A stretch of 64,000 bases of DNA from contig DATLYY010000022.1 in the NCBI GenBank assembly GCA_035574275.1, positions 1 through 64,000 of the forward strand, read 5' to 3'. The position numbers and the translations under genes were made by a program. How positions within the stretch are numbered: position 1 is the first letter of the stretch; every line of letters begins with the position of its first letter. Under the pieces are notes generated by a model. It searched no databases. It was not told the DNA's origin and worked only from the letters and a program-made list of their open reading frames with translations. The stretch comes from Verrucomicrobiia bacterium (GTDB taxonomy: Bacteria; Zixibacteria; MSB-5A5; DSPP01). Below, piece after piece: positions 1 to 64,000 of this stretch.

Positions 1-10
1 AACCAAAAAA

Positions 11-114
11 AGCCGGAATAGAACACCAAAGCGCCGCGCAAGCGGCGCAGGGCAGCTGCCTCTTTGAAGGCAGCCAACCCAATAGAACTGAAGGGAAGGT
101 GGCGCCTCCCCTTC
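11..114 (-). other. Cluster of three stem-loops, candidate structured RNA
   Basis: Read on the minus strand, three consecutive stems occur: 90-99 with 105-114 (10 bp with one GU pair, 5-nt loop), 55-60 with 69-74 (6 bp), and 31-37 with 42-48 (7 bp, 4-nt loop). The sequence then runs into a T-rich tract at 4-11. The octamer AATAGAAC occurs twice on the plus strand (17-24 and 81-88), between the stems. The arrangement could be part of a structured RNA or a read-through region behind the kor operon. I could not match it to tmRNA, 6S, SRP or RNase P RNA. Confidence 0.3.
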
Positions 115-179
115 ACATGCCGCCCAAATCCCGCGAACCCAAAGCCCTAAGACCCAAGGGCAGCCAAAAGGGTCAAAAG

Positions 180-215
180 GAAAGGCAAAAGGGGCGGAGC
201 GTACGCTCCGCCCCT
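180..215 (-). terminator. Probable intrinsic terminator of the kor operon
   Basis: Positions 191-214 form a perfect 12-bp palindromic stem (GGGGCGGAGCGT and its complement). On the minus strand it is followed by a T-rich stretch (TTTTGCCTTT). It lies about 240 bp downstream of the korB stop codon and points the right way to end that operon. The long distance is unusual. Confidence 0.5.
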
Positions 216-301
216 CCCTTCCCTTAAATAATCGTCTTTAAATGGAGGTGACGAGCGGACGAATCACTAATCTCTGATCTCTAATCTCCGTCTTTCTTGT
301 C

Positions 302-322
302 CCCTCTCCTTGTAGGAGAGGG
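302..322. repeat. Small hairpin repeat (CCCTCTCCT type)
   Basis: A perfect 9-bp stem, CCCTCTCCT/AGGAGAGGG, with a 3-nt loop. It resembles the short intergenic C-rich/G-rich hairpin repeats common in bacterial genomes. A relative with a perfect 8-bp stem occurs at 11281-11300 behind pntB. Confidence 0.45.
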
Positions 323-455
323 TCAGGGAGAGGTTGCGTTTTCCCCTGCAAAATCCCCCCGATTTTGCAGGAATAAAAATATAGAGAAGGGGATTTTTTT
401 TATTTTTTTACAAAATCACAACCAAAACGGTGTCGTTTTTGAAGATTTAAGATTC

Positions 456-1511
456 TTACCGGAAATCTTCCATCAGCTTTTCCAGCTCTTTTGAGCCGGG
501 GCAGAGGGAGGAAAAGGGGAGCTTGACGAGGGGGGTTTCGGAAGTGCCAATCATTTCGTGCATTTCGCCCACGGACTCGTCCAGATACAAAAGGCCGGTG
601 GGGATGACGCCTTTGGCTTGGTGCTCCTGCAGGTAGGTGAAAACCTTGGCGCGGTCGGTGGGGTCGTAGCCATCGGGAACCGACGAGAAGCGCACCAGCG
701 AGCCATCGTGCATCGGAACCACGGTTTCGCCATTTTCGCCAACATGGGCGGAAATTTCTTTTGCAGGCGGGACGAAATCGGCCTGGGCGACCTGCTGTTC
801 GTGCTTGCGGGTGTACAAATAGCTTTTGGTGGAGCCCTCGTGGTCGTTGAAGGTGACGCAGGGAGAAATCACGTCCACCAACGCCAGCCCGCGGTGCTTC
901 AATCCGGCTTTTAAAATCGGGACCAACTGTTGTTTGTCGCCGGAAAAGGAACGGGCGACGAAGGTGGCGCCGATGGAAAGCCCGAGCATCACCGGGTCGA
1001 TGGGGGCCATCAAGTTCACTTCCCCTTTTTTCAGCTTGGAGCCGACATCGGCTGACGCCGAAAACTGCCCCTTGGTCAGGCCATAAACGCCGTTGTTTTC
1101 GATGACGTAGAGCATCCTAAGGTTTCTGCGGATGGCGTGGCACATCTGCCCCAGGCCGATGGAGAGGGAGTCGCCATCGCCGGAGATGCCGATATAGTAG
1201 AGTTCGCGGTTGGCGGCGTTGGCACCGGTGGCGACGGCGGGCATTCTACCATGGACGGAGTTGAAGCCGTGGGCGCCGGAGGCGAAGTAAGTCGGCGTCT
1301 TCGAGGAGCAGCCGATGCCGCTCATTTTGGCAATCAAGTGCGGCTTTAGGGAAAGCTCCCAGAGGGCGCGAATCAAGGCGGCGGTGATGGAATCGTGCCC
1401 GCAGCCGGCGCACAACGTGGACATGGCGCCTTCGTAGTCGCGAATGGTCATCCCCAACTCGTTTTGCTGGAGGGAGGGATGGGCGGCTATCGGTTTGGTT
1501 ATCGAGGGCAT
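456..1511 (-). CDS. korB: 2-oxoacid:ferredoxin oxidoreductase, beta subunit
   Basis: This is the thiamine-diphosphate-binding subunit of a 2-oxoglutarate (or related 2-oxoacid) ferredoxin oxidoreductase, which decarboxylates the acid to acyl-CoA and passes electrons to ferredoxin. Visible are the N-terminal CAGCG pair (C34, C37), the GDGDSLSIG motif (111-119) that binds Mg-TPP, and NNGVYGLTKGQ (139-149), all typical of KorB/PorB beta subunits. The length of 351 residues fits. I chose ATG at 1511, preceded by AAGGA at about 10 nt, rather than an in-frame GTG at 1535 that lacks a ribosome site. The korA stop overlaps the ribosome-binding region, so the two are translationally coupled. Exact substrate is inferred from similarity to KorB rather than proven. 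Confidence 0.92.
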   Translation of the reverse strand: MPSITKPIAAHPSLQQNELGMTIRDYEGAMSTLCAGCGHDSITAALIRALWELSLKPHLIAKMSGIGCSSKTPTYFASGAHGFNSVHGRMPAVATGANAANRELYYIGISGDGDSLSIGLGQMCHAIRRNLRMLYVIENNGVYGLTKGQFSASADVGSKLKKGEVNLMAPIDPVMLGLSIGATFVARSFSGDKQQLVPILKAGLKHRGLALVDVISPCVTFNDHEGSTKSYLYTRKHEQQVAQADFVPPAKEISAHVGENGETVVPMHDGSLVRFSSVPDGYDPTDRAKVFTYLQEHQAKGVIPTGLLYLDESVGEMHEMIGTSETPLVKLPFSSLCPGSKELEKLMEDFR

Positions 1512-1518
1512 TAGTTCA

Positions 1519-3390
1519 TCATCCTTCAGCTCCACTTAGTGCTTTTGGCAATCCTTCGGGCAGCAGTTCGCGAACAGTTTTGCCATCCAGTTTGCCGAGA
1601 GCTTTCAAGAGGCCGTCCACGACTTGTTTTGCACTTAAAGGAAAGCCGCCGTAGAAAAGCAGGGATTTCAGCTTCTGCTTGGGGACGCTCGTTTCCACGG
1701 CAATCAAGGATTTCAACTGGTGGTCGCGGTTCTGTTCGACAATATAGTTCACTTCGTGGTCGTTCAAGAATTTTTCCACCGCGCCGTCGAAGGGGAAACC
1801 GCGAATACGCATGTAGTCGGCCTCGATTTTACGGGTGGAGAGGATATCCAGCGCCTCGCGCACGGCGGCGTCGCAGCCCCCCAGCGTAACGAGGGAGAGC
1901 TTGGCTTTTTTCTTCCGCTCAATTATCGGGGGTGGGATGAACTTGGCGGCGGCCTTGTGCTTTTCCAACAACCGGTCGAGCACGTCCTGATACTCCTCCG
2001 GCAGTTCGGTGTAACCCCCCAGGCGGTTGTGGCCGGAGCCGCGGGCCAGATAAGCCCCCTTTTCCGAAAAACCGGGCAGGGTGCGGGGGGTGACGAAATT
2101 TTCGTCCCAGTCGGAATAGCGGTGGAAACTTTTTATTTTTTCCAGCTCCTCCGGCGAGAGCACGCGGCCGCGGTCGGGCTTATAGCCGTCGTCCCATTTC
2201 AACTCCGGCACCACCCAGTCGTTCATGCCGATGTCCAAATCGCTCATCAAAATCACGGGGGTCTGGAATTTTTCCGCCAAATCGAATGCTTTTACGGCGA
2301 ACTCGAAGCACTCGGCGGGGTCGGATGGAAAGAGCAAAATATGCTTGGTATCGCCGTGGGAGGCGTAGGCGGCGAGCATCAAATCGGCCTGCTGGGTGCG
2401 GGTGGGCATTCCAGTGGAGGGGCCGACGCGCTGGACATCCACCAAGACGGCGGGGACTTCGGCATAGTAGGCCAGCCCCAGAAACTCGTTCATCAAGGAG
2501 AGACCCGGACCGGCGGTCGAGGTGAAGGCCCGGGCGCCGGCCCAGCCGGCGCCGATGACCATGCCGATGGCGGCCAGTTCATCCTCGGCCTGCAAAATCG
2601 CAAAATTGTTTTTTCCTGTTTTGTCTTTTCGATAGCGGTTGCAGAAGCCCATGAACGCTTCCATTACGGAGGTCGCGGGCGTGATGGGATACCAGGCGGC
2701 CACCGTCGCTCCCGCGTAGAGCGCACCCAAAGCGGTGGCGGTGTTGCCGTCGATTAGAACTTTGCCGCCGTTGGCGTCCATCCGCTGCACACGGATAGGA
2801 AGCGGGGTTTCCAGATTTTTTTTGGCGAAGTCGAAGCCCAACTGCAGGGCCTTGTGATTGGAGTCCAAGAGGGCTTTTTTTTTGCCGAAAGTTTCCTGCA
2901 GCAACTCCTCCACCACTCCCATTTCGATATCCAGAAGGGCTATCAAACTGCCGGTGTAAGCAATATTTTTCATCAAAATCCGCTCGCGGGGTTCCTTGAA
3001 ATTTTGAATACAAAGCTGGGCGTAGGGGACGCCTAAAAAGGTGACATCATCCCGGTGGAGCCGCTTGTCCAAGGGCCAACTTGAATCGTAGAGCACCCAG
3101 CCGCCGGGGCGGACTTCGCGGATATCGCGGCTATAGGTCTGGGCGTTCATCGCCACCATCAAATCGTATTCCAAGGCGCGGGAGGTATGGCCTTCTTTGT
3201 TCACGCGGATTTCGTACCAGGTCGGAAGCCCCTGAATGTTGGAGGGGAACAAATTTTTGCCGGAGACCGGAATTCCCATCCGGAAGATGGCCTGCATCAA
3301 AAGCCCGTTGGCGGAGGCGGAGCCGGTGCCGTTGACATTGGCCAGCTTGAAGGCGAAATCGTTTATACGGGAATCGGCTCGCTGGTCCAT
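1519..3390 (-). CDS. korA: 2-oxoacid:ferredoxin oxidoreductase, fused gamma-alpha subunit
   Basis: Partner of KorB. Roughly residues 10-190 are the gamma (catalytic) domain, including GTGSASANGLLMQA. The rest is the alpha domain with YPITPAT, the QAEDELAAIGMVIGAGWAGARAFTSTAGPG region (split here only by naming) and VGPSTGMPTRTQQADL-type signature, matching KorA-type fused subunits of about 600 residues (623 here). The start is taken at ATG 3390 (GGAA upstream); a longer frame to 3486 would run deep into the preceding gene. The first 28 bases overlap the end of the GltD-like gene. That overlap and the tight order suggest a three-gene operon whose flavoprotein could exchange electrons with the ferredoxin product of this enzyme. 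Confidence 0.92.
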   Translation of the reverse strand: MDQRADSRINDFAFKLANVNGTGSASANGLLMQAIFRMGIPVSGKNLFPSNIQGLPTWYEIRVNKEGHTSRALEYDLMVAMNAQTYSRDIREVRPGGWVLYDSSWPLDKRLHRDDVTFLGVPYAQLCIQNFKEPRERILMKNIAYTGSLIALLDIEMGVVEELLQETFGKKKALLDSNHKALQLGFDFAKKNLETPLPIRVQRMDANGGKVLIDGNTATALGALYAGATVAAWYPITPATSVMEAFMGFCNRYRKDKTGKNNFAILQAEDELAAIGMVIGAGWAGARAFTSTAGPGLSLMNEFLGLAYYAEVPAVLVDVQRVGPSTGMPTRTQQADLMLAAYASHGDTKHILLFPSDPAECFEFAVKAFDLAEKFQTPVILMSDLDIGMNDWVVPELKWDDGYKPDRGRVLSPEELEKIKSFHRYSDWDENFVTPRTLPGFSEKGAYLARGSGHNRLGGYTELPEEYQDVLDRLLEKHKAAAKFIPPPIIERKKKAKLSLVTLGGCDAAVREALDILSTRKIEADYMRIRGFPFDGAVEKFLNDHEVNYIVEQNRDHQLKSLIAVETSVPKQKLKSLLFYGGFPLSAKQVVDGLLKALGKLDGKTVRELLPEGLPKALSGAEG

Positions 3391-5156
3391 TTCAGAGTTC
3401 CGGCATAGGGTAAAATGACTTCCGATTTCTGCATATCCCAGGCGGCGGTGGGGCAGCGCTCCGCGCACAACCCGCAGTGGACGCATATGTCTTCATCCTT
3501 CACCATCACCCGTTTGGTCTGGGGCAAATCCTCCGACACAAACAAGGCCTGCTCCGGGTTGGCAAAAGGGGCGGAGAGGCGGGATTTTATTTCCTCCTCG
3601 GTGCCGTTGGGGGTGATGGTCAAACACTGCACGGGGCAGACGTCGATGCAGGCGTCGCACTCGATGCAGCGGGGGGCTTCGAAAACGGTCTGGATGTCGC
3701 AGTTCAAACAGCGTTCCACTTCGCGGGCGGTCTGCTCCGCCGAGAATCCCAACTCCACCTCGATGGAAAGCTCGCTGAAGCGCTTTTTCAAATCGACGTG
3801 GCTCATCTTCTGCCGATGGACGGGGTTGAAGTCGTTGGAGTAGCTCCACTCGGAGAGCCCCATTTTCTGGCTGATCAAATTCAAGCCGCGCGGCGGCCGC
3901 TGGGTTACCGGCTGGCCGTGGACGAACTGGTGGATGGAGATGGCGGCCTCGTGGCCGTGGGCGACGGCCCAGATGATGTTTTTGGGGCCCCAGGCGGCGT
4001 CGCCGCCGAAAAAGACGCCGGGGCGGGAGGACATAAAGGTTTTCTCATCCACCACCGGCAGGTCGTATTTGCCAAATTCAATGCCGATGTTGCGCTCAAT
4101 CCAGGGGAAGGCGGTTTCCTGCCCGATGGCCAGGATTACGTCGTCGGCCGGGAGAAAGACGGTGTCGACTACTTTGGAATTTTTGGCTTCAGCATCCCAT
4201 TCGAGCCGCTCGAACTCCATCCCGACCAGTTTGCCGTTTTCCACCACAAAGCGTTTGGGGGCATGGTTGATGACGATTTCAATTCCTTCCTCCTCGGCGT
4301 CCTCCAGCTCCCACGGGGAGGCCTTGAAGAATTGGCGGGGGCGGCGGGCCATCACCTTAATATCCATTCCGCCCAAGCGCCGCGAAGAACGGCAGCAGTC
4401 CATCGCCGTGTTGCCGACGCCGATGATTAAGACCTTTTCTCCGATTTTGTCAATATGTCCGAAGGCAATCGATTCGAGCCAGTCGATGCCGATGTGGATG
4501 TTGGCGGCGGCTTCCTGTCTGCCGGGGAGCTCCAAATCCTTGCCGCGCGGCGCTCCGCTGCCGACGAAAACGGCGTCGAAATTCTGTTCCAACAACGCTT
4601 TCATGCTGGTCACCGGCGAGTTGTAGCGGATATCAACCCCCATATCCAGAATGGCGGCGCATTCTTCCACCAGCACTTTTTCCGGCAGGCGGAAGGAGGG
4701 GATGTTGGTGCGCATCAAGCCGCCGGGTTTGTCGTGCTTTTCAAACAGCACCACTTCGTAACCGAGTGGCATCAAATCGTTGGCCACGGTCAGCGAAGCC
4801 GGGCCGGCGCCAATCAAAGCGACCCGTTTGCCGTTTTTCTTTTTGGGGGCTTTGGGGAGCAGGTGGCCGATTTCCCCTTTCAGGTCGGCGGCGACACGTT
4901 TCAAGCGGCAAATCGCCACCGGTTTGTCGTTTTCCAGCCTTCCTCTTCGGCAGGCGGGTTCGCAGGGGCGGTCGCAGGTTCTTCCCAGAATGCCGGGGAA
5001 GACGTTGGATTCCCGGTTCAGCATATAGCTGTCCGTGTAGCGCCCCTGGGCAATCAGCCGGATGTATTCCGGCACGTTGGTATGGGCCGGGCAGGCCCAC
5101 TGGCAATCAACGACTTTGTGGTAATAGTCCGGATTTTTGGTATCGGTTGGTTTCAT
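3363..5156 (-). CDS. GltD-like FAD/NAD(P) oxidoreductase with C-terminal 2[4Fe-4S] domain
   Basis: The protein has 597 residues. The N-terminus has the Fe-S cysteines of the glutamate-synthase small-subunit family (C18, C22, then C61, C65, C69). An FAD site GAGPAS lies at 116-121, a second nucleotide site (GVGNTAMDCC) near 240, and the C-terminus adds a bacterial ferredoxin domain with CIECDACIDVCP and CVHCGLCAERCP. It is not true GltD: no large glutamate synthase subunit is nearby. The position directly upstream of korA/korB suggests it shuttles electrons between ferredoxin and NAD(P)H for the oxidoreductase (inference). The start has a TATAGA box 7 nt upstream and no ribosome site, so the mRNA may be leaderless. 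Confidence 0.85.
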   Translation of the reverse strand: MKPTDTKNPDYYHKVVDCQWACPAHTNVPEYIRLIAQGRYTDSYMLNRESNVFPGILGRTCDRPCEPACRRGRLENDKPVAICRLKRVAADLKGEIGHLLPKAPKKKNGKRVALIGAGPASLTVANDLMPLGYEVVLFEKHDKPGGLMRTNIPSFRLPEKVLVEECAAILDMGVDIRYNSPVTSMKALLEQNFDAVFVGSGAPRGKDLELPGRQEAAANIHIGIDWLESIAFGHIDKIGEKVLIIGVGNTAMDCCRSSRRLGGMDIKVMARRPRQFFKASPWELEDAEEEGIEIVINHAPKRFVVENGKLVGMEFERLEWDAEAKNSKVVDTVFLPADDVILAIGQETAFPWIERNIGIEFGKYDLPVVDEKTFMSSRPGVFFGGDAAWGPKNIIWAVAHGHEAAISIHQFVHGQPVTQRPPRGLNLISQKMGLSEWSYSNDFNPVHRQKMSHVDLKKRFSELSIEVELGFSAEQTAREVERCLNCDIQTVFEAPRCIECDACIDVCPVQCLTITPNGTEEEIKSRLSAPFANPEQALFVSEDLPQTKRVMVKDEDICVHCGLCAERCPTAAWDMQKSEVILPYAGTLKWTSEPIPV

Positions 5157-5482
5157 TCGACTATCTATAACTGCTGCCGGTTCTTTTCCATCCCTTCTCT
5201 TAACAACAGGAATGATGGGAAAGTGCCGGTCCTGGGGGCGGAGTTAAGTATCCGCTTTTTCCTGAAAGGCCTCCATCCTACAATTTTCAAGATAATCGAA
5301 ACGGCTTCCATATTCAAGCCGAAGCGGATGACGACCTACAATCCCCATTTAGATGGGTCGGCCAACTGCTTATCGGGCTTGAGGTTTTCCCTTAATATTT
5401 TCAGACCTTCCCGGTGGGGATCCGGGTACTAATTAATTTTCCGAGCCAATGTAGGTAAACAGCATGGGAAATAGAGGTCGTG
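5157..5482. other. Divergent intergenic region
   Basis: About 330 bases between the minus-strand kor operon and a plus-strand lipoprotein gene. Two small stems are visible (CCCAT/ATGGG at 5344-5357 and CCCGG/CCGGG near 5407-5424, the latter followed by A/T-rich sequence). No coding frame with recognisable content was seen. Promoters at both edges are listed separately. Confidence 0.5.
5164..5169 (-). promoter_or_regulatory. -10 box of the kor operon
   Basis: On the minus strand TATAGA ends 7 nt before the ATG at 5156. No good -35 hexamer is visible (GATGGA at the 17-nt spacing). No Shine-Dalgarno lies between the box and the start. The spacing would place the transcription start at the start codon. 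Confidence 0.4.
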
Positions 5483-5511
5483 TTGGCAAGAGGGGCGAAA
5501 GATGCTATACT
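5483..5511 (+). promoter_or_regulatory. Sigma-70-type promoter abutting a start codon
   Basis: TTGGCA (5483-5488), a 17-nt spacer, then TATACT (5506-5511). The ATG at 5519 follows after 7 nt, so +1 should fall at or within a base of the start codon. This argues against the GTG at 5480 and for a leaderless transcript. Confidence 0.65.
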
Positions 5512-5518
5512 TTATATC

Positions 5519-7549
5519 ATGGGCAGGCGACTTCAGTGCACGATAGGCACGGTCGTGATTCTCGGCTTCATTTTGAACGGTTGCAACAGCAAACGGCCGA
5601 CCGGCCCCGAAAGGAATGTGCCCTCTGCGGTGACGAACTTATCTGCTGACTCGCCGACGGACACGAGCCTACGGCTGACTTGGACAGCCCCCGGAGACGA
5701 CGGGATGACGGGAACTGCATCGCGGTATGATATTCGATTCTCTAAGAGTGTTAGTGCGACTTGGGAAGTGATGGCGCAGGTCATCGGAGAGCCAACGCCG
5801 AAAGCTGCAGGACAAACGGAGAGTTTTACCGTTGGCGGACTTTCTCCGACTACGACCTATTATTTCCTGCTCAAGACAGCAGACGAAGTGCCGAACTGGT
5901 CGGGACTTTCCAATAAGGCGGTCGGAATGACAAGTGCAAATCCGACCATCGCATTTAACCCGACATCAGTGACTTTCACCGACACGATTGGGACGTCGAG
6001 CCCGGCGGCCAAGACCGTGGATGTCACCAACGGCGGTGGTGGGTCGTTGACCGGGTTAGCGGTGGGTTCCATCACGTATGGTGCCGGAGCGAGCGGGTGG
6101 CTATCGGCCGGTTTGAGCGGCACGAGTGCGCCGACTACGTTGACGCTAACGGCAAGTCTTTCAGGGTTGTCGGCCGGGGGCTACACGGCGACCGTCCCGG
6201 TCACCTCTGGCGTGGCATCAAACAGTCCGCAGACGGTAAGCGTCACCTTTCAGGTTGTGGACCAATCGCCGACCATCGCATTTAACCCGACATCAGTGAC
6301 TTTCACCGACACGATTGGGACAGCGAACCCGGCGGCCAAGATCGTGAATGTCACCAACGGCGGTGGCGGGTCGTTGACCGGGCTGACGGTCGGCACCATT
6401 AGCTACGGTGCCGGAGCGAGCGAGTGGCTGACGGCGGTGCTGAGCGGCACGACAGCACCGACGACACTTACGTTGATGTCAAACCTTTCAGGGCTGTCGG
6501 CTGGTAGCTATACGGCGACCGTCCCGGTCACGTCCGGCGTGGCATCGAATAGTCCGCAGATGATAAGTGTCAGTTTCAAGGTGGAGACAGCTCCGACGAT
6601 TCAAGGTCGAGTTGTTGGCTTGAAACCGTCAGGATTTGTTGACCCAACCGGTCTCCGATTCTTCGTCCGTGCAGGCGCAACTGTAGATTCCGTCGATGTT
6701 CAAGGCGGCCAGTTCTCACTTTCAACTGAACTGCTGCGATTTGACTCCGTGGAATTATACCTAGACGCAAAGGATCCAAGTTTAAGAGAATTCCATCCGA
6801 GCTATATCAAAACGAGTAGCGCTGAAGTTATGAATCTCGTGGGACAAATGCGCCTCAATTTTGTCTTGGTCCCATACCAGTGGCTAGTAACAAACGGCAT
6901 TCACGCAGGTAGTAACGTCGCCACAACCATGAGTGAAGCTTTCCAGAAAGACCCGATCAACCCAGAGCCGATAAACGTTGAACCCTTTTATCTGAGGGAA
7001 CAGAGTGTTGTTCGCCTTGATCGTCCACTTAAGACCGCGTTCGATAGAGAGAAATCTAACATGCCGATCACAACCACAGACTCTGTTGCCTTCTGGACAA
7101 GCATCGACAGTTTACACGCTTACCTTGGGATGGGAGCCCTTTTCGCGCCAGCCAACATTGATGAACTGCCTTCCAGTGCTCGTGGAGTTAGAATCATCGT
7201 GGACACGACCGGATGCCGGGCCTGCGCCAGCCCCAATGTGGCGGTGGACAGAATCATAGGTGGGCAATTCGAAGTGAATTCAGTGCAAGTCTTCGCAAAT
7301 CCTCGTATCATTATGCACGAGGCGATTCATGTTTTTGGATTCGGTCACACATGTTTGTGGCATACCATCATGATCAGACTTGGGTGTTCCTCATTCCCGA
7401 CTCCGTATAGCTCCACTACGCCCACACCGATTGATGTCGCATACATTTGGATTATGTATTTAATCCGAGACTTTCAAATTGAAGAGAATTTTCCTTATGG
7501 AATCCTTGAGGCGAAGAATGGTGAAGAGATGGTGTCCCGGCTCCGATAG
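5519..7549 (+). CDS. Lipoprotein with FN3, two tandem BACON-like repeats and a metzincin-type zinc motif
   Basis: A secreted, lipid-anchored protein of 676 residues. The signal peptide ends in LNGC (C22). An FN3-like domain covers about 35-135 (TNLSADSPT...LRLTWTAPGDD). Two nearly identical 109-residue repeats follow (DNA 5942-6268 and 6269-6590), of the PTIAFNPTSVTFTDTIG kind that I take as BACON-like adhesion/carbohydrate-binding domains. The C-terminal half carries HEAIHVFGFGH at 600-610, the HExxHxxGxxH zinc site of metzincin proteases. No close family name is assigned. The start is set at ATG 5519, fixed by the promoter at 5483-5511; the GTG at 5480 would precede the promoter. The 3' half looks A/T-richer than neighbours, so acquisition by transfer is possible. 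Confidence 0.75.
   Translation: MGRRLQCTIGTVVILGFILNGCNSKRPTGPERNVPSAVTNLSADSPTDTSLRLTWTAPGDDGMTGTASRYDIRFSKSVSATWEVMAQVIGEPTPKAAGQTESFTVGGLSPTTTYYFLLKTADEVPNWSGLSNKAVGMTSANPTIAFNPTSVTFTDTIGTSSPAAKTVDVTNGGGGSLTGLAVGSITYGAGASGWLSAGLSGTSAPTTLTLTASLSGLSAGGYTATVPVTSGVASNSPQTVSVTFQVVDQSPTIAFNPTSVTFTDTIGTANPAAKIVNVTNGGGGSLTGLTVGTISYGAGASEWLTAVLSGTTAPTTLTLMSNLSGLSAGSYTATVPVTSGVASNSPQMISVSFKVETAPTIQGRVVGLKPSGFVDPTGLRFFVRAGATVDSVDVQGGQFSLSTELLRFDSVELYLDAKDPSLREFHPSYIKTSSAEVMNLVGQMRLNFVLVPYQWLVTNGIHAGSNVATTMSEAFQKDPINPEPINVEPFYLREQSVVRLDRPLKTAFDREKSNMPITTTDSVAFWTSIDSLHAYLGMGALFAPANIDELPSSARGVRIIVDTTGCRACASPNVAVDRIIGGQFEVNSVQVFANPRIIMHEAIHVFGFGHTCLWHTIMIRLGCSSFPTPYSSTTPTPIDVAYIWIMYLIRDFQIEENFPYGILEAKNGEEMVSRLR
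5942..6590 (+). repeat. Two tandem 327-bp in-frame repeats
   Basis: The block starting CCGACCATCGCATTTAACCC at 5942 recurs at 6269, an offset of 327 bases or 109 codons. Identity at DNA level is very high over the first 120 bases, with scattered changes later. This indicates recent duplication or ongoing recombination inside the lipoprotein gene. Confidence 0.85.
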
Positions 7550-7624
7550 CGCAGGGGGCACCTACACTGCTTATCGTCCGCAGTTCATATACAATATGTT
7601 ATTGCGGAGGAGGGGAAATCGTAA

Positions 7625-8164
7625 ATGAAGCAGACGCTTGAGGGTTACATCGATGAGTATAACCAGCTAAGGGCAGAGATCCGAATGTATTTGGAGCATG
7701 GCACAAAGAGCCTGCAGATTGCAATGGTTCTGAGCGTAGCTGCGATGACCTTTGGTCATCAATACAAATTTCCGTGGCTACTTATCCTTTCCTCCCTGAT
7801 TGTTTTGTACCTTTGGTATGACGAGATCCGGCATCTTCGCGCGGTCAAGAGAACGGCGGCATACTTGGAAGTTTTCGTCGAGCAAAAAGTTCCCGGTCTA
7901 AATTGGGAGACGTACAGTGCCGACCATCCGTTTGATAAAAGTTTTGTGAATCGGGCCATTGCGGCTGCGCCTTTCCCCACTTTGGTGGTTGTACAAGCGC
8001 TATACGGCTTCCATCTGGCAGGTTGGCCACTCTGGCTAGGTATAACGGGCATCGCCATCTTTACGGGCTATTTTTCTAGACTGTCGTATCTCACGGCTAA
8101 GTATGGCCGAGAGGAGGAGCGACAACACTGGGAAGAGGTTTTACGAAAGCGTACCTCGGACTAG
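7625..8164 (+). CDS. Hypothetical four-helix membrane protein
   Basis: A protein of 179 residues, not recognised. Two membrane segments lie near 30-65 (SLQIAMVLSVAAMTF, WLLILSSLIVLYLW) and two near 115-155 (TLVVVQALYGFHLAGW, LWLGITGIAIFTGYF). The soluble loop between them and both ends are charged. A strong ribosome site, GGAGGAGGGG, precedes the ATG. It follows the metzincin lipoprotein at 75 bases and could be cotranscribed. No function can be inferred. Confidence 0.7.
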   Translation: MKQTLEGYIDEYNQLRAEIRMYLEHGTKSLQIAMVLSVAAMTFGHQYKFPWLLILSSLIVLYLWYDEIRHLRAVKRTAAYLEVFVEQKVPGLNWETYSADHPFDKSFVNRAIAAAPFPTLVVVQALYGFHLAGWPLWLGITGIAIFTGYFSRLSYLTAKYGREEERQHWEEVLRKRTSD

Positions 8165-8378
8165 CAAGAAAAATTACCAATGCCTGTGAAAGCACGGCTG
8201 GTACGGCCGCGTAAGAGACGGTAATACTGTTGTAGAATCTTCTATTCAAAACCTAAGACGAATGCCGCCTGTAAATTTGCGGCGCGTCATAGGTGTATTT
8301 TCGGGTTGCGCAAGGGGTTGTCGGCCCGAAAGTTGGCTGGCTGCGGTTTAGGGGATATAAGTTTTTTCGATTTTTCAG
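8165..8378. other. Intergenic region before the transhydrogenase genes
   Basis: About 210 bases with no gene seen. Reading frames crossing it into pntAA (for example 8306-9025) are out-of-frame shadows. The pntAA promoter starts at 8379. Confidence 0.5.
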
Positions 8379-8406
8379 TTGCGTCAATGGACTTTCTGAT
8401 TATATT
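8379..8406 (+). promoter_or_regulatory. Promoter of the pnt operon
   Basis: TTGCGT (8379-8384), a 16-nt spacer, TATATT (8401-8406). The pntAA ATG lies 11 nt further, leaving an untranslated leader of only a few bases and no Shine-Dalgarno. Confidence 0.5.
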
Positions 8407-8417
8407 AGCCGGCTCTT

Positions 8418-9554
8418 ATGCGTATCGCCGTGCCGCTCGAAACTGCCCCCGGAGAAACCCGGGTTGCCCTTATTCCCGAATCCGCCGCCAAGCTGGTGAA
8501 AGCCGGGCAGGAGGTTTTTGTCCAATCCGGGGCCGGGATGCGGGCGCATTTCACGGACAAGGCCTATCAAGAAGCCGGGGCGACGGTCGTTGCCAGTGCG
8601 CGGGAAGTTTATGCCAAGGCGGAGCTGGTGGCGAAAGTCCGAGAGGTGATGTCGAGTTCCGAGGCCGGCGGGCACGAGGCGGATTTGATTCCGGAAGGGG
8701 CGGTTTACATCAGCTTTTTGGGGCGGAACAAAAATTCGGAGGCGGTCAAAAAACTGGCGGCGCGACGGGTCACCGCCTTTTCGATGGAGATGATTCCGCG
8801 CACCTCGCGGGCGCAGAAAATGGATGCGCTTTCCTCGATGGCCTCCATTGCTGGTTACAAGGCAGCTTTATGGGGGGCGGGGCATTTGGGGAAATTCTTT
8901 CCTTTAATGATGACGGCGGCGGGGACGATTGCGCCATCCAACGTTTTCATCCTTGGCGCCGGAGTCGCCGGTTTGCAGGCGATAGCCACCTGCCGGCGGT
9001 TGGGTGCCGTCGTCGAAGCATTTGACGTGCGGCCGGCCGTCAAGGAAGAAGTGCAAAGTTTGGGGGCGAAGTTTATCGGGCTGGAGCTTTTGGCCGAGGA
9101 GGCGGTCGCCGCCGGGGGATACGCCAAGGAGCTTTCGGAAGAGCACCAGAAAAAAGAGCGGGAGCTTATCGCCGTCAGTTTAAAAAAAGCGGACGTGGTC
9201 ATCACCACGGCCGCCATTCCGGGGAAAAAAGCTCCCCTGCTCATCACCGAAGCAATGGTCAAGGATATGAAACCCGGCTCGGTCATTGTTGATTTGGCGG
9301 CGGAAACCGGCGGCAACTGCGAGCTGACCGAAGCGGGAAAAGATGTGCACAAGCATAACGTTTTGATTATGGGGCCGGTGAACGTCCCCGCCTCGCTTCC
9401 TTTTCATGCCAGCCAGATGTACTCGCGCAACGTTTTGGCGCTCATCCAGCTTATGCTTACGAAGGAAGGAAAGCTCAATTTGAATTTTGAGGACGACATC
9501 ATCCGGGACAGCTGCATCACACGCTCGGAGGCGGTCGCGGCGGGGAAGGTGTAA
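8418..9554 (+). CDS. pntAA: NAD(P) transhydrogenase subunit alpha, part 1 (NAD-binding dI)
   Basis: The soluble NAD(H)-binding domain of proton-translocating transhydrogenase, which exchanges hydride between NAD(H) and NADP(H) at the cost or gain of a membrane proton gradient. The N-terminus PLETAPGETRVALIPESAAKL-type signature (IAVPLETAPGETR) and the Rossmann segment GAGVAGLQAIATCRRLGA are characteristic, as is the alanine-dehydrogenase-like fold. The length of 378 residues is normal for the three-gene form. The stop overlaps the next ATG by one base (TAATG). The upstream -10 box at 8401-8406 leaves almost no leader. Confidence 0.95.
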   Translation: MRIAVPLETAPGETRVALIPESAAKLVKAGQEVFVQSGAGMRAHFTDKAYQEAGATVVASAREVYAKAELVAKVREVMSSSEAGGHEADLIPEGAVYISFLGRNKNSEAVKKLAARRVTAFSMEMIPRTSRAQKMDALSSMASIAGYKAALWGAGHLGKFFPLMMTAAGTIAPSNVFILGAGVAGLQAIATCRRLGAVVEAFDVRPAVKEEVQSLGAKFIGLELLAEEAVAAGGYAKELSEEHQKKERELIAVSLKKADVVITTAAIPGKKAPLLITEAMVKDMKPGSVIVDLAAETGGNCELTEAGKDVHKHNVLIMGPVNVPASLPFHASQMYSRNVLALIQLMLTKEGKLNLNFEDDIIRDSCITRSEAVAAGKV

Positions 9555-9847
9555 TGGATATTCTATACGAAGTTTACATTTTTCTTCTGGCGGTTTTTGT
9601 CGGGTTCGAGGTCATCTCCAAGGTGCCGGTGGTTCTGCACACCCCCTTGATGTCCGGCACGAACGCCATCCACGGCATCGTAATGTTGGGCGGGATGCTC
9701 GTTTTGGCCGAGGCGCAGGAGCCGCTTTTGGTCTGGCTTGGATTTGCGGCGGTTGTCCTCGGGGCGGCCAATCTATTCGGCGGGTTCGTGGTGACCGACC
9801 GGATGCTGGAAATGTTTAAGGCGAAGAAACCGGCGGCGAAAAAATAA
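9554..9847 (+). CDS. pntAB: NAD(P) transhydrogenase subunit alpha, part 2 (membrane)
   Basis: A 97-residue membrane subunit with about three transmembrane helices (YIFLLAVFVGFEVI, GIVMLGGMLVL, LLVWLGFAAVVLGAANLFGGFVV) ending in a short lysine/alanine tail. With pntB it forms the proton channel. It is one-base coupled at both ends (TAATG junctions), which shows strict cotranslation with pntAA and pntB. Confidence 0.93.
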   Translation: MDILYEVYIFLLAVFVGFEVISKVPVVLHTPLMSGTNAIHGIVMLGGMLVLAEAQEPLLVWLGFAAVVLGAANLFGGFVVTDRMLEMFKAKKPAAKK

Positions 9848-11244
9848 TGGACGCCAAAGTTCTTTCCGATCTCGCCTATCTAACGTCCGCCTTCCTTTTC
9901 ATCATCGGCCTGAAATTCTTGAGCCATCCGGCCAAGGCGCGCCGGGGGAATTTTTTGGCGATTTTGGGGATGGCGTTCGCCCTCGTGGCGACTTTCATCT
10001 TTCTCTGGAGCGGGGGTTCGCCTGCGCGGGGGATGCTCATAATCGCCGGCATTGCAATCGGCGGGCTTTTGGGCACGGTCGGGGCGCGGATGGTGGCCAT
10101 CACCAATATGCCGCAGATGGTGGCCTTGCTGAACGGCTGCGGCGGCGGGGCAGCGGCTTTGATTTCCACGGTCGAGTTCGTGGGCGGACATACCACAGAC
10201 CCGGTCGGTTTCGGCTCTACGATTTTCGGCTGCATCATTGGCTCCATTTCCTTTTCCGGTTCTTTGGTTGCCTTTGGCAAGCTGCAGGGGATTATCTCCG
10301 AGCGGGCCGTCACCTCGACTTTCCAGAAAATTTTCAACGCCCTTTTGTTCTTCGCTTTAATTGCCAACATCATCTGGATTGCGGCAGGGGGCGGAGAAAC
10401 GGCTTTTCTTTTGTTTCTGGCGGGTTCCCTCGTTTTTGGCGTTCTGATGGTCATCCCCATCGGCGGGGCGGACATGCCGGTGGTGATATCCCTTTTGAAC
10501 TCCTTTACCGGTCTCGCGGTGGCGGCCACGGGGTTTGCGCTCAAGCAGCCGGCGCTCATCATCAGCGGGACTTTGGTCGGCGCTTCCGGAACGCTTCTGA
10601 CCGTTCTTATGTGCAAGGCCATGAACCGCTCGCTGGCCAACGTGCTTTTTGCCGGGGTGGGGGCGGGTCCCGTGGCAACGCCGGGGGCGGCAGCGGCCGG
10701 GGAAGCGGCCAAAACGGCGCGGGAGATAACGCCCGAGGATGCGGCGGTTTTGCTCGGCAACATTCAATCCCTCATCATCATTCCGGGCTACGGGATGGCC
10801 GTGGCGCAGGCCCAGCACGTCGTACGGGAGATGGCGGATATACTTGCGGCCCGCGGGGTGGAAGTGAAATACGCCGTGCACCCGGTTGCCGGGCGGATGC
10901 CGGGGCATATGAACGTGCTTTTGGCGGAGGCGAACGTGCCCTACGACCAGCTTTTCGACTTGGACCAGATCAATCCGGAGTTCGAGCGGTGCGACGTGGC
11001 CTTGGTAATCGGGGCCAACGACGTGGTGAATCCGGCCGCCCGTTACGATAAATCCAGCCCGATTTACGGGATGCCGATTCTGGACGCCGACAAATCGAAG
11101 CATATCATCGTCATCAAGCGGAGTTTGAATCCGGGCTTTGCCGGCATCGACAACCAACTGTACTACGACCCCAAGACCTTCATGCTTTTTGGCGACGCCA
11201 AGGGGGCGGTGGCCAAGCTGGTGGAAGCGCTGAAGGCGGTTTGA
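9847..11244 (+). CDS. pntB: NAD(P) transhydrogenase subunit beta
   Basis: A 465-residue subunit with an N-terminal membrane region of about nine helices (1-275) and a C-terminal NADP(H)-binding dIII. Diagnostic motifs are GYGMAVAQAQHVVREMAD, HPVAGRMPGHMNVLLAEA and GANDVVNPAA, all typical of PntB. It completes the split three-gene transhydrogenase. With the ferredoxin-linked kor genes nearby, the enzyme would balance NADH and NADPH pools (inference). Confidence 0.95.
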   Translation: MDAKVLSDLAYLTSAFLFIIGLKFLSHPAKARRGNFLAILGMAFALVATFIFLWSGGSPARGMLIIAGIAIGGLLGTVGARMVAITNMPQMVALLNGCGGGAAALISTVEFVGGHTTDPVGFGSTIFGCIIGSISFSGSLVAFGKLQGIISERAVTSTFQKIFNALLFFALIANIIWIAAGGGETAFLLFLAGSLVFGVLMVIPIGGADMPVVISLLNSFTGLAVAATGFALKQPALIISGTLVGASGTLLTVLMCKAMNRSLANVLFAGVGAGPVATPGAAAAGEAAKTAREITPEDAAVLLGNIQSLIIIPGYGMAVAQAQHVVREMADILAARGVEVKYAVHPVAGRMPGHMNVLLAEANVPYDQLFDLDQINPEFERCDVALVIGANDVVNPAARYDKSSPIYGMPILDADKSKHIIVIKRSLNPGFAGIDNQLYYDPKTFMLFGDAKGAVAKLVEALKAV

Positions 11245-11280
11245 TTTTTCCTTACCGGGAGTAGTTGACCCCACTTCCAC

Positions 11281-11300
11281 CCCTCCCCTCCAGGGGAGGG
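11281..11300. repeat. Small hairpin repeat (CCCTCCCC type)
   Basis: A perfect 8-bp stem, CCCTCCCC/GGGGAGGG, with a 4-nt loop, in the pntB-flavin reductase gap. Shortly after it lies a second stem, CCGGAGC/GCTCCGG, near 11340-11358. It is similar in style to the repeat at 302-322. Confidence 0.4.
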
Positions 11301-11419
11301 CAAGAAAGCGGGGAGTCCGGTTTTAATTTGTAAGGGACTCCGGAGCGGGGGCTCCGGATTACCCAAAAGAAAACAGCGTTGCACCGTCTCCCCGCATCTC
11401 GGATGGAACCTTTTTCTGT

Positions 11420-11425
11420 TATAAT
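11420..11425 (+). promoter_or_regulatory. TATAAT -10 box at the flavin reductase start
   Basis: A consensus TATAAT ends 3 nt before one ATG (11429) and 9 nt before the next in-frame ATG (11435). The -35 position is weak. No Shine-Dalgarno fits between, so translation probably begins at 11435 on a leaderless or near-leaderless mRNA. Confidence 0.45.
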
Positions 11426-11434
11426 CGAATGGAT

Positions 11435-11995
11435 ATGGAACCGATAAAGATTTTTGCCGTGGCCGGGGCTTTGCGGGCGGGGTCGTACAACCGGAAGCTT
11501 TTGGCCGCCGCCGTGCACAAGATAAAGGACGCCGTTGTCGATATTGGTGATTTAAAAGAATTCGATATACCCCCTTATGACGGCGATTTGGAGGCAAAAG
11601 GACTGCCCGCCGGCGTCGTCAAATTGAAAGAACGGATAGCCGCTGCGGACGGGTTACTCATTGCCACGCCGGAATACAACTGGTCGATTCCGGGAACTTT
11701 CAAGAATGCCATTGACTGGGCCTCACGGCCGCCTTCCAATCCCTTCCGCGGAAAAACGGCCTTAATCACCGCCGCCTCCAACGGGCACTTTGGCGGCACG
11801 CGTTCCGTTTTGCACTTGCGGCAGGTCTTGGTCACGCTCGGCGTTTTGGCCATTTCGGAGCAGGTTACCGTCCCCTATGCCGACAAGGCCTTCGACGACG
11901 CCGGAAATTTAATCGACCCCAAGCTGAACGCCAGCTTGCAGAAGGGGGTCGACGCGCTCATCCGCTTTACGACCGCATTGAAGGCCAGTAAATAA
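11435..11995 (+). CDS. NADPH-dependent FMN reductase family protein
   Basis: A flavodoxin-fold quinone/FMN or chromate reductase relative of 186 residues. The phosphate-binding loop reads GALRAGSYNRKL. The family signature TPEYNWSIPGTFKNAIDWAS lies near 80-100, followed by GHFGGTRSVLHLRQVL, which matches the SsuE/ChrR/YieF group. It probably reduces quinones or other acceptors with NAD(P)H in the cytoplasm; the physiological substrate is unknown. An in-frame ATG at 11429 is the alternative start. It stands alone between hairpins and the dockerin-type gene. Confidence 0.88.
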   Translation: MEPIKIFAVAGALRAGSYNRKLLAAAVHKIKDAVVDIGDLKEFDIPPYDGDLEAKGLPAGVVKLKERIAAADGLLIATPEYNWSIPGTFKNAIDWASRPPSNPFRGKTALITAASNGHFGGTRSVLHLRQVLVTLGVLAISEQVTVPYADKAFDDAGNLIDPKLNASLQKGVDALIRFTTALKASK

Positions 11996-12019
11996 TCTTG
12001 CTTTGATTTTCTTATTTCC

Positions 12020-12049
12020 TTGACACGATTTTGGAAGGCGGCGTATAAT
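12020..12049 (+). promoter_or_regulatory. Full-consensus sigma-70 promoter
   Basis: TTGACA (12020-12025), an 18-nt spacer, TATAAT (12044-12049). A ribosome site GGAGG (12062-12066) and ATG (12072) follow, so this transcript does have a normal leader. Both hexamers match the consensus perfectly. Confidence 0.8.
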
Positions 12050-12071
12050 AGGTAGGAAAACGGAGGTGCCT

Positions 12072-13055
12072 ATGTCGCCAAAGGCCGAATGGATTCGGAA
12101 GAGAGGGGTTTTTGGTTCACTTTTGCTTCTCACAGTTTTCTACGCTTTACCAGTATACGCCACAGTTACTAAAATAAGCCCGCAAGGACCTCGGCTCGAG
12201 GTGCCTTATTCGCACGGTTCCATCGCCGCGTCGGAGACCACGGTGGTCGGCTGGGATTTCGGGTACTTGGTTGAAGGGGCTTTTTTGGATTTGATAAATA
12301 CCCGTTTTACGTCCGTCTCCTACGTCATCACTTTGGAGAACCTGCCCGGCACGACGGCTTCCCCTTCTTCCGGGACCATTCCACCGCAAAGCGTGCAATC
12401 GGTTTTGATTTTTACCGACCGCTCCAACGTGCCGGTGGGGGAGTACACGGGCAAAATCCGGGTTATTTATCAACCGGACGACACGATTATCGTCCCCCTG
12501 CACTACTTTGTAGCCGACACCATCTTCGGCGTGGATTTCACCCCTCCCGAGGATTCGGTCTTGCAGCCGGGGACGGTGGTCAACTTCGGCCACCGGGTAT
12601 TTTTTACACTTTGGAGCAAGAACACGGCGGCGGTGAACTGGCACGTCAAAAATCATTCCGGCGTGCGCATCAGCCGGAACTTCAACGCCAGTTTGACCTC
12701 GAAAGGGAACTGGGAGTGGATACCGGAGGATACGGTGACGATTCCGAACGGGACGCCGACAGTTACCTCCATTTCCAGGATGACGCCGACCGGCAACCCG
12801 GTCACGGATGATTACTTTTCGGTTGTCTATCAAACCTCCGGCGGGCCGCCAGCCACCACGCGGGGGGATTTGAACAACGACGGGTTTTTGACGCCGTCCG
12901 ACGTCGTTCTGGAGCTGAATCTCGTATTCCTGAATCAGATTCCTCCGGCGGGAGCGGCGGAAGGGGACGTGAACTGTGACGGATTTCTTACGCCGGCGGA
13001 CGTGGTTTTGCTTTTGAACAAAGTGTTTCTGGACAGCGGGACACTTTGCACGTAA
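12072..13055 (+). CDS. Exported protein with paired C-terminal dockerin-like repeats
   Basis: A 327-residue exported protein. The signal peptide (about 1-30, GVFGSLLLLTVFYALPVYA) is followed by a beta-rich, unassigned body. The C-terminus has two EF-hand-like calcium-loop repeats, GDLNNDGFLTPSDVVLELN and GDVNCDGFLTPADVVLLLN, 20-odd residues apart in dockerin style. Such pairs normally bind a cohesin or mediate surface attachment; no cohesin is seen in this window. The start is set at ATG 12072, 5 nt after GGAGG, not the GTG at 12066 inside the ribosome site. It is driven by a perfect-consensus promoter, so high expression is likely. Confidence 0.8.
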   Translation: MSPKAEWIRKRGVFGSLLLLTVFYALPVYATVTKISPQGPRLEVPYSHGSIAASETTVVGWDFGYLVEGAFLDLINTRFTSVSYVITLENLPGTTASPSSGTIPPQSVQSVLIFTDRSNVPVGEYTGKIRVIYQPDDTIIVPLHYFVADTIFGVDFTPPEDSVLQPGTVVNFGHRVFFTLWSKNTAAVNWHVKNHSGVRISRNFNASLTSKGNWEWIPEDTVTIPNGTPTVTSISRMTPTGNPVTDDYFSVVYQTSGGPPATTRGDLNNDGFLTPSDVVLELNLVFLNQIPPAGAAEGDVNCDGFLTPADVVLLLNKVFLDSGTLCT

Positions 13056-13071
13056 GGCCGAGAATAGAGAT

Positions 13072-14763
13072 TTGAGATTGAAAATTAGCAAAACCAAAGC
13101 GGGTGTGGTTCTTCTCACTATTCTTTTTTGTGCCGCTTCCGGTTTCGCCCAGCCGGCGGATTTGGTTTTTCAAAACGGGAAAGTCGTCACGGTTGATGAC
13201 ACCCAGCCACGGGCGGAGGCGGCCGCCGTTGCGGGAAATAAAATCGTTTTCGTCGGTTCCAATTCCGATGTGGAAAAGTGGGTGGGGCCGAAAACGGAAG
13301 TGATAGACCTTCAAGGCAAGCTGCTCTTACCCGGGTTCAACGACGCCCATTGCCATCTTTTAAACGGCGGTTTTCAGCTTATACGGGTGAATTTGCTCGG
13401 CGTTAAAACGCTCGAAGAAATTCAGGAAAAAGTTCGCGAGGCGGTCCAGCGGGCGCCGAAGGGGGCTTGGGTGCAGGGGCGGGGATGGGACCAGACCCTT
13501 TTCAACAACGGAGCGTGGCCTACGAAAGAGATGTTGGATGATGTGGCGCCGAATACGCCGGTTTATCTGCGGCGGGTGGACGGGCATTCCTCGTGGGTCA
13601 ACTCGGCAGCCTTGAAGCTGGCCAACATCACTAAAGAAACGCCAAACCCGGCGGGCGGGGAAATTGCTCGTGACGAAACCGGCCAGCCGACCGGGGTTCT
13701 GAAGGAGAATGCCACGGAGTTGGTGACGCGTGTAATTCCCAAGCCATCTCCGGCGGAATTGCGGCAAGCGATTGAGAAGGGGCTGGAAGAGGCGCGTAAA
13801 TTTGGTGTAACATCCCTACAGGAAGAGAGCGAGGGGACGTATCCGGGGGTGATTTCTGTTTACAAGGAATTGTTGAACGAAGGGGGGCTGACGGCGCGGA
13901 TTTCGACTTGGATTCCCCTTGATTCGGCCAAATACCCGGAGCGGCTGGCGAAGTTGCGAAATGTTTTTCCGACCTATTCTTCCATTCTCCGGCTGGGAAT
14001 ATTAAAAGGGTACATCGACGGCTCGATGGGGTCGCGGACGGCTTTGCTTTTCCGGCCGTATTCGGACGATTCCACAACAAACGGGATTGCGCAGTACACC
14101 CAGAAGGAATTGGAGCGGCTGGTGTTTACGGCCGATTCGATGGGATTTCAAATCGGCATCCACGCCATCGGGGACAGCGGGAATTTTGTTGCGCTTTTGG
14201 CGTACTCGCAGGCGATTTTGCAAAACCAGCCGCGGGAAAGGCGGCATCGGATTGAGCATTGCCAGTTAGTACGCTTGCAGGATATACCGGCCTTCAAGGA
14301 ACTGGGAATAATTGCTTCCATGCAGCCGACGCACTGCACGTCGGACATGCGCTGGGCGGAGGCGAGGGCGGGGAAGGAGCGGTGCAAGGGGGCGTATGTC
14401 TGGCGGTCGTTTCTAAATGCCGGGGTCTCCTTGGCCTTCGGCACGGACTGGGTGGTGGAGCCGCTCAATCCGATGGGGGGGCTTTATGCCGCCGTCACCC
14501 GCCAAGACCTTGAAACCGGGCAGCCGGAGGGGGGATGGTTTCCCGAGCAGCGGCTGACGATGGAAGAGGCGGTGCGGGCATACACGCTCGGTTCGGCTTA
14601 CGCCGATTTTCGGGAAAAGGAGCTGGGTTCGATAACGACTGGGAAGCTGGCGGATTTGGTAGTGCTGGATAAGGATATCTTCAGCATCCCGCCGCGAGAG
14701 GTGTTGGCTACCTCGGTGGTGATGACGGTTATGGACGGGAAGGTCGTTTACCGCAAGAAATAG
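13072..14763 (+). CDS. Exported amidohydrolase (YtcJ/Amidohydrolase_3 family)
   Basis: A metal-dependent hydrolase of 563 residues with a signal peptide (AGVVLLTILFCAASGFAQ). It has FNDAHCHL with H93 and H95 as the HxH metal pair, later HAIGDSG and RRHRIEHCQL, and FGTDWVVEPLNP supplying the catalytic aspartate. The C-terminal composite beta domain (GKLADLVVLDKD) is typical. Substrate is unknown; relatives act on formamides and cyclic amides. The start is TTG (13072), 16 nt after the preceding stop, with only a weak purine-rich site. It is probably cotranscribed with the dockerin-like gene. Confidence 0.88.
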   Translation: MRLKISKTKAGVVLLTILFCAASGFAQPADLVFQNGKVVTVDDTQPRAEAAAVAGNKIVFVGSNSDVEKWVGPKTEVIDLQGKLLLPGFNDAHCHLLNGGFQLIRVNLLGVKTLEEIQEKVREAVQRAPKGAWVQGRGWDQTLFNNGAWPTKEMLDDVAPNTPVYLRRVDGHSSWVNSAALKLANITKETPNPAGGEIARDETGQPTGVLKENATELVTRVIPKPSPAELRQAIEKGLEEARKFGVTSLQEESEGTYPGVISVYKELLNEGGLTARISTWIPLDSAKYPERLAKLRNVFPTYSSILRLGILKGYIDGSMGSRTALLFRPYSDDSTTNGIAQYTQKELERLVFTADSMGFQIGIHAIGDSGNFVALLAYSQAILQNQPRERRHRIEHCQLVRLQDIPAFKELGIIASMQPTHCTSDMRWAEARAGKERCKGAYVWRSFLNAGVSLAFGTDWVVEPLNPMGGLYAAVTRQDLETGQPEGGWFPEQRLTMEEAVRAYTLGSAYADFREKELGSITTGKLADLVVLDKDIFSIPPREVLATSVVMTVMDGKVVYRKK

Positions 14764-14800
14764 CTTGGCAGATTTGCCCTTTCAAACGTATTTTATTTCC

Positions 14801-15559
14801 GTGAGAAAGACAAGTTTTCTTCTATTCTTTGTCTGTCTTGTGGCTTTAGCCGGGTCGGAATGTTTTAGCGCCTCCCTTCCTTTCAGCGCCAAGGCGGATG
14901 ACGGGCTGGTGCTCAAAGGAACTTTGTACTTGCCGGATGGAGTCAAGGAGGCGCGGCCGGTGGTGATTTTGTTGCCGAAGATGGCCAGCGACCGGAAAAG
15001 TTGGGGGGACTTTCCCAAAAAAATTTCGGCCGCCGGATACGCCGTTCTGGCCTTGGACCAGCGGGGGCACGGCGAGTCGGTCTGGCAGGGGAAGAAGAAA
15101 CGGAGTTTTTTGAAATTCACCAATTTTGATTTTGCACGGATGGTCACGGATTTGGACGCCGTATTGGCTGCTTTGTCCAAGCAAAAGAAGGCGGACGTCA
15201 GCCGGGTGGCCATCTATGGGGCCTCCATCGGGGCGAACGTGGCCTTGGTGTATGGCGCCGGCCATCCGGAAGTGAGGGCGGTGGCGCTTTTGTCGCCGGG
15301 GATGGATTACAAGGGGATTACCCCGGCGGATGCGGTTGTTTCCTGGGGCCACCGGCCGGCCCTCATCGTAGCGGCGGAAAAGGACGGCTATTCAGCTTTG
15401 AGTTCACGAAAACTGGCAAGCAAAATAGGGGAAAACGCCATGCTTAAAATGTACGAAGGGAAAGAGCACGGGACGGGGCTTTTTACGGAACAAAAAGATT
15501 TCGGGCCGTTTCTTTTCGACTGGACGCTAGCGAATTTTCCCGTTACCTCTCCCAAATAG
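14801..15559 (+). CDS. Exported alpha/beta hydrolase
   Basis: A serine hydrolase of about 252 residues. A signal peptide (RKTSFLLFFVCLVALAGS) precedes the fold. The nucleophile elbow is GASIGAN, the acid lies in AAEKDGYSA, and the histidine in GKEHGTG, giving a complete triad. ALDQRGHGES marks the usual oxyanion-side turn. I prefer the GTG at 14801 because it gives a compact signal peptide; a TTG at 14765, immediately after the amidohydrolase stop, is the alternative. The gene abuts the methyltransferase gene with no gap. Substrate is unknown. Confidence 0.82.
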   Translation: MRKTSFLLFFVCLVALAGSECFSASLPFSAKADDGLVLKGTLYLPDGVKEARPVVILLPKMASDRKSWGDFPKKISAAGYAVLALDQRGHGESVWQGKKKRSFLKFTNFDFARMVTDLDAVLAALSKQKKADVSRVAIYGASIGANVALVYGAGHPEVRAVALLSPGMDYKGITPADAVVSWGHRPALIVAAEKDGYSALSSRKLASKIGENAMLKMYEGKEHGTGLFTEQKDFGPFLFDWTLANFPVTSPK

Positions 15560-17428
15560 ATGGAAAACCCCTTCTTAGAACGGCTGAAAAAAGGGCCCAT
15601 CCTCTGCGACGGGGCAATGGGGACGATGCTCTATCAAAAAGGAGTATCTTTTGAGCGCTGTTTTGACGAGCTGAACATCTCCCATCCGGAACTCATCGCC
15701 GATATTCACCGGGCGTACATCAAGGCAGGGGCGGAAATCATCGAGACCAACACGTTTGGCGCCAACCGGTACCGGCTCTCGACATATGGATTGGAGAAGC
15801 AGACGGTAAAAATCAACCGGCAGGGGGCAAAAATCGCCCGGGATGCGCGGGAGATCGAGGGGAAATCGGTTTTCGTGGCGGGGGCCATGGGGCCGCTTGG
15901 AAAACCGCTGTATCCCATCGGAAAAATCAGGGAGAAAGAGGCATTTGACGCATTCAAGGAGCAGGCGGAGGGGCTTTTGGAAGGGGGAGTTGACCTATTT
16001 ATCGTTGAAACGCAGAGTGATTTGAAAGAGGTGGAGCAGGCCGTTTTGGCCATCCGGTCGCTTTCTCAACTTCCCATAATCGCGCAGATGAGTTTCACGG
16101 AAGAGGGAAAAACCACCACCGGCACCGGCCCAGCCGAAGCAACGAAATTTCTTTCCAACCTGCCGGTGGAAGTCATTGGCGCGAACTGCTCGGTGGGGCC
16201 GCAGGGGGTTTTGGCGGTGGTTTCGCAAATGGCGCACGAGACGAAGAAATATGTTTCTGCCCAGCCGAACGCCGGGCTGCCGCGGCTGGTTTCCGGGCGG
16301 TTCGTTTATTCCACGCCGCCGGAGTACTTCGCCGAATACACACGCTACTTTCTGGCGACGGGAGTCACCCTCGTGGGCGGCTGCTGCGGCACCACGCCGG
16401 CACATACGGAAGCGATGGCGGAGGCCTTGGTTCATTTTGCGGAAAGGAAAGTTTTGCCGGAGACGGTGGAGGTTATCTCTTTTCCCGCGGAGGAGGAGAA
16501 ACGGGAGTTTATGCCCGGGCGGCCGACGGGGCTGGCGGCAAAGCTGGGTAAAAAGTTTGTCATCTCGGTGGAGCTGGACCCGCCGCGGGGGATTAATCCG
16601 GAAAAACTTTTGAAGGCGGCGGCGCGGATTAAAGAAGCGGGCGTGGACTGCGTGAACATCGGGGATTCGCCGATGGCGCGGGTGCGGATGGGATGCCTTT
16701 CAGTCGCCTATATGGTGCACCAGCAGGTGGGGATTGACGTCGTGATTCACTTCACCACCCGTGACCGGAATTTGATGGGGATTCAGTCCGATTTATTGGG
16801 GGCGCACGCCTTGGGCATTCGCAACGTTTTGGCCATTACCGGCGATCCTCCCACGGTCGGGGATTATCCCCATGCCACGGGGGTTTTTGACATCGATTCG
16901 GTCGGTCTCTTGAAGGTTTTGACCAAGCTGAACACCGGGGCGGACTGGAACGGAAACTCCATTGGCAATCCCACTGAGTTCTTCATCGGCTGCGGCGTCA
17001 ATCCCACGGCCGAGGATATGGAACGGGAGGTGGAGCGGTTCCATCAAAAGTTAGAAGCCGGTGCACAGTTCGTTTTCACCCAGCCGTTGTATGACCGGCG
17101 GGTTTTGGAAGAATTTTTGAAGCGGGTCAAAGGGGTGAGAATTCCCATTCTTCTGGGGATTTTGCCCTTGCAGAGTTCGCGGCACGCCGAGTTTCTGCAC
17201 AACGAGGTTCCGGGTATAACCATTCCGGAGCCGGCCCGGCGGGAGATGCGGGAGGCAAAGGACAAAGGGCCGGAAGTCGGCATTGAGATGGCGCGCGTAT
17301 TTTTGGAGGAAGTGAAGGATTTGGTCGCGGGCACGTATTTGATGCCGTCGTTCGGGCGGTACGAGCAGGTTTTGGAAGTGGTGAAAAACGTTTTACCGAA
17401 GGAGGAGGTTGTTAAAACGACGCGATGA
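15560..17428 (+). CDS. Fused homocysteine S-methyltransferase / methylenetetrahydrofolate reductase (YitJ type)
   Basis: A 622-residue fusion of two one-carbon enzymes. Residues 1-290 are a homocysteine methyltransferase: DGAMGTMLYQKG, the zinc cysteine in GANCSVGPQG, and the pair in VGGCCGTTPAHTEAM. Residues 325-615 are an MTHFR-type TIM barrel (SVELDPPRGINPEKLLKAA, LAITGDPPTVGDYP, FTQPLYD). Together they would supply methyl groups to methionine synthesis from methylene-THF. The same fusion is known from Firmicutes and other groups as YitJ. It starts directly after the previous stop, and its own stop overlaps the next ATG by four bases (ATGA). Confidence 0.93.
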   Translation: MENPFLERLKKGPILCDGAMGTMLYQKGVSFERCFDELNISHPELIADIHRAYIKAGAEIIETNTFGANRYRLSTYGLEKQTVKINRQGAKIARDAREIEGKSVFVAGAMGPLGKPLYPIGKIREKEAFDAFKEQAEGLLEGGVDLFIVETQSDLKEVEQAVLAIRSLSQLPIIAQMSFTEEGKTTTGTGPAEATKFLSNLPVEVIGANCSVGPQGVLAVVSQMAHETKKYVSAQPNAGLPRLVSGRFVYSTPPEYFAEYTRYFLATGVTLVGGCCGTTPAHTEAMAEALVHFAERKVLPETVEVISFPAEEEKREFMPGRPTGLAAKLGKKFVISVELDPPRGINPEKLLKAAARIKEAGVDCVNIGDSPMARVRMGCLSVAYMVHQQVGIDVVIHFTTRDRNLMGIQSDLLGAHALGIRNVLAITGDPPTVGDYPHATGVFDIDSVGLLKVLTKLNTGADWNGNSIGNPTEFFIGCGVNPTAEDMEREVERFHQKLEAGAQFVFTQPLYDRRVLEEFLKRVKGVRIPILLGILPLQSSRHAEFLHNEVPGITIPEPARREMREAKDKGPEVGIEMARVFLEEVKDLVAGTYLMPSFGRYEQVLEVVKNVLPKEEVVKTTR

Positions 17429-17769
17429 AAAAGGTGACGCTTGCTTTTGCAATTCTAACGCTGGCTTTTGGCTGCGCCAAAAAAAATGACGAGGCGGAGG
17501 TTCAGGACCTTTACACGCAAGGACAGATTGCCATGAACCAGGCGAAATTTGATTCGGCGTTGGTGATTTACGACACGATTTTGAAAAAATATCCCAACCA
17601 CCCGAAAAATGACCGGGCACTTTTTTTGATGGGATACATTGAAAACGAGTTTTTGGGGAATAAAGAAAAAGCGAAGACGCATTTTGACGATTTGATGGCA
17701 CGGTACCCTAAAAGCGACCTGATCAAGGATGCCCGGTTTTTGCTTTCCGGAGAAACGCCCAGGATTTAG
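17425..17769 (+). CDS. Small TPR-like lipoprotein
   Basis: A 114-residue lipoprotein. The signal peptide ends in the lipobox LAFGC (C17). The mature part is a helical tetratricopeptide-like array (LYTQGQIAMNQAKFDSALVIYDTILKK and ALFLMGYIENEFLGNKEKA segments) similar to YbgF/BamD-type scaffolds but much shorter. It is coupled to the YitJ-type gene by a 4-base overlap, although no functional link is evident. Confidence 0.78.
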   Translation: MKKVTLAFAILTLAFGCAKKNDEAEVQDLYTQGQIAMNQAKFDSALVIYDTILKKYPNHPKNDRALFLMGYIENEFLGNKEKAKTHFDDLMARYPKSDLIKDARFLLSGETPRI

Positions 17770-17778
17770 CCGTCAGCC

Positions 17779-17797
17779 ATGCTTTTCCGGAAAGCAT
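17779..17797. terminator. Stem-loop after the 13-17.8 kb operon
   Basis: A 7-bp stem, ATGCTTT/AAAGCAT, with a 5-nt loop, 10 bases after the small lipoprotein stop. No T-run follows, so terminator function is uncertain. Confidence 0.3.
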
Positions 17798-17847
17798 AGA
17801 CCGTATTCAAGTGGGAGGCAAGACGCAACATATTGTGCTGAAATAGT

Positions 17848-17876
17848 TTGACATACCATTAAGTTGGGTTTAATTT
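17848..17876 (+). promoter_or_regulatory. Promoter of the dtd-rlmH run
   Basis: TTGACA (17848-17853), a 17-nt spacer, TAATTT (17871-17876). The GTG at 17883 begins 6 nt after the -10 box, with no ribosome site possible, implying a leaderless GTG start. Confidence 0.55.
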
Positions 17877-17882
17877 GGGGTG

Positions 17883-18329
17883 GTGCGAGCCGTGATTCAA
17901 CGGGTTTTGCGGGCTTCGGTCGCCGTTGGAGAAAAGCGGGTGGCCGAAACGGGGCCGGGTCTGCTCGTTTTTCTGGGTGCGGGTCAAGGCGACACGGCGA
18001 AAGAGGCGGAGTGGATGGCGCACAAGACTGCGAATTTGCGCATTTTTGAAGACGAAGCGGGAAAGATGAATTTGTCCGTAAAGGATGTTAAAGGAGAAGC
18101 GCTTGCCGTTTCGCAGTTCACCCTGTATGCCGACGCGCAGAAAGGAAACCGTCCCGGATTCACCTCTGCGATGGAGCCGGCCGGGGCGGAAAAATTGTAC
18201 CGCCATTTCGTGGAGACGCTGAAAAAAGAGGCGATTGCGGTCAAGGAAGGGATATTCGGGGCCAAGATGGCCGTTGAACTCGTCAATTGGGGGCCGGTTA
18301 CAATTATTTTGGAGAGTGAAAAAAAATAG
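17883..18329 (+). CDS. dtd: D-aminoacyl-tRNA deacylase
   Basis: DTD removes D-amino acids (and glycine from tRNA-Ala) from mischarged tRNAs. The N-terminus MRAVIQRV, the SQFTLYAD motif and the NWGPVTI motif near the C-terminus (family usually NDGPVT) identify it; the GP dipeptide that controls chirality is intact. The length of 148 residues is standard. The canonical start is the GTG at 17883; another GTG sits at 17880. The promoter lies directly against the start codon. First gene of a likely long housekeeping operon to rlmH. Confidence 0.95.
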   Translation: MRAVIQRVLRASVAVGEKRVAETGPGLLVFLGAGQGDTAKEAEWMAHKTANLRIFEDEAGKMNLSVKDVKGEALAVSQFTLYADAQKGNRPGFTSAMEPAGAEKLYRHFVETLKKEAIAVKEGIFGAKMAVELVNWGPVTIILESEKK

Positions 18330-18330
18330 G

Positions 18331-18969
18331 ATGTCACTGGCACAACTGCTCACCGAAATACCGCAGCAACGGGAATGGCGGGAACTGGCCGTGCGGCTCG
18401 GTGAAAGGAAGGTCGTTCTGGCTTCCGCCTCCCCCCGGCGCAAAACCCTTCTTCGGCAGTTAGAAATTCCTTTTACCGTTTTTCCCAGCGAGGTGGCGGA
18501 GGAGGACGGAATTATCGAGTCCGCCAATCCGCCCGGTCTGGCCGCCGAACTGGCGGAGCGGAAGGGAGCGGACGTTTTAAAAAAAACGGGCGGGGATATC
18601 GTCATTGGGGCCGACACTATCGTAGTCCTGGGGAAAAAAATTTTCGGCAAGCCGCGAACAAAGAAAGAGGCGTCTCTTTTCCTTGCCGAACTGCAGGGAA
18701 AAAAGCACACCGTTTACACCGGTGTTGCCGTTTTTGCTTCCTCCGGAAAAAAAGCGAGCGGCGTGGAGAAGACGGACGTTTTTTTTCACGAGGTGGTGCC
18801 AGAGCAAATGCAAGCTTACATCGAATCGCGGGAGGGGATGGATAAGGCCGGAGCATACGGGATTCAGGGAATGGGGAGTTTTTTGGTGGAAAAAATCAAA
18901 GGTCCCCTCGACAACGTGGTGGGGCTGCCGCGGGTCAAGCTTTTGGAGCTCATTAAAAAGGTGCTATGA
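18331..18969 (+). CDS. maf: Maf family nucleoside triphosphate pyrophosphatase
   Basis: A house-cleaning pyrophosphatase that hydrolyses non-canonical or pyrimidine NTPs to NMPs. It shows LASASPRRKTLL, the catalytic GADTIVVL segment, and DKAGAYGIQGMGSFLVEKIKG, all Maf hallmarks. The ATG at 18331 lies 1 base after the dtd stop; the N-terminal 27 residues precede the usual Maf start and are slightly long, so a later start is possible. 212 residues. Confidence 0.92.
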   Translation: MSLAQLLTEIPQQREWRELAVRLGERKVVLASASPRRKTLLRQLEIPFTVFPSEVAEEDGIIESANPPGLAAELAERKGADVLKKTGGDIVIGADTIVVLGKKIFGKPRTKKEASLFLAELQGKKHTVYTGVAVFASSGKKASGVEKTDVFFHEVVPEQMQAYIESREGMDKAGAYGIQGMGSFLVEKIKGPLDNVVGLPRVKLLELIKKVL

Positions 18970-19706
18970 CGACAACGCTTGGCGCTTTTTTGCGCTCCAA
19001 ACGGGAGGAACGGGGGATTGCCCTCGAGGAGATGGCGGAAAAAACGCGCATTCCGCTGCGCTATCTTTCGGCCCTTGAGGAGGACCGGCTGGACGCCCTG
19101 CCGGGGAAGGTGTACGAACGGCTTTTTATCCGCACCTACGCCGATTTGGTGGGAATCAACGTGGAGGAGCTGGGGCGGCAGTTCAAGGAGATTCAAAACA
19201 CGCTGGAACTCAAGGTGCGGCCGGAGGACGAACGGAGATCCCCTTTCCTAAAGCGGGGGATTTACGCGCTCGGGTTTTTGACCGTGATTTTGGTGGGGGT
19301 TTTGATTTTCATCCGCCGGGAGCCGGAGCCGGCCGCCGCACCGGAGCCGGAGGTGATTCCGAACCTGGTGCCTTCCCAATCGGCAGACTCCTTCATCCCG
19401 CAAGCGCCGGCCGCACCGCCGGAGCCGGAGAGTTTGCATTTGAAACTGGAAACGGCGGAAACCAACTGGGTGCGGATTTGGACGGACGGCAAAATGGTGC
19501 TTGAAGCGGAACTTAAGCCCGGGGAAAGCAAGGCGTTTGCCGCGGAGAAGAAACTGCGGCTGTCGCTCGGACGGGCGCGGGCGGCCGATCTCTGGATTAA
19601 CGGACACCGTCTGAAAAAGCTGGGGCGGGAACGGGCGACCTTGATCAATTTTGAACTGACGCACGAAAATTATCCGGCCCTGATCGACTCGGCCGCCAAC
19701 CCGTAA
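18966..19706 (+). CDS. RodZ-like helix-turn-helix membrane protein
   Basis: The N-terminal 75 residues form a Cro/RodZ-type HTH (LRSKREERGIALEEMAEKT, PLRYLSALEEDRLDALPG). A single membrane helix follows (about 98-117, YALGFLTVILVGVLIFI), then a proline/glutamate-rich linker and a C-terminal DUF4115-type beta domain (LETAETNWVRIWTDGK, DLWINGHRLKKLG). This is the architecture of the cytoskeletal adaptor RodZ that links MreB to the envelope. No mreB is in the window. It overlaps maf by four bases (ATGA). Confidence 0.87.
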   Translation: MTTTLGAFLRSKREERGIALEEMAEKTRIPLRYLSALEEDRLDALPGKVYERLFIRTYADLVGINVEELGRQFKEIQNTLELKVRPEDERRSPFLKRGIYALGFLTVILVGVLIFIRREPEPAAAPEPEVIPNLVPSQSADSFIPQAPAAPPEPESLHLKLETAETNWVRIWTDGKMVLEAELKPGESKAFAAEKKLRLSLGRARAADLWINGHRLKKLGRERATLINFELTHENYPALIDSAANP

Positions 19707-19717
19707 AGGAGAGTTAT

Positions 19718-22700
19718 TTGTTTTTATCCCGCCTTGAAATCGTAGGATTCAAATCCTTCCCCGAGCGGACGGAAGTGCGCTTTGGCCCGGGCATAACCGG
19801 CATCGTGGGGCCGAACGGCTGCGGCAAAACGAACATTCTGGACGCCATTCGATGGGTAATGGGGGAGCAGCGTCCGACCCTTCTGCGCGGCGGGCGGATG
19901 GATGAGGTGATTTTCAACGGCGCCCCCGGGGTCAGCCCGGTGGGGATGGCGGAAGTTTCCCTCACCGTCGAAAACAACCGGGGGATTCTGCCGGTCGAGT
20001 ATTCCGAAGTGGTCGTCACCCGGCGGCTTTTCCGCTCCGGCGAGAGCGAATATCTCTTAAACCGCGTTCCCTGCCGGCTCAAGGATATCGTCGAACTCTT
20101 TTTGGACACCGGGATGGGGTCGCACGCCTACGCCGTCTTTCAGCAGACAATGATAGACGCCCTGCTTTCCGAAAAACCGGAGGACCGGCTGGGGCTTTTC
20201 GAGGAGGCCGCAGGGGTGGCGAAGTACAAACTGCGGCGGCGGGCGGCGGAGCGGAAACTTTCCGCCACGGAGACGGATTTGGTCCGCTTGAACGATTTGT
20301 TCTCCGAAATCGAAAAGCAGTACAACTCCCTCAAACGGCAGGTGAAAAAAGCGGAACGCTTCAAAAACCTTGATGACGAAAAGCGGACTTTGAAAATGCG
20401 GCTGGCCTCGCTGGAATACCGGGATTTGAAAACGGGGGAGGAAAAAGCGGAGCTTGCCGTGCAGGCCTTGGAAATCGAGGAGGCAGAACTTTCCGCCCGG
20501 AAGCGGACTTTGGAGCTGGAAAAGGAAAACCTGTCGCTCAAACAACTGGAAAAGGAGGGGGAGAAGCGGCGGGTGGAAGAGGAGCTTGCCGCACTCGACC
20601 GGCAGTTGGTGGAGCTGGAAGGGCGGCGGGCACTGCTCTTGAAGGAGAACGAGAACTTTGCCGAGCGGAAAACGGAGTTGGACGGTGAGCTGGCACGGCT
20701 TGCCGAACGGCAGGGGGCCATCACCGAAGCAGTAGAAAATCTTGGCAAGGAAAAAGAAAGACTGGCGGCGTCCAAACTGGAATTGGAGCAGTCCGTCACT
20801 TCCGCCGAGGGGGAATTGAGTTCCCTTTCGACACGTTTGGCGGAGCTTGCAGATAAAAAGCAGGCGTTGGCGGTCGAACAGGAAGCCCTGCGTTCCCGCC
20901 GGTCGGAGCTGGAATCGGAAAAGAGGGTTTGGGAATCGAAAGCGGGGGAACTGGAGTCGGCCTTGGAATCGCTTTCCGCCGAGAAACGGAAGCTGGGGGA
21001 GGAATTTGCCGCAAAAGCGCTGGAAAAGAGGAAATTCGAAACACAGCTGACGGCGGCCTCGGGCGAGCTTGCCGGTTTGAATGCCGAAATCAGCGAGATG
21101 GAGCAAAAGCTTACCGCGCTGGCGGCAGAAAAGGAAACGCTTGCCGCCGAGAAGCAGAATTTGGAAAACCAAACCTCCGAATTGGGGGGACGGATTTCGG
21201 TTTTGGAGGAACTGGAAAAAAGCTTCGGCGGATACGAGCCGGCGACGAAGGAGATTTTGTCCCGGAAGAAGGAATTTCCGGGCCTGGTTGAGGGCTTGGC
21301 CAATCTGATTTCGGCCGACGAGCAATATTTAGGGCCGATGGAAGCCGCGCTCGGTGACCGGGCGCAGGCGGTGGTCGCAACCGATTGGGACGCGGCGGTG
21401 CGGGCGGCCGAATATTTGAAGGAGAAAAAGATGGGCCGGGCGCGCTTTTTGGTGCTGCCGAAAGAGGAATTAGTGGAGCCGGATGCGGAGGGATGGCCGG
21501 GAGCGGTCGGCTGGGCCTCCGATTTGGTATGGGGGGAGGAGCCGAATCTGACTTACGTGCGCCGGGCCTTGGCAAATATTTTAATCGTCGAGAACCGGGA
21601 GGCGGCGTTCCGGCTTTTGGAACGGGCGGGGGAAGGGATCACCTTGGTCACCATGGATGGGGAGGTTTTGGGGCCGGGCGGGTTTTTTGCCGGCGGAGGG
21701 AGCAAGGGGGCGCTTTTGGTCGGAAGAAAGGCGGAGCTCGACCGGCTGAACGAGAAGGTTAAAGCGTTGGAAAGGGAGAAATCAAGAATTGCCGCTCTCC
21801 TTGACGGCTATCTTTCCCAACTGGAAGCCGGCAAAAAGGAATTGGAACAACGGACGGCCGCGCGGGGCGAACTGGCGGAAAAGGAGACCGGGCTTAGGCG
21901 GGAATTTGAACGGTTGACCTTTGAAGAAGCTTCCCTTGCCGAGAAGGTTGGCGCGGCGGATAAAAGCGATTCCGAGTTTTCGCTGCGCCGGGAGGAGGCG
22001 CGGGGCGCGCTGGCGCGCCTTGAAAAAGAGCTGGCCGGGCTGCAAAGCAGGGAAGAGGGGCAAACCAAGCTTTTGGCTTCCCTTGATGAGAAGCTGGAAG
22101 GATTGGGAAGAGCGGAACGGGAAAAACAGGAGTCTTTGACCAAAAACCGAATGGAGCTGGTTTCCGTTCTGGCCTACTTGGAATCGGCGGAAAAGGAGCT
22201 TTTGCGGCTGGCGGAGGAACAGGGGCAGGTTGCCGCGCAGCTTGAAGAGAAGCAAAAAAAGCTGGCCGACCTTTTGGACATTCATGAAAACTTTGACATT
22301 CGCGTGGTGGAGCTTGGTTCGGAGGAGGAGGAGATCCGAACCGGACTGGCGGAACTAAATGCGAACCGGGAACGGTTGTCGCGTGAGCTTACCGAGCTTT
22401 CCACCGGACTCTCAACCACGGATAAAAGCCTTAAGGAAGTGGCGGGGAAACTGGAGTTAGCGTCCTCGCAGAAGCATGAAAAACAACTGGCGCAGACCGA
22501 TTGGCGGGCGCGCAAGGAATCACTCTGTGCACGTTTTTACTTGGATTTCCAGCAGAAATTGGAGAACTTGCCGGACGAGCCCGTCCACGCCGATGTCACC
22601 ATAGACGGGCTTAGAAACCGGCTGGAGGAGATTGACAAAAGCATCGGCAACATCGGGGCCGTCAACATGGAGGCCTTGGTCGAGTATCCGCAGACCGCCG

Positions 22701-23299
22701 AGCGGTATGAATTCATGAAAAAGCAAATAGAGGATTTGACCCAGGCGAAGGCGGAACTGGAAGGGACGATTTTACAAATCAACAAAAACGCCCACGAGCT
22801 TTTCATGAAAACCTTTGAACAGGCGCGGGAGAATTTTAAAAATCTTTTCTCCGAGCTTTTTGAAGGGGGACAGGCGGATTTGATACTGGAGTCGACGGAA
22901 GACCCCCTCGAGCCGGATTTGAGAATCGTGGCGCGCCCCAAGGGAAAGAAACTGGTAACCATCCAGCAGCTTTCCGGAGGGGAGAAGGCGCTTACGGCCA
23001 TCTCGCTGCTCTTCTCCTTGTACATGGTCAAGCCCTCCCCCTTCTGCATTCTGGACGAAATCGACGCGCCGTTGGACGACGCCAACATCGACCGGTTTTT
23101 GGCCATCATCCGCAAGTTCTCCACCGGCGATACGCAATTCATCGTCATCACCCACAACAAGCGGACGATGGAGGCGGCGGACGTTCTGTACGGGGTGACG
23201 ATGGAGAAGACCGGAATTTCCAAAATCGTCTCCGTCCGGCTGGAGGGGCTGCCCGTGGGGGCGTTTGCGGAACAGGAAGTGACCGAAATTTCCCGTTAA
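19718..23299 (+). CDS. smc: Chromosome partition protein SMC
   Basis: A 1,193-residue condensin ATPase. Walker A is GPNGCGKTN at 31-39. Long coiled coils occupy about 170-500 and 690-1010 around a hinge near 515-680 (FPGLVEGLANLISADEQYL, ALGDRAQAVVA). The C-terminal head has the signature LSGGEKALTAISLLF and Walker B CILDEIDAPLDDANI. Length matches bacterial SMC. The start is TTG 19718, 6 nt after AGGAG. scpA and scpB are not in this window; the next gene is ftsY, a common smc-ftsY pairing. Confidence 0.97.
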   Translation: MFLSRLEIVGFKSFPERTEVRFGPGITGIVGPNGCGKTNILDAIRWVMGEQRPTLLRGGRMDEVIFNGAPGVSPVGMAEVSLTVENNRGILPVEYSEVVVTRRLFRSGESEYLLNRVPCRLKDIVELFLDTGMGSHAYAVFQQTMIDALLSEKPEDRLGLFEEAAGVAKYKLRRRAAERKLSATETDLVRLNDLFSEIEKQYNSLKRQVKKAERFKNLDDEKRTLKMRLASLEYRDLKTGEEKAELAVQALEIEEAELSARKRTLELEKENLSLKQLEKEGEKRRVEEELAALDRQLVELEGRRALLLKENENFAERKTELDGELARLAERQGAITEAVENLGKEKERLAASKLELEQSVTSAEGELSSLSTRLAELADKKQALAVEQEALRSRRSELESEKRVWESKAGELESALESLSAEKRKLGEEFAAKALEKRKFETQLTAASGELAGLNAEISEMEQKLTALAAEKETLAAEKQNLENQTSELGGRISVLEELEKSFGGYEPATKEILSRKKEFPGLVEGLANLISADEQYLGPMEAALGDRAQAVVATDWDAAVRAAEYLKEKKMGRARFLVLPKEELVEPDAEGWPGAVGWASDLVWGEEPNLTYVRRALANILIVENREAAFRLLERAGEGITLVTMDGEVLGPGGFFAGGGSKGALLVGRKAELDRLNEKVKALEREKSRIAALLDGYLSQLEAGKKELEQRTAARGELAEKETGLRREFERLTFEEASLAEKVGAADKSDSEFSLRREEARGALARLEKELAGLQSREEGQTKLLASLDEKLEGLGRAEREKQESLTKNRMELVSVLAYLESAEKELLRLAEEQGQVAAQLEEKQKKLADLLDIHENFDIRVVELGSEEEEIRTGLAELNANRERLSRELTELSTGLSTTDKSLKEVAGKLELASSQKHEKQLAQTDWRARKESLCARFYLDFQQKLENLPDEPVHADVTIDGLRNRLEEIDKSIGNIGAVNMEALVEYPQTAERYEFMKKQIEDLTQAKAELEGTILQINKNAHELFMKTFEQARENFKNLFSELFEGGQADLILESTEDPLEPDLRIVARPKGKKLVTIQQLSGGEKALTAISLLFSLYMVKPSPFCILDEIDAPLDDANIDRFLAIIRKFSTGDTQFIVITHNKRTMEAADVLYGVTMEKTGISKIVSVRLEGLPVGAFAEQEVTEISR

Positions 23300-23300
23300 A

Positions 23301-24227
23301 ATGGGTTTTTCCTTTGAGAAGTTGAAAGCCGGGTTGGCCAAGACCCGGCAAAATTTTTTTGGCAAGGTCCGCGGGGTTCTGGGGGTCGGTCAGTTGGACG
23401 AGGCGACGCTTTCACGCCTCGAAGAAATTCTGGTCGGCTCCGATTTGGGGGTGGCGACGACGGAACGGGTTTTATCCCATCTGAAAGAGGAGACCCAACG
23501 TTCGGGCGTCGCCAAAGATCGGGAGCAGGTGTTGGGTTTGCTTAAAAACGAACTCAAGAAAATCGTGGTAGCCAACGGAAAACCGGGGGATTTTGAGGAA
23601 TCGATTTTCTTGCACAAGCCGCTCGTCATCCTCGTCTTGGGGGTCAACGGCACGGGGAAGACCACTTCCATCGGCAAGCTGGCGCAGCGGTTTGCCTCAA
23701 AAGGAAAGAGAGTCATGGTGGCGGCCGCGGATACCTTTCGCGCGGCGGCCGTGGAGCAGTTGGAGCAGTGGGCCAAACGCTCCGGCGCTGAATTCATCAA
23801 GGCCGCGCCAGGACAGGATCCGGCCTCGGTTGCCTTTGACGCCGTAACGGCTGCGCAAAAGCGAGGCATCGATGTTGTCCTTGTCGATACGGCCGGACGG
23901 CTGCATACCAAAACCAATTTGATGGAGGAATTGAAAAAAGTTAAACGGGTCATCGGCAAGGCGATGGCCGGAGCGCCGCACGAGGTCTGGCTGGTTTTGG
24001 ATGCCACCGTCGGCCAGAACGGGCTGGCGCAGGCAAAAATCTTTCACCGGGATTTGGGAGTTACTGGCGTCGTTCTGACCAAGCTGGACGGGACGGCGAA
24101 GGGAGGAATAGTTTTGGCCATTGCCAACGAGCTGGGGGTAAAAGTCCGCTACATCGGGGTCGGGGAGAAACTGGAGGATTTGGAGCTTTTTGACCCGGAG
24201 GATTTCGTGGAGGCGCTTTTTGTATGA
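23301..24227 (+). CDS. ftsY: Signal recognition particle receptor FtsY
   Basis: The SRP-receptor GTPase that docks nascent membrane proteins at the translocon. The short N-domain (1-100) lacks the acidic A-domain of E. coli. The G-domain has GVNGTGKTTS (114-123), the AADTFRAAAVEQL segment, DTAGRLHTKTNLMEEL and TKLDGTAKGG. 308 residues is normal for short FtsY. It starts two bases after the smc stop. Confidence 0.96.
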   Translation: MGFSFEKLKAGLAKTRQNFFGKVRGVLGVGQLDEATLSRLEEILVGSDLGVATTERVLSHLKEETQRSGVAKDREQVLGLLKNELKKIVVANGKPGDFEESIFLHKPLVILVLGVNGTGKTTSIGKLAQRFASKGKRVMVAAADTFRAAAVEQLEQWAKRSGAEFIKAAPGQDPASVAFDAVTAAQKRGIDVVLVDTAGRLHTKTNLMEELKKVKRVIGKAMAGAPHEVWLVLDATVGQNGLAQAKIFHRDLGVTGVVLTKLDGTAKGGIVLAIANELGVKVRYIGVGEKLEDLELFDPEDFVEALFV

Positions 24228-24619
24228 CGGTGGAACTTTCGCTCCGTTCCCAAAAGAGAACCGAGCTTATCGACGTCACCGCCCAGATTGAAAAGGCCTT
24301 GCCTCAATCCGGCACGGGGTTTTGCCGCTTTTTTGTGCCGCATACGACCGCCGGGGTCATCATCAACGAGAACGCCGACCCCTCCGTGGCTGAGGATATT
24401 TCCGACTGTCTTTCCCGTCTGGTTCCGCATCAACAGAACTGGAAGCATCGGGAAGGAAATGCGGATGCGCATGTCAAGGCCGCGCTGGTTGGCACAACCA
24501 CCGGCGCGCTATATTCCAACGGCAAACTGGTTTTAGGCCGGTGGCAGGGGGTTTTCTTCTGCGAGTTCGACGGGCCCCGCAGCCGCCGCTTGGTTCTGCA
24601 CATCAGCCCGGACAAGTAA
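24224..24619 (+). CDS. YjbQ/UPF0047 family protein
   Basis: A 131-residue single-domain protein of the widely conserved UPF0047 family, reported to have weak thiamine-phosphate synthase activity. The signature FVPHTTAGVIINENADP (about 42-58) with its conserved histidine, and the C-terminal GRWQGVFFCEFDGPRSRR, are clear. It overlaps ftsY by four bases. Physiological role is uncertain. Confidence 0.92.
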   Translation: MTVELSLRSQKRTELIDVTAQIEKALPQSGTGFCRFFVPHTTAGVIINENADPSVAEDISDCLSRLVPHQQNWKHREGNADAHVKAALVGTTTGALYSNGKLVLGRWQGVFFCEFDGPRSRRLVLHISPDK

Positions 24620-24620
24620 T

Positions 24621-25061
24621 TTGGGGCCGAAGATTTCGCTCTTCCTTGCGGGACGGGCCAAAGAAAAATGGATAGAGGAGGGGTTCCGGCATTACCGGAA
24701 GCTGCTATCCGGCTTCGCGCAGGTGGAAATCAGGGAATTCGGGGAGTCGCCAAAGGATATGGAGCAGCTCGCAGCAAAAGTCCCGAAAAGATGTTTTACC
24801 GTTCTGTTGGATGTGGAGGGGGAACGGTTTTCCTCGGAGGGGCTGGCGGAGTTCTTTCGAACCAAGATGAATCAGGGCATTTCGCGCTTTTGTTTCCTCG
24901 TCGGCGGCTCGGAAGGGCTGCCACAGGAAGTCAAGGCGAGAGCCAACCTGCGCTGGTCGTTTTCACCGCTCACTTTTCCGCATCACCTCATCCGCGTCGT
25001 ATTGGTTGAGCAACTCTACCGAGCCTTCTCGATTTTAGGCGGGCGGAAGTACCACAAATAG
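24621..25061 (+). CDS. rlmH: 23S rRNA (pseudouridine-1915-N3) methyltransferase
   Basis: A SPOUT methyltransferase that modifies helix 69 of 23S rRNA. The knot motif LVGGSEGLPQEV and the C-terminal LTFPHHLIRVVLVEQLYRAF...GGRKYHK ending are diagnostic. The start is TTG (24621), one base after the yjbQ stop; 146 residues. Last gene of the run, converging on the minus-strand VOC gene with a gap of only five bases. Confidence 0.95.
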   Translation: MGPKISLFLAGRAKEKWIEEGFRHYRKLLSGFAQVEIREFGESPKDMEQLAAKVPKRCFTVLLDVEGERFSSEGLAEFFRTKMNQGISRFCFLVGGSEGLPQEVKARANLRWSFSPLTFPHHLIRVVLVEQLYRAFSILGGRKYHK

Positions 25062-25066
25062 TCGAA

Positions 25067-25432
25067 TTACTTAACCGCTCGGTCTTCCTGCGATATTCCG
25101 AACAAGCTTCCTTCAGTGTCCAGACAGTAAACCAGCCAGCCGACGCCGGGGATGGCCATCTTCGGAACCACCACTTTGCCGCCGCCGGCGGCGATTTTTT
25201 CCGCATACTCATCCACTGACGGCACATCGATAGTGTTGACGTGGCCGACCGGGCCCTGGCGCTTGAACAGGCCGCCGTTGATGCCCGGCTTCTCATTCGG
25301 GCCGGTGGTGACCAGCCAGTAGTCCTGCGGGCCGGGCCATTTTTTGAATTCCCAGCCGAAAATTTTGGTGTAAAAATCGGCCGCCCGCTGGGGGTCGTCG
25401 GCCGAAATTTCGAAATGAATTACACGGGGCAT
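25067..25432 (-). CDS. VOC (glyoxalase/bleomycin resistance) family protein
   Basis: A 121-residue single VOC domain (RVIHFEISADDPQRAADFYTKIFGWEF at the N-terminus). The second half shows GGKVVVPKMAIPGVGWLVYCLDTEGSLFGI, matching the family of small uncharacterised glyoxalase-like proteins. A ribosome site AAGGAG lies 6 nt before the ATG. No substrate can be named. Confidence 0.88.
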   Translation of the reverse strand: MPRVIHFEISADDPQRAADFYTKIFGWEFKKWPGPQDYWLVTTGPNEKPGINGGLFKRQGPVGHVNTIDVPSVDEYAEKIAAGGGKVVVPKMAIPGVGWLVYCLDTEGSLFGISQEDRAVK

Positions 25433-25495
25433 ATTATCTCCTTTTGCAGCGCTTCCCTTCGTTTTCCCCTTTTATCTTCTTGTCGAGAGAGTGAC

Positions 25496-25983
25496 TTAGG
25501 CCATTTGCGGGGCAGGCGCCGGTTTTTTGAGAAACAACGCCAGCGCCAACCCGGCCAAAAACCAACCGACGACGTGCTGCACGAGGTAAGACAGCGTGTA
25601 GCTGGTCGGGAAGCCGTACCAGTTCCAATAGGACAAATCGATTTCCACTCCGGCGAAAAGGCCGAAGAGCGCCACAAAGACCGCCTTTCCGAAAAGCCCG
25701 CCAAACCGCCCAAGGCCCTGCTCAACAGGAAGGCAGCTATGAGGGCCGCCAGAATGTTGGTGACCAGTTCGGTTATCAGCATGCTCGGAGGCATCATTTC
25801 ACCCCCCTGCGGCTTGAAAATCATAATCCCGGCCGGGCTGGTGCGGTATTTTTCTGCCCAAGCATCCATTTGTTCCTTGGAACCTCCCCTATCACCCCAG
25901 GGAAAGAAATAGAAGCCCGGTTCGGTTACGTTGGCGCTCAAAGCAGAGAGCACGGCTTCCTCGTTCGGAAGTCCTTTGGTTTT
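25496..25983 (-). pseudogene. Truncated and frameshifted membrane-protein gene
   Basis: The minus strand encodes a coherent protein in two frames. From about 25983 it reads GLPNEEAVLSALSANVTEPGFYFFP and on to a membrane helix (TELVTNILAALIAAFLLSRA). Near 25695-25712 the sense switches to the +1 frame, which continues as GGLFGKAVFVALFGLFAG, a segment with YWNWYGFP, and a last helix (VVGWFLAGLALALFL) ending at the stop 25496-25498. The expected N-terminal membrane helix is also absent: upstream sequence has no start and no helix before the methyltransferase stop at 26087. This indicates a 5' loss plus a single-base indel, or a sequencing error for the latter. Family not identified. Confidence 0.7.
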
Positions 25984-26086
25984 GACCTTCCGGCCCCTTT
26001 TTTGACAGAGATGCGCGCGAATTCCGTGGTTTTGGTCACGCTGGCGGGAATATATGCACTCCCGTTTGGCGGGGGCAACAGGTTTT

Positions 26087-26740
26087 TTACGCTTTGCGGT
26101 AGGAAAGCAGCCAGTAGTGGGTCAGGTTAAAGAAACGAATGTCTTTGGCAAGCCCCTCAACGGTTTGGCGAAGGTCGGATTCGCTCGGAAAGTTTTTTAG
26201 AACTTCAAACTCCGTCCCGTTTTCCAGCGTTCTTTGTTGATAGGTGTTGCCTTCCTCGTCCGTTCGGCTTATTGGGAAGCTGGAGCCGGGGACGTAGTTG
26301 TTGTCCATAAAGACCAGTTTGGCGTTCGGAGCGAGGGCTTGGTGAAAATGGCGCAAAAATCCTGCAATTTCGGATTTTTTCAAATGCGACCACCAGAAAG
26401 CGGCCAGCCCGGCGCTGAAACGGTTGGGAAGACCGGAAAGTTGGAAGAGGTCCCGCTTCTCGAAAACCACATTTCCTTTCGGGTAGGTTTTCGCGCGGGC
26501 TATTTGCAGGACTTCATTGTTGATATCCGTGGCCAGAATCGATTGGGCCGATTGGGCGGCGATTTGCGTCCAGTAACCGGTACCACAGGCGATTTCCAAG
26601 ATATCTTCTCCGACGAGCTCTTCCGGCAGACGGTGGTGCAGGGAGGATAAATCCTTTTGACGCTCCGGCTTTAGATAAATCTTCTCATACTCGGCGGCCC
26701 GTTTGGCGTAGTATTCGACAAGGTTTGAATCGGGGGACAT
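26087..26740 (-). CDS. Class I SAM-dependent methyltransferase
   Basis: A cytosolic small-molecule methyltransferase of 217 residues. Motif I is ILEIACGTGYWTQIAAQSA, followed by ATDINNEVL and a motif near FSAGLAAFWWSHL. It resembles UbiE/phospholipid-type methyltransferases in overall pattern, but the substrate cannot be read off. The start is ATG 26740, two bases after the uracil-DNA glycosylase stop, with GGCAACTGA upstream; a longer frame to 26800 would overlap that gene. Confidence 0.88.
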   Translation of the reverse strand: MSPDSNLVEYYAKRAAEYEKIYLKPERQKDLSSLHHRLPEELVGEDILEIACGTGYWTQIAAQSAQSILATDINNEVLQIARAKTYPKGNVVFEKRDLFQLSGLPNRFSAGLAAFWWSHLKKSEIAGFLRHFHQALAPNAKLVFMDNNYVPGSSFPISRTDEEGNTYQQRTLENGTEFEVLKNFPSESDLRQTVEGLAKDIRFFNLTHYWLLSYRKA

Positions 26741-26741
26741 T

Positions 26742-27440
26742 TCAGTTGCCTTTTTCGAGCAGTTGTTTGGCTTTGCGGAAAACGCTTTCAAACATCGCAT
26801 CCGTCAACTTGCCGGTAAAGGTGTTCTGCTGGCTGGGATGGTAGGAGCCGAGAAGATACAGTTTGGGGTTTACCGGAATGGCAACGCCGTGGCCGAAGGC
26901 GGGTTTGGCTTTAAAGGTCGTCATTTCCAATTCTTTTAGCGAACGGAAGACGGCATCGAAAGCGACTTTTCCCAAGCCGACGATTGCCTGCAGGGAGGAA
27001 AGAAATTGGAGTTCCGCGAGCAGATACGGATGGCAATTGGCAATCTCCTTGGGGGTCGGCTTGTTTTGCGGCGGGGCGCAGCGGACTATGGCGGTAATAT
27101 AGCAATCGTGCAATTTCAAACCGTCATCCCGCGTGTATGAAGTGGGCTGATTGGCAAAGCCGAATTTAAAAAGCGTTGGGTAAAGGAGTGATCCGCTGCG
27201 GTCGGAGGTGAACATTCGCCCGGTGCGATTGGCGCCGTGGGCGGCGGGGGCAAGGCCAACCACCAAAAGCCGGGCGTTGGGGTCGCCGAAGCTGGGAACC
27301 GGCCTGCCCCAGTAGTCCCAATCCTTAAACCGGGCGACTTTTTCTTTGGCAATTTTTTCCCGCCAGCGCACCAGGCGGGGACATTTTTTGCAGAGAATTA
27401 TTTTTTCTTGCAGAGTGCGAAGCGGGGCGGCGTTTGTCAA
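26742..27440 (-). CDS. Type-5 (UdgB-like) uracil-DNA glycosylase
   Basis: An iron-sulfur uracil-DNA glycosylase, a base-excision repair enzyme. The family-5 active-site motif reads GLAPAAHGANRTGRMFTSD, and the C-terminal motif is GSYHPSQQNTFTG. Cysteines for a 4Fe-4S cluster are in CKKCPRLV, RCAPP and NCHPYL. The length of 232 residues fits. The type-5 enzymes also act on hypoxanthine and xanthine and are common in thermophiles and uncultured lineages. It heads a small block with the methyltransferase. Confidence 0.92.
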   Translation of the reverse strand: MTNAAPLRTLQEKIILCKKCPRLVRWREKIAKEKVARFKDWDYWGRPVPSFGDPNARLLVVGLAPAAHGANRTGRMFTSDRSGSLLYPTLFKFGFANQPTSYTRDDGLKLHDCYITAIVRCAPPQNKPTPKEIANCHPYLLAELQFLSSLQAIVGLGKVAFDAVFRSLKELEMTTFKAKPAFGHGVAIPVNPKLYLLGSYHPSQQNTFTGKLTDAMFESVFRKAKQLLEKGN

Positions 27441-27447
27441 TGCGTAT

Positions 27448-28005
27448 CTACGCCGTCAGAAATGCTTTGAGCCGATCCAAGGTTTTGCTCCAGTAGGATT
27501 TCATTTTGCCGGCGGCCTTTGCATCCGGCAATTTGCTGTGCTGGACGACCACTTGGCTTTTGGCCTGCCCCTTGGAGTAGAAGTAAACTTCCAAGCTGGT
27601 TTTATCATCCACCCAGGTAATACGCATCGTCTTGTTGGGGGTGGCTTTGCGAATAGTGAGTCCGTTTTTCTTTAGCCATTTATTACGGATGGGTTCGTTC
27701 TGCCAAGCACTGAAAACCTTTGAGACGGGGACTTCGAGCGTGCGGCTTACGCTGATGTCATAATGTCCTGCCGCGCGCTGGTGTTTTTCCCGCTTGCCGC
27801 GCGCCTGCTCGTAGCCGACGGTAATCATCTGCGACCACCAGCCGTCCACCTTGTGTGTTTCGTACAGGTAAAGGGCTACATCTTTATGCTCCATTTTACG
27901 GGCGCCGACTTTGTCCAGAAGCGCAAACCATTCCTTCCAGCCCTTGCCCGTTTTGGCACGGACGGCGTCATCGCCTACTCCGGCAAACTTAAGATTTTCG
28001 GGCAA
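27448..28005 (-). CDS. DUF4287 / SRPBCC (AHSA1-like) domain protein
   Basis: A 185-residue protein. The N-terminal 75 residues match the DUF4287 pattern (AVRAKTGKGWKEWFALLDKVGARKM, VDGWWSQMITVGYEQARG). The C-terminal half is a START/AHSA1-like domain (ISVSRTLEVPVSKVFSAW, MRITWVDDKTSLEVYFYSKG). The start is TTG 28005 with AAGGAG upstream at a good distance. It follows the DinB gene by one base. Function unknown; related proteins are annotated as stress or toxin-response factors. Confidence 0.85.
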   Translation of the reverse strand: MPENLKFAGVGDDAVRAKTGKGWKEWFALLDKVGARKMEHKDVALYLYETHKVDGWWSQMITVGYEQARGKREKHQRAAGHYDISVSRTLEVPVSKVFSAWQNEPIRNKWLKKNGLTIRKATPNKTMRITWVDDKTSLEVYFYSKGQAKSQVVVQHSKLPDAKAAGKMKSYWSKTLDRLKAFLTA

Positions 28006-28006
28006 T

Positions 28007-28474
28007 CTATTTTGCTCCTTTCTTCAAAATGGCAATCTGGCCGGCGTGATACAGATCGTGCTGGATGGCGCCGTGCAAAAGGTCATAAACCGTGGGCTTG
28101 GGGTGCTTCAATACCTTGTCCAGTTCGCCATCGGAAAGGCGGGAGAGGGTTTGGCGCAATTCCATATGCCCTTTCTCCAAAGTTTCCAACGTTTTTTTCC
28201 AGGCGGCTTCGCTGGTGTCCTTTATTTTCGGCCAGTTGGCTTCATCGGGCACGTCTTTTGAATCGCCGCTTACCCAGCGTTTTACGGCATCCTCCCAAAC
28301 GGCGATGTGCAGGACGAGCTCCCAGATGGAGTGCGCGCCGGGGAGCGGGCGGGCGGCAGCTTTCTCCGCCGTGACCCCTTCCAGCACTTCCTTGACGGAA
28401 GGACCGTGCCAGGCGCCGCCTTCGAATGCCCGTTTAAGCTGTTCGGATATGCGTTCAATTTCAGTCACCGTCAA
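28007..28474 (-). CDS. DinB-like four-helix protein, copy 2
   Basis: A 155-residue DinB/YfiT-type helical bundle. Metal-site histidines sit in IWELVLHIAVWEDA and IQHDLYHAGQIAILKKG, the classic HxxxD/HDxYHxGQ pattern. It is a close paralogue of the gene immediately upstream (28471-28929), with which it overlaps by four bases. Family members are putative thiol-dependent metalloenzymes such as bacillithiol or mycothiol S-transferases; the substrate here is unknown. Confidence 0.9.
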   Translation of the reverse strand: MTVTEIERISEQLKRAFEGGAWHGPSVKEVLEGVTAEKAAARPLPGAHSIWELVLHIAVWEDAVKRWVSGDSKDVPDEANWPKIKDTSEAAWKKTLETLEKGHMELRQTLSRLSDGELDKVLKHPKPTVYDLLHGAIQHDLYHAGQIAILKKGAK

Positions 28475-28929
28475 ACACCCTTTTTGAGAACTGCCAACTG
28501 GCCGGCATGGTACAGATCATGCTGAATTATTCCGTGCAGGGAGGAATAAAAGGTGGATTTCCCCTTGGCAATCGGTTTGTCCAGTTTTTTATCCGTAAGT
28601 TTGGAGATGGCTCTTTGCAGGCCGGCATGTCTGGTTTTCAGGAGTTTTATTGTTTTTTCCCAAGCGGCCGGGCTGGTGTCTTCAACAATCGGCCAATCCC
28701 CTTCGGCCGGTTCATCCATCCATTTTCCTTCGAGGCGCGATTTCATAGCGCCCACCCAAGCGGCAATGTGCAGGGCAATTTCCCAGATGGAGTGAGCGTT
28801 GGGAATCGGCCGGGCGGCGGCCTGCTGGGCCGTCACGCCCTTTAAAACCTCCATAACCGCCGGGCCGTGCCAGGCGTCTTTTTCGAAGGCGCGTTTGAGT
28901 TGGTCCCTGATCCGTTTCACTTCAGCCAT
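28471..28929 (-). CDS. DinB-like four-helix protein, copy 1
   Basis: A 152-residue DinB-family protein, tandem paralogue of the next gene. Shared blocks include QLKRAFE, DAWHGP, AAARP, AHSIWE and IQHDLYHAGQ. Histidines equivalent to the metal ligands are all present (IALHIAAW, QHDLYHAG). An AAGGAG ribosome site and A/T-rich TATATAGGAT precede it, suggesting its own promoter. Function as for its paralogue. Confidence 0.9.
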   Translation of the reverse strand: MAEVKRIRDQLKRAFEKDAWHGPAVMEVLKGVTAQQAAARPIPNAHSIWEIALHIAAWVGAMKSRLEGKWMDEPAEGDWPIVEDTSPAAWEKTIKLLKTRHAGLQRAISKLTDKKLDKPIAKGKSTFYSSLHGIIQHDLYHAGQLAVLKKGV

Positions 28930-28991
28930 AGCAACTCCTTTTTATCCTATATACGAGACGCTGGCCCAAAAAAGTTTCAAACGGGGCGTTT

Positions 28992-29417
28992 TCAGCTTTC
29001 CAGCTTGGCATCCAGCGAGATTCGGGTGTTCAAAAGCCGGGAAATGGGGCAGCCGGCCTTGGCGGCGTTGGCGGCGGCTTCAAACGCCTCCTTCTTGGCG
29101 CCGGGGATTTTGGCCACTGTTTCCAAATGGCTTTCGGTAACCGTCGGGCCGCCTTCCAGCATTTCGAGCGTAATCGTCGCAGTGGTGCTGATGGATTGCG
29201 GGGTCATTCCGGCTTTTCCCAACTCGGCGGAGAGGGCCATTGAAAAGCAGCCGGCATGGGCGGCGGCAATCAGCTCCTCCGGGTTGGTTCCTTTTTCGTT
29301 CTCAAAACGAGTGGAAAAGGAATAGGCGTTGTTCGAAAGCACGCCGCTTTCGGTCGAGACCGTTCCTTTTCCGTCCTTCAATCCACCCTTCCATACGGCT
29401 GACGCTCTGCGCTTCAT
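28992..29417 (-). CDS. OsmC-family peroxidase
   Basis: Thiol-dependent organic hydroperoxide reductase of the OsmC/Ohr fold, 141 residues. Both redox cysteines are visible, in HAGCFSMALS and AGCPISRLL. The N-terminus RRASAVWKGGLKDGKGTVSTESG is typical of OsmC. The ATG at 29417 is preceded by a strong GGAGG; the longer frame to 29468 has no site. It overlaps the upstream lipoprotein gene by four bases (ATGA). Confidence 0.93.
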   Translation of the reverse strand: MKRRASAVWKGGLKDGKGTVSTESGVLSNNAYSFSTRFENEKGTNPEELIAAAHAGCFSMALSAELGKAGMTPQSISTTATITLEMLEGGPTVTESHLETVAKIPGAKKEAFEAAANAAKAGCPISRLLNTRISLDAKLES

Positions 29418-29872
29418 TTTTCCTCCTTGGTTTTTAGTCGGGTTGAATGCAACAAGGCCATTTTCCAAACGTTGTTTTCTTTTCTAAATACGGCGCTTTC
29501 CGCCCATTCCAGATTTTCCCCACCCTCTTTGGAGGTGAGCACCGCCTTGTTTTTGTAGGTGAGCCAAGCGATGCCGCCTTCGATTGTGGCATTCATGTTT
29601 TCAAAGCTGTACACAATTTTGACGTTGCCTTCCATCGGTCTTATCGCCTCGATGAGGGTATCCACCGTCCAGAAGGAACCGTCTTCGATCAATTGATAAT
29701 CGGCCGTGCAGGCGTTTCTAAGCTCTTGATAATCATAATTGGCGATGGCGTTGAAGAAACGGTGGAGGGCCAGTTCCACTTTTGGTTTTTCTGAAGAAAC
29801 ATCGATTCTCTGTTGACAACTCAAAACAAATATGGCAGCAAGCAAAAGCTTAATGGATATCGCTTTATTCAT
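29414..29872 (-). CDS. SnoaL/DUF4440-like lipoprotein
   Basis: A 152-residue lipoprotein with lipobox VLSC (C19). The mature part has an NTF2-like pattern (ALHRFFNAIANYDYQELRNACTADYQLIEDG, ENNVWKMALLHSTRL) of the SnoaL/DUF4440 kind. The role is unknown. TATATT lies 12 nt before the ATG without a ribosome site, so it may be near-leaderless. Translationally coupled to the OsmC gene. Confidence 0.8.
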   Translation of the reverse strand: MNKAISIKLLLAAIFVLSCQQRIDVSSEKPKVELALHRFFNAIANYDYQELRNACTADYQLIEDGSFWTVDTLIEAIRPMEGNVKIVYSFENMNATIEGGIAWLTYKNKAVLTSKEGGENLEWAESAVFRKENNVWKMALLHSTRLKTKEEK

Positions 29873-29925
29873 AATGTTGGTCAGAATATAAATGAAACTA
29901 CAGCTTTGGAAAATACCATAAATTT

Positions 29926-30813
29926 TTATTTCCTCGTCACCATCCAGACCCCCAAAAGAATAATCGCGCCGCCAAAAAGCGCACCGAGGGTGATGTTCTC
30001 CCCAATGACGGAAGCGGCGACAGCCACGGCGAAGAGGGGTTCGATGTACAAAAGCGCGCCGACCTGGGAGGCGGGGGCGGCTTTCAAGGCATCGTTCCAG
30101 TAAATGTAGGCCAGGCCGGAGCAGAAGATGCCGAGGAAGCCCGTGGCCGTCCAGCCGGAGAGGGTGAGCTTGTGAATTTCACCGATGCCCGGGCCGGCAA
30201 AGAAAAGGGGGGTGGAGAAAAGCCAGCCCAAAAGGATAACGTAAAAAGTTAAAAGGGAAGCACTGTGCTCTTTCAATCCCTTGCGTGCAATGACGCAGTA
30301 GATGGCCCAGTTGGGGGAGCTGATAAGAACCAAGAGGTCGCCGGGGGTGCCGAAACTTCCCCTGAAAATCGAGTTCAAATCCCCTTTGCTGACGACGAGC
30401 AAGACGCCGATTGTGGCAACTAAAATTCCGGCTATTTGGTCCAACCGCAAATATTCCTTCAAGAAAAGCCAGCCCAAAATGGCGATGAAGATGGGCGTCG
30501 TGGAGACAATCCAGGCCGAGGTGGAGGCCTGGGCGGTTACGAGGCCATTGGATTGCAACCATTGGTGAAAGGTTATGCCGATAAAACCGAGAAGCGCAAA
30601 ATAGGCCAACACCTTTGGCGGATGGAGGAGGAATTCTTTTCGTAAAAAGACGAATATTCCCAGAACAACAATTCCCATGGCGAAGCGGAGCCAGACCACG
30701 GTGGCTGGGGAGACGTCCTGCAGGGCGACTTTGGTGGCGATGAAAGAGGCGCCCCAGACGGCGACGGCGAAGGTTCCTTTGAGAAGCCCTAACAGCCGTG
30801 CCCTTTCGGTCAC
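29926..30813 (-). CDS. EamA/DMT-superfamily transporter
   Basis: A 295-residue inner-membrane transporter with about ten helices in two EamA repeats. The first starts GLLKGTFAVAVWGASFIATKVAL; the second has the GFLGIFCSGLAYIYWNDAL and PLFAVAVAASVIGENITLG segments. The substrate (metabolite or drug efflux) is unknown. The start is GTG 30813. It sits 19 bases behind the DUF6265-like gene. Confidence 0.9.
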   Translation of the reverse strand: MTERARLLGLLKGTFAVAVWGASFIATKVALQDVSPATVVWLRFAMGIVVLGIFVFLRKEFLLHPPKVLAYFALLGFIGITFHQWLQSNGLVTAQASTSAWIVSTTPIFIAILGWLFLKEYLRLDQIAGILVATIGVLLVVSKGDLNSIFRGSFGTPGDLLVLISSPNWAIYCVIARKGLKEHSASLLTFYVILLGWLFSTPLFFAGPGIGEIHKLTLSGWTATGFLGIFCSGLAYIYWNDALKAAPASQVGALLYIEPLFAVAVAASVIGENITLGALFGGAIILLGVWMVTRK

Positions 30814-30832
30814 GCGGCGTTCGATGGATGAT

Positions 30833-31342
30833 TTATTCGCACTTGGCTCGCTTCATCGGGAAGTCGATTCCGCGCACTTTTCCATCAGCCGTGCCCTCTA
30901 TCCGGGCAATCAGCGAATCGCCGTTCAAGCGGTAAATCACTTTTTGCGGGAAATCATGCTGCGGGTTTTCAAAAATCCACATATTGCGCTCCGATTTTAC
31001 CAACTTGAAGGAATCCGGCTTTTGGCCGGAGGGGTTGGCCACGTAGTAGATGGCTCCGTCCTTCTGTTCTTGGATGCGCAAAAATTCATAGGCGATTGTT
31101 TCCCCATCAGCCACCGTGCGGCTCATTCCCAGAACGGAAGTTCCCGCGGGCTTCATCCAATGCTCCTCGTAACGGCCGAGCGTATCGCCGTCATCCCAGC
31201 AGCCGGAGAGCCAGCGAAGGTCGGCCAGGGTTGTTTTTTTGTCCTGAGCCCTGGGAAAAAATGGGACGAATAAAACCAGCACCGCGAGAGACAGCGCAAT
31301 CGAAACCCATCTCACCGGTCTTTCTTGACCGGCCCTACCCAT
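30833..31342 (-). CDS. Exported DUF6265-like protein
   Basis: A 169-residue exported protein. The signal peptide (RWVSIALSLAVLVLFVPFFPRAQ) is followed by LADLRWLSGCWDDGD and MKPAGTSVLGMSRTV, then a segment near FENPQHDFPQKVIYRL, which matches the small lipocalin-like DUF6265 proteins. No enzyme activity is known. I placed the start at ATG 31342, overlapping the upstream stop by eight bases; an ATG at 31369 and a later GTG are alternatives. Confidence 0.8.
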   Translation of the reverse strand: MGRAGQERPVRWVSIALSLAVLVLFVPFFPRAQDKKTTLADLRWLSGCWDDGDTLGRYEEHWMKPAGTSVLGMSRTVADGETIAYEFLRIQEQKDGAIYYVANPSGQKPDSFKLVKSERNMWIFENPQHDFPQKVIYRLNGDSLIARIEGTADGKVRGIDFPMKRAKCE

Positions 31343-31736
31343 TCGTTCCCGCAGGGGGTTGGGCGACACCGGCGTTTTTGACCCGCTGCCGCGTACGCAA
31401 CCAGCCGCCGAGCAAAACGGCGGCCGTCAAGACCGCCATATTGGCGAGCTGGTACCACATCGGTTCCCTGCCGGGGGCGAAGAGCATTGAAAGGAGGGTC
31501 AATAGAATTCCGATTCCGGCTATGACCGCGGCGTGCTTGATTTCCGCGCCCCGGGCAATCAGGCCGCAGACCCAGCCGCCGAGGGTGCCGAACAGAAATC
31601 CATAAACCAAACTAAAGAGCATAAAGCCGCGGCCGGGGATTGCCGTGGGATCAGGATATGCAACGGCAAAGAGAATGATAATGGCTGCGGCAATCAACAA
31701 ATACCCCGCTACGACGGCACCCACGCTTCTTAGCAT
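31335..31736 (-). CDS. Small four-helix membrane protein
   Basis: A 133-residue hydrophobic protein with about four helices (AVVAGYLLIAAAIIILFAVA, LVYGFLFGTLGGWVCGLIA, AVIAGIGILLTLLSMLFA, MAVLTAAVLLGGWL). A GAAAGGAG ribosome site precedes the ATG. I do not recognise a specific family. The neighbour downstream is an exported protein, but no shared role is evident. Confidence 0.78.
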   Translation of the reverse strand: MLRSVGAVVAGYLLIAAAIIILFAVAYPDPTAIPGRGFMLFSLVYGFLFGTLGGWVCGLIARGAEIKHAAVIAGIGILLTLLSMLFAPGREPMWYQLANMAVLTAAVLLGGWLRTRQRVKNAGVAQPPAGTNG

Positions 31737-31760
31737 ACGATCTTCTCCTTTCAGGGTTGT

Positions 31761-32861
31761 TCAGTTTTTCCGGGCTATGTAATAAAAGTTAAAAATATCC
31801 CCCGGCACCTCTTTTATCACCACGTTGGAAAAGCCGGCCTCCGCCAGATACTCCAGCGCTTTTTGTCTGCCCCACATTGCTCCCAGTCCTTCCCCCTTCA
31901 GCGCCAGCGAAACGGTCATACAATGCAGGCAGGAAACCGTATAGAGTGTCGAACCGAGCGGATGGTCGATGTTTTCGTGAACGTTGCTCGAGGCGGCAAT
32001 ATCCACCATCAAATAAACGCCGTCCGGCTTCAACGCCCGGGCAATCGCTTTCAGCACGATTTTCGGTTTGGCCTGGTCGTGAACGGCGTCGAAGGTGGTG
32101 ATGAAATCGAAACGGCCGCGCTCGTTCAGCCTGGATACGTCCTGAACCGAAAAGCGAGTATTGGAAAGCTTCCACTTTTTGGCCTCGGCTTTGGCCGCGG
32201 CAATCCCTTCCTTGGAAAAATCGTAGCCCGTAAAGCGGCTTTTGGGAAACGCCCTGGCCATCAAATTGACGGCGTGGCCGGAGCCGCAGCCGATATCGGC
32301 CGCCTCGATCCCCGCTTTCAGCCGTTCCACGATCCCCGGAACGATGGGGAGGGTGGTTTGAACCAACGTGGCGTCGTAAATGGAACTGGAATCCTCGGAC
32401 TGGATTTTCTGGAATTTGGGATATGCGGAGTACGGAACGCCGCCCCCTTTGCGAAAGCTTTTTATAATCCCCTCCTCCACGTTTCCCAGAAGCGGAATGT
32501 ACTGCATATACAGGGCCAGATTCTCCGGCCCGGCCGCCCTGGTCAGCGAAGCGGAATGTTCCGGCGGCAGAAAGTAGGTGCCGTTGGCGGGGTCGTATTC
32601 CACCACCCGGCCGGTGAGCATCGCCCCCAGCCACTCCCGCACGTAACGCTCCTTCAGCCTGGCCGCCTTGGCGATTTGCTCGCTGGTGGAGGGGGGGAGC
32701 TTGGCCATTGTGTCGAAAAGGCCGGTCTGGTGGCCGATACTCATCATTAAGGCCAGAGACGAATTGTTCAGAATACCGACCATCCGTTGCGCGAAGGCCT
32801 CTTTTTTATCAAGCGGCCCGGCCTGAGCGGTTTTCGTTTCTTCAAGGATCTGCGTGCTCAT
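31761..32861 (-). CDS. Winged-helix SAM-dependent methyltransferase (Rv2258c-like)
   Basis: A 366-residue methyltransferase. The N-terminal 25-110 region is a winged-helix domain (LMMSIGHQTGLFDTMAKL, TSEQIAKAARLKERYVREWL). The catalytic fold follows, with motif I EAADIGCGSGHAVNLMARAFP, FTGYDFSKEG, and DFITTFDAVHDQAKP. This architecture matches Rv2258c-type proteins; substrates are undefined. A strong AAGGAGG site precedes the ATG. It is the first gene of the accessory minus-strand run. Confidence 0.87.
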   Translation of the reverse strand: MSTQILEETKTAQAGPLDKKEAFAQRMVGILNNSSLALMMSIGHQTGLFDTMAKLPPSTSEQIAKAARLKERYVREWLGAMLTGRVVEYDPANGTYFLPPEHSASLTRAAGPENLALYMQYIPLLGNVEEGIIKSFRKGGGVPYSAYPKFQKIQSEDSSSIYDATLVQTTLPIVPGIVERLKAGIEAADIGCGSGHAVNLMARAFPKSRFTGYDFSKEGIAAAKAEAKKWKLSNTRFSVQDVSRLNERGRFDFITTFDAVHDQAKPKIVLKAIARALKPDGVYLMVDIAASSNVHENIDHPLGSTLYTVSCLHCMTVSLALKGEGLGAMWGRQKALEYLAEAGFSNVVIKEVPGDIFNFYYIARKN

Positions 32862-32983
32862 ACGTCCTCCTTAAATTAAAGCCAAACGCCGGCTGTTTTT
32901 TATTCTTTTATTCAATCGTGCGGAATTATAAACCAAATTTGCCCGATACGAAAGAGCAAAGAATTTCTCCTGGAATGCTCTTG
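32862..32983. other. Divergent intergenic region
   Basis: About 120 bases of A/T-rich sequence between the minus-strand methyltransferase and the riboflavin operon promoter. No gene is seen. Together with the promoter and FMN riboswitch this forms a 400-base gene-free stretch. Confidence 0.5.
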
Positions 32984-33012
32984 TTGACGGGGGGAGGTTT
33001 TGATTGTATAAT
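32984..33012 (+). promoter_or_regulatory. Promoter of the riboflavin operon
   Basis: TTGACG (32984-32989), a 17-nt spacer, TATAAT (33007-33012). It lies just upstream of the FMN riboswitch, so transcription would start near 33019-33020. Confidence 0.8.
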
Positions 33013-33016
33013 AATT

Positions 33017-33137
33017 GGGCTTTCGGGGCGAGGTGAAATTCCTCGATCGGCGGTATAGCCCGCGAGTCCCCAAGAAATCGGGGACAGAGCCGGTGCAACT
33101 CCGGCGCCGACGGTACAGTCCGGATGGAAGAAGGCCA
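33017..33137 (+). promoter_or_regulatory. FMN riboswitch (RFN element)
   Basis: The conserved RFN blocks are all present in order: TTTCGGGGCGAGGTGAAATT, then ATCGGCGGTATAGCCCGCGA, then a variable stem, CCGGTGCAACTCCGG, GCCGACGGTACAGTC and GGATGGAAGAAGG. FMN binding would lower expression of the riboflavin genes that follow. Sequence agreement leaves little doubt. Confidence 0.96.
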
Positions 33138-33176
33138 AAGGCAAGCACTTGGCGTTTGTCCGCATTTTTCCCCTAT

Positions 33177-33203
33177 GCCCCGAAGTATTTTGGGGCTGTT
33201 TTT
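33177..33203 (+). terminator. Riboswitch-linked intrinsic terminator
   Basis: An 8-bp stem with one GU pair (33177-33184 with 33189-33196) is followed by TGTTTTTT. It sits between the FMN aptamer and ribD and is the expected expression platform for FMN-dependent attenuation. Confidence 0.8.
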
Positions 33204-33264
33204 TGCCCCCTGATTTGGTTTGTTCGCCGGAATGAATTTAGGCCTGCGGGCTGGAAGAAAATCG

Positions 33265-34368
33265 ATGACTGAAACTTACAGCGAAAAGGAGCTTGCCAAT
33301 ATGCGCCGGGCTCTTACTTTGGCCCGCCGGGGGTTGGGACAAACCTCGCCTAATCCAATGGTAGGAGCAGTCGTGGTAAAGGCCGGACGCATCGTCGGCG
33401 AGGGATTCCACCGCCGGGCGGGAGAGGCGCATGCGGAAGTTATTGCCCTCAAAGAAGCCGGGAAGGAAGCGCGGGGCGGAACACTCTTTGTCAATTTGGA
33501 ACCCTGCTCCCATTTCGGCCGCACGGCCCCCTGCGTGGAGGCGATTGCCTCCGCTGGTATCAAGAAGGTTTATGCCTCCGTGGTTGACCCCAACCCTCTG
33601 GTGAACGGCAAGGGGATTGAGTTTTTGCGCAGGCGAAAAATTGAGATCGATATCGGCCTTTTGACGGATGAGGCGCGGGAGCTGAATGAGGTGCACTTCA
33701 AGGTAATGGAGAAAAAGCTGCCTTATGTCACGTTGAAATTTGCACAGAGTCTGGATGGAAGGATTGCTACCAAAACCCGCGATTCCCGGTGGATTAGCGG
33801 CGAGGAGGCGCGACGGTTCGCTCACTTTTTACGCGCTACGCACGACGCCGTTTTGGTCGGACGGAAAACCGTGGAAGTTGATGACCCCCAGCTTACCGTG
33901 CGGATGGTGCAGGGAAAAAATCCTTTGCGGCTGGTGCTGGATACGGAAGGGAAGTTGAGTTCAACGGCCCGGCTGGTTCGGGAAAACGAGGATGGGAAGA
34001 CCGTTTTGCTTTCCGGACGGGCGGACGCTTCCAACTGCGAGTTGAGAGGGGAAGTTGCCATCTGGCCGGTCGGGTTGAAAAACGGTCGGATTGATTTGCG
34101 CGCGGCTTTGGAAAAAGTGCTGGCGCAAGGGGTCACCTCCATCCTTGTAGAGGGGGGCGCCGGCGTATTGACCAACTTTTTGAAGGAAAAGCTGGCGGAC
34201 AAGGTATACGCCGCCATAGCCCCGATGATAATCGGAGAGGGAATTTCCGCCATTGGGGATTTGGGGGTCGAAAAGCTATTGCAGGCCGTTCGATTCGAAC
34301 GAGTGCAGTTTAAGAAAGTTGGGGTTGATATGCTTTTTTCAGGATATCCCATATGTTCACCGGCTTAG
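33265..34368 (+). CDS. ribD: Bifunctional riboflavin biosynthesis deaminase/reductase
   Basis: Carries out the second and third steps of riboflavin synthesis from GTP: pyrimidine deamination then reduction. The deaminase half has HAEVIAL and the zinc ligands in EPCSHFGRTAPCVEAI. The reductase half starts near residue 145 (LPYVTLKFAQSLDGRIAT) and includes SRWISGEEAR and ILVEGGAGVL. 367 residues is normal. I chose ATG 33265 after GGAAGAAA; a frame back to 33220 lies against the terminator. It overlaps ribE by 16 bases. Confidence 0.95.
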   Translation: MTETYSEKELANMRRALTLARRGLGQTSPNPMVGAVVVKAGRIVGEGFHRRAGEAHAEVIALKEAGKEARGGTLFVNLEPCSHFGRTAPCVEAIASAGIKKVYASVVDPNPLVNGKGIEFLRRRKIEIDIGLLTDEARELNEVHFKVMEKKLPYVTLKFAQSLDGRIATKTRDSRWISGEEARRFAHFLRATHDAVLVGRKTVEVDDPQLTVRMVQGKNPLRLVLDTEGKLSSTARLVRENEDGKTVLLSGRADASNCELRGEVAIWPVGLKNGRIDLRAALEKVLAQGVTSILVEGGAGVLTNFLKEKLADKVYAAIAPMIIGEGISAIGDLGVEKLLQAVRFERVQFKKVGVDMLFSGYPICSPA

Positions 34369-34985
34369 TAACGGATGTTGGCAGGGTCGTTTTGGTTTCA
34401 CCGAGGAAGGAAGGGAAGGAATTGTTGATTAAGGCGCCCAAAACAGTCAGGGAATTGAAGAAGGGGGATTCGGTTTCCATCAATGGCACCTGCCAGACCG
34501 TTATTTCGAAAAACGGGGCCAAGTTTGCCGTTCTGGCGATACCGGAAACGCTCGCACGGACAAATTTTGATAGAATTCAAACCGGCGGATGGGTTAATCT
34601 TGAATTGCCCCTCAAACTTTCCGACCGGTTGGGGGGACACTTCGTCACCGGACATATCGATACCAAGACACAACTGTTGGAAATCTCCAAAGAAAAGGGC
34701 GGGATGGAATGGTGGGTAGAACTGCCTCGGAAATTTGCCGGGCTCGTCATAGAGAAAGGTTCAATCGCCTTGGATGGCGTTTCGCTGACCATCGCCGGAT
34801 TAAAACCAGAGCGATTCAAGGTGGCTTTGATTCCCCATACGTTAAAAGTCACCACGTTGGGAAAAAGAAAAGTGGGGGATTTTTTGAATGTGGAATTCGA
34901 CCTTTTGGGGAAATATGTGCAACAGCTTGTCGGCGGCGGGAGGCGTTTGTCACGGCAGGGGAAAAGAGGCAAGAATGAAGTTTAA
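34353..34985 (+). CDS. ribE: Riboflavin synthase, alpha chain
   Basis: Dismutates two lumazine molecules to riboflavin. The N-terminal MFTGLVTDVGRV is diagnostic. Two lumazine-binding repeats are present, with the second at about 100-190 (GGHFVTGHIDTKTQL, KGSIALDGVSLTIAG). 210 residues. It overlaps ribD upstream and ribBA downstream (11 bases), so the four rib genes are translationally coupled. Confidence 0.95.
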   Translation: MFTGLVTDVGRVVLVSPRKEGKELLIKAPKTVRELKKGDSVSINGTCQTVISKNGAKFAVLAIPETLARTNFDRIQTGGWVNLELPLKLSDRLGGHFVTGHIDTKTQLLEISKEKGGMEWWVELPRKFAGLVIEKGSIALDGVSLTIAGLKPERFKVALIPHTLKVTTLGKRKVGDFLNVEFDLLGKYVQQLVGGGRRLSRQGKRGKNEV

Positions 34986-36180
34986 CAGCATACCGGAAGC
35001 GATCGAGGATTTAAAAGCCGGGCGGATTATTATCGTCACGGATGACGAGGGACGGGAGGACGAGGGGGATTTGGTTTTTTCCGCGGAGGCCGCCGACTGG
35101 CAAAAGGTGGAGTTCGTGGTGCGGAATGGCGGCGGGCTGGTATGCGTTTCGATGCCGAAGGAGCGCTTACATCAGTTGAACCTGCCTCCTATGACTTCCG
35201 AAAATACCGCCCGGTTGGGAACCGCCTTCACCGTTTCCGTGGACGTCAAAGAGGGGACAACCACCGGCATTTCGGCGCGGGAACGGGCGGCGACCATCCG
35301 TGCTTTGGTCAACCCGGATACCAAGCCGGATGATTTGGCGCGGCCGGGCCACGTTTTTCCGATTTGCGCCGAAGAAGGGGGTGTTTTGTCCCGCCCGGGG
35401 CATACCGAAGCGGGGGTGGATTTGTGTCGGCTGGCGGGGCTTTATCCCGCGGCCGTGCTGTGCGAAGTCACCGATACGAAAGGGGGGATGGCGCGCGGAC
35501 AGAAGCTTTTTGATTTCGCCAAGAAATGGAAATTGAAAATCGTCACGATCCACGATTTGATCCGCCACCGGCTGGCCACGGAAAAACTGGTCGATAGACA
35601 GGCGACGGTTGCCTTTCCAACCCGCTTCGGAAATTTCACTCTTTATCTGTATTGGTCGGAAGTCGATAGAAAACATCATCTTGTCTTGGAGAAGGGAAAA
35701 GTGGCCGGCCGCAAGGAAGTTTTGGTGCGGGTTCATTCCCAATGCACGACGGGGGATTTGTTTGGATCTTTGCGCTGCGATTGCGGGGAGCAACTCGCTT
35801 GGTCGCTCAAAGCAATGGAGAAGGCTGGAGAAGGACTTTTTATTTATTTGTTGCAGGAGGGACGCGGGATCGGGCTGGCAAACAAAATTTTGGCGTATAA
35901 ACTGCAGGACGAGGGGAAAGACACGGTAGAGGCGAACTTGGAGCTGGGTTTTCAAGCGGATATGCGCAGCTACGGAACGGCGGCGCAGATTTTGAAGGAT
36001 TTCGGCCTTTCTGAAATCCAGTTGATTACCAACAACCCCAAAAAGATTCAGGAATTGGAGGAATTGGACATTCGTGTGAAAAAACGGGTGCATGCCAAGA
36101 TTGCTCCCACGGAGCACAATTTATCCTACCTCAAGACCAAGCAGGCGAAGCTGGGGCATCTTTTGGATTCGCTTTTCTAA
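34975..36180 (+). CDS. ribBA: Bifunctional DHBP synthase / GTP cyclohydrolase II
   Basis: Both ends of the pathway input in one protein of 401 residues. The RibB half has DDEGREDEGDLVF and HVFPICAEEGGVLSRPGHTE. The RibA half has the zinc-binding HSQCTTGDLFGSLRCDCGEQ, then LQEGRGIGL and RSYGTAAQILKDFGL. The start ATG 34975 (MKFNSIPEAIEDL) follows GAGGC; a longer frame to 34888 is rejected. Confidence 0.96.
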   Translation: MKFNSIPEAIEDLKAGRIIIVTDDEGREDEGDLVFSAEAADWQKVEFVVRNGGGLVCVSMPKERLHQLNLPPMTSENTARLGTAFTVSVDVKEGTTTGISARERAATIRALVNPDTKPDDLARPGHVFPICAEEGGVLSRPGHTEAGVDLCRLAGLYPAAVLCEVTDTKGGMARGQKLFDFAKKWKLKIVTIHDLIRHRLATEKLVDRQATVAFPTRFGNFTLYLYWSEVDRKHHLVLEKGKVAGRKEVLVRVHSQCTTGDLFGSLRCDCGEQLAWSLKAMEKAGEGLFIYLLQEGRGIGLANKILAYKLQDEGKDTVEANLELGFQADMRSYGTAAQILKDFGLSEIQLITNNPKKIQELEELDIRVKKRVHAKIAPTEHNLSYLKTKQAKLGHLLDSLF

Positions 36181-36181
36181 A

Positions 36182-36664
36182 ATGGGTCGTCTCAAATCGA
36201 CAAAAAAAATTGTCGTTCCAGGGCTGGCCGTTGCCGGAAAGAAATTCGCCTTGGTGGTCAGCCGGTACAATTCTGAAGTCACCGAAGCGCTTTTGGCTGA
36301 CGCAAGGGAGTGTTTTGAACGGCACGGCGTAACGGAGGAGGGAGTCGACATCGTCTATGTGCCGGGATGTCTGGAGATTCCGACGGTGTGCGCGAAGCTG
36401 GCGGAGTCGAAAAAATATGCCGCGCTCGTTGCGCTCGGGGCGGTGATTCGGGGGGAAACCCATCATTTTGAAGTGGTGGCGAACCATTCGACAAGGGCCT
36501 TGGTAGAACTTTCGATGAAGTACAAAATTCCTGTCGCCTGCGGCATTTTGACCGTGGATAATTTGCGCCAGGCCAAGGCACGGGCCGGAGGCAAGGAGGG
36601 GAACAAGGGGTGGGAGGCGGCCAAGACCGCTCTGCAGATGGCGGATTTAATGGAGAAGCTATGA
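36182..36664 (+). CDS. ribH: 6,7-dimethyl-8-ribityllumazine synthase
   Basis: Condenses DHBP and the RibD product into lumazine. Visible are FALVVSRYNSEVTEALLADA, YVPGCLEIPTVCAKLA and ALGAVIRGETHHFEVVAN with the active-site histidine pair. 160 residues; the ATG at 36182 is one base after the ribBA stop. The N-terminal extension rich in lysine is slightly longer than usual. Confidence 0.95.
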   Translation: MGRLKSTKKIVVPGLAVAGKKFALVVSRYNSEVTEALLADARECFERHGVTEEGVDIVYVPGCLEIPTVCAKLAESKKYAALVALGAVIRGETHHFEVVANHSTRALVELSMKYKIPVACGILTVDNLRQAKARAGGKEGNKGWEAAKTALQMADLMEKL

Positions 36665-37086
36665 AGGGGCGTCACCGCGTTCGGGAGATGGTGCTATCCT
36701 GCCTGTACGCTGTGGAGACGGAAGGGGGGGAGCCCAAGGAGATTTTAAAAAGCCGGTTGGCGGATGACCATCTGGACGAGAAGGAAAAAGCGTTCGCCCG
36801 CGCACTTTTTGAAAAGACCTTTACCAGCCGCGAAAGACTGGATGCCGAAATAGAACCCAAGCTGAAGCACTGGAAGCTTTCGCGCATTGCCCTTTTGGAC
36901 CGAATCATCATGCGGATGGCCTTGGCCGAGTGGCATTTTTTCCCGGACATCCCGGAAAAGGTTTCCATCGACGAAGCCGTGGAGCTGGCCAAGAAGTTTT
37001 CCACGGCCGAAAGCGGGCATTTTGTGAACGGCATTCTGGACGCCATTTTCAAAGACCCGGATTTGCGCAACGCCAAGCTGGTTTAA
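36661..37086 (+). CDS. nusB: Transcription antitermination factor NusB
   Basis: A small helical RNA-binding factor that acts in rRNA antitermination with NusE. It starts MKGRHRVREMVLSCLYAVE and contains LDRIIMRMALAEWHFFPDIPEKVSIDEAVELAKKF-type sequence (LLDRIIMRMALAEW, VSIDEAVELAKKFS). 141 residues. It overlaps ribH by four bases, a common ribH-nusB arrangement, so NusB synthesis here would also be under FMN riboswitch control. Confidence 0.95.
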   Translation: MKGRHRVREMVLSCLYAVETEGGEPKEILKSRLADDHLDEKEKAFARALFEKTFTSRERLDAEIEPKLKHWKLSRIALLDRIIMRMALAEWHFFPDIPEKVSIDEAVELAKKFSTAESGHFVNGILDAIFKDPDLRNAKLV

Positions 37087-37114
37087 GCTTAAATTTCAAG
37101 AACAAAAGCTTTTC

Positions 37115-37143
37115 TTGACCGTTTCCTCTTTGGCCGGTAACTT
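37115..37143 (+). promoter_or_regulatory. Possible promoter of the ABC transporter genes
   Basis: TTGACC (37115-37120), a 17-nt spacer, TAACTT (37138-37143), a weak match. The ribosome site AGGAAGAG (37161-37168) and TTG start (37173) follow. Confidence 0.4.
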
Positions 37144-37172
37144 GGGCCGGGAAAAATGCGAGGAAGAGTTTT

Positions 37173-37871
37173 TTGCTTTTGATTTTGGAATCGGGGTGGC
37201 TGGCTGGTCAGCTTAAAACCCTCTGGCAGATTCTCGTTTATTTGCTACCGGTTGTGCCGGTCACCATCGAGCTTACGCTTTTTTCCTTCGGGCTGGCCGT
37301 CCTGTTCGGAATTTTTGTCGGCATCGCCCGGATTTCGCACCATCCGATCATCGAGAAGAGCTCCAAGATTTACGTTGACGTTTTGCGAGGGGTACCGCTT
37401 TTGGTGCAGATTTTTTTCATTTACTTCGGGCTTGGAAAGGTGCTGCACCTCTCCAGCTTTGTCGCGGGAGTTTTGGCTATCGGCATCGGTTATTCGGCCT
37501 ATCTGGCGGAGACCGTTCGGGCGGGCATCCAGTCCATCCCCAAGGGGCAATACGAGGCGGCGCTTTCGCTCGGGATGAGCCGCGCGCAGATGATGCGTTA
37601 TGTTATTCTGCCCCAATCGCTGCGACTGGTGGTGCCGCCGATGGCCAACGATTTTATCGCCTGTTTGAAGGACACCTCACTCGTCTCGGTCATCGGGATG
37701 CGGGAGCTGACCCGTGCGGGGCGGGAATTTTATTCCCAATATTTCGTTGATTTTCAAACCTGGCTGGTGGTGGGGCTTTTGTATCTGGCGATGACTGTGG
37801 GGCTTTCACGTCTCGTTGTCTGGCTGGAGAAAAAATTCAAGGTGCACGGACTGGGGGAGCGGGGCGCGTGA
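37173..37871 (+). CDS. Polar amino-acid ABC transporter permease
   Basis: An inner-membrane permease of 232 residues with about five helices. It has the HisM/GlnP-type motif [43 protein letters not shown] ([20 protein letters not shown] marks the EAA loop). [15 protein letters not shown] and [15 protein letters not shown] near the N-terminus are typical. The start is TTG, 5 nt after AGGAAGAG. Only one permease gene is present, so it probably homodimerises. Confidence 0.92.
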
Positions 37872-38593
37872 TTATCCAAATTTCCAATCTGGTAAAACGC
37901 TTTGGCAAGCACACGGTTTTAGATGGCGTTTCCCTTTTCGTCGCGGCGGGTGAGGTACTGGTGATTTTCGGCCCGTCCGGTTCGGGTAAATCGACCCTTT
38001 TACGCTGCATCAACGGGTTGGAGCGGGCGGATGGCGGAAAAATCGAAGTGGACGGCATCGAATTGGATCATCACAAGGAGCATATCCGGAAGGTGCGGGC
38101 GGAGTGCGGAATGGTTTTTCAGCAGTTCAATCTTTTTCCGCACCTATCGGTTCTGGAAAACATCTGTCTGCCCCAGCGGGTGGTGCGGGGCAGAAAGGCG
38201 GATGAGTCCGAAGCCGTCGCCCAAAAACTTTTGGAGCAGGTCGGGCTTTTGGAAAAGAAAGACGCCTTTCCGGCCCAGCTTTCCGGCGGGCAGCAGCAGC
38301 GGGTTGCCATCGCCCGGGCTTTGGGGATGAACCCCAAGATTATGCTTTTTGACGAGCCGACTTCGGCTTTGGATCCGGAAATGATTGGAGAAGTTTTGGA
38401 CGTGATGAAAAAGCTGGCGAAGGAAGGGATGACGATGCTCGTTGTTTCACATGAAATCGGTTTTGCCCGGGAGGTGGCTCACCGGATGGTTTTTCTGGAC
38501 GAAGGAAAAATCATCGAAGAAGGCCGGCCACAGGAGATTTTAAACAGCCAGAAAAACAAAAGAACGGCGGAATTTTTGGGGAAAGTGCTTTAA
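37868..38593 (+). CDS. Polar amino-acid ABC transporter ATPase
   Basis: A 241-residue GlnQ/HisP-type ATPase. Walker [12 protein letters not shown]-loop [16 protein letters not shown], signature [15 protein letters not shown] and Walker [21 protein letters not shown] are complete. The start is GTG, overlapping the permease stop by four bases. No periplasmic binding protein is encoded beside it, so the specificity component must be elsewhere. Confidence 0.94.
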
Positions 38594-38849
38594 AAGAAAG
38601 AAACCTGAAGGTTACCTTCCCAAAAATAAGGTTTTCTCTTTGACAGTTCGTCCCAAAAAAGTTAATTTTCGGCCATGCAAGGGTCGTTGCGCAAAATGCT
38701 TTTGTGCATCTGGCTGAAGTGCCAGACCTGATATTCCTCCTCCGTGTCAGGGTTGGCTTCTGACACAATCATCTTTGTTCATCAAGCAAAATCAATAACC
38801 ACTCCCCATTTATCCGTAGGCGGGGAGCAAAGACAGCGAGGAGGAAAAA
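38594..38849. other. Intergenic region with a possible small minus-strand ORF
   Basis: About 256 bases between the ABC ATPase and the aminotransferase. It holds an inverted repeat TGTCAG/CTGACA (38746-38766 region) and a small minus-strand frame described separately. The aminotransferase ribosome site GAGGAGG lies at its right edge. Nothing else is recognised. Confidence 0.5.
38662..38772 (-). CDS. Possible 36-residue protein
   Basis: An ATG-to-TAA frame on the minus strand with protein-like content: a conservative start MIVSEANPDTEEEYQVWHF and an end QMHKSILRNDPCMAEN. Composition is balanced with acidic and His-rich parts. The ribosome site (AACAAAG) is poor, and no promoter is evident. It could also be the remnant of a longer gene. 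Not recognised. Confidence 0.3.
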   Translation of the reverse strand: MIVSEANPDTEEEYQVWHFSQMHKSILRNDPCMAEN

Positions 38850-40190
38850 ATGTTTGTACAACCAAAAATTAAAACCCGGCTGCCGGGAGCCAAGTCGAAA
38901 CGAATTATCAAACAGGACGAAACGTACGTTTCCCCGTCCTACACCCGCACCCATCCGGTGGTCATTGACAAAGGAGAGGGAGCGATGCTTTGGGATGTGG
39001 ACGGCAACCGATTTCTGGATTTTCATTCCGGCATCGGAGTGACTTCCACCGGCAACGTGCATCCGCGCGTAGTGAATGCTGCTGTCCGGCAGATGAAACG
39101 CGCGATGCACGTCGCCACGGCCGATTTTTACCACCAGCCGGTGGCGGATTTGGCCAAAAAGATAACCTCTGTGGCGCCGATGAAAGGGCCGAAGCGGGTT
39201 TTCTTCACCAATTCCGGCACGGAAGCGGTGGAGGCGGCCTTTAAGCTGGCGCGCTACACCCGCAGGCGGCCGCGGACGATCGCCTTCATCAACGCTTTTC
39301 ACGGAAGGACGATGGGGGCACTTTCACTGACCTGCAGCAAGCAGACCCAGCGAAAACGGTTCGCCCCCTTGGTTCCAGAAGTGACTCACGTTCCATACGC
39401 CTATTGTTACCGCTGTCCCTACAACTTGAGTTTTCCTTCCTGCAACTATCACTGCGTGCAGGTTATCGAGGATGTTTACTTGAACAAGGTAGCGCCGGCG
39501 GATGAAGTGGCGGCCTTGATTGTAGAGCCGATTCAGGGGGAGGGGGGGTACGTCGTACCGCCTCCCGATTATCACACGCGGCTGAAAAAGATGTGCGAAA
39601 AAAACGATATTCTTTTTATCGCCGATGAAGTGCAATCCGGGATGGGAAAAACCGGCAAAATGTTTGCCATCGAGCACTGGGGGGTTGCTCCGGACATCAT
39701 TTCCACGGCCAAGGCCTTGGGCTCCGGGCTTCCCATTGGAGCCGCGATTGCCTCCGCCAAACTGATGAGTTGGGATCGGGGGGCCCATTCCACCACGTTT
39801 GGCGGCAATCCGGTCGCCTGCGCGGCAGCTTTGGAAACAATCAAACTCCTCGAAGGTGGGCTGATGAAAAATGCGGAGCGGGTGGGAAAGGTGATGATGG
39901 AGGAGCTGGTCCGTATGATGCACCGGCATGACATCATCGGGGACGTGCGGGGGAAGGGGCTGATGCTTGGGGCGGAAATTGTCCGGGACAAAAAGTCCAA
40001 AAAACCGGCGCCGGACTGGGCGGATGACATTATGATGGATGCGTTTCGCCGGGGACTGATGTTTTTGACCTGTGGCCCAAACACGCTACGCATCGTGCCC
40101 CCGCTGATAATTTCCGAGGAACAGGCGATGGCCGGGCTGGCCATTTTGGACAAAAGCATCACCGCAATAGAGTCCCAAAAGAAAAAGTAA
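38850..40190 (+). CDS. Class III (GABA/ornithine-type) aminotransferase or racemase
   Basis: A PLP enzyme of 446 residues. It has NSGTEAVEAAFKLAR, FHGRTMGALSLT, the EPIQGEGGYVVP stretch, FIADEVQSGMGKTGKMFA, and the PLP lysine in STAKALGSGLPIGA. An unusual cysteine cluster occurs at C186, C189, C198 and C202 (CYRCP...SCNYHC), as in archaeal and thermophile 4-aminobutyrate aminotransferase-like or amino-acid racemase relatives. The product could be GABA transamination, lysine/ornithine transamination or racemisation; this cannot be decided here. A GGAGG ribosome site is present. Confidence 0.85.
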   Translation: MFVQPKIKTRLPGAKSKRIIKQDETYVSPSYTRTHPVVIDKGEGAMLWDVDGNRFLDFHSGIGVTSTGNVHPRVVNAAVRQMKRAMHVATADFYHQPVADLAKKITSVAPMKGPKRVFFTNSGTEAVEAAFKLARYTRRRPRTIAFINAFHGRTMGALSLTCSKQTQRKRFAPLVPEVTHVPYAYCYRCPYNLSFPSCNYHCVQVIEDVYLNKVAPADEVAALIVEPIQGEGGYVVPPPDYHTRLKKMCEKNDILFIADEVQSGMGKTGKMFAIEHWGVAPDIISTAKALGSGLPIGAAIASAKLMSWDRGAHSTTFGGNPVACAAALETIKLLEGGLMKNAERVGKVMMEELVRMMHRHDIIGDVRGKGLMLGAEIVRDKKSKKPAPDWADDIMMDAFRRGLMFLTCGPNTLRIVPPLIISEEQAMAGLAILDKSITAIESQKKK

Positions 40191-40198
40191 CGGCCTGA

Positions 40199-41263
40199 AT
40201 GGCTAAGACGGCATCAAAAACAGCTGCCCGACGGGAAAGAAAGAAATCACCCCCCTGCGGGCATGCTCTTTTGGCGGAGGTATATCGGGGAGGCGTTGTC
40301 GAATCGAGGCATTTTGGCTCGGTGGCCGTTGTCGACGAGAACGGAAAACTGCGCTATGCCGCCGGAAATCCGCAACTCACCACTTTCTTCCGCTCCGCCT
40401 CCAAGCCGTTCCAGGTTTTGGCGCTGATTGAAGAGGGAGGGGTTGAGCGCTACGGTTTAACGCCGGAGGAGATTGCCATCATGGCGGGGTCGCATTCCGG
40501 CCAGCCGGAGCATGTCGAGGTCATTGACCAAATTTTGGCGAAAGTCGGGATAAGCGAGCCGGATTTACAATGCGGTGTCCAGACACCGCTCTATTTCAGT
40601 TCGCAGAACAGAACTCCGGAAGCGGGTCAGCCATTTGACCAGCGGCATCACAACTGCTCTGGCAAGCATTCGGGAATGATAGCCCTGGCAAAAATTCTTG
40701 GCGAGGATGTTTCCAACTATCTTAATCCCAAAGGCAAGACCCAGCGGCGGATAATGGAAGGGGTGGCGGCGGCGTGCCAGTTCCCCGCCCCACAAATGGC
40801 AGTTTCCACGGACGGTTGTTCGGCCCCCAACCCGGCTGTACCACTTTACCATATGGCATGGGGTTTTGCGCGATTGGCCTCCGCATCCCGACTCAAGGGA
40901 GCTTTTAGCCGGGCGCTGCAAAAAGTGCTGGAGGCGATGCAGCGTTACCCGCTCATGGTTTCGGGAGAAAAAAGGCTGGATTATCTTCTTGCGAAAACCT
41001 TCAATGGCAAGATTGTTGCCAAGGCGGGAGCCGAGGCGGTCGAATGTCTTGGATTGACGGACAGGGGGTGGGGCGTGGCTGTCAAAATTGACGATGGATC
41101 GCAACGAGGAATGGCGCCCGTGGTTTTTTCTGTTTTGAATCAATTGGGATACCGGTTTAATAAAAAAGGGTTGGAGGACTACATTTCCATTCCGCTCAAG
41201 AATTACCGGCAGACCTTGATTGGAAAAATAGAGGCGGCGGTCGAACTTAGCAAAGCAAAATGA
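40199..41263 (+). CDS. L-asparaginase II family protein
   Basis: A 354-residue member of the thermolabile asparaginase II family (Rhizobium-type, PF06089). It has GNPQLTTFFRSASKPFQ, IMAGSHSGQPEHV, the FDQRHHNCSGKHSGMIAL block and VSTDGCSAPNPAVPL, all conserved. Its N-terminal 20 residues are lysine-rich. The ATG lies nine bases after the aminotransferase gene, and the DUF554 gene overlaps its stop by four bases, so the three may form an amino-acid operon. Confidence 0.9.
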   Translation: MAKTASKTAARRERKKSPPCGHALLAEVYRGGVVESRHFGSVAVVDENGKLRYAAGNPQLTTFFRSASKPFQVLALIEEGGVERYGLTPEEIAIMAGSHSGQPEHVEVIDQILAKVGISEPDLQCGVQTPLYFSSQNRTPEAGQPFDQRHHNCSGKHSGMIALAKILGEDVSNYLNPKGKTQRRIMEGVAAACQFPAPQMAVSTDGCSAPNPAVPLYHMAWGFARLASASRLKGAFSRALQKVLEAMQRYPLMVSGEKRLDYLLAKTFNGKIVAKAGAEAVECLGLTDRGWGVAVKIDDGSQRGMAPVVFSVLNQLGYRFNKKGLEDYISIPLKNYRQTLIGKIEAAVELSKAK

Positions 41264-41943
41264 AAGGGACACTCGTAAACACGGCAACCGTGCTTATCGG
41301 GGCCGCCATCGGGTATTTTGCCGGGGCGCGACTGCCGGAGCGGATTCGGACCATTTTAATGCAGGGGCTGGGGCTGGTCACTTTAGTTTTGGGGGTGCGG
41401 ATGATTTTGGCCGCCGAGGGCTCTAATGCCGTGATAAAAGTGGCCGGCGCGTTGCTTCTGGGCGGAATCGCCGGGGAACTTTTGAAAATCGAGCAGGGGC
41501 TGGAGAAAGTTGGGGACTATCTTAAAAATAAGATGCAATCCGAGTCCGCCACCTTCGTTTTGGGTTTCGTTTCCGCCTCACTCCTTTTTTGCGTGGGGCC
41601 GATGACCATTGTCGGTTCCATCGAAGACGGGGTGCGGGGGGACGCCTCGATTCTCTACACCAAATCGATTATGGATGGGGTGGCGGCGGTAGCCCTCGCG
41701 TCCAGTTTGGGGGTGGGAGTGTTCTTTTCGGCCTTGACTGTTTTGATTATCCAAGGCGGGCTGACCCTTTTAGGTGCGCAGCTTTCCGTCTTGTCCGGGT
41801 CAGCGGTTATCAACAACCTGACTTCCACCGGGGGAGCGATGATTCTGGGAATTTCGTTCAAGCTTTTGAACATTGCTGCCGTGCGGGTGGGGAATTTTCT
41901 GCCGGCTCTGGTTCTGGTCGTTTTGTTCTCGCTGTGGTTTTAA
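41260..41943 (+). CDS. DUF554 family membrane protein
   Basis: A 227-residue membrane protein with about six helices. The start MKGTLVNTATVLIGAAIGYFAG and the block FVSASLLFCVGPMTIVGSIEDGVRGD are typical of DUF554 (YdfK-like) proteins, sometimes proposed as transporters. It overlaps the asparaginase gene by ATGA. Function is not established. Confidence 0.9.
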   Translation: MKGTLVNTATVLIGAAIGYFAGARLPERIRTILMQGLGLVTLVLGVRMILAAEGSNAVIKVAGALLLGGIAGELLKIEQGLEKVGDYLKNKMQSESATFVLGFVSASLLFCVGPMTIVGSIEDGVRGDASILYTKSIMDGVAAVALASSLGVGVFFSALTVLIIQGGLTLLGAQLSVLSGSAVINNLTSTGGAMILGISFKLLNIAAVRVGNFLPALVLVVLFSLWF

Positions 41944-41944
41944 A

Positions 41945-41976
41945 GAAAGCCCCGGAGCTGTTCTTCCGGGGCTTTC
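41945..41976. terminator. Bidirectional intrinsic terminator
   Basis: A perfect 12-bp stem (41945-41956 with 41965-41976, GAAAGCCCCGGA/TCCGGGGCTTTC) with an 8-nt loop. It lies between the convergent DUF554 gene and the Cys-rich micro-ORF. T-rich sequence follows on the minus side (TTTCTTT). Confidence 0.8.
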
Positions 41977-41989
41977 CGGTCTGGTTGAT

Positions 41990-42040
41990 TTAGCAACAAG
42001 TACCGCCGCCGCAGCAGCCGGGACCGCAACAATCCTGCAT
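41990..42040 (-). CDS. Cys-rich 16-residue micropeptide (metallothionein-like)
   Basis: The frame encodes MQDCCGPGCCGGGTCC: six cysteines as three CysCys pairs in 16 residues, spaced by GPG- and GGGT-type turns. What marks it as real is the ribosome site: TAAGGAGGTGAT (42046-42057 on the minus strand), a full complement of the 16S rRNA 3' end, 9 nt from GGAGG to ATG. A strong terminator follows 14 bases after the stop, and an operator-like palindrome lies upstream. It is downstream of the arsR gene on the same strand, with 76 bases between. By analogy with smtA I infer a metal- or metalloid-binding role; this is not proven. No family known to me matches. Confidence 0.6.
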   Translation of the reverse strand: MQDCCGPGCCGGGTCC

Positions 42041-42045
42041 CTTTA

Positions 42046-42057
42046 ATCACCTCCTTA
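42046..42057 (-). promoter_or_regulatory. Perfect Shine-Dalgarno of the micro-ORF
   Basis: TAAGGAGGTGAT on the minus strand is fully complementary to the 16S rRNA 3' tail. Most genes in this window have far weaker sites, so this one marks efficient initiation at the ATG ending at 42038. Confidence 0.75.
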
Positions 42058-42078
42058 TACGTTTTACCAATGATTGTT

Positions 42079-42100
42079 ATATGCGCATATATGCATATAT
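42079..42100. promoter_or_regulatory. Palindromic ArsR-type operator before the micro-ORF
   Basis: Two overlapping perfect palindromes, ATATGCGCATAT (42079-42090) and ATATATGCATATAT (42087-42100). The segment ATATGCGCATATAT differs by one base from ATATACGCATATAT upstream of arsR (42461-42474). I infer an ArsR/SmtB-family binding site. Confidence 0.6.
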
Positions 42101-42116
42101 TATTGTAAAAAATTTT

Positions 42117-42446
42117 CTATTTATTTTTCTGCTCTACGAAATCCACCACCGGCTGGCAGCAGGCAAAGCTGGAGAAAAAGCCGACGCAGCAGGCCTTCAA
42201 GTTCGGTTCCGAGAGGCGGTAAAAGACGTTTTGGCCTTTTTTATCCGCGTCCACCAGCCCCGCGTTTTTAAGAACCGCCAGGTGGCGGGAGATGGTGGGC
42301 TGGGAAAGGTTGAAGAAGTCCACGATTTCCGTCACCGAGCGGGGTTTTCCCTCCAGCATCAGCACAATCTTTTGCCGGGTGGGGTCGGAGAGGGCCTTGA
42401 AAACCGGCGCGTAGCGCCGGGCGGTTTGTTCGGCTCTGGCTTTCAT
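42117..42446 (-). CDS. ArsR/SmtB-family metal(loid)-responsive repressor with CC pairs
   Basis: A 109-residue winged-helix repressor. The DNA-reading helix is in TEIVDFFNLSQPTISRHLAVLKNAGLV (about 39-65), and PTRQKIVLMLE and GQNVFYRLSEPNL complete the fold. The C-terminus carries two cysteine pairs, C86-C87 and C96-C97 (KACCVGFFSSFACCQPV), likely the inducer site; CC pairs of this kind bind thiophilic ions such as As(III), Cd or Cu. The start has A/T-rich palindromic DNA upstream and no strong ribosome site. It is expected to repress itself and the micro-ORF until metal binds (inference). Confidence 0.9.
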   Translation of the reverse strand: MKARAEQTARRYAPVFKALSDPTRQKIVLMLEGKPRSVTEIVDFFNLSQPTISRHLAVLKNAGLVDADKKGQNVFYRLSEPNLKACCVGFFSSFACCQPVVDFVEQKNK

Positions 42447-42458
42447 ATTCTTCGATAT

Positions 42459-42476
42459 CTATATACGCATATATCT
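42459..42476. promoter_or_regulatory. Operator-like palindrome upstream of arsR
   Basis: ATATACGCATATAT at 42461-42474 inside a longer A/T-rich imperfect palindrome, about 15 bases before the arsR start. It matches the site at 42079-42092 in 13 of 14 positions. Suggests autoregulation. Confidence 0.55.
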
Positions 42477-42484
42477 ATAAAAGG

Positions 42485-42746
42485 TTTGAATTTTTTTAAT
42501 TTTTTTTTCAGATTCGGGAGGCCTTTGGGCAGGAAGCGGATTTCACATAAAAGGATAGGGGTTGCGCCGGATTGTGCTCTTGGGACGGGTTTTAACCCAT
42601 TGTCTCCAAGCCGGAAATTCACAACGAAAGAATTTGGCAAAGGGGTTGCTTTCAGTCCCAGTTTCGAGAATAATGCTTGACATTTCGGGGCGGGATAGTA
42701 CCTTGTATAGCAACGAAAGGAGTTTTGCCGGGAAGGTTTAGGTAAC
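42485..42746. other. Intergenic region before the surface operon
   Basis: About 260 bases with no gene seen. A TTGACA occurs at 42677-42682, but no acceptable -10 box sits at 16-18 nt from it. A GGGTTTTAACCC-like stem near 42585 is visible. The leader hairpins start at 42747. Confidence 0.4.
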
Positions 42747-42838
42747 GGTTTGTCGGCCTGCAACGGGCATCAAAAGGCCGCTTAAAATTGGGAAACATAG
42801 CCGATAGGGCGACAAACCCCTTTTCGGCTTTTTTGTTT
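42747..42838 (+). promoter_or_regulatory. Possible attenuator in the leader of the PorU-like gene
   Basis: Two exclusive structures are visible. AGCCGA (42799-42804) pairs with TCGGCT (42824-42829), helped by GGG/CCC inside, and TTTTTGTTT follows: an intrinsic-terminator shape. GGTTTGTCG (42747-42755) is fully complementary to CGACAAACC (42810-42818), which lies in the terminator loop and would disrupt it. The CGGCC/GGCCG stem lies within. I did not match it to a known riboswitch class. Confidence 0.4.
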
Positions 42839-45800
42839 ATGGGAAAACGACTGACTCTTTTGATCATCACGGCGCTGGCGGCGGGGATTACGCAGGCCGC
42901 GGAATACGAGGATATTGAAATCGTGCGGGCAGATGAAAAAGGGATTTTGTTTGAGTATAAGCCGGCCAATGTGCGGCTGGAATTGGCGGAAGGGTTTGAC
43001 TCAGCCACTACCGGAAAACAGACCAAGAAGCTGGGCATCAGCAATTGTGCCCGGACCGCGGCGAGTGGAGGATACGATTTGCCGGTGCGGGTAGTTCTGA
43101 TTGGGATCCCGCCCGATGCCCGTCCCGAGGTTACGGCTTTGGCCGGCGGAGAAATTGAAGTGGCTGTTTCCAACCCGGCGAAAAACGGCCGGCCGATTGA
43201 CAGAGAAAACCTAATGGCAATGGATAATTACGACTTGAACGAAGAGAGAATGGGTATGGAAAGCCGGGTGATTCCCGACCGGCCGTTCTGGATTGGGAAC
43301 CAACGGGTATTGCGGCTAAAACTGTTTCCGGCCCGGTACGATGAGGCCGCCGGGGTTTACCGGGTGGCCGAAAAACTTCAGGTAGAAGTCCGCATGAATT
43401 CACTGGAACGGTTTGTTTCGAGTTCCACCTCCAACTCTTGGGAAAAGGTTTTGAGAAACGGGGTTTTGAATTACGAACAGGCAAAAGCATTTCGCGGCCG
43501 TCCGGAGGCAAGCGGCAAACTGGCCAAAGCGGCGGCATTCAGTTCTCCATTTGGCCAGTCTTCCAATTGGGTGAAGGTGATTTTTTCAGAAAACGGCATT
43601 TATCGTATCGACCGGAATATGCTTGCTGCGGCAGGTGTGTCCGTTACCTCCATCGACCCTCGCACGATTCGCATGTTCTGCCAAGGAGGGCGGGCACTGC
43701 CGGCGTTCAACAACATTCCCCGCCCCCAATGGCACGAGTTGACGATTGAGGTGGCGGGGGAACAAGACGGCATCTTTGATGCCGGTGATCAAATTCGATT
43801 TTACGGATGGAGTGCGGAGGGGTGGGATTACGACACGCTTAGCGGAGCTTTTTCGTTCGGCAAAAACAATTACACCACCGCGCAGGTTTTTTGGCTGACT
43901 TGGGGTGGAACTTTTGCTGGTTCGGCTTTGCGCGCCGGCAGTCAGGATGTTACACCGACGGGCACGTCACCTGTTGTAACTTCATTTCCGGCCCGTTTTC
44001 ATCTGGAGTCGGACCGACTGCTGGCGACGGACAACTTGGGGGAGATTAGCGACTATTACAACTGGTACGGCGGCAAAGGGACGAACCAATCCTATTTTTT
44101 CAACCTACCGGAAATGGTTGCCGGTTTTGACACGGTTGGAGTGAAACATCTTTCTGCTGGAGTCTCCCTGCGTGTCAATGGAGTTTCAGCTTTCCCCATC
44201 GGCCCCAGTTTGGGCCTTACCCGCTTCGAAACCGGTGCGCTAAAAACGGGTCTGAACCGGGTGGATTTGACGCTTGGAACCATGGGGAACGGATTCAGCC
44301 ATTTTGATTTTCTCGAAGCCCAGTACAGCCGGACGCCGGCATATTCCGCCCCACTTTTTGAGTTTGAGACGCCATCGAGTCCCGGGATGGTGGAATTTCA
44401 AATCGGCGGCTCGCCTGCAAATTTTGTCCTTTGGGACGTGACCAACCGACTCGTTCCCGCCGTTTTAACGGGAGGGGTACGGGACGGTTCGGGGGTTTTG
44501 TCTTTTGATGTGGATGCAACTGCGAAGCGGCTTTTTGTTCTCACCTCAACGGCTGATTACAAGACACCGACTCTTTCCTGGCAGCGACAACCGCCGGTGG
44601 ACTTGACGGTGGCGAACACTCAAGGAGAATTCATCCTCATCGCGCCGGCGGCCTTCCGGTCCGCGCTTTCCGGATATGCCGCCCACCGGGCTTCCGTTAG
44701 CGGGCTTGACGTTCAGCAAATTGATGTGGAGCAGATTTACAACAACTTTTCTGGCGGGTTGCCGGACCCCGTGGCCGTTCGCGACTTTCTCAAATTTGCG
44801 CGGGAGAACTGGAGCGACCCCAAGCCCCGCTTTGTGCTTCTGGCCGGGGACGCGACCTACGATTTCCGCAATATCCTGGGCACTGGAACGGTCAATTTTG
44901 TTCCGCCGTTTATCGTGGATCAGGCCTTTGACGCCTCCAGCAACTCGGACGAGGGTTTTTTGTATTTCGGCAATCCCGGTATCCTGGATTCAGCCGACCA
45001 GTTTCTGGATATGACCATTGCCCGCTGGCCGGTGAAGAACGTTTCCGAATTGCAAATCATAGCGGACAAGATACGCAACTACGAGGCGTCCCCGGAATAT
45101 GGAAATTGGAGAAACCGGGTGACGTTGGTGGCGGATGACGAATTTGCCGGAGCTTCCCAAACGCAGGGATTTCATACCAGCCAGGCGGAGGAGATGGCAA
45201 ACCGGCACCTGCCGTTTGTTTTTGACCGGAATAAGATTTATCTGTTCGACTATCCCTTCGACGGGCTGCGGCACAAACCGGAGGCGGAGGAGGCGATTGT
45301 AAAGGCCTGGAACGAAGGGCATCTTTTGATTGATTACATCGGCCACGGAAACCCGAACGTCTGGGCGCACGAGCGGGTTTTCAAACGGGAGGAGGATGTT
45401 CCCCGTCTGTTTAACGGCGGCAGGCTTCCTTTGGTATATGCCGCTTCCTGTGAAATTAACACCTTTGTCGAACCGCTGGCGGAAGGGATGGGGGAGGATT
45501 TGATGAAAAATCCGAACGGCGGCGCGGTGGCAGTGATTGCCGCCGTGCGGGTGGTTTTTGCCGGGGCCAACACCGATTTGAACAACAAGGTTTTTGATTT
45601 ATTGTTTGCCTCGGATTCCCTTTCCATCGGGGAGGCGTTTTATCTGGCGAAGCTTTTAAGGCAGCCCAATACGAACGACCGGCGCTATCTGCTTTTTGGC
45701 GACCCGGCGATGCATCTGGCCCGGCCGGCGCACAACATCCGGCTGTCCGCACCCGATTCCCTTTCCGCTTTGGAAGTATCCCTTGTTTCCGGCGAAATAA

Positions 45801-46768
45801 CCGACACGGCAGGCAATGTTCTCACCGGCTTCAACGGGACTGTGGCGCTTTCCGTGTTTGACGGGCTGCGCTTCAAATCCCATCCCCTCGCCGGCGCGCC
45901 GGAAATACGGGTGGATTATGCGCTTCCCGGAAACATGATTTACCGGGGGGAAGCCTCCGTGTCGGCCGGAAGCTTTCAATTACAGTTCGTCGTACCCAAG
46001 GACATCGGCTATGGTTCGCGCACCGGGCGAATATCAGCCTATGCCTGGAACAATGCAGGAGATGCCGCCGGGAACCGGGATTCGATCCCCCTTTCCGGTT
46101 CAGCTTTGGCCTCCACCGATACGGCCGGCCCGGCCATCCGGCTGGTCACGGTGGGCGGCGCCTCCCTTAAGCCGGGGGAACCGGTTTCGACCGGGGTCAC
46201 CCTGCGCGTTTTGCTGGAAGATTCGTCCGGGATCAACATCACCGGCGACCCGGCTCATACAATTACGGCAGAATTCGATTTTCCCTCCGGCATTAGTTTC
46301 GATTTGACGGGAATTTTCCGCTACGAAGCCGGTTCCTTCTCCCGGGGTGAGGCCGCTTTCACCGTGCCGGAGCTCCCTGCAGGACCACATACCTTGCGCA
46401 TCAAAGCATGGGACGGGGCCAACAATTCCGCCGTTTTGGAAATGCCGCTGGAAGTGGTCGCCGCGGAAAAACTCAAACTGGCGGGTGTTTTGAACTATCC
46501 CAATCCAATGAAAGATATGACCAATTTCTGCTACACCCTTTCGGCCGCAGCAGATGAGGTCGTCGTTGAAATTTTTTCGCTGGCGGGACGGGCGATACGA
46601 ACCATCCGCTCCACGGCCACCCGAGCCGGCTACAATTTTGACACCACCTGGGACGGACGGGACAACGACGGAGACCGGGTGGCCTCGGGCGTTTACATCT
46701 ATAAAATCCGCGCCCGGCAGGCCTCCAAAGAAACCGAAGAGTTCGGCAAATTAGTAGTCATGCGATGA
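42839..46768 (+). CDS. PorU-like C25 (gingipain-type) cysteine protease with sorting domain
   Basis: A 1,309-residue exported protein. The signal peptide (LTLLIITALAAGITQA) is followed by a long beta-rich region. The C25 catalytic domain (about 690-980) has the histidine in YIGHGNPNVWAHE (H836) and the cysteine in YAASCEINTF (C871), then LLFGDPAMHLA. The C-terminus is a FlgD-like Ig / type IX sorting domain (LNYPNPMKDMTNFCYTLS, VASGVYIYKIRA). In type IX systems PorU is the sortase that cleaves cargo C-terminal signals; the next gene being PorV-like supports this role. The start ATG 42839 has no ribosome site and follows a terminator-like hairpin; TTG 42788 is the alternative. Confidence 0.82.
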   Translation: MGKRLTLLIITALAAGITQAAEYEDIEIVRADEKGILFEYKPANVRLELAEGFDSATTGKQTKKLGISNCARTAASGGYDLPVRVVLIGIPPDARPEVTALAGGEIEVAVSNPAKNGRPIDRENLMAMDNYDLNEERMGMESRVIPDRPFWIGNQRVLRLKLFPARYDEAAGVYRVAEKLQVEVRMNSLERFVSSSTSNSWEKVLRNGVLNYEQAKAFRGRPEASGKLAKAAAFSSPFGQSSNWVKVIFSENGIYRIDRNMLAAAGVSVTSIDPRTIRMFCQGGRALPAFNNIPRPQWHELTIEVAGEQDGIFDAGDQIRFYGWSAEGWDYDTLSGAFSFGKNNYTTAQVFWLTWGGTFAGSALRAGSQDVTPTGTSPVVTSFPARFHLESDRLLATDNLGEISDYYNWYGGKGTNQSYFFNLPEMVAGFDTVGVKHLSAGVSLRVNGVSAFPIGPSLGLTRFETGALKTGLNRVDLTLGTMGNGFSHFDFLEAQYSRTPAYSAPLFEFETPSSPGMVEFQIGGSPANFVLWDVTNRLVPAVLTGGVRDGSGVLSFDVDATAKRLFVLTSTADYKTPTLSWQRQPPVDLTVANTQGEFILIAPAAFRSALSGYAAHRASVSGLDVQQIDVEQIYNNFSGGLPDPVAVRDFLKFARENWSDPKPRFVLLAGDATYDFRNILGTGTVNFVPPFIVDQAFDASSNSDEGFLYFGNPGILDSADQFLDMTIARWPVKNVSELQIIADKIRNYEASPEYGNWRNRVTLVADDEFAGASQTQGFHTSQAEEMANRHLPFVFDRNKIYLFDYPFDGLRHKPEAEEAIVKAWNEGHLLIDYIGHGNPNVWAHERVFKREEDVPRLFNGGRLPLVYAASCEINTFVEPLAEGMGEDLMKNPNGGAVAVIAAVRVVFAGANTDLNNKVFDLLFASDSLSIGEAFYLAKLLRQPNTNDRRYLLFGDPAMHLARPAHNIRLSAPDSLSALEVSLVSGEITDTAGNVLTGFNGTVALSVFDGLRFKSHPLAGAPEIRVDYALPGNMIYRGEASVSAGSFQLQFVVPKDIGYGSRTGRISAYAWNNAGDAAGNRDSIPLSGSALASTDTAGPAIRLVTVGGASLKPGEPVSTGVTLRVLLEDSSGINITGDPAHTITAEFDFPSGISFDLTGIFRYEAGSFSRGEAAFTVPELPAGPHTLRIKAWDGANNSAVLEMPLEVVAAEKLKLAGVLNYPNPMKDMTNFCYTLSAAADEVVVEIFSLAGRAIRTIRSTATRAGYNFDTTWDGRDNDGDRVASGVYIYKIRARQASKETEEFGKLVVMR

Positions 46769-46800
46769 AAATAAAAAGGAAACCAATAAGGGAGGTTTTA

Positions 46801-49446
46801 ATGAAAAGGGTGCTTTTCTTGGGATTGGTCACCACCTTGTCTGTTCTGATGGAAACCCAGACGGTCTGGGCTTCTTTGCGGCAGGCGGGTGCCTTGTCCC
46901 TGCGCATTTCCACCGGAACGCGTCCCGCCGGGATGGGGGATGCCTTTGTCGGGCTGGCGGACGATTATTCGGCGATGCATTTCAATCCCGCGGGATTGGG
47001 ACGCTATCCGATGAGCCCGGACTGGCTTACCTTCCCCCTGCCGAAGGGTGTGGGGCCTATCCGGCAGATTGCGCTATTGCGGAACAATGTGCCGGATATG
47101 AACTACCAGCGCTATGACGTTTGGGTGTTGGCGGGCGATAACCTGTTGCGAATGGAATGGGGCAAGTCCAAAAATACCGATTTTGCGCCCTCGGGCGACG
47201 GTCTGTGGAGCCGCGGCGTTTTGCACGAGGTGCAGGGAAGCGAAACCTTGGAAGGAATCGTTGCCCGGTGGGTGCGGGGCGGAACGGAAGGGGTTTCCCC
47301 GGAACGACTGGCGGAATTGGTTCGCAAGGTGGCGGAAGTGAACAACCGCTTCACCTATCCAGAACTGGTCGGGCTCAAGGATGGCGTGCTCTCGGCCCTG
47401 CCCCCCGATTTTGTCGATTCCGAGAAAGAAAAGCTGGCGGAAGCGTTCGACCGGCTGTTGGAACGCTTTGACAAAGCCCTAATCGTGCCGTCGGGTCTGG
47501 TGGCGCTTCGAACGGCCTCGAATCGGGCGCTTGAGGACCAGAGGATTTCCGTGGAGGAGGCCTCCGGCATTCTGGCGGCCTGCCGGAAAGCTTCGGCCAA
47601 CGCGATGCCGGATCGGGTATTTTTGCCCTACAACCTTGCGTTCAAAGATTCCCTCGTCGCAGTTGCCGGCGATGAGCGGGTTTTGTGGGTGGCTACTAAA
47701 AGCGAAGTTTTCCGTTTTGACGGGGAGAGCTGGAATTCCTACGGCTCCGAACAGGGTCTGCCGGAAGGGCCGTTCCGCTATTTGGCCGTTTCTCCGGCCC
47801 GCACGGTCTGGCTGGCCAATTCCAAGGCCCTTTTTTCCCTTTCCGGAGGCCGCTGGACGATTTCTGACGCCGAGGGGGGATTCCCGGAAGGTGGATTCAA
47901 AAAGATGGTGTTTTCGGGCGAACGGGACGGCTGGGCCATTACCGACAACGACCTGTATTATTACGACGGAAAACGATGGAATAATCGTTATGAGATAACC
48001 GCCGGGGTTTCACCCGAACTGGAAAAACTGATCAGCCAATTTGTGCCGGGGCTCGATTCGACGCGCCTTGCCGAAGCTGTCGCGGAAGTCCGACGGTTGA
48101 ATAATTTGGAGAATTCGGAATTGGCGACCGGTCAGAAAATCTATCTTCCGTACCGCCTTGCCTTTGCTACTCCGTTAACCGCCTTGGCCGTTGACCCTTC
48201 CAAGGTGCTCTGGGTTGGAACGGAAGCGGGGGTCTGGCGTTTTGCCGAAGGGGAGTTTGCCCGCTTCGGGTACCAGCGTTTTACGGTCACCCGGGAGAAA
48301 ACCATCCTCGAGGTGGCCAAAAAATTCACCCGCGATTCCAACCCCCAGCGGTTGGCGCGCTGGATTGAACGGGTCAAAGCATATAACCGGCTGGCCACGG
48401 ACGACGTTTTTCCCGAACAGAAGTTATGGCTGTATTCCGGGCCGGCCGGCAGCCGGATTACCACCCTATACGCAGGTTCTGATGCGGTCTGGATGGGGAC
48501 GGAATTCGGCGTTTTGAAATTCAACAGCAAGGAGTTTGAGCGGTACGAACCGGCCGGGCTGGCGCGGGTGCCGACGGTGGACGCCCAGTTCAAAGGGGCG
48601 GACGGATTTTTCGCCACAGGCGAACAGGTCACCGTTTACGCCCGCCCCTGGCAGCAGGTCGGGTTGATGCATTCCAAATGGCTGCCGGAGCTGGCCGAGG
48701 ACTTGTTTTTCGATGTCCCGGCCTATCTGCGGCATTTTTCAGGAGTCGGCACCTTCGGGTTGCAGGTCACCTTTCTTTCGCTCGGGCGGAATACCCGCAT
48801 TGCCGAGACGGGGGATACGCTCGGTTATTTTGACAGCTTTGAGGGTTCCATCGGGGTCACCTACGGCACCCGCCTTTCGCAGTCGCTGACCGGAGGGGTG
48901 ACCGGAAAGTTTATTTTAAGCAAACTGGCAAGTTCCGGCGCCGGGCGGGAAATCGGGAAGGGGCAGGGGACCTCGTTTGCCCTTGACCTGGGCCTTCTGT
49001 ACAACACTCCTATAAAAAAGCTGACGTTTGGCGCCGCATTGACCAATATCGGGCCGAAACTGCAGTTTATAGACGCTTCGCAGGCGGACCCGCTGCCGCG
49101 CAACCTGGCAATCGGGTTTTCGTATAAACTTATTGAATCGGCCTACAACAAACTCACGCTTTTGGCGGATTTCAACCGAGATTTGGTCAGCCGGGACACC
49201 AGCGAGAGTTTTATGAAATCGGTGTTCGACGAGTCGATTGGGAATTTTGGACTGGAATACTGGTACGGGTCTTATTTCGCCGGCCGGATGGGATACGTGT
49301 ACGACCCGGACGGACAGTTGAAATACATGACCTTGGGAACCAGCTTGCAGTACCGGAATTTTCGGTTTGACCTTGCCTATATCCCCTCCTCCAAAAACTT
49401 GGCCCTGGCCAATACGCTGCGGCTGGCCGTGGTTGGAAGGTTTTAG
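46801..49446 (+). CDS. PorV/PorQ-family outer membrane protein with inserted propeller and LysM-like modules
   Basis: An 881-residue barrel. A signal peptide (VLFLGLVTTLSVLMETQTVWA) precedes the PorV N-terminus (LRISTGTRPAGMGDAFVGLADDYSAMHFNPAGLGR, cited in part). A normal PorV is about 300-400 residues; here about 450 residues are inserted. The insert alternates LysM-like helices with propeller blades of the LWVGTEAGVWRF / VLWVATKSEVFRF kind. The C-terminal half returns to barrel strands (SLTGGVTGKFILSKLAS, GAALTNIGPKLQFID). GGGAGG precedes the ATG at 46801; 46765 is an upstream in-frame start. It is coupled to the PorU-like gene, which fits PorU-PorV cooperation. Confidence 0.8.
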   Translation: MKRVLFLGLVTTLSVLMETQTVWASLRQAGALSLRISTGTRPAGMGDAFVGLADDYSAMHFNPAGLGRYPMSPDWLTFPLPKGVGPIRQIALLRNNVPDMNYQRYDVWVLAGDNLLRMEWGKSKNTDFAPSGDGLWSRGVLHEVQGSETLEGIVARWVRGGTEGVSPERLAELVRKVAEVNNRFTYPELVGLKDGVLSALPPDFVDSEKEKLAEAFDRLLERFDKALIVPSGLVALRTASNRALEDQRISVEEASGILAACRKASANAMPDRVFLPYNLAFKDSLVAVAGDERVLWVATKSEVFRFDGESWNSYGSEQGLPEGPFRYLAVSPARTVWLANSKALFSLSGGRWTISDAEGGFPEGGFKKMVFSGERDGWAITDNDLYYYDGKRWNNRYEITAGVSPELEKLISQFVPGLDSTRLAEAVAEVRRLNNLENSELATGQKIYLPYRLAFATPLTALAVDPSKVLWVGTEAGVWRFAEGEFARFGYQRFTVTREKTILEVAKKFTRDSNPQRLARWIERVKAYNRLATDDVFPEQKLWLYSGPAGSRITTLYAGSDAVWMGTEFGVLKFNSKEFERYEPAGLARVPTVDAQFKGADGFFATGEQVTVYARPWQQVGLMHSKWLPELAEDLFFDVPAYLRHFSGVGTFGLQVTFLSLGRNTRIAETGDTLGYFDSFEGSIGVTYGTRLSQSLTGGVTGKFILSKLASSGAGREIGKGQGTSFALDLGLLYNTPIKKLTFGAALTNIGPKLQFIDASQADPLPRNLAIGFSYKLIESAYNKLTLLADFNRDLVSRDTSESFMKSVFDESIGNFGLEYWYGSYFAGRMGYVYDPDGQLKYMTLGTSLQYRNFRFDLAYIPSSKNLALANTLRLAVVGRF

Positions 49447-49450
49447 AGGA

Positions 49451-52400
49451 GTGCAAGCGAGCCGTTTTTTCCGGGCCAGCCGGTGGCTTTTCGGCACCGG
49501 CTGGTTTTTGCTCATTTTGTCCCCTGTGTGGGGGGCCCACTGGCCCGTAAAGAAAGTCAAACTCGAAAAGCGGGAACCGATTGCCGAACCCGGATTCAAA
49601 AGTGCGGTTTCAGCCAAAAACCTGCTCAAGCTTTCGCGGCCGAATCCTGGCGCGCTGCCTTATGCCAGACCTACCACGGCGGCGGCGGTCGAAACCTTAA
49701 AAATTCTGGCGTTGCGTGTGGAATTTCAACAGGAGATACCGGACGATCCAACCACCACCGGTTTGGGGGCGTTTGACCGGCGGACCCAACTGGAGTTCCT
49801 GACACAGGAAGGACACCTGGTTGACCCGGCCCCGCACGACAAGAAATATTTTGAAAGCCACATTCAGGCGCTGGACCGGTTTTATCAGGCCGTATCCAAC
49901 GGAAAACTGAAGATAACGGGAGAAGTTTGGCCGCCGGCGGATGATTCGGCCTACCAGTTACCCGTGCCGCACGCCTATTACGGAAGCGGCGGGCCGTATG
50001 CCGATTCAGCCATAGTTATCCAAATTTCCCGTTTTTTCAAGGATGCCGTGCGCTTGGCGGATTCGATTTCCCCTCAGATTGATTTTTCCGCTTACCAGTC
50101 GTTGGTCATTTTCCACGCCGGCAGCAGCCGGCAGGATGATATTTTTGGCAATACGCCGAACGATTTTTTCACCGGGTTTTTGCGGCTGGGGGATTCCTTG
50201 CTTGTGGATAACGGCGGCACCGTCATCACGGAGGGGATGATTATGCCGGAGTCCCCGTCGCAGGACAACCGCGTGGTCGGGCTGAATGCGACGTTTGCCC
50301 ACGAATTCGGGCACCAACTCGGGTTGGTGGACTTGTACAACACAGAAACCATCCTTACCCAGGTGGGGGATTTTTCGCTGATGGACAACAACGGGCAGGA
50401 TGTGGCCGTGGAGCTTGATTTCCGGGACGACGGAGGGCGGATTGTTCTGGCCTCGGGGCTTCTGCCGGTTTATCCGGATGCTTGGTCGCGGGCGTTTTTG
50501 GGGTTTTTGGACACCTTGGCGGTCACCCGCGGACCGCTTAATCTCTCACTTTTGGCCGGGGAGTTGCCGCGAAGCGGCACCGAGGCGGTCAAAATTCCAA
50601 TTTCCGAACAGGAATATTTTTTGGTTGAAAACCGGGCGGTGGATTTCGACTCCTTTTCTGGATCGGCGTTGAAGGTGGATCCGATTACCGGCGTAGTTTT
50701 GGGGCCGGCCCGGCCGGATGCGGACAGCTCGGTTTTCACCGCGGAGTATGACATTCTTTTGCCCGGCTCCGGAATCCTCATCTGGCATGTGGATGAGGCC
50801 GTTGCGCTGGAGGCGGGTTGCGCCGACGATTTGGGAAATTTGTACAGCCGGTTTGTCTGCAATACCGTCAATAACAACCCGGCGAGACGGTTTTTGGAAT
50901 TGAAGGAAGCGGATGGCTTTGTCGATTTTGGCGGCAACTATTACACGGGCGCTTTTGGCTTTGCGGAGGATATGTATTGGGCGCCCAATAATACGTCCTT
51001 TACGCCCACATCCAATCCTTCCACGCGGAGTAAATTCGGGGGGCAGACGGGGATTTCTGTCACGGGCATCGGCCCGGCGGATACAGTGATGAGCCTCTCG
51101 GTATCCGCCGATTATCTTCTGCCAGGCTGGCCGCAATATGCCGCCCCCTTTTCACCCAAAGAACCGCCAGTTTTGGGGGATTTGAATGGGGATGGGTCGG
51201 AAGAGGTTTTGGCCATCTCCGGGCCGTTTCTTTTGGCTTGGAATCAGGATGGCTCAAAATTCATCCCCAACGAATTTGAAAGAAAGCGGCTGGCCTTTAA
51301 CGGCGATACCATTTCTTTCCCATTTGCCGTGATCGGAGTGGACACCAACGCCGCCACCAATCCCAATGCGGCTTTTTCTTTTGGACCAGTGGGTGTGGAT
51401 ATCGACAACGATGGAACCACGGAGATTTTTGTTGGTTCTACCACCGGTGCCGTTTGGGGTTTTGCCTCGACCGATTCCGATAACGACAGCTTGGCGGATA
51501 TTCTTCCGGGGTTTCCTCGATATTTACGAAACGGGAGCGTAACCTGTCTTCTCGCCGGACAGATCGACACCTTTACGAACCCGATTATCTTCGTCGGAAC
51601 ATCCTCTGGAAAGGGATTTCTGGTTTCAAACACCGGCATTCCACGGGACTCCGCCCAATTTAAGGGATCGGTTATCGGGGCGGCTTTGGATTCTTCTGGA
51701 AATCTTTTTGTCACCACCGATCGGAATGATTCGGTTTTTGTCCATAAAGGAATTGGTTCAGTAGCGGGTTGGCCAAAAGGATTTGCCGTCGACAGCGTTT
51801 CCGCACCGGCACTGACACAAGGGGACAGCGGGCTTTTAATAGCGTTTACGACTGGCGCAGGAGAACTATATCTTTTGGATGGGAACGGCAATACGGCATC
51901 CGGATTTCCCGTCAATTTGGGGACTACCGAATTACCCCAGCCGGTTTGGAGTCACAGCGCCACAACCGGGCAGCCGGTGATTGTACTTGCTTTTGACAAT
52001 CAAATTGTCGCCTATCAGACCAATGGGTTTCTGGTTTCCGATTTCCCCAAAAGTGTGGACCGGCAAAGGCCAATCAGTGGGAATGTTCCGCTTCTGACGA
52101 ACCTGTCTTTACGCGAGAACGGGCTGGATATGCTCTGCGGTTTGCCTTGGGGAAATCTGTACTTTCCGGGTACTTTGGAGCGAGAGGCGGCTTTCGTTCT
52201 CGGAACGGGGGCCGGTATGGATGCTTTGCCCGCCGTGACAAAAAATGGCAAAATCTTTGCGCGTGATGTCAGCGGTTTCGTCTATGGATATAACGTACCC
52301 GGTTTCGGCTTTGATTCGCTGGCTTGGAGGCAGGCGAGGCACAATTTTTCGGGTTCGAATTTTATGCCGAATGTTTTGCTTTCTGGCCCAGGAGGCGGAG

Positions 52401-52687
52401 CATTGGTGGCGGGTAAATCTTTTTACAACTATCCCAACCCGGTTTTGGGCGGGATGACGGCATTACGTTACCGGCTTAACTCGCCGGGCACGGCGACTTT
52501 GAGCGTGTACGACATGGCCGGCAACCGGATTAAGGAGCCCCAAAGTGTCCCGGCGGAAGCGGGGAACGACAACGAAGTACAGTTGGACTGCTCCGGTTTT
52601 GCGGCGGGAGTATATCTCTGCCGGCTGGAAGTCAACGCCGCCGGGAAAAACGAGGTGGTGTTTTGCAAGGTGGCGGTGGTAAAATAG
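49451..52687 (+). CDS. M6-like secreted metalloprotease with FG-GAP repeats and sorting domain
   Basis: A 1,078-residue exported protease. The zinc motif HEFGHQLGLVDLY (284-296) marks the M6 / immune-inhibitor-A family. FG-GAP-like repeats follow in the middle (DLNGDGSEEVLAI, VDIDNDGTTEIFVG). The C-terminus is a type IX-like sorting domain (FYNYPNPVLGGMTALRYRL, DCSGFAAGVYLCRLEV). The first ~35 residues look like a signal region. The GTG at 49451 is the only reasonable start after the preceding stop, though GAGGAG overlaps it. It is likely cargo of the adjacent PorU/PorV-like system. Confidence 0.85.
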   Translation: MQASRFFRASRWLFGTGWFLLILSPVWGAHWPVKKVKLEKREPIAEPGFKSAVSAKNLLKLSRPNPGALPYARPTTAAAVETLKILALRVEFQQEIPDDPTTTGLGAFDRRTQLEFLTQEGHLVDPAPHDKKYFESHIQALDRFYQAVSNGKLKITGEVWPPADDSAYQLPVPHAYYGSGGPYADSAIVIQISRFFKDAVRLADSISPQIDFSAYQSLVIFHAGSSRQDDIFGNTPNDFFTGFLRLGDSLLVDNGGTVITEGMIMPESPSQDNRVVGLNATFAHEFGHQLGLVDLYNTETILTQVGDFSLMDNNGQDVAVELDFRDDGGRIVLASGLLPVYPDAWSRAFLGFLDTLAVTRGPLNLSLLAGELPRSGTEAVKIPISEQEYFLVENRAVDFDSFSGSALKVDPITGVVLGPARPDADSSVFTAEYDILLPGSGILIWHVDEAVALEAGCADDLGNLYSRFVCNTVNNNPARRFLELKEADGFVDFGGNYYTGAFGFAEDMYWAPNNTSFTPTSNPSTRSKFGGQTGISVTGIGPADTVMSLSVSADYLLPGWPQYAAPFSPKEPPVLGDLNGDGSEEVLAISGPFLLAWNQDGSKFIPNEFERKRLAFNGDTISFPFAVIGVDTNAATNPNAAFSFGPVGVDIDNDGTTEIFVGSTTGAVWGFASTDSDNDSLADILPGFPRYLRNGSVTCLLAGQIDTFTNPIIFVGTSSGKGFLVSNTGIPRDSAQFKGSVIGAALDSSGNLFVTTDRNDSVFVHKGIGSVAGWPKGFAVDSVSAPALTQGDSGLLIAFTTGAGELYLLDGNGNTASGFPVNLGTTELPQPVWSHSATTGQPVIVLAFDNQIVAYQTNGFLVSDFPKSVDRQRPISGNVPLLTNLSLRENGLDMLCGLPWGNLYFPGTLEREAAFVLGTGAGMDALPAVTKNGKIFARDVSGFVYGYNVPGFGFDSLAWRQARHNFSGSNFMPNVLLSGPGGGALVAGKSFYNYPNPVLGGMTALRYRLNSPGTATLSVYDMAGNRIKEPQSVPAEAGNDNEVQLDCSGFAAGVYLCRLEVNAAGKNEVVFCKVAVVK

Positions 52688-52717
52688 GTCTTCTTAAAAT
52701 GAAATGGAAAGGGATGA

Positions 52718-53617
52718 ATGAGTAGAACAGGTTTCCGAGTTTCAACGGGATTGGCAGCAGGTCTCTTTTTATTGCTGCCCGGGGTGCTTTTGGCAAAAAC
52801 TCCGAGTGCGAGCGTGGAACAGCTTTACCGACAGCAGGTGCTGTATGGGCGCTATGCATTCTTACCGCTCGCCTTGGATTCTGCGCAGGAGCTTTTGCCG
52901 GGAACGGAAGAGAAAGGACCCAAGCAGCGTTCCGTGGCGAAGGCGGCCGTGCTTTCACTTTTGGTTCCCGGGGCCGGACAGTTTTACGTTGGTGAAAAGG
53001 TGCGCGCCATCCCTTTCTTTTTAGTAGATGTGGCCGGTTGGGCTACCTATTTCGGATTTCGTAGTCAGGGAAACAAGCGGGAGAATGAGTATCGGGTGTT
53101 TGCCGACCAGCATTGGAATCCAAGCAGTTATTTTGTATTCCTGGATACGGCATTGGGTATTTCGTCTCGCTCCGATTTTGATCCCACTGGCAGGGCCTAT
53201 GATAGCAGGATGTACAACATTCCCGAGTCGGAAGCCTTTTTAAGGGTAGATTCCGGCTTTATTTTCAGCCACCACATACCCACCCGGAATGGAGAGGATA
53301 CCTCAAACTTTGTTAGAAACCTTGAATATTACGAAAGCTTGGGGAAGTACGACCAGTTTTTTGCCGGATGGGATGATTTGGCCAACCGGCGCAGCTACCT
53401 TGGTATGCGGGCGGATGCCAACAGTTCGTTTTCCAATTCAAAAATAGGGCTGGTGGTTTCGCTGGCAGACCGTCTGGTGGCCGCCGTGGATGCGGCCCTT
53501 GGCGCCCGGCGGTTTAACCGTAAACTCGACAAGGACCGGGAAATCGAGTTGAGTTTGCGGCTTGTCCGCTACAACGGAGAGCGGATGCCGAAACTTTCCG
53601 CCATCTACCGATTCTAA
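52718..53617 (+). CDS. Exported DUF5683-like protein, copy 1
   Basis: A 299-residue exported protein. The signal peptide (GLAAGLFLLLPGVLLA) is followed by an AAVLSLLVPGAGQFYVGEKVRA helix, the usual DUF5683 core for an inner- or outer-membrane-associated protein. The rest is aromatic and unassigned (YFGFRSQGNKRENEYRVFAD). The C-terminal IGLVVSLADRLVAAVDAAL is shared with the next gene. A purine-rich AAAGGGA precedes the ATG. Its partner starts one base after its stop. Confidence 0.72.
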   Translation: MSRTGFRVSTGLAAGLFLLLPGVLLAKTPSASVEQLYRQQVLYGRYAFLPLALDSAQELLPGTEEKGPKQRSVAKAAVLSLLVPGAGQFYVGEKVRAIPFFLVDVAGWATYFGFRSQGNKRENEYRVFADQHWNPSSYFVFLDTALGISSRSDFDPTGRAYDSRMYNIPESEAFLRVDSGFIFSHHIPTRNGEDTSNFVRNLEYYESLGKYDQFFAGWDDLANRRSYLGMRADANSSFSNSKIGLVVSLADRLVAAVDAALGARRFNRKLDKDREIELSLRLVRYNGERMPKLSAIYRF

Positions 53618-53618
53618 T

Positions 53619-54383
53619 ATGAAAAAAGTTTTGATTCCTGCTTTTGCGGTTTTAACTCTGGCCATCAGCGCGCAGGCGGATAAAACAGGAGGGCCGATTT
53701 TTTTCTCCGAGCCGGTTCTGTTGAAAGGATTGGCGGAATACAAATCCGTGTCGTTAGACAGCAGTTTTCAGCCGGATGATGAAATCCAAACGCCGCTGGA
53801 TATTCAAGATAAGGGAAAAGTTTCGACACTGAAGGCGGCCGGGCTTTCGGTTCTCTTGCCCGGAAGCGGGCACTGGTATCTGGGAAGCCGGAACCGGGCC
53901 AAAGTTTTTTTCGGCATCGAGGCGGCGGGGTGGACAAGTTTTGCGGGGTTTTTGTGGTACTCCAACCAGCGGGAGGGGGATTATCAGAACTACGCCGTCG
54001 TTCATGCTGGGGCGGATCCCGCCGGGAAGGATGAGCAATTCTGGCGCAGTCTGACCTTCTATGAAAACCGGGACGAGTACAACAAAATCGGCCGGGTCAC
54101 CAACCTGGCCAATCCATTTTACCCGGAGATCGCCTTTTATAACTGGCAATGGGATTCGCCGGAATCGATGCGGGCCTACCGGGAGATGCGCAATTCCAGC
54201 AAAACGGCCCACCGCCGGGCGATTTTCACGCTGGCGCTTTTGGGCGTGGAACGGCTGGTGGCTGCCGCCGACGCTTACCGTATTGCAAAAAGAATTAACT
54301 CAAAAGCATCTTCCGGCGAATTGGAAGTGTTCTTTGAGCCGTCCGCTTCGGGCGGACGCCTCGTTTTATCCCGCAGTTTTTAA
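53619..54383 (+). CDS. Exported DUF5683-like protein, copy 2
   Basis: A 254-residue exported relative of the preceding gene. A signal peptide (VLIPAFAVLTLAISAQA) precedes STLKAAGLSVLLPGSGHWYLGSRNRAKVFF, the same glycine-rich helix as in copy 1 (cited in parts), and a later block FTLALLGVERLVAAADAYR equivalent to its C-terminal helix. The pair looks like an old duplication inside the operon. The start is ATG 53619, one base after the previous stop. Function unknown. Confidence 0.72.
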   Translation: MKKVLIPAFAVLTLAISAQADKTGGPIFFSEPVLLKGLAEYKSVSLDSSFQPDDEIQTPLDIQDKGKVSTLKAAGLSVLLPGSGHWYLGSRNRAKVFFGIEAAGWTSFAGFLWYSNQREGDYQNYAVVHAGADPAGKDEQFWRSLTFYENRDEYNKIGRVTNLANPFYPEIAFYNWQWDSPESMRAYREMRNSSKTAHRRAIFTLALLGVERLVAAADAYRIAKRINSKASSGELEVFFEPSASGGRLVLSRSF

Positions 54384-54384
54384 T

Positions 54385-55347
54385 ATGAAGCGGCTGTCTC
54401 CTCTCGCAAAAGGGGGAGTGGCGGGGGTCTTTTTTGTTTTCTTCTCGGGCACTGCCTCTTTCTGCCAAATCGATTCGTCATACGCTCTGTACCGGCTGGA
54501 GAAAACAGGAAATATTCGGTTCGATTTTAATGCAATTTTTCAAGGGGCGGAAACAATGTCCGCGGAGGACTTGGAGTTCCGGGTCGGTCAAAACGGAAAT
54601 TTTTATTTCCTCTTTCACGAAAAAGGGAAAATTTGCCGTTTTGACAGTGCCGGCAAGCTTATCCGTTCCGTTTTAACTGCCGGCCCTTTAACACACCGCC
54701 ACGTTGCTTTTACCCTGACTCCGGAAGGGGACGTTCTTTTGCTTGACGGTCGGGGACGGTCGCTTTATCGCTACGACGTGTCCCTGGATTTGGTGGGCAA
54801 ATATTCCCTTGCAGGCAAGGATGAGCTGGAGCCTTTTTTCGGTCTGACAGCAACCTCTTGGGGGGATTTATTTGTAGCCGCGGGACTGCAATCGAAGATA
54901 TGGAAGCTCGAGCCGGAAGGTCAGAGTTTTACCACCAAGCCGGTCTTTCTGCCCGAAAGTTTTCGTTATTCCTTCCCGTTTGAAGTGGAAGGGGGGAAGC
55001 TGGCGGCCACCGATCCATTGGGAGCTTTAATGATGATGGACCGGTATGGAAATCTTTTAAGGTCATTTAGCTTTCGCAAAGGGCTTCGCGCGGCGCCCCT
55101 TGGCGAAAACTTCCTTGCCACCTTCTGGCCTTACACGGAAGTCATGGTTTTGAATACCGTCGGGGTCGTACTTTCAAACTGGAAGGCCGCCGAACTGGAT
55201 TCGGTGTTCAAAAACGTTATGGATTTCCAGGTTGTGCAAAGCAAAGTGTATTTTCTTTTGCCTTCCTCCAATACGATTCTTGTTTTTCAGCTCAAACAGC
55301 CCAAGTCCAAGTCTTCCACGGAAGAAGGAAATAGAGGATTGGAATAA
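54385..55347 (+). CDS. Exported six-bladed beta-propeller-like protein
   Basis: A 320-residue exported protein. The signal peptide (GGVAGVFFVFFSGTASFC) ends before repeated short strands typical of NHL/6-bladed propellers: LEFRVGQNGNFYFLFHEKGKICRFDSAG, VAFTLTPEGDVLLLDGRGRSLYRYD and later DPLGALMMMDRYGNLL (blade-like segments). Nothing catalytic is visible. It is tightly packed between the DUF5683-like pair and a small DNA-repair-type gene, starting one base after the preceding stop. Confidence 0.75.
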   Translation: MKRLSPLAKGGVAGVFFVFFSGTASFCQIDSSYALYRLEKTGNIRFDFNAIFQGAETMSAEDLEFRVGQNGNFYFLFHEKGKICRFDSAGKLIRSVLTAGPLTHRHVAFTLTPEGDVLLLDGRGRSLYRYDVSLDLVGKYSLAGKDELEPFFGLTATSWGDLFVAAGLQSKIWKLEPEGQSFTTKPVFLPESFRYSFPFEVEGGKLAATDPLGALMMMDRYGNLLRSFSFRKGLRAAPLGENFLATFWPYTEVMVLNTVGVVLSNWKAAELDSVFKNVMDFQVVQSKVYFLLPSSNTILVFQLKQPKSKSSTEEGNRGLE

Positions 55348-55350
55348 CAC

Positions 55351-55680
55351 ATGCGCATCTGGGACATTCCGCCCAAGAAACTGTGTCGGCAGCATCTTTT
55401 GGGCGAACATCGCGAGTTGCATGCGCTCTGGACAATTCTGACCAAGGGGAAAGAGGGATATGCCCGCCACCCGGAAACCCTGCGCTGGCGGGGAAAGACA
55501 AAGGCGCTTTATCGGCGGCATGAAATGCTGGTTGGGGAGTTTGAACGCAGGGGTTATCGGCATAGCACGCCGTTGTCCAAAAAGCTTGCCTTGGGCCGAA
55601 CCAGACAGAATGAATTTGTAAACACTATGGTCGAGCAGCGAAGACTTCTTAAAGGGAAGAAGTGCGATTGTGATGTTTAA
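55351..55680 (+). CDS. Pyrimidine-dimer DNA glycosylase/endonuclease V family protein
   Basis: A 109-residue protein matching the T4 endonuclease V (DenV) family, which cuts DNA at UV-induced pyrimidine dimers. It has LCRQHLLGEHRELHALW, the counterpart of the LADQHLMAEYREL region of DenV including the catalytic glutamate, followed by GKEGYARHPETLRW and LVGEFERRGYRHSTPLS. The second residue is Arg rather than the N-terminal Thr used by T4. It sits inside a surface-protein operon and overlaps the barrel gene by eight bases, an odd place for a repair enzyme. Confidence 0.8.
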   Translation: MRIWDIPPKKLCRQHLLGEHRELHALWTILTKGKEGYARHPETLRWRGKTKALYRRHEMLVGEFERRGYRHSTPLSKKLALGRTRQNEFVNTMVEQRRLLKGKKCDCDV

Positions 55681-58600
55681 AACTGTATCAAGGTCAATCC
55701 CGAGGGGAATCCTTTTTTCCCTTGCCGTACAGCTTGTCTCGATGTATTTGATTGCTGTCAACGTTTTTGCTCAGTTGTTTAATGACGGCTCCGCGCCAGT
55801 GGATGTATACCCTGGATTTCAATGGCTGACTCCAAAGACCACAGATTATTTTTTTGACTATGAATCCGGCTATATTGCAAGCGGAGGAGGAATTTTCCTG
55901 AGTGGTGGATCAGGCAATACTCGAATCCTCTCATTTAATTTGTTGCCCCGCTATCAATTACGGCCATTACTGGAGGCCGGCCGCAGCGCTTCCAGCGCTG
56001 CTTTACATCCCCAGCCAGTTTTACCGGCAAAGAACAAGCGGACCGGTTTTCAAAAAGAGGAGCTGCTTATTTCCGGGCAGAAATCGTTCGGGTTGACCTA
56101 TTCCCCAGCGGGGGAGGCGGAATTTATGCAGAGCTTATCGTTGGCTTTGAAGGGGAAGCTTTCCGAACGGGTTGGCTTTTCGGCCAATTTGTCGGATCGG
56201 AATCTGCCTTCCGGTTCGGGGAGTTTTTCCAAAAAGCTGGAGCAATTCGACCAGATTGGATTCGGCTTCAACTTTCCTAAGGGAAATCTAAGCTTGGGTG
56301 ATGTCTTTTTCAAAAAAAATGCCGGAAGTTTTATGAATTTTGAGCGGAAAATTTCCGGATTGGGGGCGGCCGTTCATACGCCCAAGGAAAGCCTGGCGGT
56401 GGCTTTCGGCTCCGGGCCAGGTGAGTTTCGCACCGTGCTTTTAGCCGGGCAGGAAGGGAAGCAGGGGCCTTATTATTTTGCCTCCGGCCGCAGCTTCATC
56501 GTGCCGGGAGGAGAAAAGGTTTATCTCGATGGGGTGCAGCTTGCTTCCGGGCGAGGAGCAGATTATGAAGTCGATTACGAGCGGGGTTCAATAACCTTTA
56601 CCCCCCGTCGCTCCATCAGCAGTTTTTCCCGCATCCGGGTGGAATATGAATTTCAGAGCGGGCCGTATGCCAAAAATATCACGGCGGCGCAATCCGCCAC
56701 CCGGCTTGCAGGGGAAAACCTCAAGCTCCGGGTAGGGTATCTTACCGCCAAGGACAAGATGGACTCTCCCTTGTTGAGCGGACTTTCTCCGGAAGAGAAG
56801 GAACGGCTTGCATCGGCGGGCGGCGACTCGACCGCCGCCGTGCGGGACGGAGCGGTCTTTGTCGGTACCGGAAAAGGGGATTACACCCCCTTCTTGGATT
56901 CGACCGGCAGCCGTCAGTTTCGATATGTCGGCGCCGGCGCGGGGGACTATACGGTCGGCTTTTCCTTGGCGCGCGGCAGGCCGGGGGATTACCGCTATCT
57001 CGGCGGCGGGATTTATGAATACGCCGGCAAGGGTCAGGGCGCCTACCTGCCGGTTTTGTACCTGCCGATGCCGAGTTCCGAAAGGGGAGCCAGTATCGGG
57101 TTGGAATTCGGGCCGAAGAATTTTTCGGGATTTGCGGAAGCGGCGTTTACACAGGCCAACCACAACATTTTTTCCAACCGAGCGGACGTAAAAACTACTG
57201 GCGGAAGCTACATCGGCGGGCTGCGCTGGCAGAGCTCGGAAAACCCGTCTGTGAGGTTGGAAGCGGGATTGAAGCGGCGGGAAGCGGATTTCCAATACCT
57301 CGGCAAAAGGGAGGAAAACGAATTGTCTTATCGCTGGAATTTGCAGCCCGGGGAGGAAAATCAGAGCCAGACTCAGGGGAATGTCTCGCTATTCGCCCGT
57401 TGGGGTTGGGGAGAAAGCCGGCTGAATGTGGGAGGTCTTTTTATGGCCGATAACAGGCGGAACGGGTTGGGAGAATCGGAACTGACGCTATACCCGCTCG
57501 TCTGGTTGACCGTCTACAGCCGGACGGAGGCGGGGAGGTCGAGTTACCGTGCCGAGCATTACCGGACAAGGAATTCCCTCATCGGGCGCTGGGGAGGGCT
57601 GGCCTTCACCTCCGGATTGGAACGGGAGCGAGGCACACCGCTTTTGGGGCGGAATCTCGAGATTCGGGAGCGTTGGAGCCAGCGACTGGAATACAAAAGC
57701 TATTTTTTGGAAAACTCCTTCGGGCATCGAGAAGGAGCCGGGAATTCAGCCGCGGGCACTTTGGCGTGGGGAGTTCTTTCGAGATTCAGTGAAATTCGAA
57801 TCGGCAGTTCTCCAATGCGATTGGGGGAAAAGCTTAATGCAGAAGGGATTTTGGGCTGGCGGCGGGCAAAGGAGGGGGGCAGGGATTTGGGGCGGGCCTA
57901 TCTATTTTTGAAAACCAACTACTTCGAGGGAGGAAAACGTTTCACCTTTTTCCACGAGTTTTCCCCCGTGGAGACTCCTTCGGAAGTTTATTCCTACGTT
58001 GACGTCGGAAGGGGGAATGGGAATTTTCGTTACGAGAATGGACAATACGTTGCCGACCCCTACGGAAACTACGCGCTGGTCTCCGAACCGGCTGGGGACA
58101 CCTTGGCCGTTTACCGCTTCCGCCAAAGCTGGGAAGCGGCTTGGGAGCCGTATCGCAGTTTTGGTTCAACTTCCGGATTTTGGGCGCACGTATCCTACCG
58201 GGCGAATCTCACTTTTGACGGCGATTTTGTCCGGCCAAAAGAATGGACGGCCGCCCTTCCAGTTTTCGGGCTGAACGAAACCCGGCGGCATGAGCTGGAA
58301 TTCAGGCAGACCGTTTCCTATCTGCCGGAATCCCGTAAGTCCCGTTGGGAGCTCATCTGGCAGGAGAAAAACAGCCGGAGGAATTACGTTACCACGGCCG
58401 CATCGTCCGGCAGTCTTTATGCCGGCACCGCCCGGAGCGAGCGGAGATTCGGTTTCGGTTCAAGTTTTTACGGCCAAAAACTGACGCATAATTGCACCGT
58501 CGAGTATCTGCAGAAGAACTCCGCCGCCGGTTTTTGGACCCCCTTTGACATTCGGGGGTGGGGAATAAGAAATGAATGGTTGTATTCCTTCAACCGAAAG

Positions 58601-58933
58601 GTCACGTTTTCCTTGGGGGGGCGTTACTATCGGGACCAAGAACGGACATCCGGCGAGCCCTCCATTTTGATCGCAGCAATTCCAAAGCTGCTTTTCTCCT
58701 TTCCGGCAAAAGGTCGGGCCGAGGCCGGCCTGGAAGCCACACGGGTCTTCGGCCAACCCGTCACCTTCGAACAGGCGGACGGCAATCTGAAAGGACTGAA
58801 TCTTGATTACAGTTTAAGCCTGGAATACCGTCTGGGGCCGAAACTTTCAGCTTCCGTTTCATTCGCAGGGGCTCAGAGACCCCGGTTAGGGAACAATCGA
58901 CAGGCGAGCACCCATTTGAGCTATCTTTTCTGA
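55673..58933 (+). CDS. Large outer-membrane barrel candidate (1,086 residues)
   Basis: A long exported protein, not recognised at family level. The signal region (GILFSLAVQLVSMYLIAVNVFA) is followed by a short plug-like part and then many alternating aromatic/glycine strands. DYEVDYERGSITFTPRRS with RIRVEYEF is a motif also found in SprA-type and related outer membrane proteins (inference from memory). The C-terminus ends in a typical barrel strand (STHLSYLF, terminal Phe). The start is ATG 55673 (GTG 55670 possible). The gene's stop overlaps the Omp85 ATG by one base, so their products may work together. Confidence 0.65.
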   Translation: MFKTVSRSIPRGILFSLAVQLVSMYLIAVNVFAQLFNDGSAPVDVYPGFQWLTPKTTDYFFDYESGYIASGGGIFLSGGSGNTRILSFNLLPRYQLRPLLEAGRSASSAALHPQPVLPAKNKRTGFQKEELLISGQKSFGLTYSPAGEAEFMQSLSLALKGKLSERVGFSANLSDRNLPSGSGSFSKKLEQFDQIGFGFNFPKGNLSLGDVFFKKNAGSFMNFERKISGLGAAVHTPKESLAVAFGSGPGEFRTVLLAGQEGKQGPYYFASGRSFIVPGGEKVYLDGVQLASGRGADYEVDYERGSITFTPRRSISSFSRIRVEYEFQSGPYAKNITAAQSATRLAGENLKLRVGYLTAKDKMDSPLLSGLSPEEKERLASAGGDSTAAVRDGAVFVGTGKGDYTPFLDSTGSRQFRYVGAGAGDYTVGFSLARGRPGDYRYLGGGIYEYAGKGQGAYLPVLYLPMPSSERGASIGLEFGPKNFSGFAEAAFTQANHNIFSNRADVKTTGGSYIGGLRWQSSENPSVRLEAGLKRREADFQYLGKREENELSYRWNLQPGEENQSQTQGNVSLFARWGWGESRLNVGGLFMADNRRNGLGESELTLYPLVWLTVYSRTEAGRSSYRAEHYRTRNSLIGRWGGLAFTSGLERERGTPLLGRNLEIRERWSQRLEYKSYFLENSFGHREGAGNSAAGTLAWGVLSRFSEIRIGSSPMRLGEKLNAEGILGWRRAKEGGRDLGRAYLFLKTNYFEGGKRFTFFHEFSPVETPSEVYSYVDVGRGNGNFRYENGQYVADPYGNYALVSEPAGDTLAVYRFRQSWEAAWEPYRSFGSTSGFWAHVSYRANLTFDGDFVRPKEWTAALPVFGLNETRRHELEFRQTVSYLPESRKSRWELIWQEKNSRRNYVTTAASSGSLYAGTARSERRFGFGSSFYGQKLTHNCTVEYLQKNSAAGFWTPFDIRGWGIRNEWLYSFNRKVTFSLGGRYYRDQERTSGEPSILIAAIPKLLFSFPAKGRAEAGLEATRVFGQPVTFEQADGNLKGLNLDYSLSLEYRLGPKLSASVSFAGAQRPRLGNNRQASTHLSYLF

Positions 58934-60432
58934 TGAGAGCAAAAGCGATAATCCTTGTCCCGTTTTTGGTTTGCGTTCTGGCCGCTGTTTTGTTCGCCGA
59001 CCAGCCCGCACCGACTTCTGCGGATACCACCTACCTTCTTGAAGAAATCTGGGCGACTCCGGAGGATTCCATTTTCGATTCGTGGAAAAAATTTTCCCCT
59101 GGGAAATGGCGGGGAAAACCGGTGCAAAAGGAAACGCTGGAGCTGCTCATATCCGACCTTCTGCACGTCTATTCCCAGAACGGTTTCCCCTTTGCCGAAA
59201 TTTCACCCCGCGTGGAGGAGGCGGGCGGGGGGAAAGCGCGGCTCCAATTGGCCATTGTCACCGGCCCGGCGGTTTATGTTTCCCGCCTGCAATGCGCCGC
59301 GTTTTCGGCCGGAGAGCAGAAACAATTGGCGCGTATGCTGGCGTTCTATCCCGGTTACTTTGACGAGCAGGAAGTGGAGGGCTTAAAAAACCGGGCCCAG
59401 CAATTTCCCGAACTGAACTGGAACGGGGAACCGAAGTTGGTGGAAGCGCCGGACTTTTCCTCCACCCGGCTGGACCTTCCGCTTTTCCGCCGGGCCAAAA
59501 ACCGGGTGGAAGGAGGAGTGGGTTATTTGCCTTCTGGTTTGGACAACGGGGCCTTCGGAGAACTTTCCGTTCAACTGGTCACGCTTGGAAAAATCGGCCG
59601 GGAGGCGGATTTCCGCTGGAGCCGTCCCAATTCCCGCAGCCGTTTTTTGACGATTGGTTATCAGGATTTCTTTTTGGCCCCGGCCCCCTTTTATGTTTTC
59701 GGGAATTTAGGTCAGGAGGAAAGAGAGGAACAATTTTTCCGCTTTTCCGTCCGGACCGGTTTTTCCGCCTTCCTTTCGGGGAAATGGAAGGGTGGATTGA
59801 GTATTGAGTACGACCGTATGACCCCTCGAGAGGGAACCCTGCCAGATGCCGGCGACAGCACGGCAGCCCGGCAGTACGGGTTGGGCATGGAGGTACGGAA
59901 GGGAGAAGGGCGTCTAACAGAAGAGGCGTATTTCTCCTTGAGGTTTGGGGTTCAATACAAAAGGGTTTTTTATGGGAATGAAGTAAAAACGGGGGCGACA
60001 AAGCGGGCTGGTTTTGAAGGGTCAAGAATTTTTCGCATCGGTCGGAACTGGCGGCTGTTTTTAAAAGGGAGGGGAGAAGCCGGCTTCGTTCCGCTGTTAC
60101 TTTTTACCCGATCGGATTTATTCTACCTCGGCGGATATGGAAGTGTGCGGGGGTATCCCGATGAAAGCTTTTCGGCCACCCGCTACTTTTTGGGAAGAGC
60201 AGAGCCCCGGTTCTTCCTTGGAGTCCGGAATTATCTATTTGGCCTTTTTGATTTTGCCCATCTATCCATCGGCAAAAACTATTCCGGACTTTCCGTTGCC
60301 GACCCGTTCAAGCCGGGCATCGGCTTGGGAATTTCGGCCGGGGATGACCGGCTGATTCTGGCTTTTGGCTGGGGAGAAAAAGCCAAAATCAAGGACGGAA
60401 TTGTTTACCTGCGGTTGGCGGGGGAATTGTAG
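58933..60432 (+). CDS. Omp85/BamA-family outer membrane protein
   Basis: A 499-residue D15-type barrel. The signal peptide (AIILVPFLVCVLAAVLFA) precedes one or two POTRA-like domains at about 45-165, then a 16-strand-type barrel. The L6 loop motif is LGGYGSVRGYPDESF with the conserved VRGY. Full BamA has five POTRA domains and about 800 residues, so this is a shorter Omp85 relative, such as a TamA- or BamA-like partner for a specific substrate. One-base overlap with the 1,086-residue barrel gene suggests they are made together. Confidence 0.85.
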   Translation: MRAKAIILVPFLVCVLAAVLFADQPAPTSADTTYLLEEIWATPEDSIFDSWKKFSPGKWRGKPVQKETLELLISDLLHVYSQNGFPFAEISPRVEEAGGGKARLQLAIVTGPAVYVSRLQCAAFSAGEQKQLARMLAFYPGYFDEQEVEGLKNRAQQFPELNWNGEPKLVEAPDFSSTRLDLPLFRRAKNRVEGGVGYLPSGLDNGAFGELSVQLVTLGKIGREADFRWSRPNSRSRFLTIGYQDFFLAPAPFYVFGNLGQEEREEQFFRFSVRTGFSAFLSGKWKGGLSIEYDRMTPREGTLPDAGDSTAARQYGLGMEVRKGEGRLTEEAYFSLRFGVQYKRVFYGNEVKTGATKRAGFEGSRIFRIGRNWRLFLKGRGEAGFVPLLLFTRSDLFYLGGYGSVRGYPDESFSATRYFLGRAEPRFFLGVRNYLFGLFDFAHLSIGKNYSGLSVADPFKPGIGLGISAGDDRLILAFGWGEKAKIKDGIVYLRLAGEL

Positions 60433-60819
60433 CTACTTCTTTTCGGCGTGGTCGAAAACGGGAATGGAGGCCTTTTCCAAAAGCTGCTGGCAGGCGGTCT
60501 GGTGGCGGCGGTAAATTTCCTGCGGGCGGGCGGCAAGCTTCAATTTTGCCTCCAGCGTATCCTTGACCTTGTACAGATTTTCCAAGGTCGGCATGTGGTA
60601 ATCGCCCCCCACCTCGCGGAAGGTCGCTTTGGCAAGGGCTTCCGTCATCCGGTCCAACTCGCAGGATTTCTGGTCGTGCTTGACGGTTATTTTTCCACTG
60701 TCCAGAATCGTCCGATTGGTAAGACAAAAACTTTCCACCAAACCGTCGCGCGCCTCAAATACAGTAAGGTTTGTTTTGCGCAACCGCGCGTTCAGGCTTT
60801 TTTGCTTCAAGTCGTCCAT
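60433..60819 (-). CDS. Hypothetical protein, convergent with the surface operon
   Basis: A 128-residue soluble protein. The N-terminal half is beta-rich (NLTVFEARDGLVESFCLTNRTILDSGKITVKHDQ), the C-terminal half helical (LENLYKVKDTLEAKLKLAA, HQTACQQLLEKA). It is not recognised. ATG 60819 is very close to GGAG; a TTG at 60825 is an alternative. Its stop abuts the Omp85 stop exactly. Confidence 0.65.
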   Translation of the reverse strand: MDDLKQKSLNARLRKTNLTVFEARDGLVESFCLTNRTILDSGKITVKHDQKSCELDRMTEALAKATFREVGGDYHMPTLENLYKVKDTLEAKLKLAARPQEIYRRHQTACQQLLEKASIPVFDHAEKK

Positions 60820-60891
60820 CTCCAATAACTTATTCGTCTAGTTTGGGAAATTACTTTAGTCATTTTGGATGTTTTTTTTAAACTTTCGCAT

Positions 60892-60921
60892 TTGGGCGGT
60901 TGCCCAACAGCAACCTTTTTT
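60892..60921 (+). promoter_or_regulatory. Alternative hairpins in the TonB-receptor operon leader
   Basis: TTGGGC/GCCCAA (60892-60897 with 60902-60907) and GGTTGC/GCAACC (60898-60903 with 60910-60915) overlap and cannot form together. Only the second is followed by TTTTTT (60916-60921), as in a terminator. It may be a short attenuator upstream of the operon, about 30 bases before its first gene. Confidence 0.35.
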
Positions 60922-60946
60922 CTATTATCTGCGTAACAAAGGACGG

Positions 60947-61231
60947 ATGGAAAAGTTCATGCCGCATACTTCGAGACGAATATTCTTCGGGTGGGTTGTC
61001 TTTTTAATTCTGGTTTTTCTGCACCCTTTGATTATGGAGTCCCTTGACCATAGCCACCGGGATCACTGTTCCTTTTGTCTTCATTTTTCCGGAAGCGGTT
61101 TCGTTCTTCCAGTTTTTTTGTTTCTCCCGTTTCTGGTTGTTCTTGGATACACACTTGTCATACCCGCGCGCAAATTAGCTTCCCGATTCTTTTTAGTTTC
61201 CTCCGGCCGGGCCCCGCCGACCATTTCCTAA
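60947..61231 (+). CDS. Small membrane protein with DHSHRDHCSFC metal-like motif
   Basis: A 94-residue protein with two membrane segments (IFFGWVVFLILVFLHPLIM, GSGFVLPVFLFLPFLVVLGY). Between them is DHSHRDHCSFCLHFSG, dense in His and Cys, as in DUF2946-type proteins found beside metal or heme uptake genes. AAAGGA precedes the ATG at 60947; a longer frame to 60869 lacks a site. It precedes a TonB-dependent receptor, so a role in metal uptake is plausible but unproven. Confidence 0.65.
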   Translation: MEKFMPHTSRRIFFGWVVFLILVFLHPLIMESLDHSHRDHCSFCLHFSGSGFVLPVFLFLPFLVVLGYTLVIPARKLASRFFLVSSGRAPPTIS

Positions 61232-61266
61232 TCTTTCCGTTTTTTTCACCCTTAGTATTGTGCATG

Positions 61267-61306
61267 CCCCGGTCAGTTTGGCCGGGGAATGGGTTTGTTT
61301 TTGAAG
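61267..61306 (+). terminator. Stem-loop between small membrane protein and TonB receptor
   Basis: CCCCGG (61267-61272) pairs with CCGGGG (61282-61287), and a T-rich stretch (TTTGTTTTT) follows. It could reduce read-through into the receptor gene or be a processing site. Confidence 0.4.
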
Positions 61307-61338
61307 GAAAAACGGAGTTATCGGGAAAGGAGTCAAAA

Positions 61339-63564
61339 ATGTTCTTACGAAAATTCTGGTTTTGGGCGCTTGTCATTCTTTTTACGGCAGGCGGGGCCTC
61401 AAACGTTTTTTCGGCCCAGCTTTCCGGGCAGGTTTTGGATGAAAATCAAGCCGCCCTGGCAGACGTGCGGGTAGCCGTTCCGGCTTTGCACCGGATCGCT
61501 TTCACCGATTCAACCGGGCGGTTTCTTTTTAACCAAGTTCCCGCCGGCGTCTTTACGGTTGAACTTTCGCGTCTTGGATATAAGACCGAAACCCGGCAGG
61601 TCAATCTGGCGAAAGGGGACACCATTCTTTCGATTCAACTGGATATAAGCCCTCTGGAGTTGCCTCCACTTACGGTTACGGCCACCCCTCAACCTACCGA
61701 TGTTTTAAGTTCCCCTTTGTCTGTCTCCGTGGTGAGCGGCAGGGAGCTGGAGCGGAGCCGTGGTGAAACTGTTATGCAGACGATCGAAAACAGTCCGGGA
61801 GTCGCGACCTTTTCCACCGGCGCCGGAATCGCCAAGCCGGTCATTCGCGGGTTGACCTCGCAGCGGGTCTTGGTGGTATCGGACGGTGTGCGGCAGGAAG
61901 GGCAGCAGTGGGGGGACGAGCATGGCCCGGAAATCGATGCGTTGGACGTGGAGAAAATCGAGGTAGTGCGCGGCCCCAACAGCGTTTTGTACGGTTCGGA
62001 TGCGCTGGGGGGGGTGGTCAATATCATCAAGCCGGAAGTGCCCTGCGCCGACGAAGGCGCCCCCCCGCTGGCCGGCGAGGTGCTCCTGAACGGCTTTTCC
62101 AACAATCGGCAAGAGGCATGCGCCCTGGCCCTTTACGGGGCCAGCGGAGTTTTGGGGTATCGGGGGAATTTCAGCCTCCGGGACGGGCGGGATATTTCCA
62201 CCCCGACAGGGAAGCTCTTCAACAGCGGGGAGCGGGAAATAAACGGGAGCGGGGCTTTGGGAACGGAGGGGGATTGGGGCAGCTTGGCCGTCGATTATTC
62301 GCATTTTGGCCAGGAGCTGGAAATTCACGAGGACCCGGCCGAAGATCCGACGGCTACTCCCTTTCAGCGAATTCGTCATGACAAGGTGCATCTGCACAGC
62401 AATTTCCCAATGGAAAAAGTGCGCCTTGAGATAAACGGCGGCTGGCAGCGCAATCACCGCACGGAGTTCGAAGATGAATCCGCTGCCGATACCGGTTTGA
62501 ATCTGGTGCTGAATACGATCAATCTTGAAATCCGCGCCCATCACCAACCCTTGGGGAAGGTTTTCGGCACGGTCGGTTTTTCATTGATGAATCAGGATAA
62601 CAACCTATCGAACGAGCCCTTGATTCCTGAATTTACCAGCTTGAATCTGGCCGGATTTGTCTATGAGGAGGCGCGCTTCAAGGACGTAACCATCTCGGCG
62701 GGTGTGCGCGTGGATACCCGAAGCATGGACGTGGACTCCAACCCGGATTTGGGGGTTTTGAAGCAAAGCCGCGATTACGACGCGGTCACCGGAACCGCTG
62801 GAGCGGTATGGCATATGGCCGAACCGCTTGCTTTTGCCGCCAGTATCGGCCGCGGTTGGCGCTCCCCCACCGCTTTCGAGCTTTTTGCCAACGGGGTGCA
62901 TGAAGGGACGGTGCGTTTTGAAGTGGGGGACAGCACCATCGAGCCGGAAGAGTCGTTCAACGTCGATTTCTCCCTGCGTTACGCCACGGCCCGGCTGCAG
63001 GCGGAGGCGACCGTGTTCCGCAACCGCATCACCGGCTTTATCTTTCCCAGCCCTACGGGAGTGATTCACCCGGTGGAGAGTCTTGAGATTTTTCAATACC
63101 GGCAGTCCGACGCCACCTTTCTGGGGGCCGAGCTCTTGCTCAAAGGACAGGTCACCGACTGGCTGGTACTTTCTGCGGGCGCCGATTTTGTGCGCGGCAC
63201 CAACGACCGCACTGACGACCCACTGCCGTTCATCCCGGCTCACCGTCTGAAGCTGGGAGCTCGTTTCATCCAGCCCTCTTGGAGAGGGCTTTCCAACCTT
63301 TACATCTCGCTCGGTTCAAAAGTGGTCGCCAAACAAGAACGAGTGGAACCGAACGAGACGCCGTCGAAAGGATATGCCCTGTTCGACGCCGGTGCCGGGG
63401 CAGAAATTCCGCTCGGTTCGCGGCGGGCACATTTGGATTTGGCGGTTGAAAACCTCTTGGACAAGGCCTACCGCGATCATTTGAGCCGGTATAAAAATTA
63501 CGCCTTGAATCCGGGCTGGAATTTTTCATTGAAACTTTCTGTTCCGTTCACGCTGGTCCCATAG
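61339..63564 (+). CDS. TonB-dependent outer membrane receptor
   Basis: A 741-residue receptor. The signal peptide (FWFWALVILFTAGGASNVFS) is followed by a carboxypeptidase-regulatory-like domain (AQLSGQVLDENQAALADVRV), then the plug (about 105-215; IENSPGVATFSTG, RGLTSQRVLVVSDGVRQEGQ, EVVRGPNSVLYGSDALGGVVN) and a 22-strand barrel ending LNPGWNFSLKLSVPF. The plug pattern resembles ZnuD/zinc-type and other metal receptors more than siderophore receptors (inference). GGAAAGGAG precedes the ATG. Together with the His/Cys protein upstream, it suggests metal uptake. Confidence 0.9.
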   Translation: MFLRKFWFWALVILFTAGGASNVFSAQLSGQVLDENQAALADVRVAVPALHRIAFTDSTGRFLFNQVPAGVFTVELSRLGYKTETRQVNLAKGDTILSIQLDISPLELPPLTVTATPQPTDVLSSPLSVSVVSGRELERSRGETVMQTIENSPGVATFSTGAGIAKPVIRGLTSQRVLVVSDGVRQEGQQWGDEHGPEIDALDVEKIEVVRGPNSVLYGSDALGGVVNIIKPEVPCADEGAPPLAGEVLLNGFSNNRQEACALALYGASGVLGYRGNFSLRDGRDISTPTGKLFNSGEREINGSGALGTEGDWGSLAVDYSHFGQELEIHEDPAEDPTATPFQRIRHDKVHLHSNFPMEKVRLEINGGWQRNHRTEFEDESAADTGLNLVLNTINLEIRAHHQPLGKVFGTVGFSLMNQDNNLSNEPLIPEFTSLNLAGFVYEEARFKDVTISAGVRVDTRSMDVDSNPDLGVLKQSRDYDAVTGTAGAVWHMAEPLAFAASIGRGWRSPTAFELFANGVHEGTVRFEVGDSTIEPEESFNVDFSLRYATARLQAEATVFRNRITGFIFPSPTGVIHPVESLEIFQYRQSDATFLGAELLLKGQVTDWLVLSAGADFVRGTNDRTDDPLPFIPAHRLKLGARFIQPSWRGLSNLYISLGSKVVAKQERVEPNETPSKGYALFDAGAGAEIPLGSRRAHLDLAVENLLDKAYRDHLSRYKNYALNPGWNFSLKLSVPFTLVP

Positions 63565-63587
63565 GCGATGACTTAAACAACGGGAGT

Positions 63588-63641
63588 GCCCGGCCGTGCG
63601 CTTGTCGCCATTACCCCCCTCCTCGGGAGCGGCGGCCGGGC
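63588..63641. other. Perfect 9-bp inverted repeat after the TonB receptor
   Basis: GCCCGGCCG (63588-63596) is complementary to CGGCCGGGC (63633-63641) with a 36-base interior. No T-run follows, so it is not a classic terminator. Nothing else is seen between 63565 and 63672. Confidence 0.4.
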
Positions 63642-63672
63642 GCTTCCCTGATGTGGCCGGGCTGAACCCGGC

Positions 63673-63701
63673 TTGCTGGGCCGGTTGTTTCCCGCTAATT
63701 T
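63673..63701 (+). promoter_or_regulatory. Promoter of the flippase-like gene
   Basis: TTGCTG (63673-63678), a 17-nt spacer, TAATTT (63696-63701). The ATG at 63709 follows after 7 nt with no ribosome site, the same layout as at 5483-5521 and 17848-17885. Confidence 0.45.
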
Positions 63702-63708
63702 GCGGCCG

Positions 63709-64000
63709 ATGACCTTGCGGAAAAAGATTTGGGGCTATCGGAAATTTTGGGGCGTTCCGGTTGCCCTGATCGTTCTTGTCATCGTTTTGCGCGACATTCA
63801 CCTGCCGAGGGTTTGGGAGACGGTGAAAGGGCTCAAGCCCGAATATCTGCTTTTGGTTCTGGGGTTCGAATTAATGATTCCGGTTTTTCGCGCGGCCCGC
63901 TGGCGGGCCATCATTGCGGCCCACCAGCCTGTGAAATTTCAGCGGGTATTTTCGATTTACACAATAGGCGTTCTCGCTAATTTTCTTTTACCCCTTCTGG
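63709..64000 (+). CDS. Flippase-like (LPG_synthase_TM/UPF0104) membrane protein, 5' part
   Basis: The first 97 residues are in the window; the rest lies beyond the right edge. A cytoplasmic basic start (TLRKKIWGYRKFWG) is followed by a helix (VPVALIVLVIVL), then PEYLLLVLGFELMIPVFRAARWRAII and SIYTIGVLANFLLPLL. The RWRAII...FS-Y--G-LANFLLPL pattern is that of the lysylphosphatidylglycerol synthase transmembrane / UPF0104 family, putative lipid flippases. Start chosen at the first in-frame ATG; no ribosome site is visible. Confidence 0.7.
   Translation, partial: MTLRKKIWGYRKFWGVPVALIVLVIVLRDIHLPRVWETVKGLKPEYLLLVLGFELMIPVFRAARWRAIIAAHQPVKFQRVFSIYTIGVLANFLLPLL

Follow-up and report, generated by a model that had tools for sequence, protein, structure and literature searches.

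The locus lies in the 64,000-nucleotide stretch of DNA analysed here (the window), taken from a Zixibacterium genome, and consists of two genes on the minus strand, an arsR gene and, 76 nt after it, a gene for a peptide of 16 aa. The unit is closed, with its own signals and no further partner. Its features are listed below, where G001 is the congener Candidatus Zixiibacteriota bacterium PMV_8.32 (locus L094).

41260-41943, plus strand: convergent DUF554 gene (Pfam), abutted by the terminator
41944-41977, minus strand: intrinsic terminator, 13-bp stem and U-rich tail (-27.2 kcal/mol, z = -5.3), closing the transcript before the convergent DUF554 gene
41990-42040, minus strand: micropeptide gene, MQDCCGPGCCGGGTCC, 16 aa, six Cys in three pairs (CC-x3-CC-x4-CC), ATG at 42040 and TAA at 41990; conserved in G001
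42046-42057, minus strand: Shine-Dalgarno (SD) sequence TAAGGAGGTGAT, 11 contiguous bases of which match the host's own 16S tail
42078-42100, minus strand: second operator-like repeat, ATATATGCATATATGCGCATATA, between arsR and the micropeptide gene; conserved in G001
42117-42446, minus strand: arsR, ArsR/SmtB-family repressor of 109 aa with C-terminal C86-C87 and C96-C97 (NCBIfam, Pfam)
42454-42475, minus strand: operator-like AT-rich inverted repeat GATATATGCGTATATAGATATC ahead of arsR, with a counterpart in locus L018

The window neighbours of the unit are genes for DUF554, asparaginase II, an aminotransferase and a C25 peptidase, the last of them upstream and divergent, and no known resistance gene stands beside arsR at this locus. 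The Gingipain-like C25 peptidase (window 42788-46768, plus strand) has FlgD-type and Por-secretion-like C-terminal matches, and a large ORF (46765-49446) comes after its gene. Elsewhere in the same genome, acr3 adjoins an aquaglyceroporin-like gene, away from the window locus, and a second arsR is joined to arsM (L004); arsenic detoxification is thus within the repertoire of the organism.

The arsR product is a member of the ArsR/SmtB family, its winged-helix ArsR domain scoring above the curated cut-offs of NCBIfam NF033788 (90.1 bits, cut-off 55) and Pfam HTH_5 (PF01022; 60.7 bits, cut-off 22). PDB entry 6j05 (named ArsR) matches residues 16-99 with E = 2.3e-4. C86-C87 and C96-C97, spaced CC-x8-CC, are its sole cysteines. 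The type 1 (R773) site Cys32-x-Cys34-x2-Cys37 is absent, with no Cys before C86, and the lack of any His beyond residue 55, and hence in the C-terminal region, means that there is no SmtB-type alpha5 zinc site (Asp/His/Glu ligands). A vicinal Cys pair near the C terminus also features in the type 2 As(III) site of AfArsR (Cys95-Cys96-Cys102; PMC11868830), although that site has the spacing CC-x5-C rather than CC-x8-CC and no micropeptide link is known for AfArsR.

A preliminary description of this DNA had reported the two Cys pairs of ArsR together with the CC-x3-CC-x4-CC frame, and direct reading confirms both. It had also claimed a 12-base perfect match between the SD and the 16S tail; the SD is indeed exceptional, but 12 bases holds only for an E. 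coli-type tail, and with the host's own 16S gene, which ends in ...GGATCACCTCCTTTCT, the perfect match is 11 bases (AAGGAGGTGAT). The longest comparable match among the 31 long ORFs of the window, whose start sites are approximate, is 8, and an exact copy of TAAGGAGGTGAT is found once in the whole window; so strong a ribosome site would be expected to give high output. The terminator claimed in that description is real, with a stem of 13 bp instead of 12. The operator-like palindrome that it placed ahead of the frame lies at 42100-42078 and has a second copy before arsR: ATATATGCRTATAT with up to two mismatches has seven matches in the window, all at the two repeat sites, against 0.12 expected. 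A consensus promoter scan detected no sigma-70 site on the minus strand of the spacer between arsR and the micropeptide gene. The frame itself is unusual for the window, being the sole micro-ORF of 30 aa or fewer with three CC pairs on either strand, and codons for CC-x3-CC occur once, against 0.07 expected.

The same description had pointed to related genomes that keep arsR as the place to look for the Cys-rich frame, and the result favours the finding. In G001, whose arsR is 84% identical, the inner repeat and the SD are kept and a peptide of 16 residues, MKDCCGPGCCGSCCGD, is encoded at the same distance from arsR, with three CC pairs, the third of them shifted, and the same TAA. Between the window and G001 the frame has two base differences in its first 33 nt, and the 3ˊ part differs more, while the sequence downstream of the frame diverges with large gaps. 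These comparisons indicate that the micropeptide gene is very likely real and conserved. The frame is very short and is followed by a terminator, as would suit a chance frame, a regulatory RNA or an attenuator leader peptide. Against such a reading, length, stop and CC pairs are kept while the flank diverges, the SD is the strongest in the window, and the association with arsR recurs in other genomes, so that a frame not translated for its product appears very improbable. The attenuator or leader peptide was rejected outright because no same-strand gene lies downstream and the terminator abuts the convergent DUF554 gene.

This Cys6 form is confined to one genus, with 2 occurrences among 133 genomes of the phylum. 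Downstream of arsR, a small Cys-rich gene with a strong SD is nevertheless present in most members of the ArsR clade concerned, and two families of such genes can be distinguished. Family A (51-71 aa; for example MDKEFGNVKITETDEGYRIDVTGKSLKEACGCGCIPMFISAKGAKMSCCEPGEEKK in L172) was found with a profile in 29 of 131 genomes, mostly 55-100 nt past arsR, the same place as Cys6; its loci include L172, L166, L167, L178 and L180. An AlphaFold model from 24 sequences consists of a beta hairpin followed by a disordered Cys tail at low confidence (pLDDT 61.7). Family B (16-24 aa) has the motif M[KR]R[FY]x[VI]PR[VT]A[HR]CCxG[AS]..., as in MRRFxVPRVAHCCxGA..., and often ends in SRAGH. Its pattern occurs in 24 of 133 genomes and a reversed-pattern control gave 0 matches; the gene stands directly after arsR or after family A, often overlapping the arsR stop, in loci that include L024, L026, L028-L030, L033, L034 and L037. 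Neither family has a Pfam or NCBIfam match.

The ArsR tree, which is built on few columns and has modest support at its deepest forks and an arbitrary root, places the window sequence in a clade of 47 rows in which all but two have a Cys-rich small ORF or arsM as neighbour; the two Cys6 sequences stand beside a clade of family B and arsM loci together with family A and A+B loci. Beyond the 47-row clade, a number of related arsR genes are without a Cys-rich neighbour. The operator-like repeat after arsR also recurs: at family A or Cys6 loci, 23 of 30 such spacers contain ATAT-N3-6-ATAT, where Markov shuffles give 5.0, and the region ahead of arsR contains it in 33 of 71 cases, with 5.7 expected. 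Right after the arsR stop in L166, L167, L171-L180 and L185 there is a recurring T-tract followed by TTGAAAC and ATAT repeats, a stretch in which the small gene may have its promoter and operator. All that ties Cys6 to families A and B is where the genes lie, their SDs, the spacing of the operators and the phylogeny of ArsR, 16 aa being too short for homology or fold tools.

Two further readings can be weighed against these loci. The peptide could be the precursor of a modified product, either a RiPP or an exported metallophore. Its small size would fit, and a radical SAM enzyme gene lies upstream of the arsR-family B pair in L049, yet no maturase, protease or exporter is adjacent in the window, in G001 or at most family B loci, and no maturation enzyme, as expected of a RiPP, is found among the window neighbours of the unit; we regard such a precursor as barely credible. 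Alternatively, the peptide could be what is left, in reduced form, of the Cys motif at the ArsM N terminus (e.g. ...ASCCGSECC...). The arsM gene adjoins several of these arsR genes and replaces the small gene in L022 and L031, fairly close relatives in the ArsR tree, where arsR is immediately followed by an arsM that encodes an N terminus of this kind. This reading remains improbable, however, as no methyltransferase remnant lies downstream in the window and the frame and SD are apparently under constraint. A separate observation in family f16 Zixibacteria is an ORF after arsR in L032:1834-2100 and L035:1834-2100 (also in L064 and L065) with an in-frame TGA in a YCVE-TGA-GY context; it resembles a SelW/Rdx-type selenoprotein in an arsR-arsM locus.

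Small Cys-rich frames of this kind are also present far outside the phylum. A pattern scan of all GTDB species gave 66 loci, most of them out-of-frame chance matches that were set aside, and 11 in-frame short peptides. ArsR was found in the fetched locus of 5 of these 11 peptides as against 0 of the 55 others (Fisher p = 5e-5), and most of the remaining in-frame peptides lie in ars or MerR operons; the search pattern included an SD, so SD strength in its matches is not independent evidence. Actinomycetota and Desulfobacterota have independent CC micropeptides of their own, located in ars or MerR operons. The gene order is arsC-MNTGCCGDGCCDDEQGCC-flavin monooxygenase-arsC in Arthrobacter, arsC-trxB-MNTGCCGDGCCDDDLDCC in Pseudarthrobacter and arsC-MNDGCCGGPCC with a divergent arsR in Rhodoglobus, and an actinomycete MAG encodes MSCCGTDCCDDDGGCC divergently from arsR. 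The Desulfatibacillaceae operon comprises arsC-like genes, arsR, a permease, a thioredoxin-like gene and MPKECCGGKCC, the names of all but arsR having been assigned by inspection. Five Arthrobacter/Paenarthrobacter plasmid ars operons carry a CC micropeptide between trxB and the flavin monooxygenase gene (MTNGCCGDSGCCGEDCC, MTNGCCGDSGCCDDDQDCC, MDTGCCTDTGCCDEDDLDCC, MDTGCCTDTGCCDEDDPDCC and MDTGCCTDTGCC, the last of which has lost the third pair in-frame). The full order in these plasmid loci (L218, L219, L220, L221 and L226) is arsR-arsC-trxB-[micropeptide]-flavin monooxygenase-arsC. The plasmid micropeptides are missing from the gene tables shown, which are incomplete by design, and annotated genes flank their frames on both sides. 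The actinobacterial form is uncommon: in a sample of 151 genomes from one family it turned up once, in the query genome itself. MerR-family regulators precede the Actinophytocola oryzae and Amycolatopsis peptides, and a check upheld the MerR link at L210 and L211 but not at L209. A CopZ-like HMA-domain ORF with a possible N-terminal CCGSGCCGG extension was seen in a CsoR-type copper operon of Sinomonas (L216).

The inference of a minimal metal(loid)-related module missed by gene callers, drawn in the preliminary description, is thereby strengthened by conservation in the congener, by the Cys-rich genes throughout the clade and by the CC micropeptides of other phyla. The Cys6 peptide is part of a larger, unannotated group of tiny CC peptides tied to metal or arsenic regulators in several phyla, and this group suggests that cells produce very small peptides, overlooked by gene callers, that bind metals or arsenic. 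The likeness among the Cys6, family A, family B and actinobacterial peptides may reflect analogy and not common descent.

The effector might also be a metal other than arsenic, namely Cd, Zn, Cu(I) or Hg, in which case the peptide would be a true minimal metallothionein. ArsR-family sensors with C-terminal Cys differ in metal, the Actinophytocola oryzae and Amycolatopsis micropeptides follow MerR-family regulators, and the related extension in Sinomonas precedes a CopZ-like domain; on the other side, the neighbours that keep recurring, within the phylum and outside it, are arsM, arsC or flavin monooxygenase genes, and no metal ATPase gene lies beside the Zixibacteria loci inspected. We therefore consider another metal somewhat unlikely and arsenic the most likely effector, other soft metals remaining candidates. 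The MerR-linked actinomycete peptides suggest that the element serves more than one metal.

The preliminary description had taken the smtB-smtA pair as precedent, and this holds as a functional analogy. Like SmtB-SmtA of Synechococcus and AzuR-NmtA of Anabaena, the unit ties an ArsR/SmtB-family repressor to a Cys-rich product that is a putative metal binder. The two cyanobacterial systems are arranged differently, smtA and smtB being divergent and about 100 bp apart and nmtA lying outside an operon with its regulator (PMC8790569). The genes of the window are in tandem and not a divergon, the peptide consists of 16 aa with Cys only as CC pairs, and the Cys of its ArsR are C-terminal only, with no alpha5 site. 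SmtA has about 56 aa. Two Cys6 16-mers, joined for length, had no match to a metallothionein model in Pfam or NCBIfam, nor had family A or family B, and scans of the peptides gave insignificant matches only. The micropeptide is not an SmtA homologue and the unit, alike in outline, falls outside smtB-smtA membership because arrangement, size, sequence and sensor site differ. There is a likeness, too, to ArsR-ArsM operons such as ArarsRMC of Arsenicibacter rosenii (PMC11868830), since arsM follows the orthologous arsR in several relatives, but arsM is absent from the window locus and the micropeptide takes its place. A search of open-access full text found no precedent for an arsenic micropeptide.

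ArsD offers another parallel, with vicinal Cys pairs, an ars-operon setting and similar tails such as SACCATDSTTCC. ArsD, however, is a folded protein of about 120 aa and the micropeptide a bare Cys-pair element; the 16-aa peptide has no ArsD family match in Pfam or NCBIfam and no folded domain with C12-C13-C18. Like the vicinal-Cys parts of ArsD, the peptide could be a regulatory or delivery factor and not a sink, carrying As(III) to or from ArsR, Acr3 or ArsM. There is a resemblance between its CC pairs and the tails at the C terminus of plasmid ArsD (...SACCATDSTTCC), and in ArsD the pairs C112-113 and C119-120, counterparts of the plasmid tail pairs, are implicated in metalloid-responsive regulation (PMC4562236). 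One or few sites per peptide would allow little storage, and the conserved non-Cys part of family B (PRVAHCC) suggests a binding partner. The Cys6 form, by contrast, is almost without non-Cys residues for specificity, and its strong SD suggests abundance, which makes a delivery role unlikely.

We propose that the product is likely a metal(loid)-binding micropeptide under ArsR control, and specifically, with a probability of roughly 0.6, an ArsR-derepressed vicinal-dithiol peptide. As a minimal counterpart of a metallothionein, or of the tail of ArsD, it would bind and buffer As(III) or some other soft metal. In ArsD and AfArsR, vicinal Cys pairs serve to sense or bind As(III) (PMC4562236, PMC11868830). 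In the following scheme we infer that ArsR binds the repeats and that an internal promoter exists, as well as translation, the identity of the metal, chelation and buffering. In the resting state ArsR would repress its own promoter and an internal start ahead of the micropeptide gene. As(III) or another soft thiophilic metal would bind the C-terminal Cys pairs of ArsR, which would then leave both repeats, and the efficiently initiated mRNA would yield the 16-residue peptide. Its three Cys pairs would chelate the cytosolic metal(loid) and buffer it until Acr3 or ArsM, encoded elsewhere, acts; chelation by the peptide may also reset ArsR.

To our knowledge, the metal-regulated thiol peptides of bacteria are proteins of at least about 50 residues or small molecules made by enzymes. 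If the proposal is true, the size limit for metallothionein-like genes would be lowered by a ribosomal peptide of 16 residues that an arsenic-type repressor controls, and ars operons, those of conjugative plasmids included, would hold overlooked genes. The signature of a strong SD, CC-x3-4-CC and a regulator neighbour is searchable in all genomes. The chief interest lies in the CC micropeptides of metal regulons as a broader class that has escaped annotation. Tentatively, and at a little under even odds, we suggest that vicinal-Cys micropeptides of 11-24 residues, under ArsR or MerR control across three phyla or more, are widespread, convergently evolved and systematically unannotated in arsenic and metal regulons, alongside the unnamed families A and B of Zixibacteria, and that they may be among the smallest genetically encoded metal-binding peptides.
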